Shown here: positions 1 through 56,337 of the stretch, piece by piece
Layout of the letters: the number at the start of each line of letters is the position of its first letter
How positions within the stretch are numbered: the first letter of the stretch is position 1
Assembly (NCBI GenBank): GCA_018829185.1
Contig: JAHJUI010000001.1
Span: forward strand, 1-56,337
Reading direction: 5' to 3'
DNA: 56,337 bases
From: Nanobdellota archaeon
GTDB lineage: Archaea > Nanobdellota > Nanobdellia > SCGC-AAA011-G17 > PNOQ01
The notes under the pieces: generated by a model
Seen by the model: the letters and a program-made list of their open reading frames with translations, nothing else
The model's database searches: none
Told to the model about the DNA's origin: nothing
Translations under genes and position numbers: made by a program

Positions 1-165
1 AACAGGAATGTTTTGTTTGAAACAAAAATATGGATCTAGTGTTAGCTCCAAATCTGCTAAAACAATCAAAGCAGATTTGTATGGCAGAATGCTCTGCCAC
101 AATTTATTTGGCGCGTTTAGAATGATTTAGGACAGCGCCGTGATGTATAAAAGATATATAAAACC
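1..165 (-). ncRNA. candidate structured non-coding RNA downstream of ftsZ (possibly truncated by window edge)
   Basis: No ORF; minus-strand TATA-like TTTTATATATC near 150-165; perfect hairpins TGGCAGA-atgc-TCTGCCA, CAAATCTGCT-N11-AGCAGATTTG and TTTTGTTT-g-AAACAAAA, plus GGCGC...GCGCC. Confidence 0.4.
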
Positions 166-285
166 TGTGTTTTCAAAAATAAAGAAAAAAAGGAAAAAGA
201 GCTCACCTCTTTTTCCCAAAAAGCCTCAAAAGCGGGTCGAGTTCTGAGGGAATTAAGGGGGTTAAAACAGAATTTAGTAACCCGC

Positions 286-1371
286 TTATTTGAGCATGTC
301 TATTCCGAGCTCTTGGCCTATTTGCCGAGATTGAGCAGCTGCGGCCCGTCCGTCTGATTTTCCAAGGATGTATGGACTCTTTACACCGGTGATAATACAC
401 ATTATCCTTAGTTTTCCATTCATACTTTCATCAATTCTTGCTCCCCAGATTACATTTGCGTCAGCATCTAGGGCTTCAGTAATCATTTCACCAATCTTAT
501 TAACTTCATCAAGAAGCAAGTCATCTCCACCAGTTATGTGTATCAAAGCTCCGCTAGATCCTTCATAACTTACATCCAGTAACGGATTTGTCAAAGCTCT
601 TTGTACAGCTTCATGTACTCTATTTTCAGTATCTGAATCACCAATACCAATAACAGATACATCTCCATTTGCCATAATTGCTCTTACATCAGCATAATCT
701 AAGTTTACTAATGAAGGTACAGCAATTATTTCTACAATTCCTTTAATCATAGTAGAAATTAGCTCATTAGCAACTGCAAATGCTTGTTTTATTGGTAAAT
801 TTCCAGCGATTTGTACTAATCTATTATTATCTATAACTATAACAGTATCACATACTTGTCTTAATTGTTGTAATCCAAATTCTGCCTTATCACATCTTGC
901 TCTTTCAATATCGAAAGGCATAGTTACAGCAGCTATTACAATACTTCCTTGTTCTTTTGCTACTTGTGCTACAACAGGCGCAGTTCCAGTTCCAGTTCCT
1001 CCCCCTAATCCAGCACAGATAAATACCATGTCTGCTTTGCTAACCATACTCTTTAGTTCTTGAATACTCTCTTGAGCAGATGCACGACCTTTATCAATAA
1101 ATCCACCGCAACCAAGCCCTCTTGTAAGTTCTTTTCCAATTAGGCATTTCTTATCTGCAGAAGTAATATCCAAATGTTGTTTGTCTGTATTAACAGCAGC
1201 TACTTCTGCCCCCTTAATACCTTTTTTGTAAAGCCAGTTAACAATATTGTTTCCAGCTCCCCCAGCACCAAGTACTACTATTTTTGCTTGTCCAACTTCA
1301 AAATCCCCATCAAAAGCTGCTTGGGAATTGTTATCCATGTTTTTTAATGCATCTTGTATAATGAATTCCAT
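286..1371 (-). CDS. ftsZ: cell division GTPase FtsZ
   Basis: GAGGAGNNIVNWL, AVNTD and GGGTGTGTAPVVA tubulin/FtsZ signatures. Confidence 0.97.
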   Translation of the reverse strand: MEFIIQDALKNMDNNSQAAFDGDFEVGQAKIVVLGAGGAGNNIVNWLYKKGIKGAEVAAVNTDKQHLDITSADKKCLIGKELTRGLGCGGFIDKGRASAQESIQELKSMVSKADMVFICAGLGGGTGTGTAPVVAQVAKEQGSIVIAAVTMPFDIERARCDKAEFGLQQLRQVCDTVIVIDNNRLVQIAGNLPIKQAFAVANELISTMIKGIVEIIAVPSLVNLDYADVRAIMANGDVSVIGIGDSDTENRVHEAVQRALTNPLLDVSYEGSSGALIHITGGDDLLLDEVNKIGEMITEALDADANVIWGARIDESMNGKLRIMCIITGVKSPYILGKSDGRAAAAQSRQIGQELGIDMLK

Positions 1372-1696
1372 TTTTTTCGTTTTCCCCCATAGGTTTTTTT
1401 ATATACTCAATTACAATAAACTTTATATTTGAGTGATTTCATATTTACTTCTAGAAAGAGTTTTTGAAACGCCAATTTCGAAATCTCAGACAAGATAAAT
1501 CAAACTATTAGTAAAATTCGAAAGTTCAAATCACGCACAACCTGAGTTCATCGCCAAATAAATTCAAGTTTAATTGTGAACTTTGCTAGTATATTCTATA
1601 ATTCTGTAAAAATTTATATTTAAAGGTTGCCTAACTACAATCTATATATTCCGGTATATAAATATTCATTAATTTAATTTCCAAATATCCAAAAGA

Positions 1697-2983
1697 ATGG
1701 TTAAATTTAACTTCAATCCCGGAGATAAGATCGAGATAACAACAAAAAAAGAAGCTCTTTCTGGATTATTTATGCCTAGCAAAGAAAATACTTTTATTTT
1801 AAAATTAGACAATGGATACAATCTAGGAATTGATAAAAAAAATATCAAAAAAGTAAAATTATTATCAAAATACAAAGAAAAAAAACCGAAATCTTCTAAA
1901 GTAAAACAAAACTCTAAATTACCCACAATTACAATCTTACATACAGGTGGAACAATTGCTTCTAAAGTTGATTATGAAACAGGGGGAGTAATAGCTAGAT
2001 TTTCACCTGAAGAATTACTGGAAATGTTCCCAGAATTAAAGAAAATTGTCAATCTAAAAAGCAGATTAGTCTCAAATATGTGGTCAGAAGACCTAAACTT
2101 CCAACATTACAATCTACTCGCTAAAGAAGTGGAAAAAGAGGTAAAAGCAGGAGCAGACGGGGTGATTATTACACACGGAACAGATACATTACATTATACT
2201 TCATCCGCTTTAGCATTTATTCTAGAAAACCTAAAAATTCCAGTTATTTTAGTAGGATCTCAGAGAAGTTCAGATAGGGGTTCTTCAGATGCAGCATTAA
2301 ATCTAATTTGTGCTTGTAATTTCATTGCAAACTCTAAATTCCAAGATGTAGCAATCTGCATGCATTCTTCAATGGAAGATGAGTCTTGCTATATTCTTCC
2401 AGCAACTAAGTCAAGAAAACTACATAGCTCCAGAAGAGATGCATTCAAAGCAATAAATACTGATCCAATTGCCTTAGTAGATAAGCAAGGAAAAATTGAA
2501 TATTCCCAAAAAGTAAAACAAAAAAAAGGAAAACTAAACCTAAGACTCTTTAAAGAAGTCAAAGTAGGAATTTTGAAGGCACATCCAAATATGCTTTCAA
2601 AAGAAGTTTCCTTTTACAAAGATTATGATGGATTAATTTTAGAAGGAACAGGATTAGGACATTTTCCAATTAATAAGACAGATAGCTCAACAACAGAAAA
2701 TGAAAAAGTATTTACTGAATTAAAGAAACTGTCTAAAAAAATCCCAGTAGTAATGACATCTCAATGCATTTTCGGAAGAATTAACATGAATGTTTACACA
2801 ACAGGAAGAAAATTACAAGAAATTGGAGTTCTAGGCAATGGTCTTGATATGACAACAGAAACAGCATTCATAAAATTAGCTTGGCTTCTAAGCAATTTCA
2901 AAAAACAAGATGTATTTGAATTAATTTCTGAAAATATTTCTAATGAAATAAATGAAAGAATAAAAGACGATTTCTTAGAATAA
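1697..2983 (+). CDS. gatD: Glu-tRNA(Gln) amidotransferase subunit D (asparaginase-like)
   Basis: N-terminal GatD-specific domain followed by TILHTGGTIAS and ITHGTDTLHYTSSAL asparaginase motifs. Confidence 0.95.
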   Translation: MVKFNFNPGDKIEITTKKEALSGLFMPSKENTFILKLDNGYNLGIDKKNIKKVKLLSKYKEKKPKSSKVKQNSKLPTITILHTGGTIASKVDYETGGVIARFSPEELLEMFPELKKIVNLKSRLVSNMWSEDLNFQHYNLLAKEVEKEVKAGADGVIITHGTDTLHYTSSALAFILENLKIPVILVGSQRSSDRGSSDAALNLICACNFIANSKFQDVAICMHSSMEDESCYILPATKSRKLHSSRRDAFKAINTDPIALVDKQGKIEYSQKVKQKKGKLNLRLFKEVKVGILKAHPNMLSKEVSFYKDYDGLILEGTGLGHFPINKTDSSTTENEKVFTELKKLSKKIPVVMTSQCIFGRINMNVYTTGRKLQEIGVLGNGLDMTTETAFIKLAWLLSNFKKQDVFELISENISNEINERIKDDFLE

Positions 2984-3006
2984 AAAAAGAAAAAAAGTTA
3001 AAATTT

Positions 3007-3192
3007 TTATTTCTTGAATAGATAAAATATCATATATAGACCTGCTAAACCTACCAAGGCATATACTGTAGTTATCAACCAATCTACTCTAAAGATTGCA
3101 GTAACAAGGTTAAAATCGAATAAACCAAGTCCCCAGTTGATACCACCGATGGTTACCAAAACAAGCACGATCCATTCTAATACATTTCTCAT
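3007..3192 (-). CDS. DUF378 family small membrane protein
   Basis: 61 aa, LVTIGGINWGLGLFDFNLV motif. Confidence 0.8.
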   Translation of the reverse strand: MRNVLEWIVLVLVTIGGINWGLGLFDFNLVTAIFRVDWLITTVYALVGLAGLYMIFYLFKK

Positions 3193-3318
3193 GTTGTCAC
3201 CTCCTTTTAAGTCTTAAATAATAATTATACTCTTGTTCTTGACGTTTTTAAAGGTTTCTGATTTCAAAAAACCAATCAAAAGAGTTTTAAAGCTTTCTCT
3301 ATTCATTTTCTTGAAAAA

Positions 3319-4710
3319 ATGACAGATTTAGAACATTTAGACAGACCAGAACTAGAAAAACTAGTGGAAACTTTACAAAGAGATCAAGCACACACATTAG
3401 AATTTTTAAGGACATTTACAAGATCAGATTTTTCAAGGCATACAGAAGAAATGATACAAGAAGTTTTAGCTTATGCCTTAACACAGTCTAATTTAATTTA
3501 TGGAATAAATCGTTCTACTTATTTTGAATATGATACATTTAGCGATTGTTTTGTAGGAAAATATTCCTTGGGCTCAACAACTACCGAAGAATGGTTTGAA
3601 GCAATGCGAGGACTTTTAGAAATAGGAAATATAGAAGAAGTAGTAAAGCAGGGTATTAGTCATTTAGTCCCTTTAGATTTAGTAATTCCGCTTGATTCAC
3701 CATCCATTTTCAAAACTTTAAGAAACGAAAGAAAGTCTTATCTTGGGCAACCAATAGAATATACAGAAGTAGATAAAAAGGTAGTAGGACAGTTAGGAGA
3801 ACCTTTTGTAGCAATCACATTAAAAGGTGCAGAAGGAAAAACTATTGGTTTTATTTATGGAAGCAATCTCGTTACACATGATCCAATAGAAATTTCAAAT
3901 GAGCAATTAGATTCTTTTAATAGTATAAGATATCCCGCGGCTCAAAGATTAGAATTCATAAAAATTAACCAAGAAATAAAACATAAAAGAATCCAATTAA
4001 GCAGAGGGGTGGGTGCAGCACGAGTAGCCCATGATATAAGAAATAAGTTAGTTGTTGTAATAGGGGGAAATGTTAATCTTCTAACACGCCTAATGGAAGA
4101 AAAAGATTGGGAAGCTACAAAAGAACCAATAGAGGTTATATTGGAGGAAGTAAATTTAATTGATATGGAACTTAGACAAATAATGGACTTTTCAATACCG
4201 GCAAATCCAAAACCAGAAAAATTTAACTTACTTCCAGATCTTAGAACTCTAGTAGAAAGTACAGTTAATGCATGTCCCCATTTAGACAGGAAAAGACCAG
4301 ATTATGAAATAGATTCAGATGTTCCAGAGTTATGTATTTATGCAGATCGTAGTCATCTAACTAGGAATGTATTATCTAATTTGATTAGTAATGCAGTAGA
4401 TGCAATCTGTGATGAAAGAACAGCTGCAGGATATGTGGCCGGAGTGCCCAATATTTTAAAAATAAAAGTTAAGGCAGCAGAACAAGGCCGAATAATAATA
4501 AAGAATAGGTAGTATATGGAACCAGATATTTTAGCTAGATTAGAGTCCGGAGAAGGGTTTGGAACCACAAAAGGGGAACGTGGAACAGGATTAGGTTTTT
4601 CAATAGCTATGAAATATGCACTAGAAAACAATTGTGGGTTGGAAATAAGTAGTGATGAAACAAAAGGAACAAAAGTTTGTTTATCAATTCCTTACGATTC
4701 CCCAGAATAA
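3319..4710 (+). pseudogene. histidine kinase-like protein interrupted in frame by TAG (4510-4512)
   Basis: H-box-like VAHDIRNKL and N-box NLISNAVDAI before the stop; G2-like GTGLGFSIAMKYA after it in the same frame; G1 box absent. Confidence 0.65.
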
Positions 4711-4746
4711 AAACTTTTATAAAATCATAAAATAAAATTTCTATTA

Positions 4747-5823
4747 ATGGAAAAAGTTTCAATTGTCAAGTGTAATAACTATAATAATAAAATAATAAGA
4801 AAAGCATTATTAGATTCTTTAAAAAATATTGATTTCCATTTTAAAAAAGGAAGTAAAGTTCTAATAAAACCAAATTTAATTGCTCCGCAAAAGAAAGAAG
4901 CAGGAGTAACAACTCACCCCGTTATTGTTGAAGAACTTTGCAAAATCCTAAAAGAGCACAAATGCAAAATATTTATTGGGGAAAGTGCAGCCTTCAATAC
5001 AGATATAGCGTTTAAAACTTGTGGGCTTGAAAAGTTAAAAAAATATGCTACTTTAATTAATTTTGAAGGAGATAAGAAAAAGTTTGTTACGTTAGCAGGT
5101 GTAAAAAAAGTTCCTCTTGCAAAATCATTATTTGATGTTGACTTAGTTGTTAATGTCCCAAAACTAAAAACACATTGTTTGATGCAAACAACATTATGCG
5201 TAAAAAATCTTTACGGCTGCATCCCAGGAAACTTAAAAGCAATTTACCATAAAACAATACCTAATAATCAAAAATTTGGAAAGTTCTTATTAGCAATTGA
5301 AGAAAAAATAAATCCTCAATTAAATATAATTGATGGAGTTTTAGCTTTAGAAGGAAATGGTCCTGGAGCATCTGGAAAACCAATAAAAGCAAATGTAATA
5401 ATTACTGGAAAAAATGCAAGAGCAATAGACATTGTAGCTTCTGAATTTATGGGATTTAAATCCAATCAGATTATCACAAATAAATATTCAAAAATTAAGA
5501 AAAAAGATATTCAAGTTGTTGGGTCTGCTAAAGATAAAAAAATGAAATTCCTAAGACCCCAAACATTCTATGGTCCATTAGCTCATTGGATAGCCGGACT
5601 TTTAGCTAAACATAAGATAGATTTTGATTACGATAAATGTACTAAATGTGGAACATGTGAAAGACAATGCCCAGTAAAGGCAATAAAATTAGATCCTTAC
5701 CAAAAATGTGACCATAAAAAATGTATTCTTTGCTTATGTTGTATAGAAGTTTGCCCAGCAAAGGCAATTTGTCTAAAAGAACATTGGTCTGTAAAAGTTA
5801 TTAGAAAATTAACTAAAACTTAA
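4747..5823 (+). CDS. DUF362 domain protein with C-terminal 2x[4Fe-4S] ferredoxin
   Basis: VLIKPNLIAPQ, VNVPKLKTHCLMQTTLCVKNLYG; CTKCGTCERQCP and CILCLCCIEVCP. Confidence 0.9.
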   Translation: MEKVSIVKCNNYNNKIIRKALLDSLKNIDFHFKKGSKVLIKPNLIAPQKKEAGVTTHPVIVEELCKILKEHKCKIFIGESAAFNTDIAFKTCGLEKLKKYATLINFEGDKKKFVTLAGVKKVPLAKSLFDVDLVVNVPKLKTHCLMQTTLCVKNLYGCIPGNLKAIYHKTIPNNQKFGKFLLAIEEKINPQLNIIDGVLALEGNGPGASGKPIKANVIITGKNARAIDIVASEFMGFKSNQIITNKYSKIKKKDIQVVGSAKDKKMKFLRPQTFYGPLAHWIAGLLAKHKIDFDYDKCTKCGTCERQCPVKAIKLDPYQKCDHKKCILCLCCIEVCPAKAICLKEHWSVKVIRKLTKT

Positions 5824-6146
5824 GCAGCACATTCACAAGCAGTTAGAGACTCATTAACAGCATCTAATTCATCATTAAAAACAACTTTATTCCTTGCTTT
5901 TATTCTATGTGCAAAAGGACACTCTTCAATATGATATTTATTACTTGCTTTTGAAGAAACATATTTTTTCTTTTTAGTTTTTTTATTTTCTATTTTTTCA
6001 ATTTTAGCACTTAATTCATTTACTGCTTGCATAATTGTTCTTTGAGAGGCTCTCATTCCCATAATATCATTTTGCAATGCAAGTACATCACTTCTAACTA
6101 AAGCAAAAGAATACTTTACATTGTCCTCAATTTGTTCGGTTTTCAT
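5820..6146 (-). CDS. coiled-coil protein with Ada-like metal-binding tail
   Basis: YVSSKASNKYHIEECPFAHRIKARNKVVF...ACECA. Confidence 0.5.
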   Translation of the reverse strand: MKTEQIEDNVKYSFALVRSDVLALQNDIMGMRASQRTIMQAVNELSAKIEKIENKKTKKKKYVSSKASNKYHIEECPFAHRIKARNKVVFNDELDAVNESLTACECAA

Positions 6147-6152
6147 TTTGAT

Positions 6153-6515
6153 TTAACCCTCATAATTTAAAATTTCCATGGGAGATGTTGAAGAATCAAT
6201 AGGATAGCCCATACTTTTAGCATATGCATCCATTACAACCCTTTCTATTTTTTGGTAAACCTTTTCTGGGTTTTCTATCATTTCAGGGTTTTCTATCATT
6301 TCTGGGGTTATCTCAAGTTTTGCCAGTAAATTTTCTATATTGACTCTCCTTTCTCCCCAAAGAATTGGCTTTCCATCCTCTTCAAGGACATCGGTTAAAC
6401 CATATTTTGAATTACATCCTACAGCAAAAAGCTTGCCCTCTGGCATACCTGGAAGGTTCTCTCCATCAGTTCTTCCATATCTTAATGGAATTTGATAAAA
6501 TTCGTCGTTTTTCAT
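6153..6515 (-). CDS. hypothetical protein
   Basis: 120-aa ORF; short internal repeat ENPEMIENPEMIENPEK. Confidence 0.55.
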   Translation of the reverse strand: MKNDEFYQIPLRYGRTDGENLPGMPEGKLFAVGCNSKYGLTDVLEEDGKPILWGERRVNIENLLAKLEITPEMIENPEMIENPEKVYQKIERVVMDAYAKSMGYPIDSSTSPMEILNYEG

Positions 6516-6595
6516 ACCTTAAATATTGGTTTTACCCTTTATAAACATTTCTATTTGTAACTACTGTATAGAAATAACACAATCATAACCGCAGT

Positions 6596-7078
6596 TTAAC
6601 TCATCTTTTTCATTCTTTTTAACATGTCTTTTGTATTGCCTTCAATAAAAATTAAATCTTTACTTACTTTAAAACCTCTTTTTTCATGCCAACTTAAGGG
6701 AAATTTTTTATTTTTAAAGGTAATAGATTCAGACTTAACACAGTTATATTTTTTTACTGCTTTACTATACAAAGCTTTACCTAACTCCAAACCAGCACCA
6801 GACTTTTGATAATCTGGATGAACAAAAATGTCTCCATTAACTAAATGGTTACCATCGCTCCAAGGGACAACAGAAGCAAAATAACCACCAACAATTTTTC
6901 CATCTATCTCGGCCAAAAAAGCTAAATCTGGTTGTTTTTTAAGCATGTGGTTCAAATACTTTTCAGCTTGCTTTGTAGTCCATTTTTCTCCAGAATATTT
7001 TTTAGTATAAGTTTGAGAATAAATCTTAGCTAATTCTTTTATATCTTCTTTTTTAGCATTGCGTATTTTTAAGGCCAT
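6596..7078 (-). CDS. GNAT family N-acetyltransferase
   Basis: IRNAKKEDIKELAKIYSQTY ... GDIFVHPDYQKSGAGLELGKAL. Confidence 0.85.
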   Translation of the reverse strand: MALKIRNAKKEDIKELAKIYSQTYTKKYSGEKWTTKQAEKYLNHMLKKQPDLAFLAEIDGKIVGGYFASVVPWSDGNHLVNGDIFVHPDYQKSGAGLELGKALYSKAVKKYNCVKSESITFKNKKFPLSWHEKRGFKVSKDLIFIEGNTKDMLKRMKKMS

Positions 7079-7152
7079 TAAAATAATTAAACCTTATTAG
7101 TTTTTAAAACTTTTGAAAACACTTATAAACAATCAAACTTAGTTTCTAATCA

Positions 7153-7668
7153 ATGGATAATAAAAAGCTAGGAATAATATTAATTGTAGTTTGTATAGCC
7201 TTAGGTTTTTTAATATTCAATTTTAATAATCAATTAAATGATCAAGCAGAAGCAAGTTGCAGTTGCTCTGAGATGGAAGATGGTGGTTTTTGTCCGCATG
7301 AAGAAACAACACCATGGTTTACTTACCTCGGAATAATTTTGCTTGCAGGATTGGTTGCATTGGGAATTTACTTAATATTCTTTGAAAAATCACAAAAAGA
7401 AATAGTTTCAACTTTAGAAAAACAAAAAGAAGATTTAAACCAAGAAGAGAAATTTAATATTTTATTAATGGGGTTAGACTCTTATGAGAAAAAAGTAATA
7501 AAAGCTATCAAAGAACAAGACGGAATAACTCAACAAACATTAAGATTAAGAACAGATTTACACAAATCAAAATTGAGTATAGTATTAGAGGGCTTAGAGA
7601 AAAAAGGCCTAATAGCAAGAAAAGAAAAAGGAAAAACAAAACAAGTCTTCCTGAAAATAGCCCTATAA
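7153..7668 (+). CDS. membrane-anchored winged-helix (MarR-like) regulator with Cys-rich ectodomain
   Basis: Two TM segments flanking CSCSEMEDGGFCPH; C-terminal wHTH YEKKVIKAIKEQDGITQQTLRLRTDLHKSKLSIVLEGLEKKGLI. Confidence 0.75.
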   Translation: MDNKKLGIILIVVCIALGFLIFNFNNQLNDQAEASCSCSEMEDGGFCPHEETTPWFTYLGIILLAGLVALGIYLIFFEKSQKEIVSTLEKQKEDLNQEEKFNILLMGLDSYEKKVIKAIKEQDGITQQTLRLRTDLHKSKLSIVLEGLEKKGLIARKEKGKTKQVFLKIAL

Positions 7669-7780
7669 ACGATAAGACCCAAGAATTCTTAAGATAAACC
7701 CTCTTTTTGACCTTCAGTTTCAGCCCCTAGATATATATCCAAGCTTACCTAGTAAATACTGGATAGCTAGGAGGTGAAAT

Positions 7781-7990
7781 ATGAAAAAAAACAATTTGAT
7801 TGCAGTTGTGATTGTAGCGTTATTGATTGTAGGAACGATTTTCGTTTCAGCTGCATTTCAAGAAGAAAAGGAAGAGTTTTCTGTAAAAGAACCACAAACT
7901 TGTGGAAATCCTCAACAAACTTGCGGACAAGATACTTGCAAACAAGAATGTGGGGGAAATTGCGGAATCCCTAACTGCGGTTGCAGTTAA
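7781..7990 (+). CDS. secreted/membrane-tethered Cys-rich mini-protein
   Basis: N-terminal hydrophobic segment then TCGNPQQTCGQDTCKQECGGNCGIPNCGCS; SD GGAGGTGA. Confidence 0.7.
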   Translation: MKKNNLIAVVIVALLIVGTIFVSAAFQEEKEEFSVKEPQTCGNPQQTCGQDTCKQECGGNCGIPNCGCS

Positions 7991-8007
7991 CTCTTTTCTT
8001 TTTCTTT

Positions 8008-8298
8008 TTAATGAATTTCTTCTAATCTTTTTGCTAATCCATTGGCTTCACGTGTAAGAATTCCAATTTGGCTGCTAGGACGATCTATTCCTGCAAACAT
8101 CTCAGACAAACAGTCAATACAACTATAAGCATAGCCCAAATATTCTCTTGCAGCATTATAATTGCCAGACAGTATATATTCCTCGGCTTGATCTAAATTT
8201 TTTCTAGCACTTCTCTCTTGCAAACCCATATTCCTACGAAAAGGTTTATACTTTCTCTCCCACCTAGTAGAGCGAGCAAGTTTCTTTAAAGCATCCAT
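8008..8298 (-). CDS. hypothetical alpha-helical protein
   Basis: 96-aa ORF. Confidence 0.5.
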   Translation of the reverse strand: MDALKKLARSTRWERKYKPFRRNMGLQERSARKNLDQAEEYILSGNYNAAREYLGYAYSCIDCLSEMFAGIDRPSSQIGILTREANGLAKRLEEIH

Positions 8299-8337
8299 TG
8301 CAAGAAAAAAGAGAATAAGAAATGTTTTTAAAGTTTT

Positions 8338-10092
8338 CTAAGAATAATAATATTCTCCTTTACTTCTTTGCTCTTTATCTAATTGACTATCTCCTTTATT
8401 AATTCTAGGACGATTAGTATCTTTATCCTTACGATAAGTAATATCTAACATTTTCAAAACACGATTCATTCCTTCTCTTTTTGTACAAGGACCATAAACT
8501 TCACCATTTACAGAAGGAACACCCTCAAAAACTAACATTGAATCAGCAATATACTCAGTAAATTGAACATCATGATCAACAACAATTGCAGCTTTCTCTT
8601 TCTTAAGAATAAATTCTTTAATAACTTCTGCAACTTTTAATCTATCTTCAACATCAATAAAAGCAGAAGGTTCATCTAAAGCATATAGCTCTGCTTCATT
8701 CCCAAGACAAACAGCAATGTAAACTTTCTGTAATTCACCACCACTTAAACTTGAAATTTCAGAATCAATAACTTTCAACAAACCTAATTTCTCAAGAATA
8801 TTTTGTTTATACCAGCCAGTTTTATAATCTTTTGACTTTTCTAACCATTCCCTAACAGTTCCTTTCACAATTTCTGGATATTGTTCCTTATATGAAATTT
8901 TAATCTTATCAATTTTTCCAGTAGTTGGCTTTTCCAAACCAGCTAATAATTTTAAGAAAGTAGTTTTACCTAAACCATTAGCACCCATTACAGCCATTAC
9001 CTCAGCTTTGTGAACATTGCCTTTATTTGTTTTTAATTCAAAACCTTTAAACTTTTTTTCAAGTTCTGGAAATTCAAATAAGATTGCTGGTTCAGTAGTC
9101 TTGCCTTCAGGTGCTTTTGCAAAAACAATACCATAGTCTCTAAATCTAACATTATCATCTGGTAAAAATCCATCTAAATATTCATTAATACCTCTTCGAA
9201 CTCCCTTGCTTTGTGAAACAACACCATAACCAGCTTGTTTACCATAAAGAATTTGTATTTCATCAGAAATATAATCTAATGTAGCTAAATCATGTTCAAC
9301 AACCATAACAGCAGAATCTTTTGATAATTCTCTAATCAACTTTGCAACTTTTATTCTAGAAGTAACATCTAAGAAACTTGCAGGTTCATCAAAGAAATAA
9401 AAATCAGCTTTTTTAACCATTGCAGCAATAATAGCAACCTTTTGCATTTCTCCACCACTTAATTTACTTAAATGTCTATCCATTAAATGATCTAATTGTA
9501 ATTCTTTAACAAGTTTATTACTTTGTTTTCTTTCATCAATTTTTTCTAACAAATCTTTAACTTTTCCTTTGTAAAGTTTTGGCAATAATTCAATTCTTTG
9601 TGGTTTGTAAGAAACTTTTAATTTTCCATTATATAATTTTTTAAAATATTCATGCATAGCAGTTTTAGAAAAATGCTTGATTACTTTTTCTTTATTTCCT
9701 TCTTCAGAATAATCTCCTAAATTTGGAATTAAATTTCCAGATAATATCTCTAAAGCAGTGGATTTACCAATTCCATTTCTTCCAAGTAAGCCAACAACAG
9801 TTTTTTCTTTTGGAATAGGTAAACGAAATAACTCAAAATTATTTTTTCCAAATCTTTGGACTGGTTCTTCTTTTAACTTTTCTGGAAGATTAATAATTTG
9901 TATTGCTTGGAACGGACAGCGATTTTGGCAGATTCCACAACCATTACACAACATTTCATCAATAGCCGGTTTGTCTCTTTCTTGAGTAATACATTCTTTT
10001 CCAGTTCTATTTACCGGACAAACCCTCATACAAAGAAAGTTACCACAACTAATGGGATTACATTTCTGTTTGTTAATAATTGCTATTCTCAT
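8338..10092 (-). CDS. ribosome recycling/biogenesis ATPase RLI (ABCE1)
   Basis: N-terminal FeS domain, two ABC cassettes with LSGGEMQKV and LSGGELQKV. Confidence 0.97.
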   Translation of the reverse strand: MRIAIINKQKCNPISCGNFLCMRVCPVNRTGKECITQERDKPAIDEMLCNGCGICQNRCPFQAIQIINLPEKLKEEPVQRFGKNNFELFRLPIPKEKTVVGLLGRNGIGKSTALEILSGNLIPNLGDYSEEGNKEKVIKHFSKTAMHEYFKKLYNGKLKVSYKPQRIELLPKLYKGKVKDLLEKIDERKQSNKLVKELQLDHLMDRHLSKLSGGEMQKVAIIAAMVKKADFYFFDEPASFLDVTSRIKVAKLIRELSKDSAVMVVEHDLATLDYISDEIQILYGKQAGYGVVSQSKGVRRGINEYLDGFLPDDNVRFRDYGIVFAKAPEGKTTEPAILFEFPELEKKFKGFELKTNKGNVHKAEVMAVMGANGLGKTTFLKLLAGLEKPTTGKIDKIKISYKEQYPEIVKGTVREWLEKSKDYKTGWYKQNILEKLGLLKVIDSEISSLSGGELQKVYIAVCLGNEAELYALDEPSAFIDVEDRLKVAEVIKEFILKKEKAAIVVDHDVQFTEYIADSMLVFEGVPSVNGEVYGPCTKREGMNRVLKMLDITYRKDKDTNRPRINKGDSQLDKEQRSKGEYYYS

Positions 10093-10490
10093 TTCTTTTT
10101 CATTACTCCCTGCTTAATTTTTTTAGCTTTAATAATTTCAAAATTTTCTCCAATAAACTTTCTAACACTTTTACTTATTTCTTTATCAACACACATTATT
10201 AAAAAAACCCTATTTTTTCCAAACACAATATCAATATCAAAATTTTTGTCCGAGAAATTATATCTTCTATCAACAAATTCAGAAAGTTTTCTTTTTATTC
10301 TTTTGTCTCTTTGGAACTTTTCATCATATTCTTCATATTCAACAAAATATTCTCCAGCATTACACCCTTCTACATAATCTAAAAGAGAAATTAATTTAAC
10401 CAACCTTAACAATATTGATTTTTCTTTCTTAAACTCAAAATGGCTATATTTTCCATTATTTCCAATTCCATAAATTATACCTTTTTTCAT
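10089..10490 (-). CDS. hypothetical protein
   Basis: 133-aa ORF overlapping ABCE1 start. Confidence 0.5.
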   Translation of the reverse strand: MKKGIIYGIGNNGKYSHFEFKKEKSILLRLVKLISLLDYVEGCNAGEYFVEYEEYDEKFQRDKRIKRKLSEFVDRRYNFSDKNFDIDIVFGKNRVFLIMCVDKEISKSVRKFIGENFEIIKAKKIKQGVMKKK

Positions 10491-10529
10491 AAAAAATAAA
10501 AGAAATTAGTTATTTAATAAGATTATGGT

Positions 10530-10880
10530 TCATATTTCACTTCTAGATATTTCAGGTATAGCTACAATTGCTCTTTCTTCCATTTCCCTTTTATTTGGAA
10601 TAGCTGAAAATAATTCAAAACCAACAAAGATAGTTCCATCTTGATATTTCTTACTAATTATTTTGGCTTTTTTAGCATATTTCATCATTTCTTTTGTTAT
10701 ATTAAAAACCTTAAGATTTTCACTTGCATTCAAAACTTCAATGCCAATAAAATCATTTCTATAAGAAATATCAACAACAAAACCCCCAATCATTATGTTT
10801 CCTTTTACTTTGCCATTTTTGTAAATAAACAAAATATCGTCTTTTTCATTATAACTTATTTTTGTAATTTTTCCTTCCAT
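10530..10880 (-). CDS. DUF2283-like protein (putative antitoxin)
   Basis: KISYNEKDDILFIYKNGKVKG...VVDISYRNDFIGIEVLNAS. Confidence 0.65.
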   Translation of the reverse strand: MEGKITKISYNEKDDILFIYKNGKVKGNIMIGGFVVDISYRNDFIGIEVLNASENLKVFNITKEMMKYAKKAKIISKKYQDGTIFVGFELFSAIPNKREMEERAIVAIPEISRSEI

Positions 10881-11221
10881 CTTTCAATCTCCTTGTCCCA
10901 ACTTCTCCACCTTTTAATAATAGTCAAGACATATAAACTTTTTGGTTTAAAAATCACTGGCAGAACAATAGTTTTATCAGAATCTTTTGATTCAAAATAA
11001 AGAACATATTTTTCTTCATTTCTAAACTTTTGCTTCTCTTTTGTAGCAAATTTTAAATTTTCTGGATTTAACAAATTTGTTTCTACTTCATTAAATGAAA
11101 CACCCCGCCTAACTGAATTTAACGTACAATGGTTATCTTTTTCATTATATTCTATCTGAGATTTATTATATTTCTTTAATTTATTTTTAATTATCTCTAA
11201 ATCATTGCCATCTACTAACAT
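10856..11221 (-). CDS. DUF4258-like protein (putative RelE/BrnT-type toxin)
   Basis: HCTLNSVRRGVSFNEVETNLLNPENL ... KYVLYFESKDSDKTIVLPVIF pattern. Confidence 0.6.
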   Translation of the reverse strand: MLVDGNDLEIIKNKLKKYNKSQIEYNEKDNHCTLNSVRRGVSFNEVETNLLNPENLKFATKEKQKFRNEEKYVLYFESKDSDKTIVLPVIFKPKSLYVLTIIKRWRSWDKEIERWKEKLQK

Positions 11222-11287
11222 GAAAGTGTAAAAACTTATTACTTTATAAATTTTATTGGTGTACTTGTCACAGTGGCAGAAATCTTT

Positions 11288-11539
11288 CTAAGCTCTGCGA
11301 TAAGCTTCTCTACCCCTTTCAAAGAAAGTTCTTTCTTCAGTTCCTTCTTCTGGTTGAGGAATCCTTTCTAATTTCATAGCCAAAGCAGAAACAATACTTC
11401 TCGAGTGTGGAAAGGAAATTCCTCCATCAAAATCAAGCCTTACTCTTTCAGAATCCATAGCATCAAGAATGCTTTCAGTTGTGTAACCATTTTCATAAAC
11501 AGCCCTAAACTCTTTTGGAATGTCGTTAGGTATATCCAT
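11288..11539 (-). CDS. hypothetical protein
   Basis: 83-aa ORF. Confidence 0.45.
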   Translation of the reverse strand: MDIPNDIPKEFRAVYENGYTTESILDAMDSERVRLDFDGGISFPHSRSIVSALAMKLERIPQPEEGTEERTFFERGREAYRRA

Positions 11540-11563
11540 TTCAAAAAAGAGAGTAAATAAAAC

Positions 11564-11950
11564 TTAATAAATCTTTCTTTCTTCTTTAAGCTTTTCAATA
11601 ACTTTTCTATATTCAAAACCAAGATCTAATTTAATTGCTTCTTCATATGAAAACCAACCAGAATCAGATATTTCTTTTTCATCTAACTTAATATTACCTT
11701 TAAAATCACCTAAAAATGTATATATAGGAATTTTAAAATAAGACATTGTAAAAAATAATTCTTTTTCTTTAAAATCAAGATTTACTTCTTCTTTAACTTC
11801 CCTTCTTAATGTTTGTTCTTTACTTTCTCCAAATTCATTAGTACCACCTGGACAAACCCAAGTATTAGGACAAAGAACTTCAGAGCTTACTCTTTTAACT
11901 AAAAATATTTTCTTATCTTTTAATATTATGCCTGCGCTTACAAAAACCAT
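11564..11950 (-). CDS. NUDIX hydrolase
   Basis: Nudix box GGTNEFGESKEQTLRREVKEEVNL; start re-assigned to MVFVSAGII, upstream ORF extension not Nudix-like. Confidence 0.88.
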   Translation of the reverse strand: MVFVSAGIILKDKKIFLVKRVSSEVLCPNTWVCPGGTNEFGESKEQTLRREVKEEVNLDFKEKELFFTMSYFKIPIYTFLGDFKGNIKLDEKEISDSGWFSYEEAIKLDLGFEYRKVIEKLKEERKIY

Positions 11951-12006
11951 AAACTTTAGAAAAATAACTGTTTTATAAGCTTTTTCAAAAAGTTTAAATA
12001 TAACTT

Positions 12007-12399
12007 GTGATTCCCATCCGCATGGCATACACAATAGAGCATTGCAGCAGTGAAGATTTACTTGATGAAGTTTACGAAAATATTGTACACATTGCAGAAA
12101 GTGGAGGAAGGTTGGATATCGACACATTCGCAGATCCATACAAATTTGAAGAAGGAGAGCGAAAGATTGCATGGTCCTTTGCTGAAGAAAATTATGGTGC
12201 CTTAACAAATGCCAATCAAATAGCTAAGAGAGAACTTCACCCGAAATATTTAACAGCAGGAAAAAGAAGGGCTGCAGGAATTGGTTGTTTAATCGGCGCA
12301 GCATTAGGATATGCCGCAGGTAGATTGCTTGGTGGAAATGGTGCAGTACTCGGCGGGTTTGGAGCCTTGTTTGGGGTGTGGCAATCGCCCCAGCAATAG
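12007..12399 (+). CDS. hypothetical protein with Gly-zipper C-terminus, possibly frameshifted
   Basis: IGCLIGAALGYAAGRLLGGNGAVLGGFGALFG; open frame continues at -1 to 12527. Confidence 0.55.
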   Translation: MIPIRMAYTIEHCSSEDLLDEVYENIVHIAESGGRLDIDTFADPYKFEEGERKIAWSFAEENYGALTNANQIAKRELHPKYLTAGKRRAAGIGCLIGAALGYAAGRLLGGNGAVLGGFGALFGVWQSPQQ

Positions 12400-12696
12400 A
12401 AGTCCAAACCGAGAACATTACAAGTAGGATAATAAGAAAAAAAGGCCTTGAAGAATTCTTTGAAGGAATGTTTGATTTTGAAGCAAGCAGGAAAAATGCA
12501 CTTGCAAAACTAAAAACTCCAGAATAATTTCTTTATTTTTCAAATAAAAAACATTAATCTATATTCTGCAGTATATATTTGTCACAGTTTGATAGTTAAA
12601 CAATATAGTTACTGTATTACAATTATGTTTATAAATCTTTTACGTCTTGCTTTTTACATACTTAATAGTTAAAACACTTTAGGGGGGTGTTATCAA

Positions 12697-15600
12697 ATGA
12701 ATAAACAAGGTAAAAGAAATATAACTATTTCTATTTTTGTTATAATGATTGCAGCATTGTTTGTAATAGGAACAGATGCTAGTGGTTTAGTATTAGGAGA
12801 GAGAGGAGATGGAATCATTCCTGATGGAGGAGATTTTTGCCCACCAGGAGATTGTTGTACAGCCAGTGGCGGATTGGGATGTAATGATCCTGAATGCACA
12901 GATATAGTTTGCGCTATAGATTCTTGGTGCTGTGATGTTGCATGGGATGATATATGTGCTGATGAGGCAATACAATATTGTGCAATATGTGGAGGATCTT
13001 TTTGTGGAGATGGAATAATAAACGGAGACGAAGAATGCGATGGAGATGATTTCGGCGGACTAGATTGTTCCGATGTTGGAGAATATATTTATGGTGATTT
13101 AATCTGTAATGAATTCTGCGAATTTGACACATCAGAATGTGATTATGATGATAATAACCCAAGTGTAAGGATTATACAACCAAATCAACCAACTTATTAT
13201 CAAGGAGAAGTTTATGTACTTTCTGAAGTTACAGATGTACACCCTGGTTCTGGAATAAAAAATGTTACAGTTCAGTTTGCAGAAGATGGTAATTGGTGGA
13301 CAGAATTTTTCGGAATGGATAATAATCCACTTAGTTCTCCTTATTGGGAATATTATTGGCCCTCCTTAGATGATACATGTACACAATATGCAACTGCTTA
13401 TGTTTTAGCTGAAGATTATGCTGGAAACACAGATAATGATGTTGCAACCTTTGGAATAGACAACCAAGACCCTGTAACTACAAAACATGTTTCAGAACCA
13501 AATGAACCTTTTGGGGATGGAAATTATTATGTAACACCAGATACTGAATTTTCATTTACAGCACAAGATATTTGGGAAGATTGTGGTTCGGGTGTTGATG
13601 AAACATATTATAGTGTTAATGAAGGAGATTTCCAAGTATATACAGGACCATTTTCATTACAACCTGGTTGCGGTCAAACTATAGAATATTATAGTGTAGA
13701 TAATGTGGGTAATGTAGAAGACACACATTTAGAAGTAGACCATGTAGATGACTTACCACCAATAACTAATAAAACTTTTGATGGTCCAACATATGGTGAA
13801 AATGACTACTACCTAACTAAAGGTACATTAGTAATCTTATCTGCTGAAGATCAAAGCCCAGATGGAAATAGTTGTCCGGTGGGAGTAGATTATATTTACT
13901 ACGAAATTTGGTGGGATAGTGATGAAGATGGAATAGTTGATACAATGGTTGATAAACAATATGTTTATGATGACCATGTTGAATTTCATTTCCAAGAAGA
14001 TTGCATACATGAAATAAGATGGTATGCTGTAGATTTGCTTGGGAATGTTGAAACAATGCACTATCAAGAACACAAGGTTGATACTGAAGGTCCGATATTA
14101 ACTAAAGAATTGATTGGAACACAAATTCCAGATGAAGGATTTACTTGGATAACCCAAGACACTGAAATTCACCTTGAAGCAGTTGACCCAGGTTATTGTG
14201 CAGTTGACGATGTTACAATTTATTGTATGTACACTGTAGACGATGGAGATCCAATTGAATTTGTTTACGATATACCATTTACATTTGGTGAAGATTCTGT
14301 ACATTATTTAGAATGTTGGGCAGAAGATGCTTTAGGAAATGTTGGTAATGTCATAGAAGAAATAGACAAAGTAGACTCAACAGCACCAGTAACTACTAAA
14401 ACATTTGATGGAATTACTTTTGATAGTGATTATTGGTTAAGACAAGATACATGGATTTGTTTAGATGCAGAAGATGGTGGAGATATTTGCCATATCGGAG
14501 TATATGAAACATATTATAGATATAGAGTTGATGAAACAACATGGACAGATTGGATTATTTATGACGATTGCTTCCAATTTGATGAAGATTCTATGCATGA
14601 AATAGAATTTTATTCAGAAGATTTATTAGGAAATGAAGAAACCGTAACCTACCAAGTTCATGAAGTTGATACAGTGCCACCAACAATTGTAAAATGGGTA
14701 AATGATGAAGGATATCATCAAAGTGGAGAAGATATAACTGTTTGTGCAAACATAACAGATCTAAAAGGAACTTTAGACCCAGAAGTATTTGAACCTGGTG
14801 TCGGAGTTAATCCAGAAACAGTTATGGCTTACTTTGAAGGAGAAAATCCATTAGACCCAATTGAATTAGAAAGGATTGGACTAACAGATACTTATTGTGC
14901 GACTTTCCAACTATACGAATGCGGAGAATGGGAAGTATTTGTAGAAGCTGAAGATTGGCTAGAAAATTATGCATATGAAAATGGTGCTACTATTGTAATA
15001 GATGATGTACCGCCATTTCCAGAAGTATTAATACCTCACGCAGGTGATTGGTACCATGATGGAGAAGTTTTCTCTGTTTATGCACCAGTGTTTGATTTTG
15101 GTGGGGATGAACTATTCTGTCCACCATGGGATTGCCCAGATTGCCCTGCAAGTGGGGTAGATTATTGTACTTTCTATGCAATTGACTACGACTTTGAAGG
15201 AATTGATCCAGAGGACATACAAAATATTTGGGATTTAATAGAAGAACTAATAGATATGGGTTACCAAGTACCAGTTCAAGAATTAGGAACTGTTCCTGCC
15301 GTAGATAATATTTGTTCTGGTTATTTACAAATTCCATACGAAAGCGGGCTGACAGATGCTGTATTCCTTGCAGTTGATGCAGTTGATAATGCAGGAAATA
15401 TGTACTCATGGCTAGCATTAAATCCATGGTTAAGCCCAATAACAATGAACATAGACAATGAAGGACCACAAGTAATTATAACAGATATAGATGGTTTGTC
15501 TCAACCAGTAACAAGTGAAGATTTTATAACAGTAAAAGCAGACATAGAAGAATTTGAATCTCAACCAGATGATTGTATGGGAGAAATTTACAAATATGTT

Positions 15601-16332
15601 GAAATGGAAGACAGAGGTTATGAACTAGTTGATACTGGAATGGTTCTTGACGGAAATGTTATTGGTTATGAGTGTACAATAGCTGATGAGATTCCAACAT
15701 ATGTAGACTCAGAACTTGTAGAAAGTGGAGAATACCAACTTAGGGTTGTTGTTTGGGATAATGAACAAAACACAGGTTATGGCACAACTGGTTTTATTAT
15801 AGACAACGATAGACCATACATGGGAGTAATCAGCCCAGAATATGAAGGGGTTTACGAAGATATGATTGTGCCTATTGCATTGTATCTAGATGACGAACAT
15901 ATAGGAATCGATGATGAGACTGTGTTAGCAAGAATACATGAAATTGGTTGGTTTGGAATGGACTTTTGTTTCGGCGGTTGTGAAGAAACAGGATGGATTC
16001 CCCTAAACAACTTGGGAGACGGAATCTATGGTATAGAACTAGACTTAACTGATTACGGAATGACTGGAGACGTAGAATACAACTTTGACGCAATTGCATG
16101 TGACTATTTGTACATTCCAAGTAACGATCCATCAGACCCATTAGGAATTGATATGGAGATGGATAGAAACAACATACACTGCAGGCAAATAAGAAGACAT
16201 CACGCAGAAGAAGAAGAACCAATCTGTGGAGACGGAATAGTCAACGGTGGAGAAGAATGTGAAGACAGTGGAGACTGCAATGTTGAAGGATATTGCATGG
16301 AAGACTGTACATGCTATTATGGACCAGTGTAG
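12697..16332 (+). CDS. giant secreted Cys-rich repeat protein (OmpL47/Ig-like modules)
   Basis: Signal-like N-terminus; repeated VD..PP.TTKTFDG...SAED...D.. HEIEYYS.D.LGN.E modules; CGDGIVNGGEECE at C-terminus. Confidence 0.85.
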   Translation: MNKQGKRNITISIFVIMIAALFVIGTDASGLVLGERGDGIIPDGGDFCPPGDCCTASGGLGCNDPECTDIVCAIDSWCCDVAWDDICADEAIQYCAICGGSFCGDGIINGDEECDGDDFGGLDCSDVGEYIYGDLICNEFCEFDTSECDYDDNNPSVRIIQPNQPTYYQGEVYVLSEVTDVHPGSGIKNVTVQFAEDGNWWTEFFGMDNNPLSSPYWEYYWPSLDDTCTQYATAYVLAEDYAGNTDNDVATFGIDNQDPVTTKHVSEPNEPFGDGNYYVTPDTEFSFTAQDIWEDCGSGVDETYYSVNEGDFQVYTGPFSLQPGCGQTIEYYSVDNVGNVEDTHLEVDHVDDLPPITNKTFDGPTYGENDYYLTKGTLVILSAEDQSPDGNSCPVGVDYIYYEIWWDSDEDGIVDTMVDKQYVYDDHVEFHFQEDCIHEIRWYAVDLLGNVETMHYQEHKVDTEGPILTKELIGTQIPDEGFTWITQDTEIHLEAVDPGYCAVDDVTIYCMYTVDDGDPIEFVYDIPFTFGEDSVHYLECWAEDALGNVGNVIEEIDKVDSTAPVTTKTFDGITFDSDYWLRQDTWICLDAEDGGDICHIGVYETYYRYRVDETTWTDWIIYDDCFQFDEDSMHEIEFYSEDLLGNEETVTYQVHEVDTVPPTIVKWVNDEGYHQSGEDITVCANITDLKGTLDPEVFEPGVGVNPETVMAYFEGENPLDPIELERIGLTDTYCATFQLYECGEWEVFVEAEDWLENYAYENGATIVIDDVPPFPEVLIPHAGDWYHDGEVFSVYAPVFDFGGDELFCPPWDCPDCPASGVDYCTFYAIDYDFEGIDPEDIQNIWDLIEELIDMGYQVPVQELGTVPAVDNICSGYLQIPYESGLTDAVFLAVDAVDNAGNMYSWLALNPWLSPITMNIDNEGPQVIITDIDGLSQPVTSEDFITVKADIEEFESQPDDCMGEIYKYVEMEDRGYELVDTGMVLDGNVIGYECTIADEIPTYVDSELVESGEYQLRVVVWDNEQNTGYGTTGFIIDNDRPYMGVISPEYEGVYEDMIVPIALYLDDEHIGIDDETVLARIHEIGWFGMDFCFGGCEETGWIPLNNLGDGIYGIELDLTDYGMTGDVEYNFDAIACDYLYIPSNDPSDPLGIDMEMDRNNIHCRQIRRHHAEEEEPICGDGIVNGGEECEDSGDCNVEGYCMEDCTCYYGPV

Positions 16333-16347
16333 GAGAAACAATAAAAA

Positions 16348-16800
16348 ATGAAAAAAATAATATTGTTCATGGTGTTGTTCATGCTTTTTATTAGCATGGC
16401 ATCTGCCGGACGATGGCCATTAATAGGAGGTTCAGGCCCAGGAAGTTCTGGAGACAATAACAATAATAACCAAGACACAGGTGGAGGAAATCCGGGCGGA
16501 AATCCAGGTGGTTCAACTCCAACTGCAACAACAGTCACTGAAATAGAAGAAGAAACAGAAACAACAGAAAACACAGAAGACGAAAACACAGAAACCTTTG
16601 CAGATAACAATGAAGGAACAACAGAATCACAAGGTAATTGGTTTACAAACCTAATTACAGGTGCAGCTATTGGTGGTGGTGAAAACGCAGCATGGACAAT
16701 AGGAATATTAGCTCTGATAATCATAGCAGCGTTTTTAATATACACAGTATTCTTCAAGAAGAAAAAACCTGTAGCAAAACCATTTGAAACAAAAAAATAA
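16348..16800 (+). CDS. low-complexity surface protein with C-terminal ITGAA-TM-KKKK anchor
   Basis: Signal peptide, Gly/Asn/Thr-rich stalk, FTNLITGAAIGG then TM then KKKK. Confidence 0.75.
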   Translation: MKKIILFMVLFMLFISMASAGRWPLIGGSGPGSSGDNNNNNQDTGGGNPGGNPGGSTPTATTVTEIEEETETTENTEDENTETFADNNEGTTESQGNWFTNLITGAAIGGGENAAWTIGILALIIIAAFLIYTVFFKKKKPVAKPFETKK

Positions 16801-16831
16801 TTTTTTTTCTTTTTATTAAAATAACAAAAAA

Positions 16832-17428
16832 ATGAAAAAAATATACTTAATATTCATAATAACTGTACTTCTTACAAATTTAATAGCAGCAAGCGAATGT
16901 TGTCCAGATTGTGAAACAAGTGTTAAAGTAACTGCAAAAATGCAAGAATTAGAAGTTTCGCATGATCACTCAGTATTATTAATCTATGGAAGAATAAAAA
17001 ACAAAGAATGTGCAGTAGCAGAAAATGTTTTCTTAAAATTAAATTATAAACCAAATGATTATGAAATGGGTCCAGAAATAACAGTTTTTCCTTTTGAAAT
17101 CCTTCCAATGGGTTATTTAATGCCATATGGATCAAGACCTTACTTTTTCATAGTTGAATTGGATCATTATTTCCCTTACGGTCCAGTAGAGCCTGGAGAT
17201 TCAATGGAAACTAAATTCTATGTATCAGCACACGGATCAAACTTCAATAAAGTAAAATCAAAAGTTATGAGTTTCATCCCAAAAGAAGAAGATACCCCCA
17301 TTGAAATAGAAGAAGAAATAATAGAAAAAGAACCTATTGAAGAAGAAACTAAAGAACCAATAAAAGAAACACCAATAAGCAAAACAATCGAAAAAGTAGA
17401 CTTAAACAAAGTAAAATTATTTAATTAA
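16832..17428 (+). CDS. secreted protein with Glu-rich C-terminus
   Basis: Signal peptide LIFIITVLLTNLIAASECCPDC. Confidence 0.65.
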   Translation: MKKIYLIFIITVLLTNLIAASECCPDCETSVKVTAKMQELEVSHDHSVLLIYGRIKNKECAVAENVFLKLNYKPNDYEMGPEITVFPFEILPMGYLMPYGSRPYFFIVELDHYFPYGPVEPGDSMETKFYVSAHGSNFNKVKSKVMSFIPKEEDTPIEIEEEIIEKEPIEEETKEPIKETPISKTIEKVDLNKVKLFN

Positions 17429-17488
17429 TTTTTTTCTCTTTTTAAAATAAATTATGAAACAGAAACCTTTAAATATCCATAACATCTA

Positions 17489-17507
17489 AATCTTAAATAT
17501 TAAGATT
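17489..17507. promoter_or_regulatory. operator-like palindrome in abiE promoter
   Basis: AATCTTAA-ATA-TTAAGATT between TATA (CCTTTAAATATCC) and ATG. Confidence 0.55.
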
Positions 17508-17524
17508 CACGTGTTAAGGGAAAA

Positions 17525-18046
17525 ATGGCAAAAAATATTGAAATTAAAGGACTTTCTGAAAAAGAGATCAAAATAATCTCGGACTTTGAATTTAGAAAAA
17601 AATATTACTTCACCCGAGAAGATATTGCCAAACATTTTAAAAACAAAAAAGAGATGATAAATACTTTGTATAATTTAACCAAAAAGAAAAGAATAGTAAG
17701 GCTTAACAAAAATAAATACTTTTTAATTCCAATAAGGGCAAGGATTGGAAAATGGACAGATGACCCGTTTATAGTTGTAAATGAAGTCCTTAATGGAAAA
17801 GATTATTTTATTGGGGGGTGGGCAGCAGCAAATTACTGGAAATTAACAGATCAAATTCCCTTTAAGTATGATATTTACACAACAAGGAGACAGGGAAATT
17901 ATAAAATATTGGGAATTAATTTTATTTTTCATAGGACTACAAAAACAAATATAGAAAAAAGAAGTGTAATAAAAAAGGCAAATGGTGATCAATTTAGAGT
18001 ATTGGCTAAAAAGGAAACTAAAGAATGGATGAAATCAGAAAAATAA
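17525..18046 (+). CDS. AbiEi-type antitoxin/transcriptional regulator
   Basis: N-terminal HTH and PFIVVNEVLNGKDYFIGGWAAANYWKLTDQIP; overlaps downstream AbiEii. Confidence 0.85.
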   Translation: MAKNIEIKGLSEKEIKIISDFEFRKKYYFTREDIAKHFKNKKEMINTLYNLTKKKRIVRLNKNKYFLIPIRARIGKWTDDPFIVVNEVLNGKDYFIGGWAAANYWKLTDQIPFKYDIYTTRRQGNYKILGINFIFHRTTKTNIEKRSVIKKANGDQFRVLAKKETKEWMKSEK

Positions 18047-18801
18047 GTATGGATGATTTAAAGGAAATCATTGCAAAGAAAGGTTTTACTTTGCCCTGGT
18101 TAATAAAGGATTACTATCTTAGTCTGATTCTTTATTTAATAAAAGATTTGGAAGGGATTTATTTCAAGGGGGGAACCGCACTAAACAAAATATTTCTTAA
18201 ACATTCAAGACTTTCTGAGGATATTGATTTTAGTGTAACAAAAGATGTTAAAAAGTTAAAATTAGAAATTTCTAAAATAATAATAGATTCCAAATTTTTT
18301 GAAAAAATTACTTATGATAAATCTGTTGAGGGATTTTTAAGAATAGTTGTTCATTACAATTTGGAAGGTCAAAAAGGCAATATCTTTATTGATTTGAATG
18401 AAAGAGCAAAACTAAGCTTGAAACCAGAAAAACATAAATTAAATCATTTTTATTCTAGTCTCATTCCTGAATTTTATGTGAATACTGTTGCAGAAGAAGA
18501 GTTAATTGCTGAAAAAATTGCTGCTTGCATTGGAAGAAATAAACCAAGAGATCATTTTGATGTTTATAAGCTAATTAAGGCAGGCATTCCTATTAATTTC
18601 AAACTTGTAAAGAAAAAGTGCCATGATTCTGGAACTGAGTTTTCTATAATAAAGATGTTTAATAATGCCAATAAACTGAAAAATAGGTGGGATAAAGATA
18701 TGATTTCTTTATTGGCTGAACCAATTTCTTTTAAGGAGGTTATACAATTTTTATCAAAACATTTTAAGTTGAAAGAGGAAAAAAAGAAATTAAAAAAATG
18801 A
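18025..18801 (+). CDS. AbiEii-type nucleotidyltransferase toxin
   Basis: FKGGTALNKIFLKHSRLSEDIDFSV nucleotidyltransferase signature. Confidence 0.92.
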   Translation: MDEIRKISMDDLKEIIAKKGFTLPWLIKDYYLSLILYLIKDLEGIYFKGGTALNKIFLKHSRLSEDIDFSVTKDVKKLKLEISKIIIDSKFFEKITYDKSVEGFLRIVVHYNLEGQKGNIFIDLNERAKLSLKPEKHKLNHFYSSLIPEFYVNTVAEEELIAEKIAACIGRNKPRDHFDVYKLIKAGIPINFKLVKKKCHDSGTEFSIIKMFNNANKLKNRWDKDMISLLAEPISFKEVIQFLSKHFKLKEEKKKLKK

Positions 18802-18863
18802 AGTCAAAAGATATTTCTCAAACTATTGAAACTGTTAAAAACACTGGAGATTCAGGAGAATAA
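18798..18863 (+). CDS. 21-aa small ORF overlapping abiEii stop (ATGA)
   Basis: MKSKDISQTIETVKNTGDSGE; below ORF-track cutoff. Confidence 0.3.
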   Translation: MKSKDISQTIETVKNTGDSGE

Positions 18864-18870
18864 AAAGTTT

Positions 18871-18945
18871 AATTTCTTTTTTATTTCTTAAATAAACAAC
18901 CGATTTTCTGGAATCGAAAGATTTAAAAGATTTTCTTGATTCTCA
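18871..18945 (+). repeat. cassette repeat R1 (terminator + BRE/TATA promoter)
   Basis: AATTTCTTTTTTATTTCTTAAA...CGATTTTCTGGAATCGAAAGATTTAAAAGATTTTCTTGATTC. Confidence 0.85.
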
Positions 18946-18954
18946 ATTTTTGCA

Positions 18955-19332
18955 ATGGTGGATAATAAACTTAAGAGATTTTTTACAACTGGGCAATATA
19001 CTTTTGATTATGCAGAAGGAAGTCTTTTTGGATATTTTAAAGGTCTTGCAAAATCTGCTGTTAGAGGGGTTTCTCTTGGTTTTTTAGCAGATACTTTGTT
19101 GAATAAATTAACAGATGGAGCGTGGGATAGTACATTTTTAACAGCAGCAGGGGGAATTGTTGATTTTGGGATGTTTGGCATCAGGTCTTTATATGTTTTT
19201 GGAATGAATAGTAGAAGTCCTGAAATTTATGAAGATTATAAATCTGTTTCATTAGAAGGAAATTTTAAGGAAATGAGAAAGTTGGCTGGCGAATATAATG
19301 AAGAAGAACGATTAAGAAGAGAAACAAACTGA
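18955..19332 (+). CDS. cassette ORF 1, hypothetical membrane-active protein
   Basis: 125-aa ORF directly downstream of repeat R1. Confidence 0.65.
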   Translation: MVDNKLKRFFTTGQYTFDYAEGSLFGYFKGLAKSAVRGVSLGFLADTLLNKLTDGAWDSTFLTAAGGIVDFGMFGIRSLYVFGMNSRSPEIYEDYKSVSLEGNFKEMRKLAGEYNEEERLRRETN

Positions 19333-19342
19333 AAACCTTTTG

Positions 19343-19423
19343 AAATTTCTTTATTTCTTAAAAAATAAATAAACAGCCAATTTGCTGGAATCGAAAGCTT
19401 TAAAAGATTTTCTGGGTTCCGTG
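19343..19423 (+). repeat. cassette repeat R2
   Basis: AATTTCTTTATTTCTTAAA...CCAATTTGCTGGAATCGAAAGCTTTAAAAGATTTTCTGGGTTCC. Confidence 0.85.
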
Positions 19424-19446
19424 TTTTAAGGTGATAGGAGATTAAA

Positions 19447-19686
19447 ATGAAAAAAAGAATATTAGTAGAATTAGCAAATACACATGATATAGATGGACTT
19501 TTTTCAAAATTAATTGGAGAGCAAATAACTGTAAGAAAAATAACTGGTAGCACTAATTGGATAGAAGTTCTTGCTGTTCAAGGAACACAATATATAGTAC
19601 TTAATGACCCAACTGATGAAAGCAGAGCAGGAATACACCCTTATGGAACAGATCTTGTTTATTGGGTACATTGTTGTAAAGAGTAA
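19447..19686 (+). CDS. cassette ORF 2, hypothetical soluble protein
   Basis: 79-aa ORF downstream of R2 with SD-like ATAGGAG. Confidence 0.65.
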   Translation: MKKRILVELANTHDIDGLFSKLIGEQITVRKITGSTNWIEVLAVQGTQYIVLNDPTDESRAGIHPYGTDLVYWVHCCKE

Positions 19687-19690
19687 TCAT

Positions 19691-19777
19691 AATTTCTTTT
19701 TTATTTCTTAAAAAACATATAACACAACAACTACCGATTTGCTGGAATCGAAAGGTTTAAAAGATTTCATAGATTCC
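19691..19777 (+). repeat. cassette repeat R3
   Basis: AATTTCTTTTTTATTTCTTAAA...CCGATTTGCTGGAATCGAAAGGTTTAAAAGATTTCATAGATTCC. Confidence 0.85.
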
Positions 19778-19804
19778 CACTTTTACTTTTAAGGGGGTAT
19801 TAAA

Positions 19805-20098
19805 ATGGCGGAAACTAAAAGATTATCACTAAGTGGTTTTTTTGGATTATTATCTGCGGGTGCTGGGGTAGGTGGATTAACAGCAATAATAGAGAATTTG
19901 GGAGAGAGAGCAGTTGTGATGAATGCTTATTTAGCAAACGTACAAGAAATAAATCATGAAACCATTCAGTCTTCATTAGAATTAGCAGGTAGTGTGGGTT
20001 ATACCGGTGCAGCCATAGGAATGGTAATCTGTGGTATTGCTGGAGTAGCTGCGGCTTACTCTAATTATGTGGCAAACAATGAAAATGTTTTCAAATAA
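19805..20098 (+). CDS. cassette ORF 3, hypothetical Gly/Ala-rich membrane protein
   Basis: 97-aa ORF downstream of R3; two hydrophobic segments. Confidence 0.65.
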   Translation: MAETKRLSLSGFFGLLSAGAGVGGLTAIIENLGERAVVMNAYLANVQEINHETIQSSLELAGSVGYTGAAIGMVICGIAGVAAAYSNYVANNENVFK

Positions 20099-20131
20099 TT
20101 TCTTTTTTATTTCTTAAAAAACAGCCAGCCC
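20097..20131 (+). repeat. truncated cassette repeat R4 (left half only)
   Basis: AATTTCTTTTTTATTTCTTAAAAAACAGCCA; promoter half missing. Confidence 0.7.
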
Positions 20132-20341
20132 AAATAAGAGAACAATTCTTTTTTGTGCAAAAACGCCTATTAAATGTGCAAAAACTCTTTATACACAAGG
20201 TTGATAAAGACATTTTAAATTTCTATTTCATCTCAAATATCATTACTAATTCGTAATAATCAAACAAAAATATTTATAAATCAAATTCTTCTAAAAACAA
20301 ATGTGTATACTTTCACAATCTTCTTCTGACGTCGATTTAAA

Positions 20342-20460
20342 TAACAAAACTGTGAAAAGGTGTTATTCGGGAAAATAACTAAGAAAAATTCCCTTCTTTT
20401 GCCATTTAAGGCTAAATTTTACTTCTATTTGCGAATCGCAACCAAAATTTGGGATAAAAC
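20342..20460. repeat. intergenic repeat B1
   Basis: AACAAAACTGTGAAAAGGT.TTA...GGGAAAATAACTA.GAAAAATTC.C..CTTTTGCCATTTAA shared with 22237-22350. Confidence 0.75.
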
Positions 20461-20560
20461 TTCCACGCCGAACGCAACTCTAAACACTTATAACACAAAT
20501 AAAGCTTACAAAAGTAAATTAGTTAGTGAATTTCAAAAGAACAACTTCTAATCAAACTTA

Positions 20561-21496
20561 TTACTTCAACTTTTTCTTTAACTCTTTATATTCTTTCATA
20601 TAAAGCTTTATTGTAGGCTTTAAATCGCGACCTTCCTCGTAAGCCTTTAAAGATTCATAATACTCAATTCTATTATTAACACCAATATTGATTGGTGGCA
20701 AGCTATGTTTAATAAGTATATTATTTAATAAAATTCTTCCAACTCTACCATTTCCATCTCTAAATGGATGAATATTTTCAAATTGGTTATGAACAACCGC
20801 TCCAAGCACTAATCCTGGATATTTTGTTTTATTATTGTTATACCACTCAATTAATTCGCTAAGGAGATGAACTATCCTTGGAGGGGATGCTCCTTCGTGG
20901 ATAATATTTCCTTTACTATTAATCACAACTACATCTTCACCTTTTTTCCTTAGTTTTCCAGCAAATTGTTCAGAGTTTTTGAATATAATTTTATGTATTT
21001 TCTTTATAAATTCTAATGAAATGTGTTCCTTTGTAGTTCTAATATAAGAAATTGCTTCATTCACACCAAAAGCTTCGGCAATATCTTCTTTTGATCTATC
21101 TGGCCACTTGTCTTTTTCTAACAAGTCTTTTACTTCTTTTTGGTTTAATTTGCTTCCTTCTATTGCATTAGTATTATAGACAAATATTTCCGAAAATTCT
21201 TTCCAATCTTGTTTTGAAAGATGTGTTATTTTTAAAGGAATTTCTTTTTCTAAAGTTTTGATTTCTTCTATTTCTTCCTTAGATAATTCAAAGTGTAAAG
21301 GATCTTTTATAATATTATATTTGTGCATTTCTTCTAAGATCAACTTTTCTGCAATTTCTTTCCTTTCATTTAATTTTTCTTTTTTTAAATCCTGGCCCAA
21401 ATATTTTCTGAATTTATGGACTTTTGATCCCTCCCTATAAGAATGAGCTAAAAAATATTTAATTCGTTTTCCAACTTTCCTTTTTTCAATATGCAT
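20561..21496 (-). CDS. Fic domain protein (AMPylation)
   Basis: HPFRDGNGRVGRILLN Fic motif and TNAIEGS inhibitory-helix-like motif. Confidence 0.95.
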   Translation of the reverse strand: MHIEKRKVGKRIKYFLAHSYREGSKVHKFRKYLGQDLKKEKLNERKEIAEKLILEEMHKYNIIKDPLHFELSKEEIEEIKTLEKEIPLKITHLSKQDWKEFSEIFVYNTNAIEGSKLNQKEVKDLLEKDKWPDRSKEDIAEAFGVNEAISYIRTTKEHISLEFIKKIHKIIFKNSEQFAGKLRKKGEDVVVINSKGNIIHEGASPPRIVHLLSELIEWYNNNKTKYPGLVLGAVVHNQFENIHPFRDGNGRVGRILLNNILIKHSLPPINIGVNNRIEYYESLKAYEEGRDLKPTIKLYMKEYKELKKKLK

Positions 21497-21505
21497 AACT
21501 ATTAT

Positions 21506-21571
21506 TTAGGTGACTACATATTTAAAGGTTTCGGTCTTAGGTGACTACATTTTACTAATTTTGTAGTCACC
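21506..21571. promoter_or_regulatory. operator-like triplicated site upstream of fic
   Basis: TTAGGTGACTACA twice in direct orientation, TGTAGTCACC inverted, with a TATA-like ATTTAAAGG between. Confidence 0.65.
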
Positions 21572-21595
21572 AAAAATGCAATAAAAGATATTGTG

Positions 21596-21632
21596 TAATT
21601 GGCCACAGGCCAGCCGAGCGCAACTCTAAACA
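21596..21632. repeat. repeat C2 (left flank of tspO)
   Basis: TAATTGGCCACAGGCCAGCCGAGCGCAACTCTAAACA, 37 nt identical to 22165-22201. Confidence 0.9.
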
Positions 21633-21666
21633 AACATTTAAAAACAATTAAAATAATTAAACTTAA

Positions 21667-22128
21667 ATGAAAAACATCCTAAAACTAATCATCGCATTAG
21701 TAATCTGCCAATTAGCAGGCGGAATAGGATCTTTATTCAATATAGTTTCTATATCAACTTGGTACACAACTCTAGTAAAACCAAGTTTCAATCCACCAAA
21801 CTGGATATTTGCTCCTGTTTGGATATTCTTATTTTTGTTAATGGGAATTTCATTATACCTAATATGGACAAGTAAAGGAAAACACAAATATGCAATAAAA
21901 TTATTCTCCATCCAATTACTATTAAATGTTCTATGGAGTGCTTTATTCTTTGGCATAAAATGCCCTATATGCGCATTCGTTGAAATAATAATCTTATGGA
22001 TATTTATCTTATTAACAATGCTAGAATTTTACAAAATCAACAAAACAGCTGGATACTTACTGATCCCTTATCTAGTTTGGGTAACCTTCGCAGCAATCTT
22101 AAACTTCTTTTTATTTATTTTAAATTAA
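21667..22128 (+). CDS. TspO/MBR family membrane protein
   Basis: LAGGIGSLFN...WYTTLVKPSFNPPNWIFAPVW. Confidence 0.93.
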   Translation: MKNILKLIIALVICQLAGGIGSLFNIVSISTWYTTLVKPSFNPPNWIFAPVWIFLFLLMGISLYLIWTSKGKHKYAIKLFSIQLLLNVLWSALFFGIKCPICAFVEIIILWIFILLTMLEFYKINKTAGYLLIPYLVWVTFAAILNFFLFILN

Positions 22129-22164
22129 TCTGAAAAATTGTTAAAAACTAACTTTTATTTTTTC

Positions 22165-22201
22165 TAATTGGCCACAGGCCAGCCGAGCGCAACTCTAAAC
22201 A
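22165..22201. repeat. repeat C3 (right flank of tspO)
   Basis: 37 nt identical to 21596-21632; third partial copy near 20467. Confidence 0.9.
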
Positions 22202-22236
22202 CTTAAAACAAACACTTCTTTATGAAGTTTATAATA

Positions 22237-22350
22237 AAACAAAACTGTGAAAAGGTATTACTAGGGAAAATAACTACGAAAAATTCTCTCCTTTTGCCAT
22301 TTAAAGGTCAATTTGACCCCCGTTTGGGAATCGTAGACAGAATTTGCCTT
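22237..22350. repeat. intergenic repeat B2
   Basis: Homologous to 20342-20460. Confidence 0.75.
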
Positions 22351-22661
22351 TAAAGCTTGTAAAGCACTTTCCTTGCCCTGCGCTGCCTTGAGAGCTCTAC
22401 ACGTAAAAAAGAAAATCTATTTTTTAATGTAACTTTTTTTGTACTTATTACTTTGGTATTTTGGTTGAAAAAAGGAGATTAACCCTTAATAATCTGTACT
22501 TATCATTATTTTTATTGGTTTAATATTTACTTTAATTGAAATGTAAGTATAATTTTATTAGTTGTTTTTAGGATAAAATTAATATAAATCACTTTTTACA
22601 CAAGAACTACTTTATACACCAAGTTTTTTAACCCGGCTTTGTGTAAATAGTTTTAAGTTAG

Positions 22662-22775
22662 CTTACTTTTACACAGAAAATTGATGAATTGATAAAAAGT
22701 TCTAAAAAAGGTTATAGGTCTAGAGCAGAGGTTGTGAGTGATGCTGTTAGAAGGCTATTAGATTCTAAAAAGTAA
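22662..22775 (+). pseudogene. N-terminally truncated ribbon-helix-helix (CopG/ParD-like) remnant
   Basis: KIDELIKSSKKGYRSRAEVVSDAVRRLLDSKK* with no ATG start. Confidence 0.6.
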
Positions 22776-22860
22776 TTCTATTATCAATTTTTAAAATAAC
22801 TTATGGAGGTTCTAAAATTGAATAGAAAGCTTTAAAATATTTGAAATTTAAGAAAGAAGT

Positions 22861-23634
22861 ATGTCTAAAAAAGAAAAAACAAAGAACATAACTGGCTGGC
22901 TGTTATTTTTTATTATAACCTTAGTGATAATTAGTCCTTTTCTAAATCTTTATACTCTTTTTACACAACTAGAATCTTTGGGATTTGCTAGCATAATAGA
23001 ATCATTGGCAATGGTAAGTTTGTTTATTTTAGCAGGTATATTCTTATGGAAGAAAAAACCATATGCTTTAAGATTCGCAAAGGTTTTCTTGATTACCCAA
23101 GGAGCCATAAATGTAGGCATGTTCTTTTTTTATTCTTATTCTCCTAAGGCTAATTTATTTTCATTTTTTGGTTATTTCCTAGTATGGGCCCTTTACTTAT
23201 ATAATTCAAAAAAAGTGAAAAAGATTTATGGTAATTTAAAAGAAAAGTCATCTGGCCTTCAAATATGGCCAATTCTTGCAATTATATATGCATTTATATT
23301 TAATATTTTTGGGATAATTTTTTCTGTTATTGCATTAATTAATATTTCAAAGAATAAAAAATTAAAAGGTTTTGCATTGTCAATAGTTGCTTTAGTAATT
23401 TCAATTATAGTCTTTGGGGGGTTCTTAGCATATGGATTTTTAGCAGTTATCAATGAAGGTTCAGGAGTGCCTGAAGAGATTGAAATACCCTGCCATGATT
23501 ATTGTTATGATGTTTCTGGTGCTGTAGAGTATAGTATGGAATATAATGTTATAGAAGAAAGTTATATGTGCTCTTGTTTAGATGAATTTTCGGGTGTTAT
23601 AGAGCAAAAAGTATATCCCTATATCCAAAATTAA
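22861..23634 (+). CDS. DUF2569/DUF4190-like membrane protein
   Basis: Multiple TM segments, GWLLFFIITLV and IFSVIALINISKNKKLKGFALSIVAL. Confidence 0.6.
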   Translation: MSKKEKTKNITGWLLFFIITLVIISPFLNLYTLFTQLESLGFASIIESLAMVSLFILAGIFLWKKKPYALRFAKVFLITQGAINVGMFFFYSYSPKANLFSFFGYFLVWALYLYNSKKVKKIYGNLKEKSSGLQIWPILAIIYAFIFNIFGIIFSVIALINISKNKKLKGFALSIVALVISIIVFGGFLAYGFLAVINEGSGVPEEIEIPCHDYCYDVSGAVEYSMEYNVIEESYMCSCLDEFSGVIEQKVYPYIQN

Positions 23635-23726
23635 ACATTTTTTAACCCAAAACCTTTATAAAACAAGGGCATTATTAGTTTTTTTGTAATAAGAATCAGT
23701 TTAGGGGTGTTTAAGGGGCTAATGAA

Positions 23727-24674
23727 ATGAAACTTGTAATCAATATTCCTTGTTATAATGAAGAAAAAACTCTTCCTTTAGTTTTAAGAGAATTACCTAA
23801 AAAGATTAAAGGAGTAAGTGAGATAATAGTTCAAATCGTTGATGATGGTTCTACAGACAAAACAGTTGCAGTTGCTAAGAAATTAGGCGTTAAAAACATA
23901 ATTATTCATAAGAAAAACAAAGGATTAGGCATTGCCTTTAAACATGGAATGCAAGCTGCTTTGGATTTAGGGGCAGATATCTTTGTTAATACTGATGCAG
24001 ACAATCAATACCCTTCTAAGTACATTCCAGCCCTAGTTGAGCCTGTTGTTAAGCAAAGAGCAGATTTAGTCATTGGAAATAGAAAACCTTGGAAGGTTAA
24101 GCATTTTTCACCATTAAAAAGAGGACTTCAATGGTTTGGTAATGGGCTTACTAGGAAGATTTTGGGTAGTAATGTTCCAGATACAGTTTCAGGTTTTAGA
24201 GCTTATAGTAAAGATGCAATGTTAAGGATTAATGTTGTTACAAAGTTTAGTTATGTTTTAGATACAATAATGCAGGCAGTTCAAAAAGATCTAAGAATAG
24301 AATCTATTGAGATTAGTACAAATGCTCCAACAAGAGATTCAAGATTATTTAAAAATATTTTTCAACATATGCAAAAGTCTGGAGTGAATTTGATTAGGAT
24401 ATTTTACCTTTATGAGCCTTTGAAGACTTTTCTTTATGCTTCATTAGTTCCTTTTGTTTTAGGTTTAGCATTATTGATTAGGTGGTTTTACTTTTATTTT
24501 AATAACTTAGGGGGAGGAAATCTCCAATCTTTGATTATGTCTTTGATATTATTGATTACAGCTGGTTTATTGTTTGGATTAGGTATTATAGGAGATTCAA
24601 TGAAAGCAAATAGAATGTTAATAGAAGATACTTTGTATAGTTTAAAAAAGAAAGATTATGATGTGAGGAAGTGA
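23727..24674 (+). CDS. family 2 glycosyltransferase (dolichyl-phosphate sugar synthase-like)
   Basis: VINIPCYNEEKTLPLVL, VDDGSTDKTVAVA, C-terminal TM pair. Confidence 0.92.
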   Translation: MKLVINIPCYNEEKTLPLVLRELPKKIKGVSEIIVQIVDDGSTDKTVAVAKKLGVKNIIIHKKNKGLGIAFKHGMQAALDLGADIFVNTDADNQYPSKYIPALVEPVVKQRADLVIGNRKPWKVKHFSPLKRGLQWFGNGLTRKILGSNVPDTVSGFRAYSKDAMLRINVVTKFSYVLDTIMQAVQKDLRIESIEISTNAPTRDSRLFKNIFQHMQKSGVNLIRIFYLYEPLKTFLYASLVPFVLGLALLIRWFYFYFNNLGGGNLQSLIMSLILLITAGLLFGLGIIGDSMKANRMLIEDTLYSLKKKDYDVRK

Positions 24675-24680
24675 AAGAGA

Positions 24681-25733
24681 TTGAAAATTCTTTTTCTGAC
24701 AAGAAAATATCCTCCAACAATCGGTGGAATGGAAAATTATAGTTATAATCTTGTAAAATATTTTAAAAAAATAAACAATGAAACTTATTTAATTGCTAAT
24801 ACAAAGGGAAATAAATTTATTCCATTATTTATGTTTGGTTCTTTTTTTAAAGCATTATATTTAATTTGGAAAAATAAAATAACTGTTCTTCATTTAGGAG
24901 ATGGTATGCTTGCATTTGAAGGAAAACTTATAAAGAAATTAACAGGAGTTAAAACAATAATAACTATTCATGGATTAGATATAACCTATAAAAATAGGCT
25001 ATATCAAAAAATTATTCCAAAATCAATTAATAAATTAGATAAGGTAATTTGTGTAAGTAACAATACTAAAGAACAATGTATTAAAAGAGGAATTACAGAA
25101 AATAAAATTGTTGTGCTTCCAAATGGGATAAATCCAAAAGAATTTGTTTTAAAAGGTACAAAAAAAGAATTAAGAGAAAAATTATCTAAAAAATTGAATC
25201 TTAAATTAGAGAACAAAAAAATTTTATTAACCACCGGGAGATTAGTTGAAAGAAAAGGTGTTTTTTGGTTTGTAAATGAAGTAATGCCCAAATTAAGTAA
25301 AGATTGGATTTATTTAGTTTCTGGAGAAGGAGAAGATAGAATCAAGATAGAGAAATCAATTAAAAAGAATAATTTAGAAAAACAAGTTTTTTTGTTGGGA
25401 AAAACAGACTTTGATACCTTAAAATTGCTTTATAATTCAGCAGATTTGTTCATTATGCCAAATATATCTGTTGAAGGGAATATAGAGGGTTTTGGGATTG
25501 TAGCAATTGAAGCAGGATCTTGTGGGTTACCAGTTATTACTTCCGGAATAGAAGGGATAAAAGATGCTATTATTAATGGAAAAACTGGTTATTTAGCAAA
25601 AGAAGGAGATATAAAGGAGTTCATAAATAAAATAAACCTCCCAAGTTTAAATAAAGAATTAGTAAAAAAAACTACCAAAAAAAATTTTGATTGGGAAAGA
25701 ATAATCAAAGAATATAAGAAGGTTTTAGAATGA
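24681..25733 (+). CDS. glycosyltransferase family 4 (TTG start)
   Basis: LTRKYPPTIGGMENYSYNLV, LPNGINPKEF, EGFGIVAIEAGSCGLPVI. Confidence 0.92.
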   Translation: MKILFLTRKYPPTIGGMENYSYNLVKYFKKINNETYLIANTKGNKFIPLFMFGSFFKALYLIWKNKITVLHLGDGMLAFEGKLIKKLTGVKTIITIHGLDITYKNRLYQKIIPKSINKLDKVICVSNNTKEQCIKRGITENKIVVLPNGINPKEFVLKGTKKELREKLSKKLNLKLENKKILLTTGRLVERKGVFWFVNEVMPKLSKDWIYLVSGEGEDRIKIEKSIKKNNLEKQVFLLGKTDFDTLKLLYNSADLFIMPNISVEGNIEGFGIVAIEAGSCGLPVITSGIEGIKDAIINGKTGYLAKEGDIKEFINKINLPSLNKELVKKTTKKNFDWERIIKEYKKVLE

Positions 25734-26935
25734 ACAAAATAAAAAATTTATGTTTTTTTTCATTTATTGGTTCAGATAATTTAGGAGATGAAGCAGTTTT
25801 TTATTCGATGATTACTAATTTTAAAAATACAAACCATCATTTAAGTGTAATTTCAACAAATCCAGATAAAACTAAAAAATTATTAAAAGATTTGGATATT
25901 AGAAAATTAAAAATAATTAATGTTAAACATAATTTAAATGTTATTAAAGTAATAAAAAAATCAGATATTTTTATTTGTGGGGGTGGAGGTATTATTCAGG
26001 ATCAAACGAGTATTTTCAATCTCCCTTTTTTCTTATCTAAAGTTTTTTTAGCAAAATTTTTTAAAAAAACAATAATGTTTTATGGAATAGGGGTTGGTCC
26101 CCTTAAATCTAGATTAAGCAGATTATTAACAAAAATCGGTCTAAATTTTGCGGAAATAATTACTGTGAGGGACAATAAGTCTAAAAAAATTTTAATAAAT
26201 TGTGGGGTTAAAGAAAAAATAATTAATGTAACTGCAGACCCTGCAATTTCCATTAAAAAAAGTTTAAAAAAAGAAATAAGTTTGTTAACGCTAAATAAAA
26301 AGATTAATTCGGAAAAGTTAATTATGGTAATTTGTTTAAGACATTGGTTCGATACGTATAGATTCATGCCGGTAAAATTAGTTAAAGCTTTGGACTTTCA
26401 AACTAAAAAAGATAAAAAGAAATATGAAAATTTTATTAATGAAATTAGCAAATTTTTGAATTATTGTAATGAAAAATTAAAATATCAATTAATTTTCCTA
26501 CCATTTTGGATAAATCGAGATAACAAAGTTCATAGAAATATTATTGATAAATTAGATAATAAAAAAGATATTTATTTATTAAATAAAGAGTACTCCCCAA
26601 GTCAAACAAAAGGGATAATTCAAAAGGCAGATTTTGTTTTAGGAATGAGGCTCCATTCATTAATTTTAGCAACAACTAGTAAGACCCCTTTCATTGCAAT
26701 AAACTATTCACAAAAAGTAAGAAATTATCTAAAAATGTTATTTTCAAAAGACTCTTTGGTGGATAAAATTTCAGTAAATCCAGAAAATTTTTCATCTGAA
26801 GAACTAATAGAAAAATTAAATTTTATTCTAAAAAACAATACATTCACTTCAGAAAATTTTAAAAAAAATTTTAAGAAATTATTAAAAAAAGAAAAAGAAA
26901 ATTTTATTTATTTGAAAGAGGTAATTAATAAATGA
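25730..26935 (+). CDS. polysaccharide pyruvyl transferase family protein
   Basis: IGSDNLGDEAVFYSMI, ICGGGGIIQD, GMRLHSLILATTSKTPFIAINYSQK. Confidence 0.9.
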   Translation: MNKIKNLCFFSFIGSDNLGDEAVFYSMITNFKNTNHHLSVISTNPDKTKKLLKDLDIRKLKIINVKHNLNVIKVIKKSDIFICGGGGIIQDQTSIFNLPFFLSKVFLAKFFKKTIMFYGIGVGPLKSRLSRLLTKIGLNFAEIITVRDNKSKKILINCGVKEKIINVTADPAISIKKSLKKEISLLTLNKKINSEKLIMVICLRHWFDTYRFMPVKLVKALDFQTKKDKKKYENFINEISKFLNYCNEKLKYQLIFLPFWINRDNKVHRNIIDKLDNKKDIYLLNKEYSPSQTKGIIQKADFVLGMRLHSLILATTSKTPFIAINYSQKVRNYLKMLFSKDSLVDKISVNPENFSSEELIEKLNFILKNNTFTSENFKKNFKKLLKKEKENFIYLKEVINK

Positions 26936-28425
26936 AAAAAGACAATTTTATTTATCTGGGGATTTTTATAATTTTATTGGTTATATGCGGAATTTTTATC
27001 CATAGTGGGGTGAATCATGGATCCGATTACGGCAGAATTTGGCAAACTGCCAAAATGTCCATAGAAGAAGGGCCTTTTTATGCATTAAATACATTTATGC
27101 CTATTAGTTCCACTTATCTTTACTCTATTTTTTTATCTTTGTTTGGATTCGGTTTTAAAATAACTTTCATAAATTTAATATTTGCAGCACTGTCCATTTT
27201 ATTATTATTCAGTATAATCAAAAAGTTAGACATTTCTAAAAAAATCCCAATTTTTTCATTAGTATTTTTGCTTTCTAGCACATTATTTTTTTATGAATTA
27301 GTGGATCCAAGGCCATATCTCATGGCAAATTTTTTTATTTTGATGTCTATCAATTTATTTTTAAATTATCTAAAAAACCCAGGAAAAAGATATTTATTTT
27401 TATCGGCACTTTTTTTAGCATTGTCAGTATATACGCAAAACCTTTTTATAATTGGATTGCTGATACCCGGTTTTTATTTTTTAATTAGTAGATTAGGTAG
27501 CAATAAAATGAAATTTTTAGATATAATTTATTATTATTCATTTATTTTATTAATTTTAAGCCCGTGGTTAATCTATAGGTTTATAATTGCAGGATTTGAT
27601 TTTTATAGAGCCCCATTAACTTGGATGTATCAGGAAAACTATTGGTCTAAATTAAATATAGATCTATATTCTAGGCCGATTCCAAGATCGTGGGAATATT
27701 ATAAATACTTCATAAATAATATCAAATTTATTTTTCCACTTTCTTTTTTGTTAATTTCGCTATTTTCATTTTTTAAAAAATTAGATAAATATTATTTATT
27801 CATTTTATCTTGGGCAGCCATATTTACTTTACCCATAATTTTAGGCAAAATTCCTGCAGAGGAGAGATATTTGTTTCCATTACTTTTCCCATTTTTAATC
27901 CTAATTGCATTGGGAATGCACGTCATATATAAAAAATACATAATTAAACTTAATAAACTAACCAAGATAACAATTTTAATTTTTGTATTAATTTTGGTTA
28001 TGTCAAATTTTATCATAATTTCTGAAAACATCCAAACCAAAATGGATAAAAAAGAGAAAGATCTTTTGGATTTAAGGGAATTTAAAGAAGAAATTGTTCC
28101 AAATAAAAATATTTATTTTAGATCTCATTTAATTGCCCCAATCTTTCCAAATAACAAGGTATATTCTATAACAGATTTAGAATTAAAAGATGCAATAGAT
28201 TTAATTGGATGGGAATCTGAAAAAGAAGTGAACATGGTAATGATAAAATATAATCTTAAATATTTAATTTTGTACAAATCAGAATATTGGGAAAAAGATT
28301 TCCATGTTTGGATAACTATGGCTAATGGAAGAACCCCAAAACATTATATAAAAATAGAAAATTCAAATTGTTTTAGCAAAATTAATGAATCTAAAGATTA
28401 TAAATTATATAAATTCGTATGTTAA
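26932..28425 (+). CDS. membrane glycosyltransferase (GT39/PMT-like)
   Basis: Poly-TM protein with N-terminal NHGSDYGRIWQ and VDPRPYLMANFF. Confidence 0.7.
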   Translation: MKKDNFIYLGIFIILLVICGIFIHSGVNHGSDYGRIWQTAKMSIEEGPFYALNTFMPISSTYLYSIFLSLFGFGFKITFINLIFAALSILLLFSIIKKLDISKKIPIFSLVFLLSSTLFFYELVDPRPYLMANFFILMSINLFLNYLKNPGKRYLFLSALFLALSVYTQNLFIIGLLIPGFYFLISRLGSNKMKFLDIIYYYSFILLILSPWLIYRFIIAGFDFYRAPLTWMYQENYWSKLNIDLYSRPIPRSWEYYKYFINNIKFIFPLSFLLISLFSFFKKLDKYYLFILSWAAIFTLPIILGKIPAEERYLFPLLFPFLILIALGMHVIYKKYIIKLNKLTKITILIFVLILVMSNFIIISENIQTKMDKKEKDLLDLREFKEEIVPNKNIYFRSHLIAPIFPNNKVYSITDLELKDAIDLIGWESEKEVNMVMIKYNLKYLILYKSEYWEKDFHVWITMANGRTPKHYIKIENSNCFSKINESKDYKLYKFVC

Positions 28426-28426
28426 A

Positions 28427-29380
28427 ATGAAATTTAAAATTAAAAAGCACATTGGTATACTTGTTTTAGTAACAATAGTAATACTTTTCGTAGATTATCT
28501 AAAAAATCACATAAAAGACTTCCAACAACTTTCATTAGTAAATCCAATATATATTTTGATTTTGGCAATAATTTTTATATTTTATTTATCCTTAAACGGT
28601 ATTTTATTAAAAACCTTGATGGAACCATTTAATATAAAACTTAAAAATTTAGAAGCTTTCGGATTATCAATAATAACTAATTTTTATAATTATATAACCC
28701 CCTTTAGGGGTGGAGCGGGGGTTAGAGCGATTTATCTTAAGAAAAAACATAATTTTTCTTATGTTCATTTTTTTGCCACCCTTTCAGCAATTTACATTCT
28801 CATTTTTCTAATTGGTAGTTTAGGGGGATTAATTAGTATGGGCTACATTTGGTTAAATTATGGAATTTTTGATTATTTAATATTCTCAGTCTTTTTGATT
28901 TTCTTTTTGTTCTTACTTTTAATCATTTTCTTTTCACCAAAACTATCTAAAAGAAAAAATAAATGGATCAATAAAGTCATTGAAATAATAAATGGGTGGC
29001 AGTTAATTAAAAGTAATAAAAAAATTATTATAACAACATTAATAATTTCATCATTACAATTAGTTTTAATGTCCATGAATTTCTGGATTGCTTACCGCTC
29101 ATTTGGAATAGAAATTGAATTTTTCAAAGCATTATTCATAGCATCAATTAACTCTCTTTCAATGCTTTTGGCTATAACACCAGGAAACTTAGGAATTGGA
29201 GACGCAATTAATGTATTCTCTGCTGGGTTGGTAGGTATAGGGGTAGCCGGGGCAATAGGGGCAACAGTTTTGAGAAGGGGGGTAACCCTTTTAGTGATCT
29301 TCATTATGGGCCCAATCTTTTCATATATCTTATTAAAACATAACCCAAACAAACAAAAAAATGAACACGAAAAGAAATAA
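28427..29380 (+). CDS. lysylphosphatidylglycerol synthase TM/UPF0104-like flippase
   Basis: ITPFRGGAGVRAIYLKKKHNFSY and TPGNLGIGDAINVF motifs; ATG re-assigned to 28427. Confidence 0.85.
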   Translation: MKFKIKKHIGILVLVTIVILFVDYLKNHIKDFQQLSLVNPIYILILAIIFIFYLSLNGILLKTLMEPFNIKLKNLEAFGLSIITNFYNYITPFRGGAGVRAIYLKKKHNFSYVHFFATLSAIYILIFLIGSLGGLISMGYIWLNYGIFDYLIFSVFLIFFLFLLLIIFFSPKLSKRKNKWINKVIEIINGWQLIKSNKKIIITTLIISSLQLVLMSMNFWIAYRSFGIEIEFFKALFIASINSLSMLLAITPGNLGIGDAINVFSAGLVGIGVAGAIGATVLRRGVTLLVIFIMGPIFSYILLKHNPNKQKNEHEKK

Positions 29381-30083
29381 AAAAATAAAACCTTTTGAAA
29401 AAGAAATCAAAAATAGTCTTGATGAAGCTATTGATTATATCAAAGAACCCAAACACATCAAAATATTAAAAATTTTAGTTGTTTTAATTGTAATAGGGCT
29501 CCTAGGATTTCTTATTTATAATAACATTCTAATAAGCAAAGAATTTAATTATTTTTATGATATTGGGGGGGAAAGAGATACTAAAAAGCCTTATTTGATT
29601 CCCGCAAAAAGAGTTTCCGATATAATTGTTGAAGAGGGGGTTAATTATAGAAACTTGACAGGACATTTAGTTTATTTTGATGTTCTAGTAAGTAGGGGTG
29701 CTGAGAATATAAATATAGAAGCCAGATATAAAGAAAATTTTCCAGAAAAAGCTAAATTTTACATCGGGGCGAGAGATAGAGAAGAGTGGCATTATAAAAA
29801 TAGTAAAATTTATGATTCTAGAGAATATAATCAAACTGGAGACTGGTCAATAGCAAAAACAGGGTTTAGTATAGAAGAAGACAATATTTCCATTATGAGG
29901 GGTAAATTAATTTTAGCTTTTAATATTCCTTATTTAGATCAAAACGAAACAGAATATGCAAACTACATAAATAATTATATTCCAATAGATTACATCAACC
30001 TTACAATATATAAGCCAGGGATGATTGAAAGAATAAAGCGCGGAGAATCATTTTTAGAGGCATTAAAAGGAGTTATGAATTAA
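29361..30083 (+). CDS. hypothetical single-TM protein of glycosylation cluster
   Basis: 240-aa ORF, one TM; contains G7 tract. Confidence 0.65.
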   Translation: MNTKRNKKIKPFEKEIKNSLDEAIDYIKEPKHIKILKILVVLIVIGLLGFLIYNNILISKEFNYFYDIGGERDTKKPYLIPAKRVSDIIVEEGVNYRNLTGHLVYFDVLVSRGAENINIEARYKENFPEKAKFYIGARDREEWHYKNSKIYDSREYNQTGDWSIAKTGFSIEEDNISIMRGKLILAFNIPYLDQNETEYANYINNYIPIDYINLTIYKPGMIERIKRGESFLEALKGVMN

Positions 30084-30084
30084 G

Positions 30085-30474
30085 ATGAAACTATTATTTA
30101 AATCACATAACGCATCACTTGTAAGCCATGCATTTCAAACAATTTTGGTTACATATTTAATTCTATTCTTAATAGAACAAACCTGGGCAGGATTCGTTTC
30201 AACATACTTAAATTTAAACTATTTACTTATAGCAGTAATTATCCTAGGAATTCTAGACCTCTTTTCAGAGCATCCAAAACAGAAAAAACAAAAAACAACA
30301 AAAAAAGATTATATTTTAATAAGTTTACTAGGAATCATAAGTTTTGCAATAATAAAATACAAAACAATTGATTTAGGTTGGCTAAGTTGGACAATCTCAA
30401 TCATAGCAGGAATATTAATCATATTATTAAGTTTATTAATATTAGAAGAAGATGAAACAAACAATACAAAATAG
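30085..30474 (+). CDS. hypothetical membrane protein
   Basis: 129-aa multi-TM ORF. Confidence 0.6.
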   Translation: MKLLFKSHNASLVSHAFQTILVTYLILFLIEQTWAGFVSTYLNLNYLLIAVIILGILDLFSEHPKQKKQKTTKKDYILISLLGIISFAIIKYKTIDLGWLSWTISIIAGILIILLSLLILEEDETNNTK

Positions 30475-32020
30475 TTTTTACCAACTATTAACAATATACA
30501 CAATTTTAGTTCTATTAATTAGTTTAAACTTATTTTGGAAATATTCCTTACAAATGAGTATATTTGCAATAATAGTAGCAATTTTAGGAATATCAACAAT
30601 AACTAAAGAAAAACCTTCTAAACCTAAAAAAATACATATTTGGTTATTCATCCTGGCAATAATAACGACAATAGCACTAAGAGTAATACCTTACCTAAAA
30701 AACCAAATTCCATTAGGATATGATGCAGGAATTTACAAATATGCAATTGAAAGCGGATTAAGCAATGCAGACAAGTGGATAGTTACTCAAGTAACAATGG
30801 AACCATTCTTTTTATACCTGATGGAACCACTAAAATTATTCTTTTCATCACAAACACTTCTAACTTACGGATTCATTGCTTTCTGCCTAATCTTAGGATT
30901 AGCAATATATTTAACAACAAAAGAATATTTCAACAAAACCACAGCAATAATAGCCTTCCTAATCTATTCAGTATCAATTATCCAATTTCTAACATTTAAT
31001 TACATGTACTACAGAAATGTAATAGGATTAACATTAGCATTATTTTCAATTTATTTTTTAAAGAAATCAGAAAACAATCCAAAATTAATTTACCTATTCA
31101 TCTTGCTAGGAGCATTAACAGGAGCAACACACAGACCAACTTTCTACATTTTTGGCTTAAGCTATTTAGCTTATGCCTTAACATCACCATATAAAGATAA
31201 ATACAATTTCAATATATTAAAAAAGAATATAATAAACGGAATCCTAATACTAGTAATAACATCATTATTCTACCTAGGAAGATTTAAAGAAGCAATTTTC
31301 TCAATTTTACCTTCTGTTTTTCAAGGTTTCATACAAACAGGACAATCACCAGGAACATTCATAAACTTCCTAACATACCAATACTCAACATTAGCATACT
31401 TACCATTTGCATTATTAGGATTATTCACATTAATAAAAAACAAAAAACTAAATATTCTTTTCTTCTGGACAATAATAACAGCAATAATAGTATACTTCCA
31501 ATTTTTCTTCTATAACAGATTCATAATACATCTAGACATAGCATTAATTATACTAGCAGCATACGGATTCTCAATAATAATAAAACACAAAAAGAAACTA
31601 GGAATAATAATATTAATCCTAATGCTCTTCTCAGCAGCTTTCGTAACATTTAACGAAGCAACACACACATACCCAGAAATAAAAGAAGAACTACAAACAA
31701 TAGAATACCTAAACAATACAGAAGAAAACGCATATGTAATGGCCACATCATCAATATACTCACTATGGGTCCTAGGATACAGTAATAGAAAGACAATCGC
31801 TCCAGGCTTATTTGATTACAATCAACACAATGAAGCACAATGGAATACGTTCTGGACAACAACTAACATAAACGAAATAAAGACATTCCTAGACGTTTAC
31901 GAAAAACCATTATACATTTTCATAGGTCAAAAACAAAAAGACAACCTAGCTCAATTTAATACTTGTTTTGAAATCTACAAGAAAGATTTAAATAATAAGA
32001 TTTACAAATATACATGTTGA
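30452..32020 (+). CDS. membrane glycosyltransferase (GT39-like)
   Basis: Poly-TM; GYDAGIYKYAIESGL, GATHRPTFYIFGLSY. Confidence 0.7.
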   Translation: MKQTIQNSFYQLLTIYTILVLLISLNLFWKYSLQMSIFAIIVAILGISTITKEKPSKPKKIHIWLFILAIITTIALRVIPYLKNQIPLGYDAGIYKYAIESGLSNADKWIVTQVTMEPFFLYLMEPLKLFFSSQTLLTYGFIAFCLILGLAIYLTTKEYFNKTTAIIAFLIYSVSIIQFLTFNYMYYRNVIGLTLALFSIYFLKKSENNPKLIYLFILLGALTGATHRPTFYIFGLSYLAYALTSPYKDKYNFNILKKNIINGILILVITSLFYLGRFKEAIFSILPSVFQGFIQTGQSPGTFINFLTYQYSTLAYLPFALLGLFTLIKNKKLNILFFWTIITAIIVYFQFFFYNRFIIHLDIALIILAAYGFSIIIKHKKKLGIIILILMLFSAAFVTFNEATHTYPEIKEELQTIEYLNNTEENAYVMATSSIYSLWVLGYSNRKTIAPGLFDYNQHNEAQWNTFWTTTNINEIKTFLDVYEKPLYIFIGQKQKDNLAQFNTCFEIYKKDLNNKIYKYTC

Positions 32021-32493
32021 AAATGAAGAAAAAAGCAAAGAAAGTCAAGAAAAGAGTAGCTAAAAAATCAGCTAAGAAAAAGGTAATTAAAAAACCAAAG
32101 AAAGAAAATAAAAAGAATTACATAAAAGGAATTATAATAGCAATCCTAACCTTAATAATTATCTCATTAGCAATAGGTTTCTTTACAACTTTAAACTACC
32201 TAGAAGCATTTAGAATAATCTTTGGATCAGTTTACGTTCTTTTCCTTCCAGGATTTATATTCACATATGTATTCTTCCCAAAAACAAGAGAAACTAAAGA
32301 AAAAGGCTCAATAGATTGGATTGAAAGAATAGCATTAAGCTTCGCATTATCAATTGCAGTTGTTCCATTAATAATATTCTACTTAAACTTAGCAGGAATA
32401 CCAATAAACACTTTAAACTCTTTCTTAACAATACTGGGAATAATAATTATTTTAGTAATAACTTTAAGAATAATTAATCGCTCATCTCGTTGA
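32014..32493 (+). CDS. DUF1616-like membrane protein
   Basis: FRIIFGSVYVLFLPGFIFTYVFFPK...IDWIERIALSFALSIAVVPLIIFYLN. Confidence 0.7.
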   Translation: MLKMKKKAKKVKKRVAKKSAKKKVIKKPKKENKKNYIKGIIIAILTLIIISLAIGFFTTLNYLEAFRIIFGSVYVLFLPGFIFTYVFFPKTRETKEKGSIDWIERIALSFALSIAVVPLIIFYLNLAGIPINTLNSFLTILGIIIILVITLRIINRSSR

Positions 32494-32504
32494 TAGTCTC
32501 GCAA

Positions 32505-33869
32505 TCATTTTAGTTTAACATCTTTTTGCACTTCAATTAAAACATAATATCCCATCTTATCAGAACCTATTCTTTTAATTATTTTTTCTTTCATTAGTTT
32601 GGTTAAATCTCTCTTTAATGTTCCTAAGGGGGTTTTCAAATTATTAACCAACTCTTCTCTTTTTGCATTATTATGAATTTTGATGTAATTTACAATTAGT
32701 GTTTGCCTTTTTTCAGATTCACTTACTGGCTCACTTACTGGCTCACTTACTGGCTCACTTACTGGCTCACTTACTGGCTCACTTTTTATTATTACGAAAA
32801 AATCTTTTTCAGTTAATTTAAACTCCACACTATTTTTATTTTGTTCACAACTTTCTTTTATTCTTTTAATCCCAGTACCAACTCTTTCCATAAAAACAGT
32901 CCTAGACAGTAAATCTGCAATTAATCTGTTTCTTAACCTACTTCTTGTTCCAAATTCTTTTTTAGAAACTAATGAATTTCCAGGATTATTAATTATTAAT
33001 TCATCTTTTAATTTTTCAATAGCAACCTCGCCATTATCAAAATAATCTCTGTGGACAACTGCATTAACAATTGCTTCTCTATAAGCTTTTTCAGGGAACT
33101 GAGGATATTCTTTTCTTTTACTCCCAATTATTTCAAATCTAACTGGAACACATTCATTAAGATATTGTATGGCAAATTCTATGTTCCCAACAATTCCCCT
33201 ATCAACTTCTTTTTTATCAAGTATGTCAATTCGTTTATTTCCTTTAAACCTAACACATCTTATTTTAGAATTTCCTATGTATTTGTATGGCTCTTTTGCA
33301 AAAAATAAAACTCCTGCATTAGTCATCCCTTTTTTAGTTAATAACTTTAAATTTTTTAGAATATCTTTTTTGTCTAAATTATTTGAAATTCTCGCAAGTT
33401 TTAAATAATAATTAAATTTCTCATCATCAAAATCTTCAAATTTAAAATCAGAGCAAATTTGCTCATCAAATCTAATTTTACCTGATTTTATGCTTAAATC
33501 AATTATTTGGTTTCTGTTCATTTTCTGAGAATTTGCATTCATTCTCATGTAAAAACCATCTGAGCAAGAATAAGGTTTATCTTTGCCTTCGGCAATATCA
33601 ATTATTAATATTTTTTCAAATGATTTTAATTTAATAATTATAGAAGGGTCGCAGTTTCTCGCGATATCCTGAATTTGTGATTTAAGTTTATTTGTTAAGT
33701 TTATTCCTTTGATATTATTTTTGTCATTTATTCCCAAAAAGATTTTTCCTCCGCTAGCATTGGCAAAAGCAACAATCTCTTGAGCAATCTTTTTGTCTAA
33801 ATTTTCTTTAAACTCAATAAATTGTCCCTCTCCTTCTTGCAATACAAATCTTAATTCTTTTTTATCCAT
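32505..33869 (-). CDS. AlbA_2/Schlafen-type ATP-binding protein with C-terminal HTH
   Basis: EFKENLDKKIAQEIVAFANASGGKIFLGIND; YREAIVNAVVHRDY; RNRLIADLL. Confidence 0.92.
   Translation of the reverse strand: MDKKELRFVLQEGEGQFIEFKENLDKKIAQEIVAFANASGGKIFLGINDKNNIKGINLTNKLKSQIQDIARNCDPSIIIKLKSFEKILIIDIAEGKDKPYSCSDGFYMRMNANSQKMNRNQIIDLSIKSGKIRFDEQICSDFKFEDFDDEKFNYYLKLARISNNLDKKDILKNLKLLTKKGMTNAGVLFFAKEPYKYIGNSKIRCVRFKGNKRIDILDKKEVDRGIVGNIEFAIQYLNECVPVRFEIIGSKRKEYPQFPEKAYREAIVNAVVHRDYFDNGEVAIEKLKDELIINNPGNSLVSKKEFGTRSRLRNRLIADLLSRTVFMERVGTGIKRIKESCEQNKNSVEFKLTEKDFFVIIKSEPVSEPVSEPVSEPVSEPVSESEKRQTLIVNYIKIHNNAKREELVNNLKTPLGTLKRDLTKLMKEKIIKRIGSDKMGYYVLIEVQKDVKLK
32724..32783 (-). repeat. 12-bp coding tandem repeat (about 5 copies)
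   Basis: ACTGGCTCACTT units encoding (SEPV)5. Confidence 0.95.
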
Positions 33870-33884
33870 ATTCTACATTATATC

Positions 33885-33910
33885 TGGCCATATTTGGCCA
33901 ATGTTGGCCA
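33885..33910. promoter_or_regulatory. three helically phased TGGCCA sites upstream of AlbA_2 gene
   Basis: TGGCCAtattTGGCCAatgtTGGCCA, exact 10-bp period. Confidence 0.6.
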
Positions 33911-34118
33911 TTCTTTTCTTACTTAAAGTTTGAATAATATCTTCCATTTTTATTCACTTGTTAATGTTTCAATAAATTATTTAATTGAACTATAAATTCA
34001 TATATGGACTAAGTAACATATAAATCTTTTGATTGAAGAATTTGATAAAGCATCTTATATTAATTCATTAATAAACATATAAAGCAAATCCCCTAAAGAG
34101 AGTAAAAATAAAGAAACA

Positions 34119-35696
34119 TTAATTTTTCTTTTTAATTCTTTTTTTTCTATAAAATACAAAGTAAAACAATAAACCTAAGATTACAATTAAACCAACAACA
34201 GTTAGAGCTGTTGAAGTATTAGTACCAAACAACCCATCCATTATTGCTGCACCTGTAATTCCTTCAAAACCAGTATCTGGAGTAGCTTCTTGTGCAGTTA
34301 TTTCTTCTATAACCTCTTCAGTTTCTTCTTCAACTAAGGCTTCTTCCTCAACTAAAGGTTCTTTAGTATCATTAATTCTCCCGCCAGAAGTAAATCTTGA
34401 ACTTCCGCCACCGGTAGTTACTGCTGCAGGCAATACTTCAGCACAACCATCTATATTGCTCCAATCACTCCAAGCTCCAGTAGGAGGACATACACATCTG
34501 TTTCCTTCCCAAACTCCATTAGTATTTTCACAAAGAGTAATAGGTGCAATTACACATTCCCCCGTAGGAATTAAGCAAACTTCATCATTTTCAATATCAC
34601 AATCTGAATCTTGATTACATTCACCACACCCCACATTTCCATTCCAAACAGTTAAGTCTGGACATTCACAATGAGCATGATCTGTAGGAGTATTTGCTCC
34701 CATCCAAATTCCATTTGTATTCAAACAAAGTTGTTCATCATTTACATTTCTACCTTCTAAAACAGCAAATTCTGTAAAATGAGTTATTTCAAAAGTTAAA
34801 GTGTTTGCAACTGTATCAACAATGGTTGGAATTTCAATCCAAGAGCTACCATCATGATAAGAAACATAAAGATTATTTTCATCTGCATTAGCAACAAGTA
34901 ATTCTTCCCTAGTGTAAGGCAAAGTAATTGTAATTGCCGGATCAAAAATAGTCCCATCAGCCCCAAAATCAAAAGTCTTTCCTACTAATTTTACATTTCC
35001 AACCTCAGGACTAACTGTTGGTTGTACTAATTGTCCTGTAATTGAGGTAACTCCTCCAGGAACATTTGGAATATCTAAAATAGCACTACTATAATCTATT
35101 GAAGCAGGAGTTCCAGATACAACACTAAATGACTTTTCATAAGATGTAAAATCAAAAGTTGTTGAACCTTCGAAATAAACATAACCATTGGATGGCTCAC
35201 CAAAAACAGTAGCTTTAACATTTACTGTTTTTTCAACAAAGAATCCTGGAAGTTTTGAAGCATCTATAGTTAAACTGTAAGTTATTGTTCCTGGACCACT
35301 ATCTGACCCATATCCATAACCATATCCAAAGTCCTGATAATCAGGATTACCAACTGACCCATATCCATATCCATAGCCATAACCACCATTTAAATTAGAA
35401 ATTTCAACTGAATTAACAGTTAAAAAACTACAATCATTTGTATTATCAGAATTAATCTTACAACTAAAATAATTTTCACCATCATTAAACATAAGATTTG
35501 TATAGTCTATTGGTAAAAACTCACCATCATTAACAGTAACTACAATCTCAAAGTCTTCTGTAGAATAATCAGAAAAATCAATATTATCCAAATCACCAAT
35601 ATTTACGCCAATAGCCTCTGCAGGCCCTAAAAACAATAGAATACTGATTACAAAAAAAGTTAACATAATACTAGTTAAATGTCTTTTTGCTTTCAT
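34119..35696 (-). CDS. secreted surface protein with C-terminal ITGAA-TM anchor
   Basis: Signal peptide; GYGYGYG repeats; Cys-rich segment; GFEGITGAAIMDGLF-TM-RKKRIKKK. Confidence 0.8.
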   Translation of the reverse strand: MKAKRHLTSIMLTFFVISILLFLGPAEAIGVNIGDLDNIDFSDYSTEDFEIVVTVNDGEFLPIDYTNLMFNDGENYFSCKINSDNTNDCSFLTVNSVEISNLNGGYGYGYGYGSVGNPDYQDFGYGYGYGSDSGPGTITYSLTIDASKLPGFFVEKTVNVKATVFGEPSNGYVYFEGSTTFDFTSYEKSFSVVSGTPASIDYSSAILDIPNVPGGVTSITGQLVQPTVSPEVGNVKLVGKTFDFGADGTIFDPAITITLPYTREELLVANADENNLYVSYHDGSSWIEIPTIVDTVANTLTFEITHFTEFAVLEGRNVNDEQLCLNTNGIWMGANTPTDHAHCECPDLTVWNGNVGCGECNQDSDCDIENDEVCLIPTGECVIAPITLCENTNGVWEGNRCVCPPTGAWSDWSNIDGCAEVLPAAVTTGGGSSRFTSGGRINDTKEPLVEEEALVEEETEEVIEEITAQEATPDTGFEGITGAAIMDGLFGTNTSTALTVVGLIVILGLLFYFVFYRKKRIKKKN

Positions 35697-35781
35697 TTTG
35701 ATATGTCTATATATATATACATATATGCATTATCCCTCTTTTTATAAACTTTTCGGTGACAACACTTAGTAACAACATCTT

Positions 35782-36183
35782 TTGCATTACAAAACACCCA
35801 ATTTTCTTTTTTTGAGCAAAGCTCTAGAAAGACTTAAAAACAACAACCAATTCTACAAAAAAATGCAAAAATCAATAGTAGAACTCTTCACAAGCGTAAC
35901 ATGTCCACATTGTCCTAGATCTATCCTTATGCTTAAAGAATTAGAAAGAGATGACATAGAACCAGTTTTCCATTCTGTAAACTCAAGCAATGGAAGAGAA
36001 AAAGCAGAAGAATATAAAATTCTCTCAGTACCAACATTCATAATAACAGGACCAAAAATAACAAATAAAATAGGATTAAAAAGTCCTTCATTAGAAAAAC
36101 TAAATGAGGCAATAGACATCTCACAAGGATTAAAAGAATTCCCTAAAAAAAGATCATTTTGGGATATATTTAAAAGAAAGTAA
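35782..36183 (+). CDS. thioredoxin/glutaredoxin-like protein
   Basis: VELFTSVTCPHCPRS and ILSVPTFII. Confidence 0.82.
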   Translation: MHYKTPNFLFLSKALERLKNNNQFYKKMQKSIVELFTSVTCPHCPRSILMLKELERDDIEPVFHSVNSSNGREKAEEYKILSVPTFIITGPKITNKIGLKSPSLEKLNEAIDISQGLKEFPKKRSFWDIFKRK

Positions 36184-36197
36184 TTCTAAATAAAAAC

Positions 36198-36338
36198 ATG
36201 GCAAAATGCTCATTATGCGGAAAAAGAATTGAAACAACTTTTCTAGGTAAAATTAGGGGAACTTTTTATAAGGGAAAACCAGTATGTCCAGAATGTCAAA
36301 AAACTGAATTAAATAAAAAAGTTGAAATTCCAAAATAA
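36198..36338 (+). CDS. zinc-ribbon mini-protein
   Basis: MAKCSLCGKRIETTFLGKIRGTFYKGKPVCPECQKTELNKKVEIPK; below ORF-track cutoff. Confidence 0.75.
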   Translation: MAKCSLCGKRIETTFLGKIRGTFYKGKPVCPECQKTELNKKVEIPK

Positions 36339-36363
36339 GCCCTTGTAGCTTAGTAAATAAGAA
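36339..36363 (+). pseudogene. degenerate tRNA 5'-half-like fragment
   Basis: GCCCTTG-TA-GCTTAG...; pairs 6/7 (one G-U) with CAGAGGC at 37507-37513. Confidence 0.35.
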
Positions 36364-36397
36364 AAGTTTATAAGGAAAGAAGATAACCCCTTTTTAA

Positions 36398-36485
36398 GCC
36401 CTGATAGCTCAGGCAGTTAGAGCAGCAGATAAAAAAGCTGAATCTCGTAAACTGCAGGTCGAGGGTGCGAATCCCTCTCGGGGCT
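36398..36485 (+). tRNA. tRNA-Thr(CGU) with 14-nt intron at 30/31 (36429-36442)
   Basis: Acceptor GCCCTGA/TCGGGGC, anticodon loop CTCGTAA, T stem GAGGG/CCCTC, discriminator T; BHB CAGC/GCTG. Confidence 0.92.
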
Positions 36486-36495
36486 TTTTATTAAA

Positions 36496-37479
36496 ATGAC
36501 TAGAATCTATTTTAAAGAAGAAAAAGTAAGAAAAAAATTCTTTACAGATGTTTTAATCAATTCTAATTTCAAAACATGGAAAGAATTAAGAATTAATTTA
36601 AAGATTTCAAAAACCGCTTTAGAAAATTACAAAAATGGAAAATTAACTATACCTGGAGATTTTTATGAAAGTATTATTACCTTTTTACCTAAAAAATTAA
36701 AAGAAAGTTACAACACCCAAGTTTATTCAAAAAAAGACAACTGGGGGGCAATAGAAGGCGGAAAAAAAAATTATGAAAAAAACAAATGGATATTTGAGTT
36801 AGGTAGAAAAAAAGCATTGAAATCAATAAGAAAAATACACCAAATTTCTGATGCAGAAATAAACAAAAATTTCGAATTAGATTTTTATGAAGTTATAGGG
36901 GCATTTATTGGAGATGGATTTTTTAATAAATATGGGAGCTCTTACATTATTCAATTTGCGGGAGATTCAAGATATGATTTTGATTATTATAAAAATAAAA
37001 TTATCCCGGTGATATCTAGATTATTTGATAGAAAACCATTCATAAGGACAAAAGGAAACTGTATGTGGATTACATTTAATTCAAAAAAACTTTTTTATGT
37101 ACTAATAAAAAGATTTCATATGCCAAAAGGAAAAAAGGTTTACACTGTTAAAATCCCCGAGGAAATTTTAAAAGATAAGAATAAATTAATTTACACATTA
37201 AGGGGTATTTTTGATACAGATGGATGTATTTTTGTGGACAAAAGAAAAACTTACAAAAAACTTTATCCCAGAATAGCATTGCAATTAACTAATAAACCTA
37301 TTATAGAACAAATTTATCTTGCACTGAGCTCTTTAAATATAAAATGTGGTATATCAGAGAAAACAAGAGGTAACGCATATACAATCCAAATAAATGGTTT
37401 TAAAGAAGTAAAGAAATACATAGACACAATTGGTTTTTCAAACGAAAGACACCTTAATAGGATAAAACACTTTTCGTAA
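36496..37479 (+). CDS. LAGLIDADG homing endonuclease
   Basis: Two motifs VIGAFIGDGF and LRGIFDTDGCI. Confidence 0.93.
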   Translation: MTRIYFKEEKVRKKFFTDVLINSNFKTWKELRINLKISKTALENYKNGKLTIPGDFYESIITFLPKKLKESYNTQVYSKKDNWGAIEGGKKNYEKNKWIFELGRKKALKSIRKIHQISDAEINKNFELDFYEVIGAFIGDGFFNKYGSSYIIQFAGDSRYDFDYYKNKIIPVISRLFDRKPFIRTKGNCMWITFNSKKLFYVLIKRFHMPKGKKVYTVKIPEEILKDKNKLIYTLRGIFDTDGCIFVDKRKTYKKLYPRIALQLTNKPIIEQIYLALSSLNIKCGISEKTRGNAYTIQINGFKEVKKYIDTIGFSNERHLNRIKHFS

Positions 37480-37514
37480 AGTGGATATCCCAGGTTCGAA
37501 TCCTGGCAGAGGCT
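37471..37514 (+). pseudogene. orphan 3' half of a tRNA-Thr(CGU)-like gene
   Basis: TTTTCGTAAAGTGGATATC-CCAGG-TTCGAAT-CCTGG-CAGAGGC-T. Confidence 0.75.
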
Positions 37515-37528
37515 TTATATAATAACCT

Positions 37529-37816
37529 TTAAAGAGCCATCCATAATGCATTGCGTTTTGCAACAATTCCATCAATTTCTTGGATATATAATCTTAAAGC
37601 TTCATCAGCTTCAATATCTCCCCCCAATCTTTCAGAATATCTTTCAGTTAATTTTGAAGTAAATCCCAAACTCTCCCCGCCTTCAGGGGTAAAAACACTT
37701 CCATCTACCATTCTTACTGGGCCTTCACTAACTAAAACCATTCTAAGTAAATCGTGTTTTGGGTTTATAGCCCTTAAATCTTTTTGTGCTTCTTTAACAG
37801 CTTTTACATAATTCAT
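37529..37816 (-). CDS. hypothetical protein
   Basis: 95 aa from MNYVKAVKEAQKDL; longer ORF start less likely. Confidence 0.55.
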   Translation of the reverse strand: MNYVKAVKEAQKDLRAINPKHDLLRMVLVSEGPVRMVDGSVFTPEGGESLGFTSKLTERYSERLGGDIEADEALRLYIQEIDGIVAKRNALWMAL

Positions 37817-37968
37817 TTTTGATCCTCCATTAAATCTTATTTTTAGTAATCTCCCAAATTTATAAATCTTTCTATTTGTAACCACTGCTAAGAAACAACA
37901 TAACCGAAACACTTATATACTATAGAATATAGGTTTTAACTACCTTAGTTAAGGGAGGGAAACAAAAA

Positions 37969-38865
37969 ATGAATAAAATATTAACAATATTAATGATTTT
38001 CATACTTTTAATAGTTCCACTTGCAGCTTTAGCTCAAATGGATTCAGAAGTTGAAAATCCAAATGAAACTGTTGAGGAACCAGTAGAAGAACTTCAAGAA
38101 GATGAAGCATGGTTCCCAGAAGAAGAAACTAGTGATGAAACTACTGAAGAAGAGGCTGAAGAAGAAGGAACTCAATGTACTGAAGGAATTGGCGCAATTG
38201 AGCCTTGTTATGCAGGATTTAGATTTGTTGAATGCGTAAACGGATATTGGAATGTACATGTACCTACAATAGGAAGTTGTAATGTAGAATGTATTGAAGA
38301 TTCAGATTGTTTAAGGGAACAAGTTTGTATGGAAGAAATCTATAAATGTGTAGTTGTTGAACAAGAAACTGAAGGACCTCAAAAGGAAAATCCAATTGAA
38401 GACGTACCTTTTTGGGATCCTACAAAAGAACAACTTTGTAAGGACACAGGCGGATCTTGGGTAATTGAAGTTACTACAGAAGACGTAGAAGAAGCTCATT
38501 GTGACTGTGGAGAAAATACTTGGAACAATGTTGAAGGATGTCAAGTTGTAGAAGATTCTAATGACAATGATGACAATGATAATGACAACGATAATGACAA
38601 TGGAAGTCACACTTCAGGTAGAGGGGCTATTAGAATTTACAGAGAACAAGAAGCTGAAGAAGAAACTCCAGTTGAAGAAGAAGCTACTGAAGAGGTTATA
38701 GAAGAAACAACTGAACAAAAAGGTTTCTTAAACCAAATTACAGGTTTTTTCGGAGCATACGGAGATAAAGTAAGTCAAGAAGCTAGTTACTTTTTATACC
38801 CACTTTTAGGTATTTTACTAGTTGGTTTAGTTATCTTTGGTGTTAGACAAGTTTCTTTACATTAA
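37969..38865 (+). CDS. acidic secreted surface protein with C-terminal TM
   Basis: Signal peptide; Glu-rich and (DN)n segments; C-terminal FLNQITGFFGAYG-TM. Confidence 0.75.
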   Translation: MNKILTILMIFILLIVPLAALAQMDSEVENPNETVEEPVEELQEDEAWFPEEETSDETTEEEAEEEGTQCTEGIGAIEPCYAGFRFVECVNGYWNVHVPTIGSCNVECIEDSDCLREQVCMEEIYKCVVVEQETEGPQKENPIEDVPFWDPTKEQLCKDTGGSWVIEVTTEDVEEAHCDCGENTWNNVEGCQVVEDSNDNDDNDNDNDNDNGSHTSGRGAIRIYREQEAEEETPVEEEATEEVIEETTEQKGFLNQITGFFGAYGDKVSQEASYFLYPLLGILLVGLVIFGVRQVSLH

Positions 38866-38942
38866 ATTTTTTCTTTTTTTCTTTTTAATTAATTCTTAGA
38901 ATAAAAACTTTTATAAATCAACTCTTTCTCAGATTTTACTAT

Positions 38943-39139
38943 GTCGGGGTGCCGGAGTCTGGAAAAAATCTCCATGAGAAATTATGAGATATTCTAGCGG
39001 GCAGGTCCGGATTAACGAAAGGTGATCTGGTGCTAAACTTAAGTTTTCCAGGAAAAAAGAAATCCTGTGGCTTAGTGCCTACGAGGGATATCTAAACATT
39101 TGATTGTTGGATACTCGAATTCAAATCCCTTCCCCGACA
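38943..39139 (+). tRNA. tRNA-Leu(UAA) interrupted by four BHB introns
   Basis: Exons 38943-38966, 38998-39005, 39037-39043, 39062-39087, 39120-39139 give an 85-nt tRNA-Leu: GTCGGGG/CCCCGAC, CAGGA-CTTAAGA-TCCTG, GAGGG-TTCAAAT-CCCTT, A73. Confidence 0.8.
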
Positions 39140-39230
39140 TATTTTTTTCTTACACTGTGACAAAGTTATATAACTATAAAAAACCCAATTAGTTAATTTT
39201 AAAAATAAGTACATTATTGTAATTCTTATT

Positions 39231-39304
39231 GCCTCAGTGGCTTAGCCTGGTAGAGCACCGCATTGGTAATGCGGAGGTCGGGGGTTCAATTCCCCTCTGA
39301 GGCT
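39231..39304 (+). tRNA. tRNA-Thr(GGU), intronless
   Basis: GCCTCAG/CTGAGGC, CGCAT-TGGTA-ATGCG anticodon arm, discriminator T. Confidence 0.95.
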
Positions 39305-39344
39305 TTCAAAACCTTTAAAAACCCCTTATTTTACCTGTCTAACA

Positions 39345-39803
39345 ATGGATATCAAAAAACAATACAAAAAAATAGAAAATAAATTCAAATTACCTAATTT
39401 TGATAAATTCGATAAAGAATTTGAGATATCTACCTTAGATACAGATGATTTTCTATTAAGAAATGTAAGAAGAAGAATGAACAATAAACTAACTTTCTTT
39501 ACTCAAATCTTTGACACAATTTTATTTCCAAATCCAAATTCATTAATTTCAATGCACGAATCAAAATCTTGTTCAGAAGAAGAAAAAATCGAAATAATGA
39601 AGTTCTACAATAAATTAATGATTTTAGAAAGAGAAGCACTTTCCTTTGATATTGAACCAGATGACAAAAAAGAAGCAGAATTCATAAACAAACTTTGGAA
39701 ACAATGGACAGAGATAAAAAAAGAAACAAATAAATTAGTTGAAAAAATGAAAGAATCTTGGAAAGACGAAGATAAGAAAATTAAGAATCATTATTTTGGC
39801 TAA
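39345..39803 (+). CDS. hypothetical helical protein
   Basis: 152-aa ORF. Confidence 0.55.
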   Translation: MDIKKQYKKIENKFKLPNFDKFDKEFEISTLDTDDFLLRNVRRRMNNKLTFFTQIFDTILFPNPNSLISMHESKSCSEEEKIEIMKFYNKLMILEREALSFDIEPDDKKEAEFINKLWKQWTEIKKETNKLVEKMKESWKDEDKKIKNHYFG

Positions 39804-39840
39804 AGAAAATTATATAAACACTAATTCTTTGTTTAATTAC

Positions 39841-40506
39841 ATGAATAAAAGAGGCCAATTTTACTTAATCATAGTTTTAGTTCTAGCTTTTTTAATCTAC
39901 GGAGTTACTGGAAAAACAAATAGCATAGAAAAACCAATTTTATTTCAAGATTTTTCAGATCTTTCAGAAAATTATGTTACTGAATCAAAAAATATTGTCA
40001 ATGATGCATTGTACAGTAACAGTCTAAATGTAGCAACAGATTTAGATTCTTTCACACAAGAATTTTTAGTTTATGCAAAACAAAAAAATCCTTCAGTAGG
40101 AATTGTTTACGTTTATAAAGAAGGAATAGATGTGAGGGTAGCAAATTATTTAGATAATCCAATTGCAACATATGATCGAACAATTTCCGCTGCAAATCAA
40201 GAAGTAGTAGAAAGAGTAGTTTTTAATGTAGGTGGAAAAGAATTCGTACACCAAGTTCCATTAAAATTACAGGACTTTGGAACAGAATGGTATACTTCAT
40301 CTGGAGGCCTAGTACCACTACAAATTAGTGTAGGGGGAATTTTACATAATTTTGGAGATTTTTCTGGAACTGGTCCAGAATTTAAAGTGCTTGTTAGATC
40401 AGAAACAACTGAAGATACATTCGATATAGGAAATGTAGACCAAGGAATCACATACTCGCCACCATCAAAAGATTTAAATAATGTAATTCAAATTTACAGA
40501 TCATAA
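39841..40506 (+). CDS. pilus-associated secreted protein (pilin-like)
   Basis: MNKRGQFYLIIVLVLAFLIYG class III-like N-terminus; start re-assigned. Confidence 0.7.
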   Translation: MNKRGQFYLIIVLVLAFLIYGVTGKTNSIEKPILFQDFSDLSENYVTESKNIVNDALYSNSLNVATDLDSFTQEFLVYAKQKNPSVGIVYVYKEGIDVRVANYLDNPIATYDRTISAANQEVVERVVFNVGGKEFVHQVPLKLQDFGTEWYTSSGGLVPLQISVGGILHNFGDFSGTGPEFKVLVRSETTEDTFDIGNVDQGITYSPPSKDLNNVIQIYRS

Positions 40507-41069
40507 TGAAAAAGAGAGGCATAACACCATTAATTGCATGGGTATTATTATTTGGTTTCGCCGTAGCAGCTGGAGCTTTCATTTATGGTTGGGTGGGAGA
40601 TTGGCTCCCAGGAATACAACTACAAGCAAAACCAGAACTTTATTGTGATGATGTTCAAATTTCTTTTGAAGATTCTTGTAGGCTTCTGGATGGGGGGGAA
40701 AGTAAAAACCTAAACCTAACAATTAATAATAAAGGAAGTTTTACAATAACAAGACTTACTGTTCAAAGAACTGCAGGAGCAACAGGTTCTTGTTTACAAT
40801 TAATAGAAATTACACCATCAGATCCTCCAAAATCTTTTGAAGTTCCATTTAATGCTACTTTAACAAGTTTAGTAAATTTATCAGATCCAAATCAAGCCCC
40901 CTATATGAAAAATTGTGTGGTAGCAGCAGGACAGGCAACAACAAATTCAAATCTTAATTTCACAGAAATATCTGTTATTCCTTGGATAAACAAAGACGGA
41001 GAAACTTTCCCTTGTGTTGACAAAAAGATAACTTTAAATAATATAGATTTACTAAATAGAATATGTTAA
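40506..41069 (+). CDS. archaeal class III prepilin
   Basis: MKKRGITPLIAWVLLFGFAVAAGAFIYGWVGDW. Confidence 0.85.
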   Translation: MKKRGITPLIAWVLLFGFAVAAGAFIYGWVGDWLPGIQLQAKPELYCDDVQISFEDSCRLLDGGESKNLNLTINNKGSFTITRLTVQRTAGATGSCLQLIEITPSDPPKSFEVPFNATLTSLVNLSDPNQAPYMKNCVVAAGQATTNSNLNFTEISVIPWINKDGETFPCVDKKITLNNIDLLNRIC

Positions 41070-41072
41070 GAG

Positions 41073-41585
41073 GTGAGAAATATTAAACTACCAGCATTAT
41101 TTATTCAAGAAAAAAAAGATTTAGTTTTCAATAAGAAAGGTATCTCTCCTTTAATCGCTACTGTATTATTAATAGCGTTTGTAATTTTAATAGCAATTCT
41201 AGTTTGGTTCTGGTGGGATAAAATTATAAGGGCAGAAGCAGAAAAAGTTGGAGTAGAAACAGTTGGAGCAATTTCCTGTTCTCAAGAAATTAGCTTCTCG
41301 ATTTCAAATCCAACATGCCATACAGGAGCAATAAACTTTGACATAGAGAACACAAACACCGGAAATATTTACAAGTTTAAAGTAAGGACCAAAGTAGGCA
41401 ATAATTTTTTAGAAGTAATTGAATTAGCAACTCCATTACAAGCTTCAGAAGCAACACAAGCAGGAGTAAATTATAATGAGACTCTTGGAGCACCAGATTC
41501 AATAGAAGTAATTCCAGAAGTTCTTTCAAGTGGTGCAACAATTACCTGTAATGAACAATCACAAACTGCATTCATTACTTGTTAG
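41073..41585 (+). CDS. archaeal class III prepilin (GTG start)
   Basis: NKKGISPLIATVLLIAFVILIAILVWFWW. Confidence 0.88.
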   Translation: MRNIKLPALFIQEKKDLVFNKKGISPLIATVLLIAFVILIAILVWFWWDKIIRAEAEKVGVETVGAISCSQEISFSISNPTCHTGAINFDIENTNTGNIYKFKVRTKVGNNFLEVIELATPLQASEATQAGVNYNETLGAPDSIEVIPEVLSSGATITCNEQSQTAFITC

Positions 41586-41658
41586 CAACCATAACATTTA
41601 AAAACACATAAACTAGAAATTAAACTATAATGTTTTATAAAAAAGGAGGTGGAAAAAA

Positions 41659-42153
41659 GTGAAATCAAAAAAAGGTATATCTCCATTGATCGCTACTGTT
41701 CTATTGATTGGATTTACAATCGTTTTAGCAGCATTAGTTATGAGATGGGGTGGACAGTTCTTTAGACAACAAACTGACGTAGTTGGCTGTGAATCCGAAG
41801 GACAAATACAATGTACATCTGGAGTAGATTTAGTTATAGAAAATGTATTAGGCGGGGTAAATGAAACTACAATTAATGTACTAAACAATGGAAATTATGA
41901 CATTGGCGAAATACAATATGTAGTTCTGGATGCCAATGGAGTAACTCTTAATTCTACAAGAGATATAACCGGAATAACGTCGTTAGCAGGAGATTCAGTT
42001 ACACTTGACATACCAGTATTAGTCAGTACAACAATAGGAAAAGTTAAAGTTATCCCAATCTTGAACTATGAAATGAAAGACGGATCAACAAGTTGTATAG
42101 TCCATTGTTCAGAAACTACAAAGACTGTTTCAGGCGTTACAGTAACTCCATAA
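41659..42153 (+). CDS. archaeal class III prepilin
   Basis: MKSKKGISPLIATVLLIGFTIVLAALVMRWGGQF. Confidence 0.9.
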   Translation: MKSKKGISPLIATVLLIGFTIVLAALVMRWGGQFFRQQTDVVGCESEGQIQCTSGVDLVIENVLGGVNETTINVLNNGNYDIGEIQYVVLDANGVTLNSTRDITGITSLAGDSVTLDIPVLVSTTIGKVKVIPILNYEMKDGSTSCIVHCSETTKTVSGVTVTP

Positions 42154-42186
42154 ATATATTTTTTTCTTTTTTTTAAATTATAAAAA

Positions 42187-42696
42187 ATGAAAAGAGGCGA
42201 CATTTGGATATCAGCGGTACTATACATAGCTTTAGGAGTTATGGTTCTAACAATTATTTTAGCTGCAGGTTTACCGGTAATACAAAAAATGAAAGACCAA
42301 TATACATTAAGTCAAACAAAAGAAATAATGTTTAGAATTGATGAAACAATACGTTCTGTTTATAGTCAAGGCCCGGGCGCACAAATTCCCTTAAAAACAA
42401 ATATTAATCGTGGAAATTTAATGATAAATGAAGATCAAGATACCATAACCTGGTCATTTACAAGTAAAGTTGTAAAGTCAGAACCAGGAGAACCGATACG
42501 AGAAGGAAATTTAATTATTTTAACAACAAATACTTCTGTTAGTGACCAATACATAATAGACATGACCTTAAATTACACTAATTATGTGGATATACAAACA
42601 CCAGAACAAATTCAATTTGTAGGGTCAAATCAAATTTTAATTAGAAATGAAGGATCAGCGGCAGATCACGTTAATATTAGTATAACTGAAATATGA
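42187..42696 (+). CDS. pilin-like protein
   Basis: MKRGDIWISAVLYIALGVMVLTIILAAGLPVI. Confidence 0.75.
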   Translation: MKRGDIWISAVLYIALGVMVLTIILAAGLPVIQKMKDQYTLSQTKEIMFRIDETIRSVYSQGPGAQIPLKTNINRGNLMINEDQDTITWSFTSKVVKSEPGEPIREGNLIILTTNTSVSDQYIIDMTLNYTNYVDIQTPEQIQFVGSNQILIRNEGSAADHVNISITEI

Positions 42697-44264
42697 AAAA
42701 ATTACCTATCTTACAAAAAAAAGAGAAACCCTTGTTTAAGGTAGAATTACAACCTACCATTCCAGAATTTCCAGATGTACCAAAACATAAAGTGAATATA
42801 AGATATCCCCTAATAGCTCCTTATTCTTATGCCCATATTTTTTGGGATAATAAAAGTAAAGAATTAATTTATTACGTAGAAGAACCAGTTCTAAATCCAG
42901 AAGAAAAAAATATTCTAAACTTATTAGAAGAAGGAATTAAAGAGTTAATAAATATAAGTTATTTAAATGTAAAAAAAGGAGAAACTTTAATAGTCTACTT
43001 AGAAAAAAATCTAAAAGTTTTATTAAATGAATTAAGAATAGAAGTTTCAAAAGATTCTTACTTAAAATTAATGTATTTCATTTATAGAGATTTTGTAGGT
43101 CTTAACGAAGTTGAGCCATTACTTTGCGATTATTTCATTGAAGATATTGAATGTAATGGGGTAGGATTACCAATTTACATAGTTCACAGAAAATATAGGA
43201 ACGTAAGAACAAACATAGAATTTGATTCAACACATCAATTAGCTTCCTTTGTAGAAAAACTTGCACAAAAATGTGGGCAATATGTTTCATATGCAAATCC
43301 TTTGCTAGATGGAGCATTGCCAGATGGATCTAGAGTAAATGCAACTTTCACTGAAGATATTTCATCAAGAGGACCAACATTTACAATCAGAAAGTTCACA
43401 AGAAATCCTTGGACACCAACGCAATTAATGTACTTAAGAACGGCATCACCAGAAATTTTAGCATACCTTTGGCTATTAATAGAATATGAAAGAAACATAA
43501 TGGTAATTGGAGGGACCGGTTCAGGTAAAACAACATTCCTTAATGGATTAATCTTTTTCATTCCCCCTTCTGCAAGAGTAGTTTCAATTGAAGATACCAG
43601 AGAACTTAATTTAGAACACAGCAACTGGTTACCTAGCGTTGCAAGAGAAGGAGTAGGACTTTCAAACATATTAGGACAAAAATACGGAGAAGTTTCTTTA
43701 TTTACCTTATTAAGAGAAAGTTTTAGACAAAATCCAGACTATGTAATAGTTGGAGAAGTAAGAGGTAAAGAAGCATATGTTTTATTCCAGGGAATGGCAT
43801 CAGGACATCCCTCTTTTGGTACAATGCACGCAAATTCTGTAGACACAATGATAAAGAGGCTAGAAACACATCCAATCAATTTATCTCCTTCCTTAGTAGA
43901 AACAATGGATGTAGTAGCAGTAATGACTCATGCTAAAGTTAAAGGAAAAGAAGTAAGAAGAATGAGAGAATTAGTAGAAGTAATTGCTGTAGGGGAAAAA
44001 GGAGATTCTACAATAAACAAAATATTCGTATGGAATCCCCAAACAGATTCTTTCATGTTCAATGGCAATAGCCATGTTTTCAAAAAACTAACTATCCAGC
44101 ACGGAGTAAGTGAAGCGGAATTAAATGCAGAATTAGATAGAAGATCAAAATTGTTAATAAAACTATATCAAAATAGAATATTTGATTTCCATGCAGTTCA
44201 AATGGTCATAAATGAATATTACAAAGATCCAAAAGCAGTTTTAGCCAAATTTGGTGTAACATGA
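42693..44264 (+). CDS. type II/IV secretion-pilus assembly ATPase
   Basis: Walker A GGTGSGKTTFLN, Asp/His box region VVSIEDTRELNLEHSNW, FGTMHANS. Confidence 0.95.
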   Translation: MKKLPILQKKEKPLFKVELQPTIPEFPDVPKHKVNIRYPLIAPYSYAHIFWDNKSKELIYYVEEPVLNPEEKNILNLLEEGIKELINISYLNVKKGETLIVYLEKNLKVLLNELRIEVSKDSYLKLMYFIYRDFVGLNEVEPLLCDYFIEDIECNGVGLPIYIVHRKYRNVRTNIEFDSTHQLASFVEKLAQKCGQYVSYANPLLDGALPDGSRVNATFTEDISSRGPTFTIRKFTRNPWTPTQLMYLRTASPEILAYLWLLIEYERNIMVIGGTGSGKTTFLNGLIFFIPPSARVVSIEDTRELNLEHSNWLPSVAREGVGLSNILGQKYGEVSLFTLLRESFRQNPDYVIVGEVRGKEAYVLFQGMASGHPSFGTMHANSVDTMIKRLETHPINLSPSLVETMDVVAVMTHAKVKGKEVRRMRELVEVIAVGEKGDSTINKIFVWNPQTDSFMFNGNSHVFKKLTIQHGVSEAELNAELDRRSKLLIKLYQNRIFDFHAVQMVINEYYKDPKAVLAKFGVT

Positions 44265-44518
44265 CCTTAGATATGATTCAACAAAATTCAAATAGTCTGG
44301 TGGAGGTTTCTCAAAACTTCTCTAGGCTTGAAAGAGATAAAGAGATATTGATAACACAATTAGAAGAAGCAAAACAAACCAAAAAAAGAACACAAATCGT
44401 AATTCTTTCAGGAAAAATAAAAAAATTAGATAGAGAAATGGATGAAATGAGAGTTTTTATTTTAAAAGTTTTAACGAATTTACATAGATTAGTTGAAGAA
44501 CAACAGAATGGTATCTAA
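44261..44518 (+). CDS. coiled-coil protein of pilus locus
   Basis: 85-aa helical ORF overlapping both neighbours. Confidence 0.6.
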   Translation: MTLDMIQQNSNSLVEVSQNFSRLERDKEILITQLEEAKQTKKRTQIVILSGKIKKLDREMDEMRVFILKVLTNLHRLVEEQQNGI

Positions 44519-45893
44519 TATACAACAAACATCAAAGAGAATAAACGAACTGACACAAGAAATTAAGTCAGTGCAAGTTTACAAGGAAAGATTTCTAAAA
44601 CAATTAAAAGAATTAGATTTACAATTAAGTTCAGGCGGAATAACTAAATTAGAACATAGAAGAAAATTAGCTTCGTTATTAAAAGGAAAAACAAACAAAG
44701 AAGCTTTAAATTATTATAACGTTACCTTAAGTAATTCATATAATGAAATAAAAGCAGATATAAGTCAAATTTATAAGATAATTCAACCTGAAAAATCAAC
44801 ATACATCCAATTTAGAGGGTCTAAAAGAGAAAAAGAATTACCAAAAACAGAAAAACATCTTTTCGCAGGAAAAAAATCAGAAATACAAGGAGAATTTGCA
44901 TTATCTAAGGAAAAAGAAAAACTTTACATGGCTGAATTAAATATAAAAGAGGAAGATATTAAAAAATTCATAAAATCACAGAAAAAAGATTCTCCAAAAA
45001 GCAGTGTTTTAGCAGAATATACTGTCTACAAAACAAACCCTTATTCAAAGATGGCTAACACTTATTTAGAAAATGTTAGCTTTAAACTAACAAAAAAATA
45101 CCCCCAACTTTTAGAACCACTGTTTGAAGCTTTAAAATTAGCAAATATAAAATTACTTTCAAAAACATACTTAAGCATAATTTTATTCTCAACAATTTTA
45201 GCTTTTCCAATTGCCGGAATATTAACTTTCATCCTTACATTAAGCATATTAAAAACAATTTTGTATGCCTTCTTAGGTTCAATATTAACTTTATTTTTAT
45301 TATATGCATATCCATTTAGTGTCATTAACGGAAGAAGAAAGAAAATAAAAAATGAATTAGTATTTGCAATAGTACATATGGCAGCAGTAGCTGGATCAGG
45401 AGCCAAACCAACAAGGATTTTTAAATTATTAGCAGATTCAAAAGAATATACAGAATTAGAACCCGAATTAAGAAAAATATTAAATTACATGAATATTTTT
45501 GGATACAGTTTAACAACCTCATTGAGGGCAGCATCTGAAACAACACCTTCACCAGAATTTAAAGAATTATTAAATGGAATCATTTCTACAGTAGAAACCG
45601 GGGGAGATATAAAAAGATACCTTTCAGATAAAGCCGACGATGCATTAAATAGATATAGATTAGACCAAACAAAATATTTATCCGCAATTTCAGCATATTC
45701 GGATATTTATACCGGAATATTGATTGCAGCCCCTTTATTATTTGTTGTTATCTTAGCAATAATAGAAAAAATATCTCCGGATTTTGGAACCATGACAGTC
45801 AATACAATCGCATCGATTGGGACATTTGTGTTATTACCTTTCCTAAACATAGCATTCATATTATTCCTTGAAATAACTAAATCAGATATATAA
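44493..45893 (+). CDS. pilus platform protein 1 (T2SF/TadC-like)
   Basis: T2SSF region AIVHMAAVAGSGAKPTRIFKLLADS...; C-terminal TMs. Confidence 0.85.
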   Translation: MKNNRMVSNIQQTSKRINELTQEIKSVQVYKERFLKQLKELDLQLSSGGITKLEHRRKLASLLKGKTNKEALNYYNVTLSNSYNEIKADISQIYKIIQPEKSTYIQFRGSKREKELPKTEKHLFAGKKSEIQGEFALSKEKEKLYMAELNIKEEDIKKFIKSQKKDSPKSSVLAEYTVYKTNPYSKMANTYLENVSFKLTKKYPQLLEPLFEALKLANIKLLSKTYLSIILFSTILAFPIAGILTFILTLSILKTILYAFLGSILTLFLLYAYPFSVINGRRKKIKNELVFAIVHMAAVAGSGAKPTRIFKLLADSKEYTELEPELRKILNYMNIFGYSLTTSLRAASETTPSPEFKELLNGIISTVETGGDIKRYLSDKADDALNRYRLDQTKYLSAISAYSDIYTGILIAAPLLFVVILAIIEKISPDFGTMTVNTIASIGTFVLLPFLNIAFILFLEITKSDI

Positions 45894-45894
45894 A

Positions 45895-46752
45895 ATGAAA
45901 CTAAAAACAAAACACTATGTAGCATTCGGACTAGGTGCACTTATACTTCTTTTAGATTTCTTATTATTGCTTTCAGTACAATCTAGGTGGTTTAGACCAT
46001 TAATAGCTGTAGGAGTAATTGTAGGAATCTTTCCATTATGGCTAGACACTTTAACAGAAGCAAGAAGACATAGGGAATTAGAAGAAAAATTCTTAGAGTT
46101 TGTAAGGTCCCTTGCAGATACAGTAAAATCGGGCATACCAATTCCCAAAGCAATCACTCAAATTTCTACAATGGATTATGGGGCATTAAACCCTTATATT
46201 AAAAAACTTTCAAAGAAAATAGAGTGGGGAATCCCATTAAGAACAGCCCTATCTAGTTTTGCAGAGGATACAGAAAACACTTTGATCAAAAGATCAATGT
46301 CTATCGTTATAGAAGCTGAACAATCTGGAGGAAATATCCAAGATGTTTTAGAATCGGTTACAGAATCTGTTTTACAAATGAGAAAAATTAAAGATGAAAG
46401 AAGAGCAAGCGCATTCTCACAAACAATTCAAGGATATTTTGTCTTCTTCATATTCATTGCAATTATGATAGTTTTACAGGTTTATTTATTGCCCCAATTA
46501 GCAGACATTGGAACTTATGTTATGGCCGGAATTGGTGGAGGTCTTGCCGGAATAGTAAATGAATCAGTAGAACAAACATCTTCTAATTTAAATTTTCAAA
46601 CAATATTTTCATCATTAATATTAATACAAGGACTTTTTGCAGGATTATTAATTGGTAAGTTTTCAGAAGGAACTTTAAAACCAGGTTTGAAACATTCTTT
46701 AATATTAATGGCTGTAGGTTATCTATTATTTTCAACTATTGCAGGATTTTAA
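45895..46752 (+). CDS. pilus platform protein 2 (T2SF)
   Basis: FLEFVRSLADTVKSGIPIPKAI...AEQSGGNIQDVLESV. Confidence 0.88.
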   Translation: MKLKTKHYVAFGLGALILLLDFLLLLSVQSRWFRPLIAVGVIVGIFPLWLDTLTEARRHRELEEKFLEFVRSLADTVKSGIPIPKAITQISTMDYGALNPYIKKLSKKIEWGIPLRTALSSFAEDTENTLIKRSMSIVIEAEQSGGNIQDVLESVTESVLQMRKIKDERRASAFSQTIQGYFVFFIFIAIMIVLQVYLLPQLADIGTYVMAGIGGGLAGIVNESVEQTSSNLNFQTIFSSLILIQGLFAGLLIGKFSEGTLKPGLKHSLILMAVGYLLFSTIAGF

Positions 46753-46754
46753 AA

Positions 46755-47495
46755 ATGAAAAGAGGACTTACACATATAGACTGGGCAATGAGTATAGGTT
46801 TATTCATAATTTATTTAGTCATAGTATTTATTTTATTCAAACCAGGAATTACAGATGAATACACTCCAGATTTCTTATCTTCAATTATAAAACAAGGAAT
46901 AGAAGAAAATTCATCAATAACAATTGAAAGAACTCCCATTTTCATTGAAGTAACAAGTTTGCCAGTTGGTGGAGAAGATGATTACAAAATAGAAATACAA
47001 AACCCAACATTTTGGGTTGATGGGTTCTCAACAGTAGTAAACCAAAGTTTAGCAGAAAAACCATTTGATTATAGTGGAGGAATTTTATATTTTGAAGAGT
47101 TTTTAACACTTGGTTTAAAAGCAAAATATTGGGCATTAACTTCAGATGAAATAACTTACGCCCCAACAGTAAGCGGAATAGAAATAGTAAACACTGACTA
47201 TGTGAGTTATGCTTTTGGAGTTAAAGAAAAAATATCTGGAATCTACAAAACAAAATTTGAAACTGAAATAAATAATACAGATTATAATACCTTAAAAGAA
47301 CAATGGAATTATCCAAGTAGAAAAGAATTTGAAATTTTCATATATGAAGGGCTAGACTTAACAAACCCAATTTATACAATATCAGAAAACATAGAGCCAA
47401 CAAATGAACAAGTAAATGTTCTACAATGGAGCGAGTGGTTAATAAACGAAAATAGTTCAAGAGAAATAATAACAATAATGGTAAGAACATGGTAA
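46755..47495 (+). CDS. pilus-locus membrane-anchored protein
   Basis: Hydrophobic N-terminus MKRGLTHIDWAMSIGLFIIYLVIVFILF. Confidence 0.65.
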   Translation: MKRGLTHIDWAMSIGLFIIYLVIVFILFKPGITDEYTPDFLSSIIKQGIEENSSITIERTPIFIEVTSLPVGGEDDYKIEIQNPTFWVDGFSTVVNQSLAEKPFDYSGGILYFEEFLTLGLKAKYWALTSDEITYAPTVSGIEIVNTDYVSYAFGVKEKISGIYKTKFETEINNTDYNTLKEQWNYPSRKEFEIFIYEGLDLTNPIYTISENIEPTNEQVNVLQWSEWLINENSSREIITIMVRTW

Positions 47496-47878
47496 AAAGA
47501 GGATTCATGAAAACAGTAGAAGCAACATTTGCAGTAGTTTTATTTTTAGTATTTTTAGCTTTTCTAACATTAAATCAATACAAAGCACAACCAGAACTAG
47601 TACCGCAAGATGTTACTTTAATACAAGATACAGTTTTTAATGAAATACAAACAAATCCAGTTTATAGAGCAAACGCATTAAGTTTAGAACAACTAGAACT
47701 AAATCTTTTTATTAATTCAACAGTTCCAGAAAGATATAACCATAACATAACAGTATGTGAAGTGGGTCCTTGTCAACCTCTGGCAATAAACACTAAAGAA
47801 GAAATATATGTAGACACATTAGTTATCTCTAATACCACTAAAACAGCTTATTTAACATTATACCTTTGGCAAGAATAA
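47489..47878 (+). CDS. pilus-locus pilin-like protein
   Basis: MVKRGFMKTVEATFAVVLFLVFLAFLTL. Confidence 0.65.
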   Translation: MVKRGFMKTVEATFAVVLFLVFLAFLTLNQYKAQPELVPQDVTLIQDTVFNEIQTNPVYRANALSLEQLELNLFINSTVPERYNHNITVCEVGPCQPLAINTKEEIYVDTLVISNTTKTAYLTLYLWQE

Positions 47879-47913
47879 TAATCTTTATAAGTAAAATCGA
47901 ATTCTTGAAATGA

Positions 47914-48663
47914 ATGAGCCCAACAAAAAAAGGAATACACTTTACAGAAGAAATAATTTATCCCTTGCCGCTAACAGTTGAGATGGCACTCAATGCAATT
48001 TACACTGTTTATGGTTGTGGGTCATGGACAAGTTATGGGCATATTTTACACCACCTTATGGGGGACATTGGCGTAAAATATAAATTTGCAGACGCAAATA
48101 TTTTAGATCTTTCTGAATTTGAAAAAATGAGTCCTGGTGATGAACCTGTTCATGGTGGCAAAATAGCAATTAAAAGCCCAGTAGAATTCAACGATTTCAG
48201 GAAACTTCCTTCAAAAACAGAATTAGTTTTACTTTCAGTTGTTCCAGGGAGGATAAGCAATTTAAGGGGGGATCATGGAGAAATAGTGAAAGAGATAGAG
48301 GACTTAGAAAGCAGAACAGGCGTAATTGAATTTATATTGAAAAAACTTAGAGACCCTAAAACAGATCCAAGCATGGTACATGATGCATTGACTAAAGCCC
48401 AGTCTGCCTTAGTGTACCTTCGTTTAAGAGGTAAAGAAAAAGAACCAATAGCTGACAAAATAAAAAGAAAACTTGAAGAATATCAAAGAGTAAGAGACCT
48501 TGAAATAAGAATAGAAAGACCACACGAAATAGTTAAAAGTGCAGACCTTTCCAATATTAGCTTTAGACCAACTTCAGACAGATTAATTCTAGGTGTTGAC
48601 TACGTAGTTGATGAATTCATTGCAGAAGAAGCATTAGAAAAATTAGTTAATTGTTTTTCATAA
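47914..48663 (+). CDS. hypothetical protein
   Basis: 249-aa ORF. Confidence 0.6.
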   Translation: MSPTKKGIHFTEEIIYPLPLTVEMALNAIYTVYGCGSWTSYGHILHHLMGDIGVKYKFADANILDLSEFEKMSPGDEPVHGGKIAIKSPVEFNDFRKLPSKTELVLLSVVPGRISNLRGDHGEIVKEIEDLESRTGVIEFILKKLRDPKTDPSMVHDALTKAQSALVYLRLRGKEKEPIADKIKRKLEEYQRVRDLEIRIERPHEIVKSADLSNISFRPTSDRLILGVDYVVDEFIAEEALEKLVNCFS

Positions 48664-50512
48664 ATTCATAAATCAAATCAACATTATCAACAATCTTACA
48701 ATTAAATCCTTCTGGAAAATATTTCAAATAATGGCTCCAAGCATATCTTTGATCTAAAAACACAACAACGCCCATATCAGTTTCACTTCTAATACAACGG
48801 CCGGCATTTTGAAAGGTTTTAATAAAAGCAGGAAAGAAATAACCATAATCCATACCCTTTGCAAATTTGATATCATAATATCTAATTAGTTGTTCTGTTT
48901 CTAAATCTGGTTTACCTAGAGGCAATCCAACAACAATTACCCCCTTTAATAAATTACCAGGAAGATCAATTCCTTCTCCAAAACTGCCTCCAGAAACGCC
49001 CAAAAGAATAGCCCCTTCTTCTTTAAAAGATTTAAATTTTTCAATTAATTTTTCCCTATCATTTTTATTTAATTCAGGCAATTCATTTATAATATTCCGT
49101 TTAGTCAAACCATGCAAAAAAACAAAAATATCATCCCTTAATTTATAACTGGGGAAAAAAACAGCAACATTCCCATTTATTGCCTCAACTACTTTATTAA
49201 TATTTTCAGCAATTTCTTTATACATTTTTTCACTTCTCATAGTAAACTTAGTAGAAGTTTTAGGAACAATCAAATTCAATCTGTTTTCGCTAGGAAATGG
49301 ATTTTCATAATCAACTTTTATCACATCATCAAATCCCAATAAATCATCATACATATCAATTGGCCAAAGAGTGCCAGACATGCAAATAACTGAATGAGCA
49401 TTCTCTATAATTGGTTTTGTTAAAAAACTTGGATCTAAACATCTATAACCTAACGAAGTAAAAGGTTTGTTATTCTTTGAAAAACCTCTAGTTAAAATCC
49501 TTGCAAAACCTTCATCAGGACCAGTCCAAGCTTCTAAGAAGTGAGCTACACCTCCAATATAACTCCTTTTTTTCTCTTCCCTCACAGCATCTGCAATAGA
49601 TTTAAACTCAACAATTAATTTTTCATAAGCATCAATTCTTTCAACTTCATCAAAAAATTCTTGTCTTTCTATTAACCCCTCATTTTTCTGTAAAGGAATA
49701 TTTTTACTAAAATTTAAAATAATTTCTTTAATTTCTTTAAAAATTGGTTCTAACTCTTGATTAAATTGTCTAGCTTCATTTATTGCCCCATCTAAATTAA
49801 AAGTACTTAAATTATTTGTAAGTAAATCTCTACATTTACTTGGCAGATTATGTGCCTCATCAAAAATAATAATACTTTGACTTAATTCTTTATTCATTTT
49901 TTTAAACAAACTGTCTCTGATACTAGGAGAAAGCATATGATAATAATCCCCAATAATCACATTAGCTTTTTTACCAATTTCAGTACTTATTTCGTAAGAG
50001 CAAAACTTTTTATCTTCACAAGCTTCACAAACCTCTTGAACATGCCTTGGTTTTTCTTTTAATTCATCTAATAACAATTGTTTTTGAAGTATTTTGCTTC
50101 CATTTTGAATATTTTGATAGAACTCACAAATTTCTTTATCTTTTACTTCTTTACAATATTCTGCAAACTCATGACTGCCCAATAAATCAGTTCCAGAAAC
50201 AGGACACATCCACTTCTTTCCAATAAAATCAACAGCTTTAAAATCAATTTTATATTTATCTTTAATTTCCTTTAAAGTTTCAACAGCAATATGGTGCTGA
50301 GTATGTCTGGGAGTTAAGAAAAAAACAGTTTTATTATTTTTAATAGCATATTTTAAAGTTGGACCCAAAACACCAGCAGTTTTTCCAACTCCTGTTGGGA
50401 CATGTGCAAGTACGTGTTTCTTATATTTCACTGCTTTATCAACTATCTTAATAAAGTTATCTTGTGCGTTCCTTATATTTTCATAAGGGAAAAGAAAATC
50501 CTCTTTATTCAT
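48647..50512 (-). CDS. XPD/DinG-type FeS superfamily 2 helicase
   Basis: HVPTGVGKTAG, DEAH (IIIFDEAHNLP), CEACEDKKFC cluster ligands, QNAGRCIRSETD. Confidence 0.93.
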   Translation of the reverse strand: MNKEDFLFPYENIRNAQDNFIKIVDKAVKYKKHVLAHVPTGVGKTAGVLGPTLKYAIKNNKTVFFLTPRHTQHHIAVETLKEIKDKYKIDFKAVDFIGKKWMCPVSGTDLLGSHEFAEYCKEVKDKEICEFYQNIQNGSKILQKQLLLDELKEKPRHVQEVCEACEDKKFCSYEISTEIGKKANVIIGDYYHMLSPSIRDSLFKKMNKELSQSIIIFDEAHNLPSKCRDLLTNNLSTFNLDGAINEARQFNQELEPIFKEIKEIILNFSKNIPLQKNEGLIERQEFFDEVERIDAYEKLIVEFKSIADAVREEKKRSYIGGVAHFLEAWTGPDEGFARILTRGFSKNNKPFTSLGYRCLDPSFLTKPIIENAHSVICMSGTLWPIDMYDDLLGFDDVIKVDYENPFPSENRLNLIVPKTSTKFTMRSEKMYKEIAENINKVVEAINGNVAVFFPSYKLRDDIFVFLHGLTKRNIINELPELNKNDREKLIEKFKSFKEEGAILLGVSGGSFGEGIDLPGNLLKGVIVVGLPLGKPDLETEQLIRYYDIKFAKGMDYGYFFPAFIKTFQNAGRCIRSETDMGVVVFLDQRYAWSHYLKYFPEGFNCKIVDNVDLIYEFMKNN

Positions 50513-50558
50513 ATGATTTAGAATTCTAGTTAGTTTATAAAGTTAATTAGTGTGTTTG

Positions 50559-51320
50559 TCATAATGATAGTATAATAGTTAACAAACCTAAACCCCAACA
50601 ATACCAAGCAAAGTAATGAAATTTCTTATTAATAACTAACTTCATCAACAATTTCAATGAAATATAACCAAATACAAAAGAAAATATAAAACCAATTAAT
50701 AAATCTAAATTAAAAACAACATTAGAACTTTCAAGTAAAGTAGCACCTAAAATAGCTGGAATAACAAGTAAGAATGAAAATTTAAACACTTTAACTTTAT
50801 CAACACCTTTTAACAAACCCATACTAATTGTTGCACCACTTCTAGAAATTCCAGGAATAATAGCTAAACCTTGCATCAATCCAATCCAAATACTATCCCA
50901 ATAACTTAGTTTCTTATTGCTCTCTCTTCTCTCAGAGAAAAAAAGCAAAGTTCCTGTAACTAACAAAGCAATTCCAACAACAGTTAAATTAGAAAAGAAA
51001 CTTGCAAATAAATCTCTAAAGGTAAATCCAATAGCTGCAGTAATAATTGAACCAATTATAATAAACAAAGATAGTTTTCCATACTCGGATTTAAAATCAA
51101 AAGTAAAAAATGCTTTAATAACTTTTACAATATCTTTCCAGAATACAATAAAGATAACTAAAAGAGTTGCAAAATGCAAAAACACATTAAATGAAACATC
51201 TGGGTTCAAACCAAACCAATTCTCAATAATTGCCAAATGTCCACTAGAAGAAACCGGCAACCATTCTGTAATGCCTTGTATTGCTCCAAGTATTGCACTT
51301 TGTAATAAAGTCATAGTCAA
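50559..51320 (-). CDS. uppP: undecaprenyl-diphosphate phosphatase family (UppP/BacA)
   Basis: GAIQGITEWLPVSSSGHLAI and PGISRSGATIS. Confidence 0.95.
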   Translation of the reverse strand: MTMTLLQSAILGAIQGITEWLPVSSSGHLAIIENWFGLNPDVSFNVFLHFATLLVIFIVFWKDIVKVIKAFFTFDFKSEYGKLSLFIIIGSIITAAIGFTFRDLFASFFSNLTVVGIALLVTGTLLFFSERRESNKKLSYWDSIWIGLMQGLAIIPGISRSGATISMGLLKGVDKVKVFKFSFLLVIPAILGATLLESSNVVFNLDLLIGFIFSFVFGYISLKLLMKLVINKKFHYFAWYCWGLGLLTIILSL

Positions 51321-51432
51321 ATTTAGAATTCTGTGTTTTAAAAAAGTTGTGGAAAAGCAGGAATAACATCACTATGACAACAATGACAACCACGCAAGAA
51401 TGATTTATAAATGAAAACTTGTTATTTATTGT

Positions 51433-52332
51433 ATGGATAAACAAATAATAAATGACTTTGTAGATTATACATCAACAAAACAAATAGCAAGGAAATATAA
51501 TTTAGATTTAAAATATATAAGGACGTTATTGATAAATCAACTAGGGAAAGAAAAGTATCTTAAAATTGCCCATACAATAGGGGCAAAAACTGTTTCTAAA
51601 AAATTGAAAGATCCCTCTTACAGAAAAAATTATTCTGAAAAAATGAGCAATTCTGTTTCAAAATCAATAAAACAAAAAATGAAAAATAAAAATTTTAAAG
51701 AAAAGTGGCTTAAGAAATCTAATGAAGCTTCTAAAAAAGGACTTTCTAAAATTAACTTTCTTTTAGAAACAAATGAAGAGTTTAGAAAAAATTGGGTTAA
51801 GAATTGTTCAAAAGGTGGAAATAAAACTTACAAACTTAAAAAAGGAGCATTTGATATAAATAATTTAGAAGCCAGAAAAGAAGGTTCATTAAGAGGTTTA
51901 CAAAACACTTGTAGAAACAAAATAGGCCCTAAAAATGAAAAAATGTATAATCATTTTGAAAAAAGCATAGCTAATTTAATATTAAAATCTGGATATAATT
52001 ATGAATATGAAATAATCTTCAAAGATAAAAATCCAAATGGATTCATAAGCTGTGATTTTAAGCTAATTGGAATAAAAAATGAAATATTGATTGAAGTAAC
52101 TTGCTGGGACAAATTCAAAGAAAAAGCAATTAGCCTAAACAAAAAATTTATTATTTTGAAAAAACAATTAAAAAACTTTGAATATATAGTGGTAGCGCCC
52201 ACTAAAAGATTTAGCGAACGTTATTCTGAATTTTTAAATCCAGAGATTAATTGCTTAAGTTATTATGAATTTAAGAATAGATTGAATATGATAGCGGGAG
52301 TCAGATTTGAACTGACGACCTCTGGGTTATGA
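51433..52332 (+). CDS. putative PD-(D/E)XK-like nuclease; 3' end runs antisense into tRNA-iMet
   Basis: SCDFKLIGIKNEILIEVTCWDK core-like pattern; Lys-rich helical N-terminus. Confidence 0.5.
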   Translation: MDKQIINDFVDYTSTKQIARKYNLDLKYIRTLLINQLGKEKYLKIAHTIGAKTVSKKLKDPSYRKNYSEKMSNSVSKSIKQKMKNKNFKEKWLKKSNEASKKGLSKINFLLETNEEFRKNWVKNCSKGGNKTYKLKKGAFDINNLEARKEGSLRGLQNTCRNKIGPKNEKMYNHFEKSIANLILKSGYNYEYEIIFKDKNPNGFISCDFKLIGIKNEILIEVTCWDKFKEKAISLNKKFIILKKQLKNFEYIVVAPTKRFSERYSEFLNPEINCLSYYEFKNRLNMIAGVRFELTTSGL

Positions 52333-52397
52333 GCCCAACGGGCACTCCTAGTTGGACATTTAGCTCAATGAAGGGCTAAATTCTGCCCCATCCCGCT
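52292..52397 (-). tRNA. initiator tRNA-Met(CAU) with 31-nt D-loop intron (52352-52382)
   Basis: A1-U72 AGCGGGA/TCCCGCT, GGG-CTCATAA-CCC, BHB GGGC/GTCC, intron hairpin ATTTAGC/GCTAAAT. Confidence 0.92.
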
Positions 52398-52484
52398 ACA
52401 ATTATGAAAAATTAGTCCTTTTTAAAGCTTTTTAAATCAAAAACTTTTTATACTTAAATTATTAAAAAATAGGGAGGTGATACA

Positions 52485-52649
52485 ATGGCAAAAAAAGGAA
52501 AATTCCCAACATTTGCATGGATAGTTTTAGTGTTAGGTATCTTGTGGTTATTAGGAGAATTAGGGATATTTGCAGCAAGCGTACCATGGTTACCAATAAT
52601 TTTAATAATAGTTGCAATTGGTTGGCTTGTAGATCGCTATAAAAAATAA
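52485..52649 (+). CDS. small two-TM membrane protein
   Basis: MAKKGKFPTFAWIVLVLGILWLLGELGIFAASVPWLPIILIIVAIGWLVDRYKK; SD GGAGGTGA; below track cutoff. Confidence 0.75.
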   Translation: MAKKGKFPTFAWIVLVLGILWLLGELGIFAASVPWLPIILIIVAIGWLVDRYKK

Positions 52650-52722
52650 TTTTTTCTTCTTTTTTATTATTTTAAAGAACATTAGAAACCTTTAAAAACA
52701 AAAATCATGCCTATTTTTTCAT

Positions 52723-52806
52723 GCCGAGATCGCATAATCTGGTATTGCGCAGGATTGCTAATCCTGTTTCCTTATGGATATCTGGGTTCAAATCCCAGTC
52801 TCGGCG
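52723..52806 (+). tRNA. tRNA-Ser(GCU), intronless
   Basis: GCCGAGA/TCTCGGC, CAGGA-TTGCTAA-TCCTG, long variable arm, G73. Confidence 0.95.
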
Positions 52807-52852
52807 TTTAACAACTTTTATAAACAATTTCTAATTCTATTTTATTACCAAA

Positions 52853-53314
52853 ATGAAAGAATATGTTAAATCAATATTAGCAACAGTTTTAGTTCTAGCA
52901 GGTTTAACAGTAGCCATTAAGGGATCAAATTTTGCATATTCAGCACTTGTGGACAGAAGGGTTTCTAAAACAAGAACAGGGATGATTATGAATGCCCTTA
53001 GAGAAACAATGGGCACAGAAAACAATACATTAAGTTTAGAAAACGTTGTAGTTAATTATGGGAGCGGGTGGACAGGAAAATTTTATGCGGATCTAGAAGT
53101 TCAGTTTGTAGATTATCCACCATCAAGAAATTCAGAGAAGGATTATATCAGAATAACTGCCGATGTAAGAGGGAGCGAAAAAGAATATATTTACAAGGCA
53201 GAAGTAACTCCTTTGGGAGACATTAGGATAACAAATCCCGAAGCACCACCCCACATTGACCTTTCTAGATCACTTGAGAAAGCATTAGGAATAGAACAAG
53301 TAACTTCTTGGTAA
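52853..53314 (+). CDS. hypothetical membrane-anchored protein
   Basis: 153-aa ORF with N-terminal TM. Confidence 0.6.
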   Translation: MKEYVKSILATVLVLAGLTVAIKGSNFAYSALVDRRVSKTRTGMIMNALRETMGTENNTLSLENVVVNYGSGWTGKFYADLEVQFVDYPPSRNSEKDYIRITADVRGSEKEYIYKAEVTPLGDIRITNPEAPPHIDLSRSLEKALGIEQVTSW

Positions 53315-53428
53315 ACATTTAAAAATAAAAATCATGCCTATTTCTTTGTGTAAAAATCATTTAATCTGGTGTAGAATAGGATTGTTAGTGCCCCAGTATA
53401 TATAGATTAAAATCCAGTTCTCGGCGTT
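53313..53428 (+). pseudogene. decayed duplicate of tRNA-Ser(GCU) and its upstream region
   Basis: AAAAATCATGCCTATTT...TTTAATCTGGTG..AATAGGATTGTTAGT...TCTCGGCGTTC mirrors 52690-52809. Confidence 0.75.
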
Positions 53429-53429
53429 C

Positions 53430-54047
53430 TTAATCCACAAAGATAAATTCATTAGGATAACCCTTCTTTAGAACCCCATTTTCCATATTTAAGAGGGGAA
53501 TATAATTATGTAACAATCTTAATTGTGTTGTTAATCTAAATGAAAAACTTTCAATGATGCAATTTTTTCCAAACCATAATTCTAGCATTGGGACTATTTT
53601 TCCGTTAAATATTTCCATTGTTTCTTTCCCTTGGCCACCGTCCATTATAAAAGACCAAATTAGTTGACCGTCCCTTTCCCCAAGAAAGCTCTCATAAAAA
53701 TATTCAGTATTTTTTGTTTTAGTTTTCATTTCCTTTTTAAATTCTTCAATAAAAGTTTTTTTTGTAATACCAATTTTAAACTTAACAATATAAAGCTGCC
53801 TTGCAGGCAAACTAGAAGTGCCATATCTTGAAGTGTCAAGATAAGCAAAATAATTTAGTAAACCTTCTTGTTCTAGCTGTTTCCTCTTCCTATTTACAGT
53901 CATAACAGCTATTTTTGTTGCTTTTGCTATCTTGTTATCAGATACTCTAGGATTTTTTACCAATTCCTTTACGATTTTGACTTCTTTTTCGTCTAATTTT
54001 CTCATTTTATTGATTTTTTTAGTTCTTTTATAACATTTTATAGGCAT
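53430..54047 (-). CDS. Lrp/AsnC-like transcriptional regulator
   Basis: LDEKEVKIVKELVKNPRVSDNKIAKATKIAVMTVNRKRKQLEQEGLL; true start may be internal MRKLDEK. Confidence 0.8.
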   Translation of the reverse strand: MPIKCYKRTKKINKMRKLDEKEVKIVKELVKNPRVSDNKIAKATKIAVMTVNRKRKQLEQEGLLNYFAYLDTSRYGTSSLPARQLYIVKFKIGITKKTFIEEFKKEMKTKTKNTEYFYESFLGERDGQLIWSFIMDGGQGKETMEIFNGKIVPMLELWFGKNCIIESFSFRLTTQLRLLHNYIPLLNMENGVLKKGYPNEFIFVD

Positions 54048-54079
54048 AACTTATATAAATAACTTTCGATACTAATAAT

Positions 54080-54100
54080 TATGGTATATTAACTACCATA
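54080..54100. promoter_or_regulatory. operator-like inverted repeat in divergent promoter
   Basis: TATGGTA-TATTAAC-TACCATA. Confidence 0.5.
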
Positions 54101-54112
54101 TGGAGGTTAAAG

Positions 54113-54328
54113 ATGAACACAATTACAATATCTGGAAAAGGAGAATATGGTTCAATACTTTTTGCTAAAGGAGAAGGCAGAGAAATTTATTACGGATCAA
54201 GGGGTAATGGCCTTGAAGATTTAACACCTGACGATTTTTCAAGAGTTTCAATGGATGATTTAGATGTAAGGAAGATTGGAGACACTTTTTACGAATTTTT
54301 TCCAACAGAAAATCAAGGGAGCACTTAA
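54113..54328 (+). CDS. hypothetical protein
   Basis: 71-aa ORF with SD TGGAGG. Confidence 0.55.
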   Translation: MNTITISGKGEYGSILFAKGEGREIYYGSRGNGLEDLTPDDFSRVSMDDLDVRKIGDTFYEFFPTENQGST

Positions 54329-54329
54329 A

Positions 54330-54965
54330 ATGGATTTAAGCGAAATAATGGAAATAGTTGGTACAGAAGTTAATGCTAGGGAGTTTTTAGAAAAAGCTCT
54401 TAAAGCAACTGAAGGAAGCACAGGGGTTCAAAGATTAGTTTATGGACTTTATCTTGCAGCTTCAACAGACCCTTTAACTAAAGTTCCTAACAGGAGACAT
54501 TTTAATGAAAGGCTTGAAGATGAAAGAAGGTTAAGCTATCAGAATGGACTGGGGGTTATATTATTTGACATAGATAATTTCCATGAGTATAACAGAAAAA
54601 ATGGAGAATCTCAAGGAGATATTGCTTTATCAACTGTTGCAAGAATTATCGCAGAGCAAACAAGGTTTGAAGATGTTATTAGATATGGTGGAGAAGAAAT
54701 TTTAGTTCTGTGCCCTGGGGCGGGTTTAGATGAAACTAAAACTGTTGCTGAAAGAATAAGGGAAAGTGTAGAATCTCAACAAATACCTTTTGCATATTTT
54801 GACAAGGATATTTTTCCTTTAGATCCCGGCTATGAACATGTCACAGTTACAGCAGCAGTTTCTACATTAAATAGGGGAGAAAGCGATATAGTTAAAGCAA
54901 TTATAAAAGCAGACAAAAAATTAGGGGAAGGAAAAGAAATAGGGAGGAATAAAGTTTATAGTTAA
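54330..54965 (+). CDS. GGDEF-family (diguanylate cyclase-like) protein
   Basis: DPLTKVPNRRHFNERL, LFDIDNFHEYNRKNG, VIRYGGEEILVL. Confidence 0.92.
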   Translation: MDLSEIMEIVGTEVNAREFLEKALKATEGSTGVQRLVYGLYLAASTDPLTKVPNRRHFNERLEDERRLSYQNGLGVILFDIDNFHEYNRKNGESQGDIALSTVARIIAEQTRFEDVIRYGGEEILVLCPGAGLDETKTVAERIRESVESQQIPFAYFDKDIFPLDPGYEHVTVTAAVSTLNRGESDIVKAIIKADKKLGEGKEIGRNKVYS

Positions 54966-54966
54966 A

Positions 54967-55407
54967 ATGAAAAAAATAGATTTAACCAAATTCGAAACAG
55001 TTTTATACTGTCCTAGCAGAGAAGATGGTTCAGAGACCGTTATAGTAGACAACGGGGTGGATGAAGTAGAAGAATGTAGCAGGAAGGGGTTGGATATCAA
55101 ATTAAGCGAACTTGAGTTACAAAAGTTTGTTATTAAAAGGAGATTTGGGCTTATACCAGAAATCTATATTCTAAAACCAAAAAGAGGACTAGCAAAATCC
55201 AATGGAAGCCAGGTTAGAATAGGAAAAAAATCTTACCCAAGAGTTTTTTATTCTCCATTTTATGATTCTTTATTCGATGAATCTTTTACCAAGCTTGGCA
55301 GTTTAAGGTATTTGGAAACTGATGGAATCAGAGTAAGAGAAGTAAGGGACGATATGAGAAAACTTAACTTCAAGAAAGGAAGATTATATGAAATAACTGC
55401 AGCCTAA
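54967..55407 (+). CDS. hypothetical protein
   Basis: 146-aa ORF directly after GGDEF gene. Confidence 0.55.
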   Translation: MKKIDLTKFETVLYCPSREDGSETVIVDNGVDEVEECSRKGLDIKLSELELQKFVIKRRFGLIPEIYILKPKRGLAKSNGSQVRIGKKSYPRVFYSPFYDSLFDESFTKLGSLRYLETDGIRVREVRDDMRKLNFKKGRLYEITAA

Positions 55408-56168
55408 TTTTTTATTTCTTTTGTTCTTTTTATTTCTAAATCAAAACTTTCAACTAATTTTTTAATCTTTTCTTTCTCAGTTCCTAACCCTTTCCAATCT
55501 AAAATAACTAAATCAGCTTTTTTAGAATTTCTTTCAATCATTTGCTTTAACATTTCTTCATCTAAGTCTTTTAAATTATATTTAGCACAAACATGACCGA
55601 TTGCAATACTTCCATCTAAAATTATTTTCTTAAAATTTGGAGTATGATGTAAACCTCCAATTCCAATGGCAGTTCTAAATTCTTCCCCTTTCCAATTCAA
55701 TAAAACTCCGATAACTTCTGCAATTACTTTTCCGGCTTCTTTATTTAACCAAGCATCTTCATTACTGCCTATTTCAATAAACATGCAAGGTTTTTCTAAA
55801 TAAGGGCCATGATGAGTCACTTCTTGCACAACTTCAAAACCTCCTAATTTCCTTTTCTCAAGTTCAATCAAAGCTTTTTTCAAATACCCCGCAGGGGCAA
55901 CACATAATTCCCTGTCCCTGCCACCAAGTTCAGCTTTTCCAAAATTTCCAGGAGCATGAACACTTAAAGAATTAACTTTAGCTTGACTTTCGTGCTTTGT
56001 AGCAAAAATAAACATATCAGCATTAATTTCCTTATCAATATTTTCACAATTATAACTTTTCTCATCTCTTAAAACATATTCAATTCTTTTCTCATCTAAA
56101 CAAGAAGCAATATTCATTCCTGCTTTATCTTGTTTTGAAATAATCACAACAATTTCCATAGAATTCAT
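55404..56168 (-). CDS. dtdA: D-aminoacyl-tRNA deacylase (archaeal DtdA/GEK1 family)
   Basis: SVHAPGNFGKAELGG, VTHHGPYLEKPCMFIEIGS, IGGLHHTPNFKK. Confidence 0.93.
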   Translation of the reverse strand: MNSMEIVVIISKQDKAGMNIASCLDEKRIEYVLRDEKSYNCENIDKEINADMFIFATKHESQAKVNSLSVHAPGNFGKAELGGRDRELCVAPAGYLKKALIELEKRKLGGFEVVQEVTHHGPYLEKPCMFIEIGSNEDAWLNKEAGKVIAEVIGVLLNWKGEEFRTAIGIGGLHHTPNFKKIILDGSIAIGHVCAKYNLKDLDEEMLKQMIERNSKKADLVILDWKGLGTEKEKIKKLVESFDLEIKRTKEIKN

Positions 56169-56170
56169 TA

Positions 56171-56313
56171 AAACAAAACTCTTTATTTATCTTTCGAAAC
56201 AAGCTCTGGTGCAACCCTTAAAAAAGTAATTAAAAATTAATTGCTTTCTATCTAAATTGTAAGCAATTAATTTGCTTATCAATTCCACTTTTTGGGTTGC
56301 AAAAGTTTTGTTT
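56171..56313. repeat. nested palindromic element
   Basis: AAACAAAACT/AGTTTTGTTT, TGCAACCC/GGGTTGCA, AAATTAATTGCTT/AAGCAATTAATTT nested concentrically. Confidence 0.75.
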
Positions 56314-56337
56314 CTCAAAACAGAGCCATATTTTCTT

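What the first reader, a model, noticed from the sequence alone, without database searches (positions are those of the whole stretch)
38943..39139. tRNA-Leu(UAA) gene apparently split by four BHB introns into five exons
The 197-nt gene gives a textbook 85-nt tRNA-Leu(UAA) after removing 38967-38997 (D loop), 39006-39036 (30/31), 39044-39061 (37/38) and 39088-39119 (53/54). BHB-type helices: GGAA/TTCT, GGCA/TGCT (plus CCGGAT/ATCTGG), CTTA/AAAG (one mismatch), CGAG/CTCG (perfect, bulges GGA and AAT). Exons 2 and 3 are only 8 and 7 nt. Multi-intron archaeal tRNAs are known mainly from Thermoproteales; four introns in one gene is at or beyond the upper end I know of.
Basis: partly seen in the sequence, partly recalled or inferred. 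Interest (0 to 1): 0.85.

Follow-up and report, generated by a model that had tools for sequence, protein, structure and literature searches.

The report
Transfer RNA gene with four introns
This archaeal leucine transfer-RNA gene is cut into five short pieces by four tiny introns, more than the two or three reported as the archaeal maximum, and related archaea carry up to five, so one very small RNA apparently needs eight precise cuts and four joins before it can work.

Summary
Confirmed. An intronless orthologue in a related genome (G026, NZBH01000053.1) is 100% identical to mature nucleotides 4-81 in one uninterrupted stretch, and no junction can slide. No other tRNA-Leu(UAA) was found in the 96%-complete genome, although UUA makes up 57% of leucine codons in window ORFs, so the gene must be spliced to be used. 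It is not an oddity of one assembly: in the same order, 10 of about 65 genomes with an identified gene have four or more introns, including a single-contig genome with four (G038) and one genome with five (G073). Sites recur (15/16, D loop, 22/23, 30/31, 37/38, 53/54, 59/60), and the intron ends covary with the exon helices. Reviews give a maximum of three per archaeal tRNA. Unexplained: these genomes show only one alpha-type splicing endonuclease, close to the narrow-specificity alpha4 kind and without the broad-specificity loop, yet introns 2 and 4 have relaxed motifs. RNA evidence of splicing is lacking.

The parts
38909..38918 (+). TATA-box-like element (TTTTATAAAT) upstream of the gene
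   Evidence: read by eye; inference, not tested
38943..38966 (+). exon 1 (24 nt): tRNA positions 1-22 (acceptor 5' strand, D-arm 5' strand and D loop)
   Evidence: matches intronless orthologue G026
38967..38997 (+). intron 1 (31 nt) at 22/23, central helix GGAA/TTCT
   Evidence: same site in relative G028 (L047)
38998..39005 (+). exon 2 (8 nt): positions 23-30
39006..39036 (+). intron 2 (31 nt) at 30/31, central helix GGCA/TGCT, 6 to 8-bp inner helix
   Evidence: same site in many relatives
39037..39043 (+). exon 3 (7 nt): positions 31-37 with anticodon UAA
39044..39061 (+). intron 3 (18 nt) at the canonical 37/38 site, central helix CTTA/AAAG (3 of 4 pairs)
   Evidence: same site in most intron-bearing relatives
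39062..39087 (+). exon 4 (26 nt): positions 38-53 with the long variable arm
39088..39119 (+). intron 4 (32 nt) at 53/54, central helix CGAG/CTCG, 7-bp inner helix
   Evidence: same site in G024, G039, G073 with covarying helix CGCA/TGCG
39120..39139 (+). exon 5 (20 nt): positions 54-73 (T loop, 3' strands, discriminator A)
39140..39150 (+). T tract directly after the gene, possible terminator
   Evidence: read by eye; inference

Best explanation
38943-39139 is the genome's working tRNA-Leu(UAA) gene, interrupted by four BHB introns of 18-32 nt. Shown by sequence: gene structure, exact junctions, mature cloverleaf, BHB helices and their covariation among relatives, recurrence in relatives, presence of endonuclease and ligase genes. 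Inferred: the pre-tRNA folds locally at each exon-intron boundary into a 4-bp helix flanked by 3-nt bulges; the splicing endonuclease EndA cuts after the second nucleotide of each bulge (eight cuts); the ligase RtcB joins the exons (four joins). Excision is probably ordered: intron 2's BHB uses the 5' strand of the anticodon stem, and intron 3 gets its full outer helix (6 pairs instead of 1) only once the other introns, intron 2 in particular, are removed; so 2 should go before 3, while 1 and 4 look independent.
For: Spliced product is a complete tRNA-Leu(taa). Intronless orthologue 100% identical over mature nt 4-81 without interruption, with compensated acceptor-stem differences. No other Leu(UAA) in the genome; UUA is 794 of 1388 Leu codons in 44 window ORFs. 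Score 142.5 against a maximum of 40 for shuffles. Homologous genes with 4 introns in G038 (single contig), G040 (two copies), G044, G046, G066, G081, G083, G093 and 5 in G073. Exon and intron strands of the central helix change together. EndA and RtcB genes present. Other tRNAs of the genome carry non-canonical introns too.
Against: No RNA data. The only EndA found is alpha-type without the loop linked to relaxed motifs, while introns 2 and 4 have almost no outer helix. Intron 3's central helix has a mismatch. The genome is a draft assembly at 96% completeness.
Confidence: 0.95

Rival explanations
1. The locus is a decayed, unused copy, and an intact tRNA-Leu(UAA) lies in the roughly 4% of the genome that is missing.
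For: The assembly is a draft of 27 contigs at 96% completeness; EndA type would predict poor cleavage of introns 2 and 4.
Against: All stems are intact, two acceptor-stem pairs differ from G026 in a compensated way, and the mature core is identical to that of a different family; a pseudogene would have drifted. Relatives also carry 3-5 introns in this gene.
Confidence: 0.03
2. Different exon joins: fewer introns or shifted boundaries, such as the CTGG/CTAG alternative for intron 1.
For: An alternative helix exists; relatives place their D-loop intron at slightly different positions (own-index 22, 23 or 24).
Against: The orthologue GGAAAACGGGCAGGACTTAAGATCC fixes every join; the alternative would give an 81-nt product without a proper D arm (sequence).
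Confidence: 0.02
3. Assembly chimera that inserted foreign pieces into an intronless gene.
For: Metagenome-derived draft genome.
Against: Each insert starts and ends exactly so as to form a BHB helix, and the same sites are occupied in many independent assemblies, including the single-contig genome G038.
Confidence: 0.005

Closest known systems
Multi-intron tRNAs of Thermoproteales (Sugahara et al. 2008, as summarised in PMC4033280 and PMC8450103)
   Same: BHB introns at canonical and non-canonical sites, several in one tRNA gene, removed by EndA.
   Different: Stated maximum there is three introns; here four, and five in relative G073. Those archaea have (alpha beta)2 EndA with a Crenarchaea-specific loop; here only a loop-less alpha-type EndA was found.
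Intron-rich tRNAs of Asgard archaea (Atabeyarchaeia, Freyarchaeia; PMC11291895)
   Same: Over half of tRNA genes with multiple introns, often at non-canonical positions.
   Different: Other lineage; the main text gives no maximum per gene and supplements could not be read, so four or more there cannot be excluded.
Nanoarchaeum equitans and ARMAN tRNAs and their EndA
   Same: Small-genome archaea with relaxed BHB motifs; the EndA here is closest in sequence to N. equitans alpha (3iey_A) and M. jannaschii alpha4 (1a79).
   Different: No beta subunit or epsilon fusion detected here or in nearly all of 99 genomes searched; this gene is cis-spliced, not split.

Membership tests
Archaeal BHB-intron tRNA gene | 4-bp central helix between two 3-nt bulges at each exon-intron boundary | tested here: met
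   4/4, 4/4, 3/4, 4/4 pairs; one mismatch in intron 3; outer helix nearly absent for introns 2 and 4, i.e. relaxed form
Archaeal BHB-intron tRNA gene | exon joining yields a complete tRNA cloverleaf | tested here: met
   (ARAGORN tRNA-Leu, taa) and orthologue
Archaeal BHB-intron tRNA gene | splicing endonuclease and RtcB ligase genes in the genome | tested here: met
Archaeal BHB-intron tRNA gene | introns excised in vivo | not testable with these tools
   no RNA data
Multi-intron tRNA of the Thermoproteales type | more than one BHB intron in one gene | tested here: met
   four introns
Multi-intron tRNA of the Thermoproteales type | genome with (alpha beta)2 or epsilon2 EndA carrying a broad-specificity loop | tested here: inconclusive
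   only one alpha-type gene found, one-residue gaps against M. jannaschii alpha4; a strongly diverged beta could be missed
Group I intron in tRNA | catalytic RNA core of roughly 200 nt or more | tested here: not met
   introns are 18-32 nt and Rfam finds no intron in the window
Split (trans-spliced) tRNA | halves encoded at separate loci | tested here: not met
   all five exons lie in order within 197 nt

The most novel reading that the evidence does not exclude
Across this archaeal order, heavily interrupted tRNAs (four and five introns, several with relaxed motifs) are processed by an alpha-only EndA that lacks the loops thought to be required for broad specificity, which would break the accepted EndA-intron co-evolution rule. 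Either the alpha homotetramer is broad here, or an unrecognised partner does the job (for instance the conserved unknown gene found near endA).
Probability: 0.35. Interest if true: 0.75.

Novelty: new variant of a known kind. Interest (0 to 1): 0.62.

Why it matters
It raises the documented number of introns in one archaeal tRNA gene from three to four (five in a relative) and extends this extreme to a lineage of small-genome archaea where a standard tRNA finder sees no gene at all, so 'missing' tRNAs in such genomes may be hidden rather than lost. The relatives form a natural series of 0- to 5-intron versions of the same tRNA for testing how introns are gained, lost and ordered in splicing. 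It also poses a sharp test of whether the type of EndA really dictates which introns a genome can carry.

Tried and rejected
ARAGORN and Rfam on the unspliced window miss the gene. The first splice-aware alignments without a BHB term mis-split some relatives' D-arm introns; the BHB-aware version corrected this. The pairing test against shuffles (0.916 observed, shuffled maximum 0.886) is biased because candidate introns had to have at least 3 of 4 pairs and the genes are related; I rely on individual covarying helices instead. An earlier count said all five introns of L124 are 4/4; in fact its D-loop intron is 3/4. Looked for the 5' part of the apparently incomplete tRNA-Leu(UAA) of G016: only a tRNA-Leu(CAA) was found. 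Papers: no report of four or five introns in an archaeal tRNA in the open library; subscription papers and supplements were not searchable.

Full report
What is there. The 197-nt stretch 38943-39139 (+) contains five blocks of 24, 8, 7, 26 and 20 nt separated by four inserts of 31, 31, 18 and 32 nt. Joined, the blocks form an 85-nt tRNA-Leu(UAA) with 7-bp acceptor stem, D arm, 5-bp anticodon stem with loop CUUAAGA, long variable arm, T arm and discriminator A. Neither ARAGORN nor Rfam sees the gene unspliced. A TATA-like element (38909-38918) and a T tract right after the gene are readable by eye (inference).

Are the joins right? The strongest evidence is comparative. A relative of another family in the same order (G026; its contig matches NZBH01000053.1 in number and coordinates) carries the tRNA without introns, 100% identical to mature nucleotides 4-81 in one uninterrupted stretch. 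Other intronless orthologues are about 85-96% identical. At every junction the last exon base differs from the last intron base, and the first intron base from the first base of the next exon, so none can slide without changing the mature sequence. The acceptor-stem differences from G026 are compensated.

Motifs. Central helices are GGAA/TTCT, GGCA/TGCT, CTTA/AAAG (one mismatch) and CGAG/CTCG, each between 3-nt bulges. Introns 2-4 have inner helices of 4 to 8 pairs; intron 1 has, read by eye with a one-nucleotide offset, five (ATCTC/GAGAT). Outer helices: intron 1 has four pairs, two of them G-U; introns 2 and 4 have one pair only (relaxed, bulge-helix-loop-like); intron 3 has one pair in the full precursor and six once the other introns are removed. 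Intron 2's BHB uses the 5' strand of the anticodon stem, so intron 2 should leave before intron 3.

Is it the gene the cell uses? The genome (827 kb, 27 contigs, 96% complete) has 36 matches to RF00005 and no other Leu(UAA) among them; the other leucine tRNAs recognised are UAG and CAA. The spliced 85-mer finds only weaker leucine tRNAs elsewhere in it. UUA is 794 of 1388 leucine codons in 44 window ORFs, so the tRNA is needed. EndA (177 aa, C23) and RtcB (C13) are encoded. About a dozen other tRNA genes of this genome have one or two introns, several non-canonical: Lys(UUU), Trp and Thr(CGU) near 30/31, Arg(CCU) with two, Ala(UGC) in the T loop, Thr(UGU) and a Met tRNA in the D loop. The gene therefore sits in an intron-rich genome.

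Relatives. I fetched tRNA-Leu genes from about 100 relatives and spliced them with the same program. Among 65 genomes of the window's order with an identified tRNA-Leu(UAA), 16 have no intron, 12 one, 13 two, 14 three, 9 four and 1 five; a few of the low counts are uncertain, because some are other leucine tRNAs or incomplete. Two further genomes (G018, G045) probably have four. The five-intron gene is G073:C47 (L124), 258 nt, with introns at 15/16, the D loop, 30/31, 37/38 and 53/54; each has at least 3 of 4 central pairs, and its spliced product is read as tRNA-Leu(taa). G038 is a single-contig genome with four introns. Among 22 more distant genomes of the class only two genes had more than one intron. 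In the window's own family the other members have none or one, so these introns were gained, regained or retained patchily. Sites recur, and where the exon strand of the central helix changes the intron end changes with it: CCGG/CCGG, CCAG/CTGG, CCCG/CGGG and TCAG/CTGA at 15/16; CGCA/TGCG and CGAG/CTCG at 53/54. This points to selection on the helix.

Literature. Reviews give a maximum of three introns per archaeal tRNA (PMC4033280, 2014), 'two or three' (PMC6379350, 2019) and 'up to three' (PMC8450103, 2021). In three Asgard genomes over half the tRNA genes have multiple introns (PMC11291895, 2024), but the passages read give no maximum. I found no report of four or more in an archaeal tRNA in the open library; subscription literature was not searchable, so an earlier report cannot be excluded.

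The unexplained part. EndA enzymes of the alpha4 and alpha2 kinds are described as cleaving canonical BHB only, while relaxed motifs need (alpha beta)2 or epsilon2 enzymes with a specific loop (PMC4033280, PMC6379350, PMC12397907). Here one alpha-type gene is found, nearest to N. equitans alpha and M. jannaschii alpha4, with only one-residue gaps against the latter in the region where the loop would be, and no second subunit down to E=10. Of 99 genomes of the order searched (own included), 92 have a match, nearly always one, in open frames of mostly 170-270 aa. A short, fast-evolving beta subunit could escape these searches. An uncharacterised gene lies near endA in the seven genomes inspected, next to it in at least five; nothing but position links it to splicing.

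Verdict. Observation and interpretation stand. It is a new variant of a known kind: a BHB-intron tRNA gene with one intron more than the stated maximum, in an order where this recurs. RNA proof is missing.

Noticed in passing
L124/L168 (G073), L123/L169 (G021), L043/L170 (G085), L172 (G018), L171 (G045): tRNA-Leu(UAA), intron at 30/31: In five relatives of four families the 30/31 intron contains a second copy of its own 3' splice site plus an exon-3-like piece: TTGCYAA|ACTCAGA before TTGCYAA|ACTTAAG (TGCG in both copies where the exon is CGCA). It could be a recursive (tandem) splice site, or a mutually exclusive anticodon exon that would give tRNA-Leu(CAG) from the same gene.
   Followed up: partly
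L041/L179 (G016:C30, near 17211-17253, -): The 3' part of tRNA-Leu(UAA) begins at the same 22/23 junction as window intron 1 (TTCTAG|CGGG), preceded by a 267-aa LAGLIDADG-like ORF; no 5' tRNA part within 1.5 kb upstream or found elsewhere. Large endonuclease-bearing intron, split tRNA, or incomplete assembly.
   Followed up: partly
window 36397-36486 and 36496-37479, +: tRNA-Thr(CGU) with a 14-nt non-canonical intron near 30/31, followed 10 nt later by a LAGLIDADG ORF (PF14528, E 6e-9); a LAGLIDADG-like ORF also lies directly upstream of tRNA-Leu in L172 (G018), hinting at homing endonucleases in tRNA-intron spread.
   Followed up: partly
window about 52291-52399, -: tRNA-Met(CAU) with an intron of about 35 nt in the D loop, below Rfam's cut-off and missed by ARAGORN on the window.
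   Followed up: partly
L031 565-1440 (-), and L161-L166: Uncharacterised gene (291 aa in the own genome) found near endA in seven genomes of the order, directly after it in at least five; no Pfam, NCBIfam or PDB match; conserved C-terminal domain. Candidate functional partner of EndA by position only.
   Followed up: partly
L031 2060-2950 (+): A gene that looks like tRNase Z (metallo-beta-lactamase motif HLHGDH) is divergently adjacent to endA.
   Followed up: no
L028 (G000:C18:6200-6323, -): A tRNA of the same genome that appears to have two introns and whose anticodon could not be settled.
   Followed up: no
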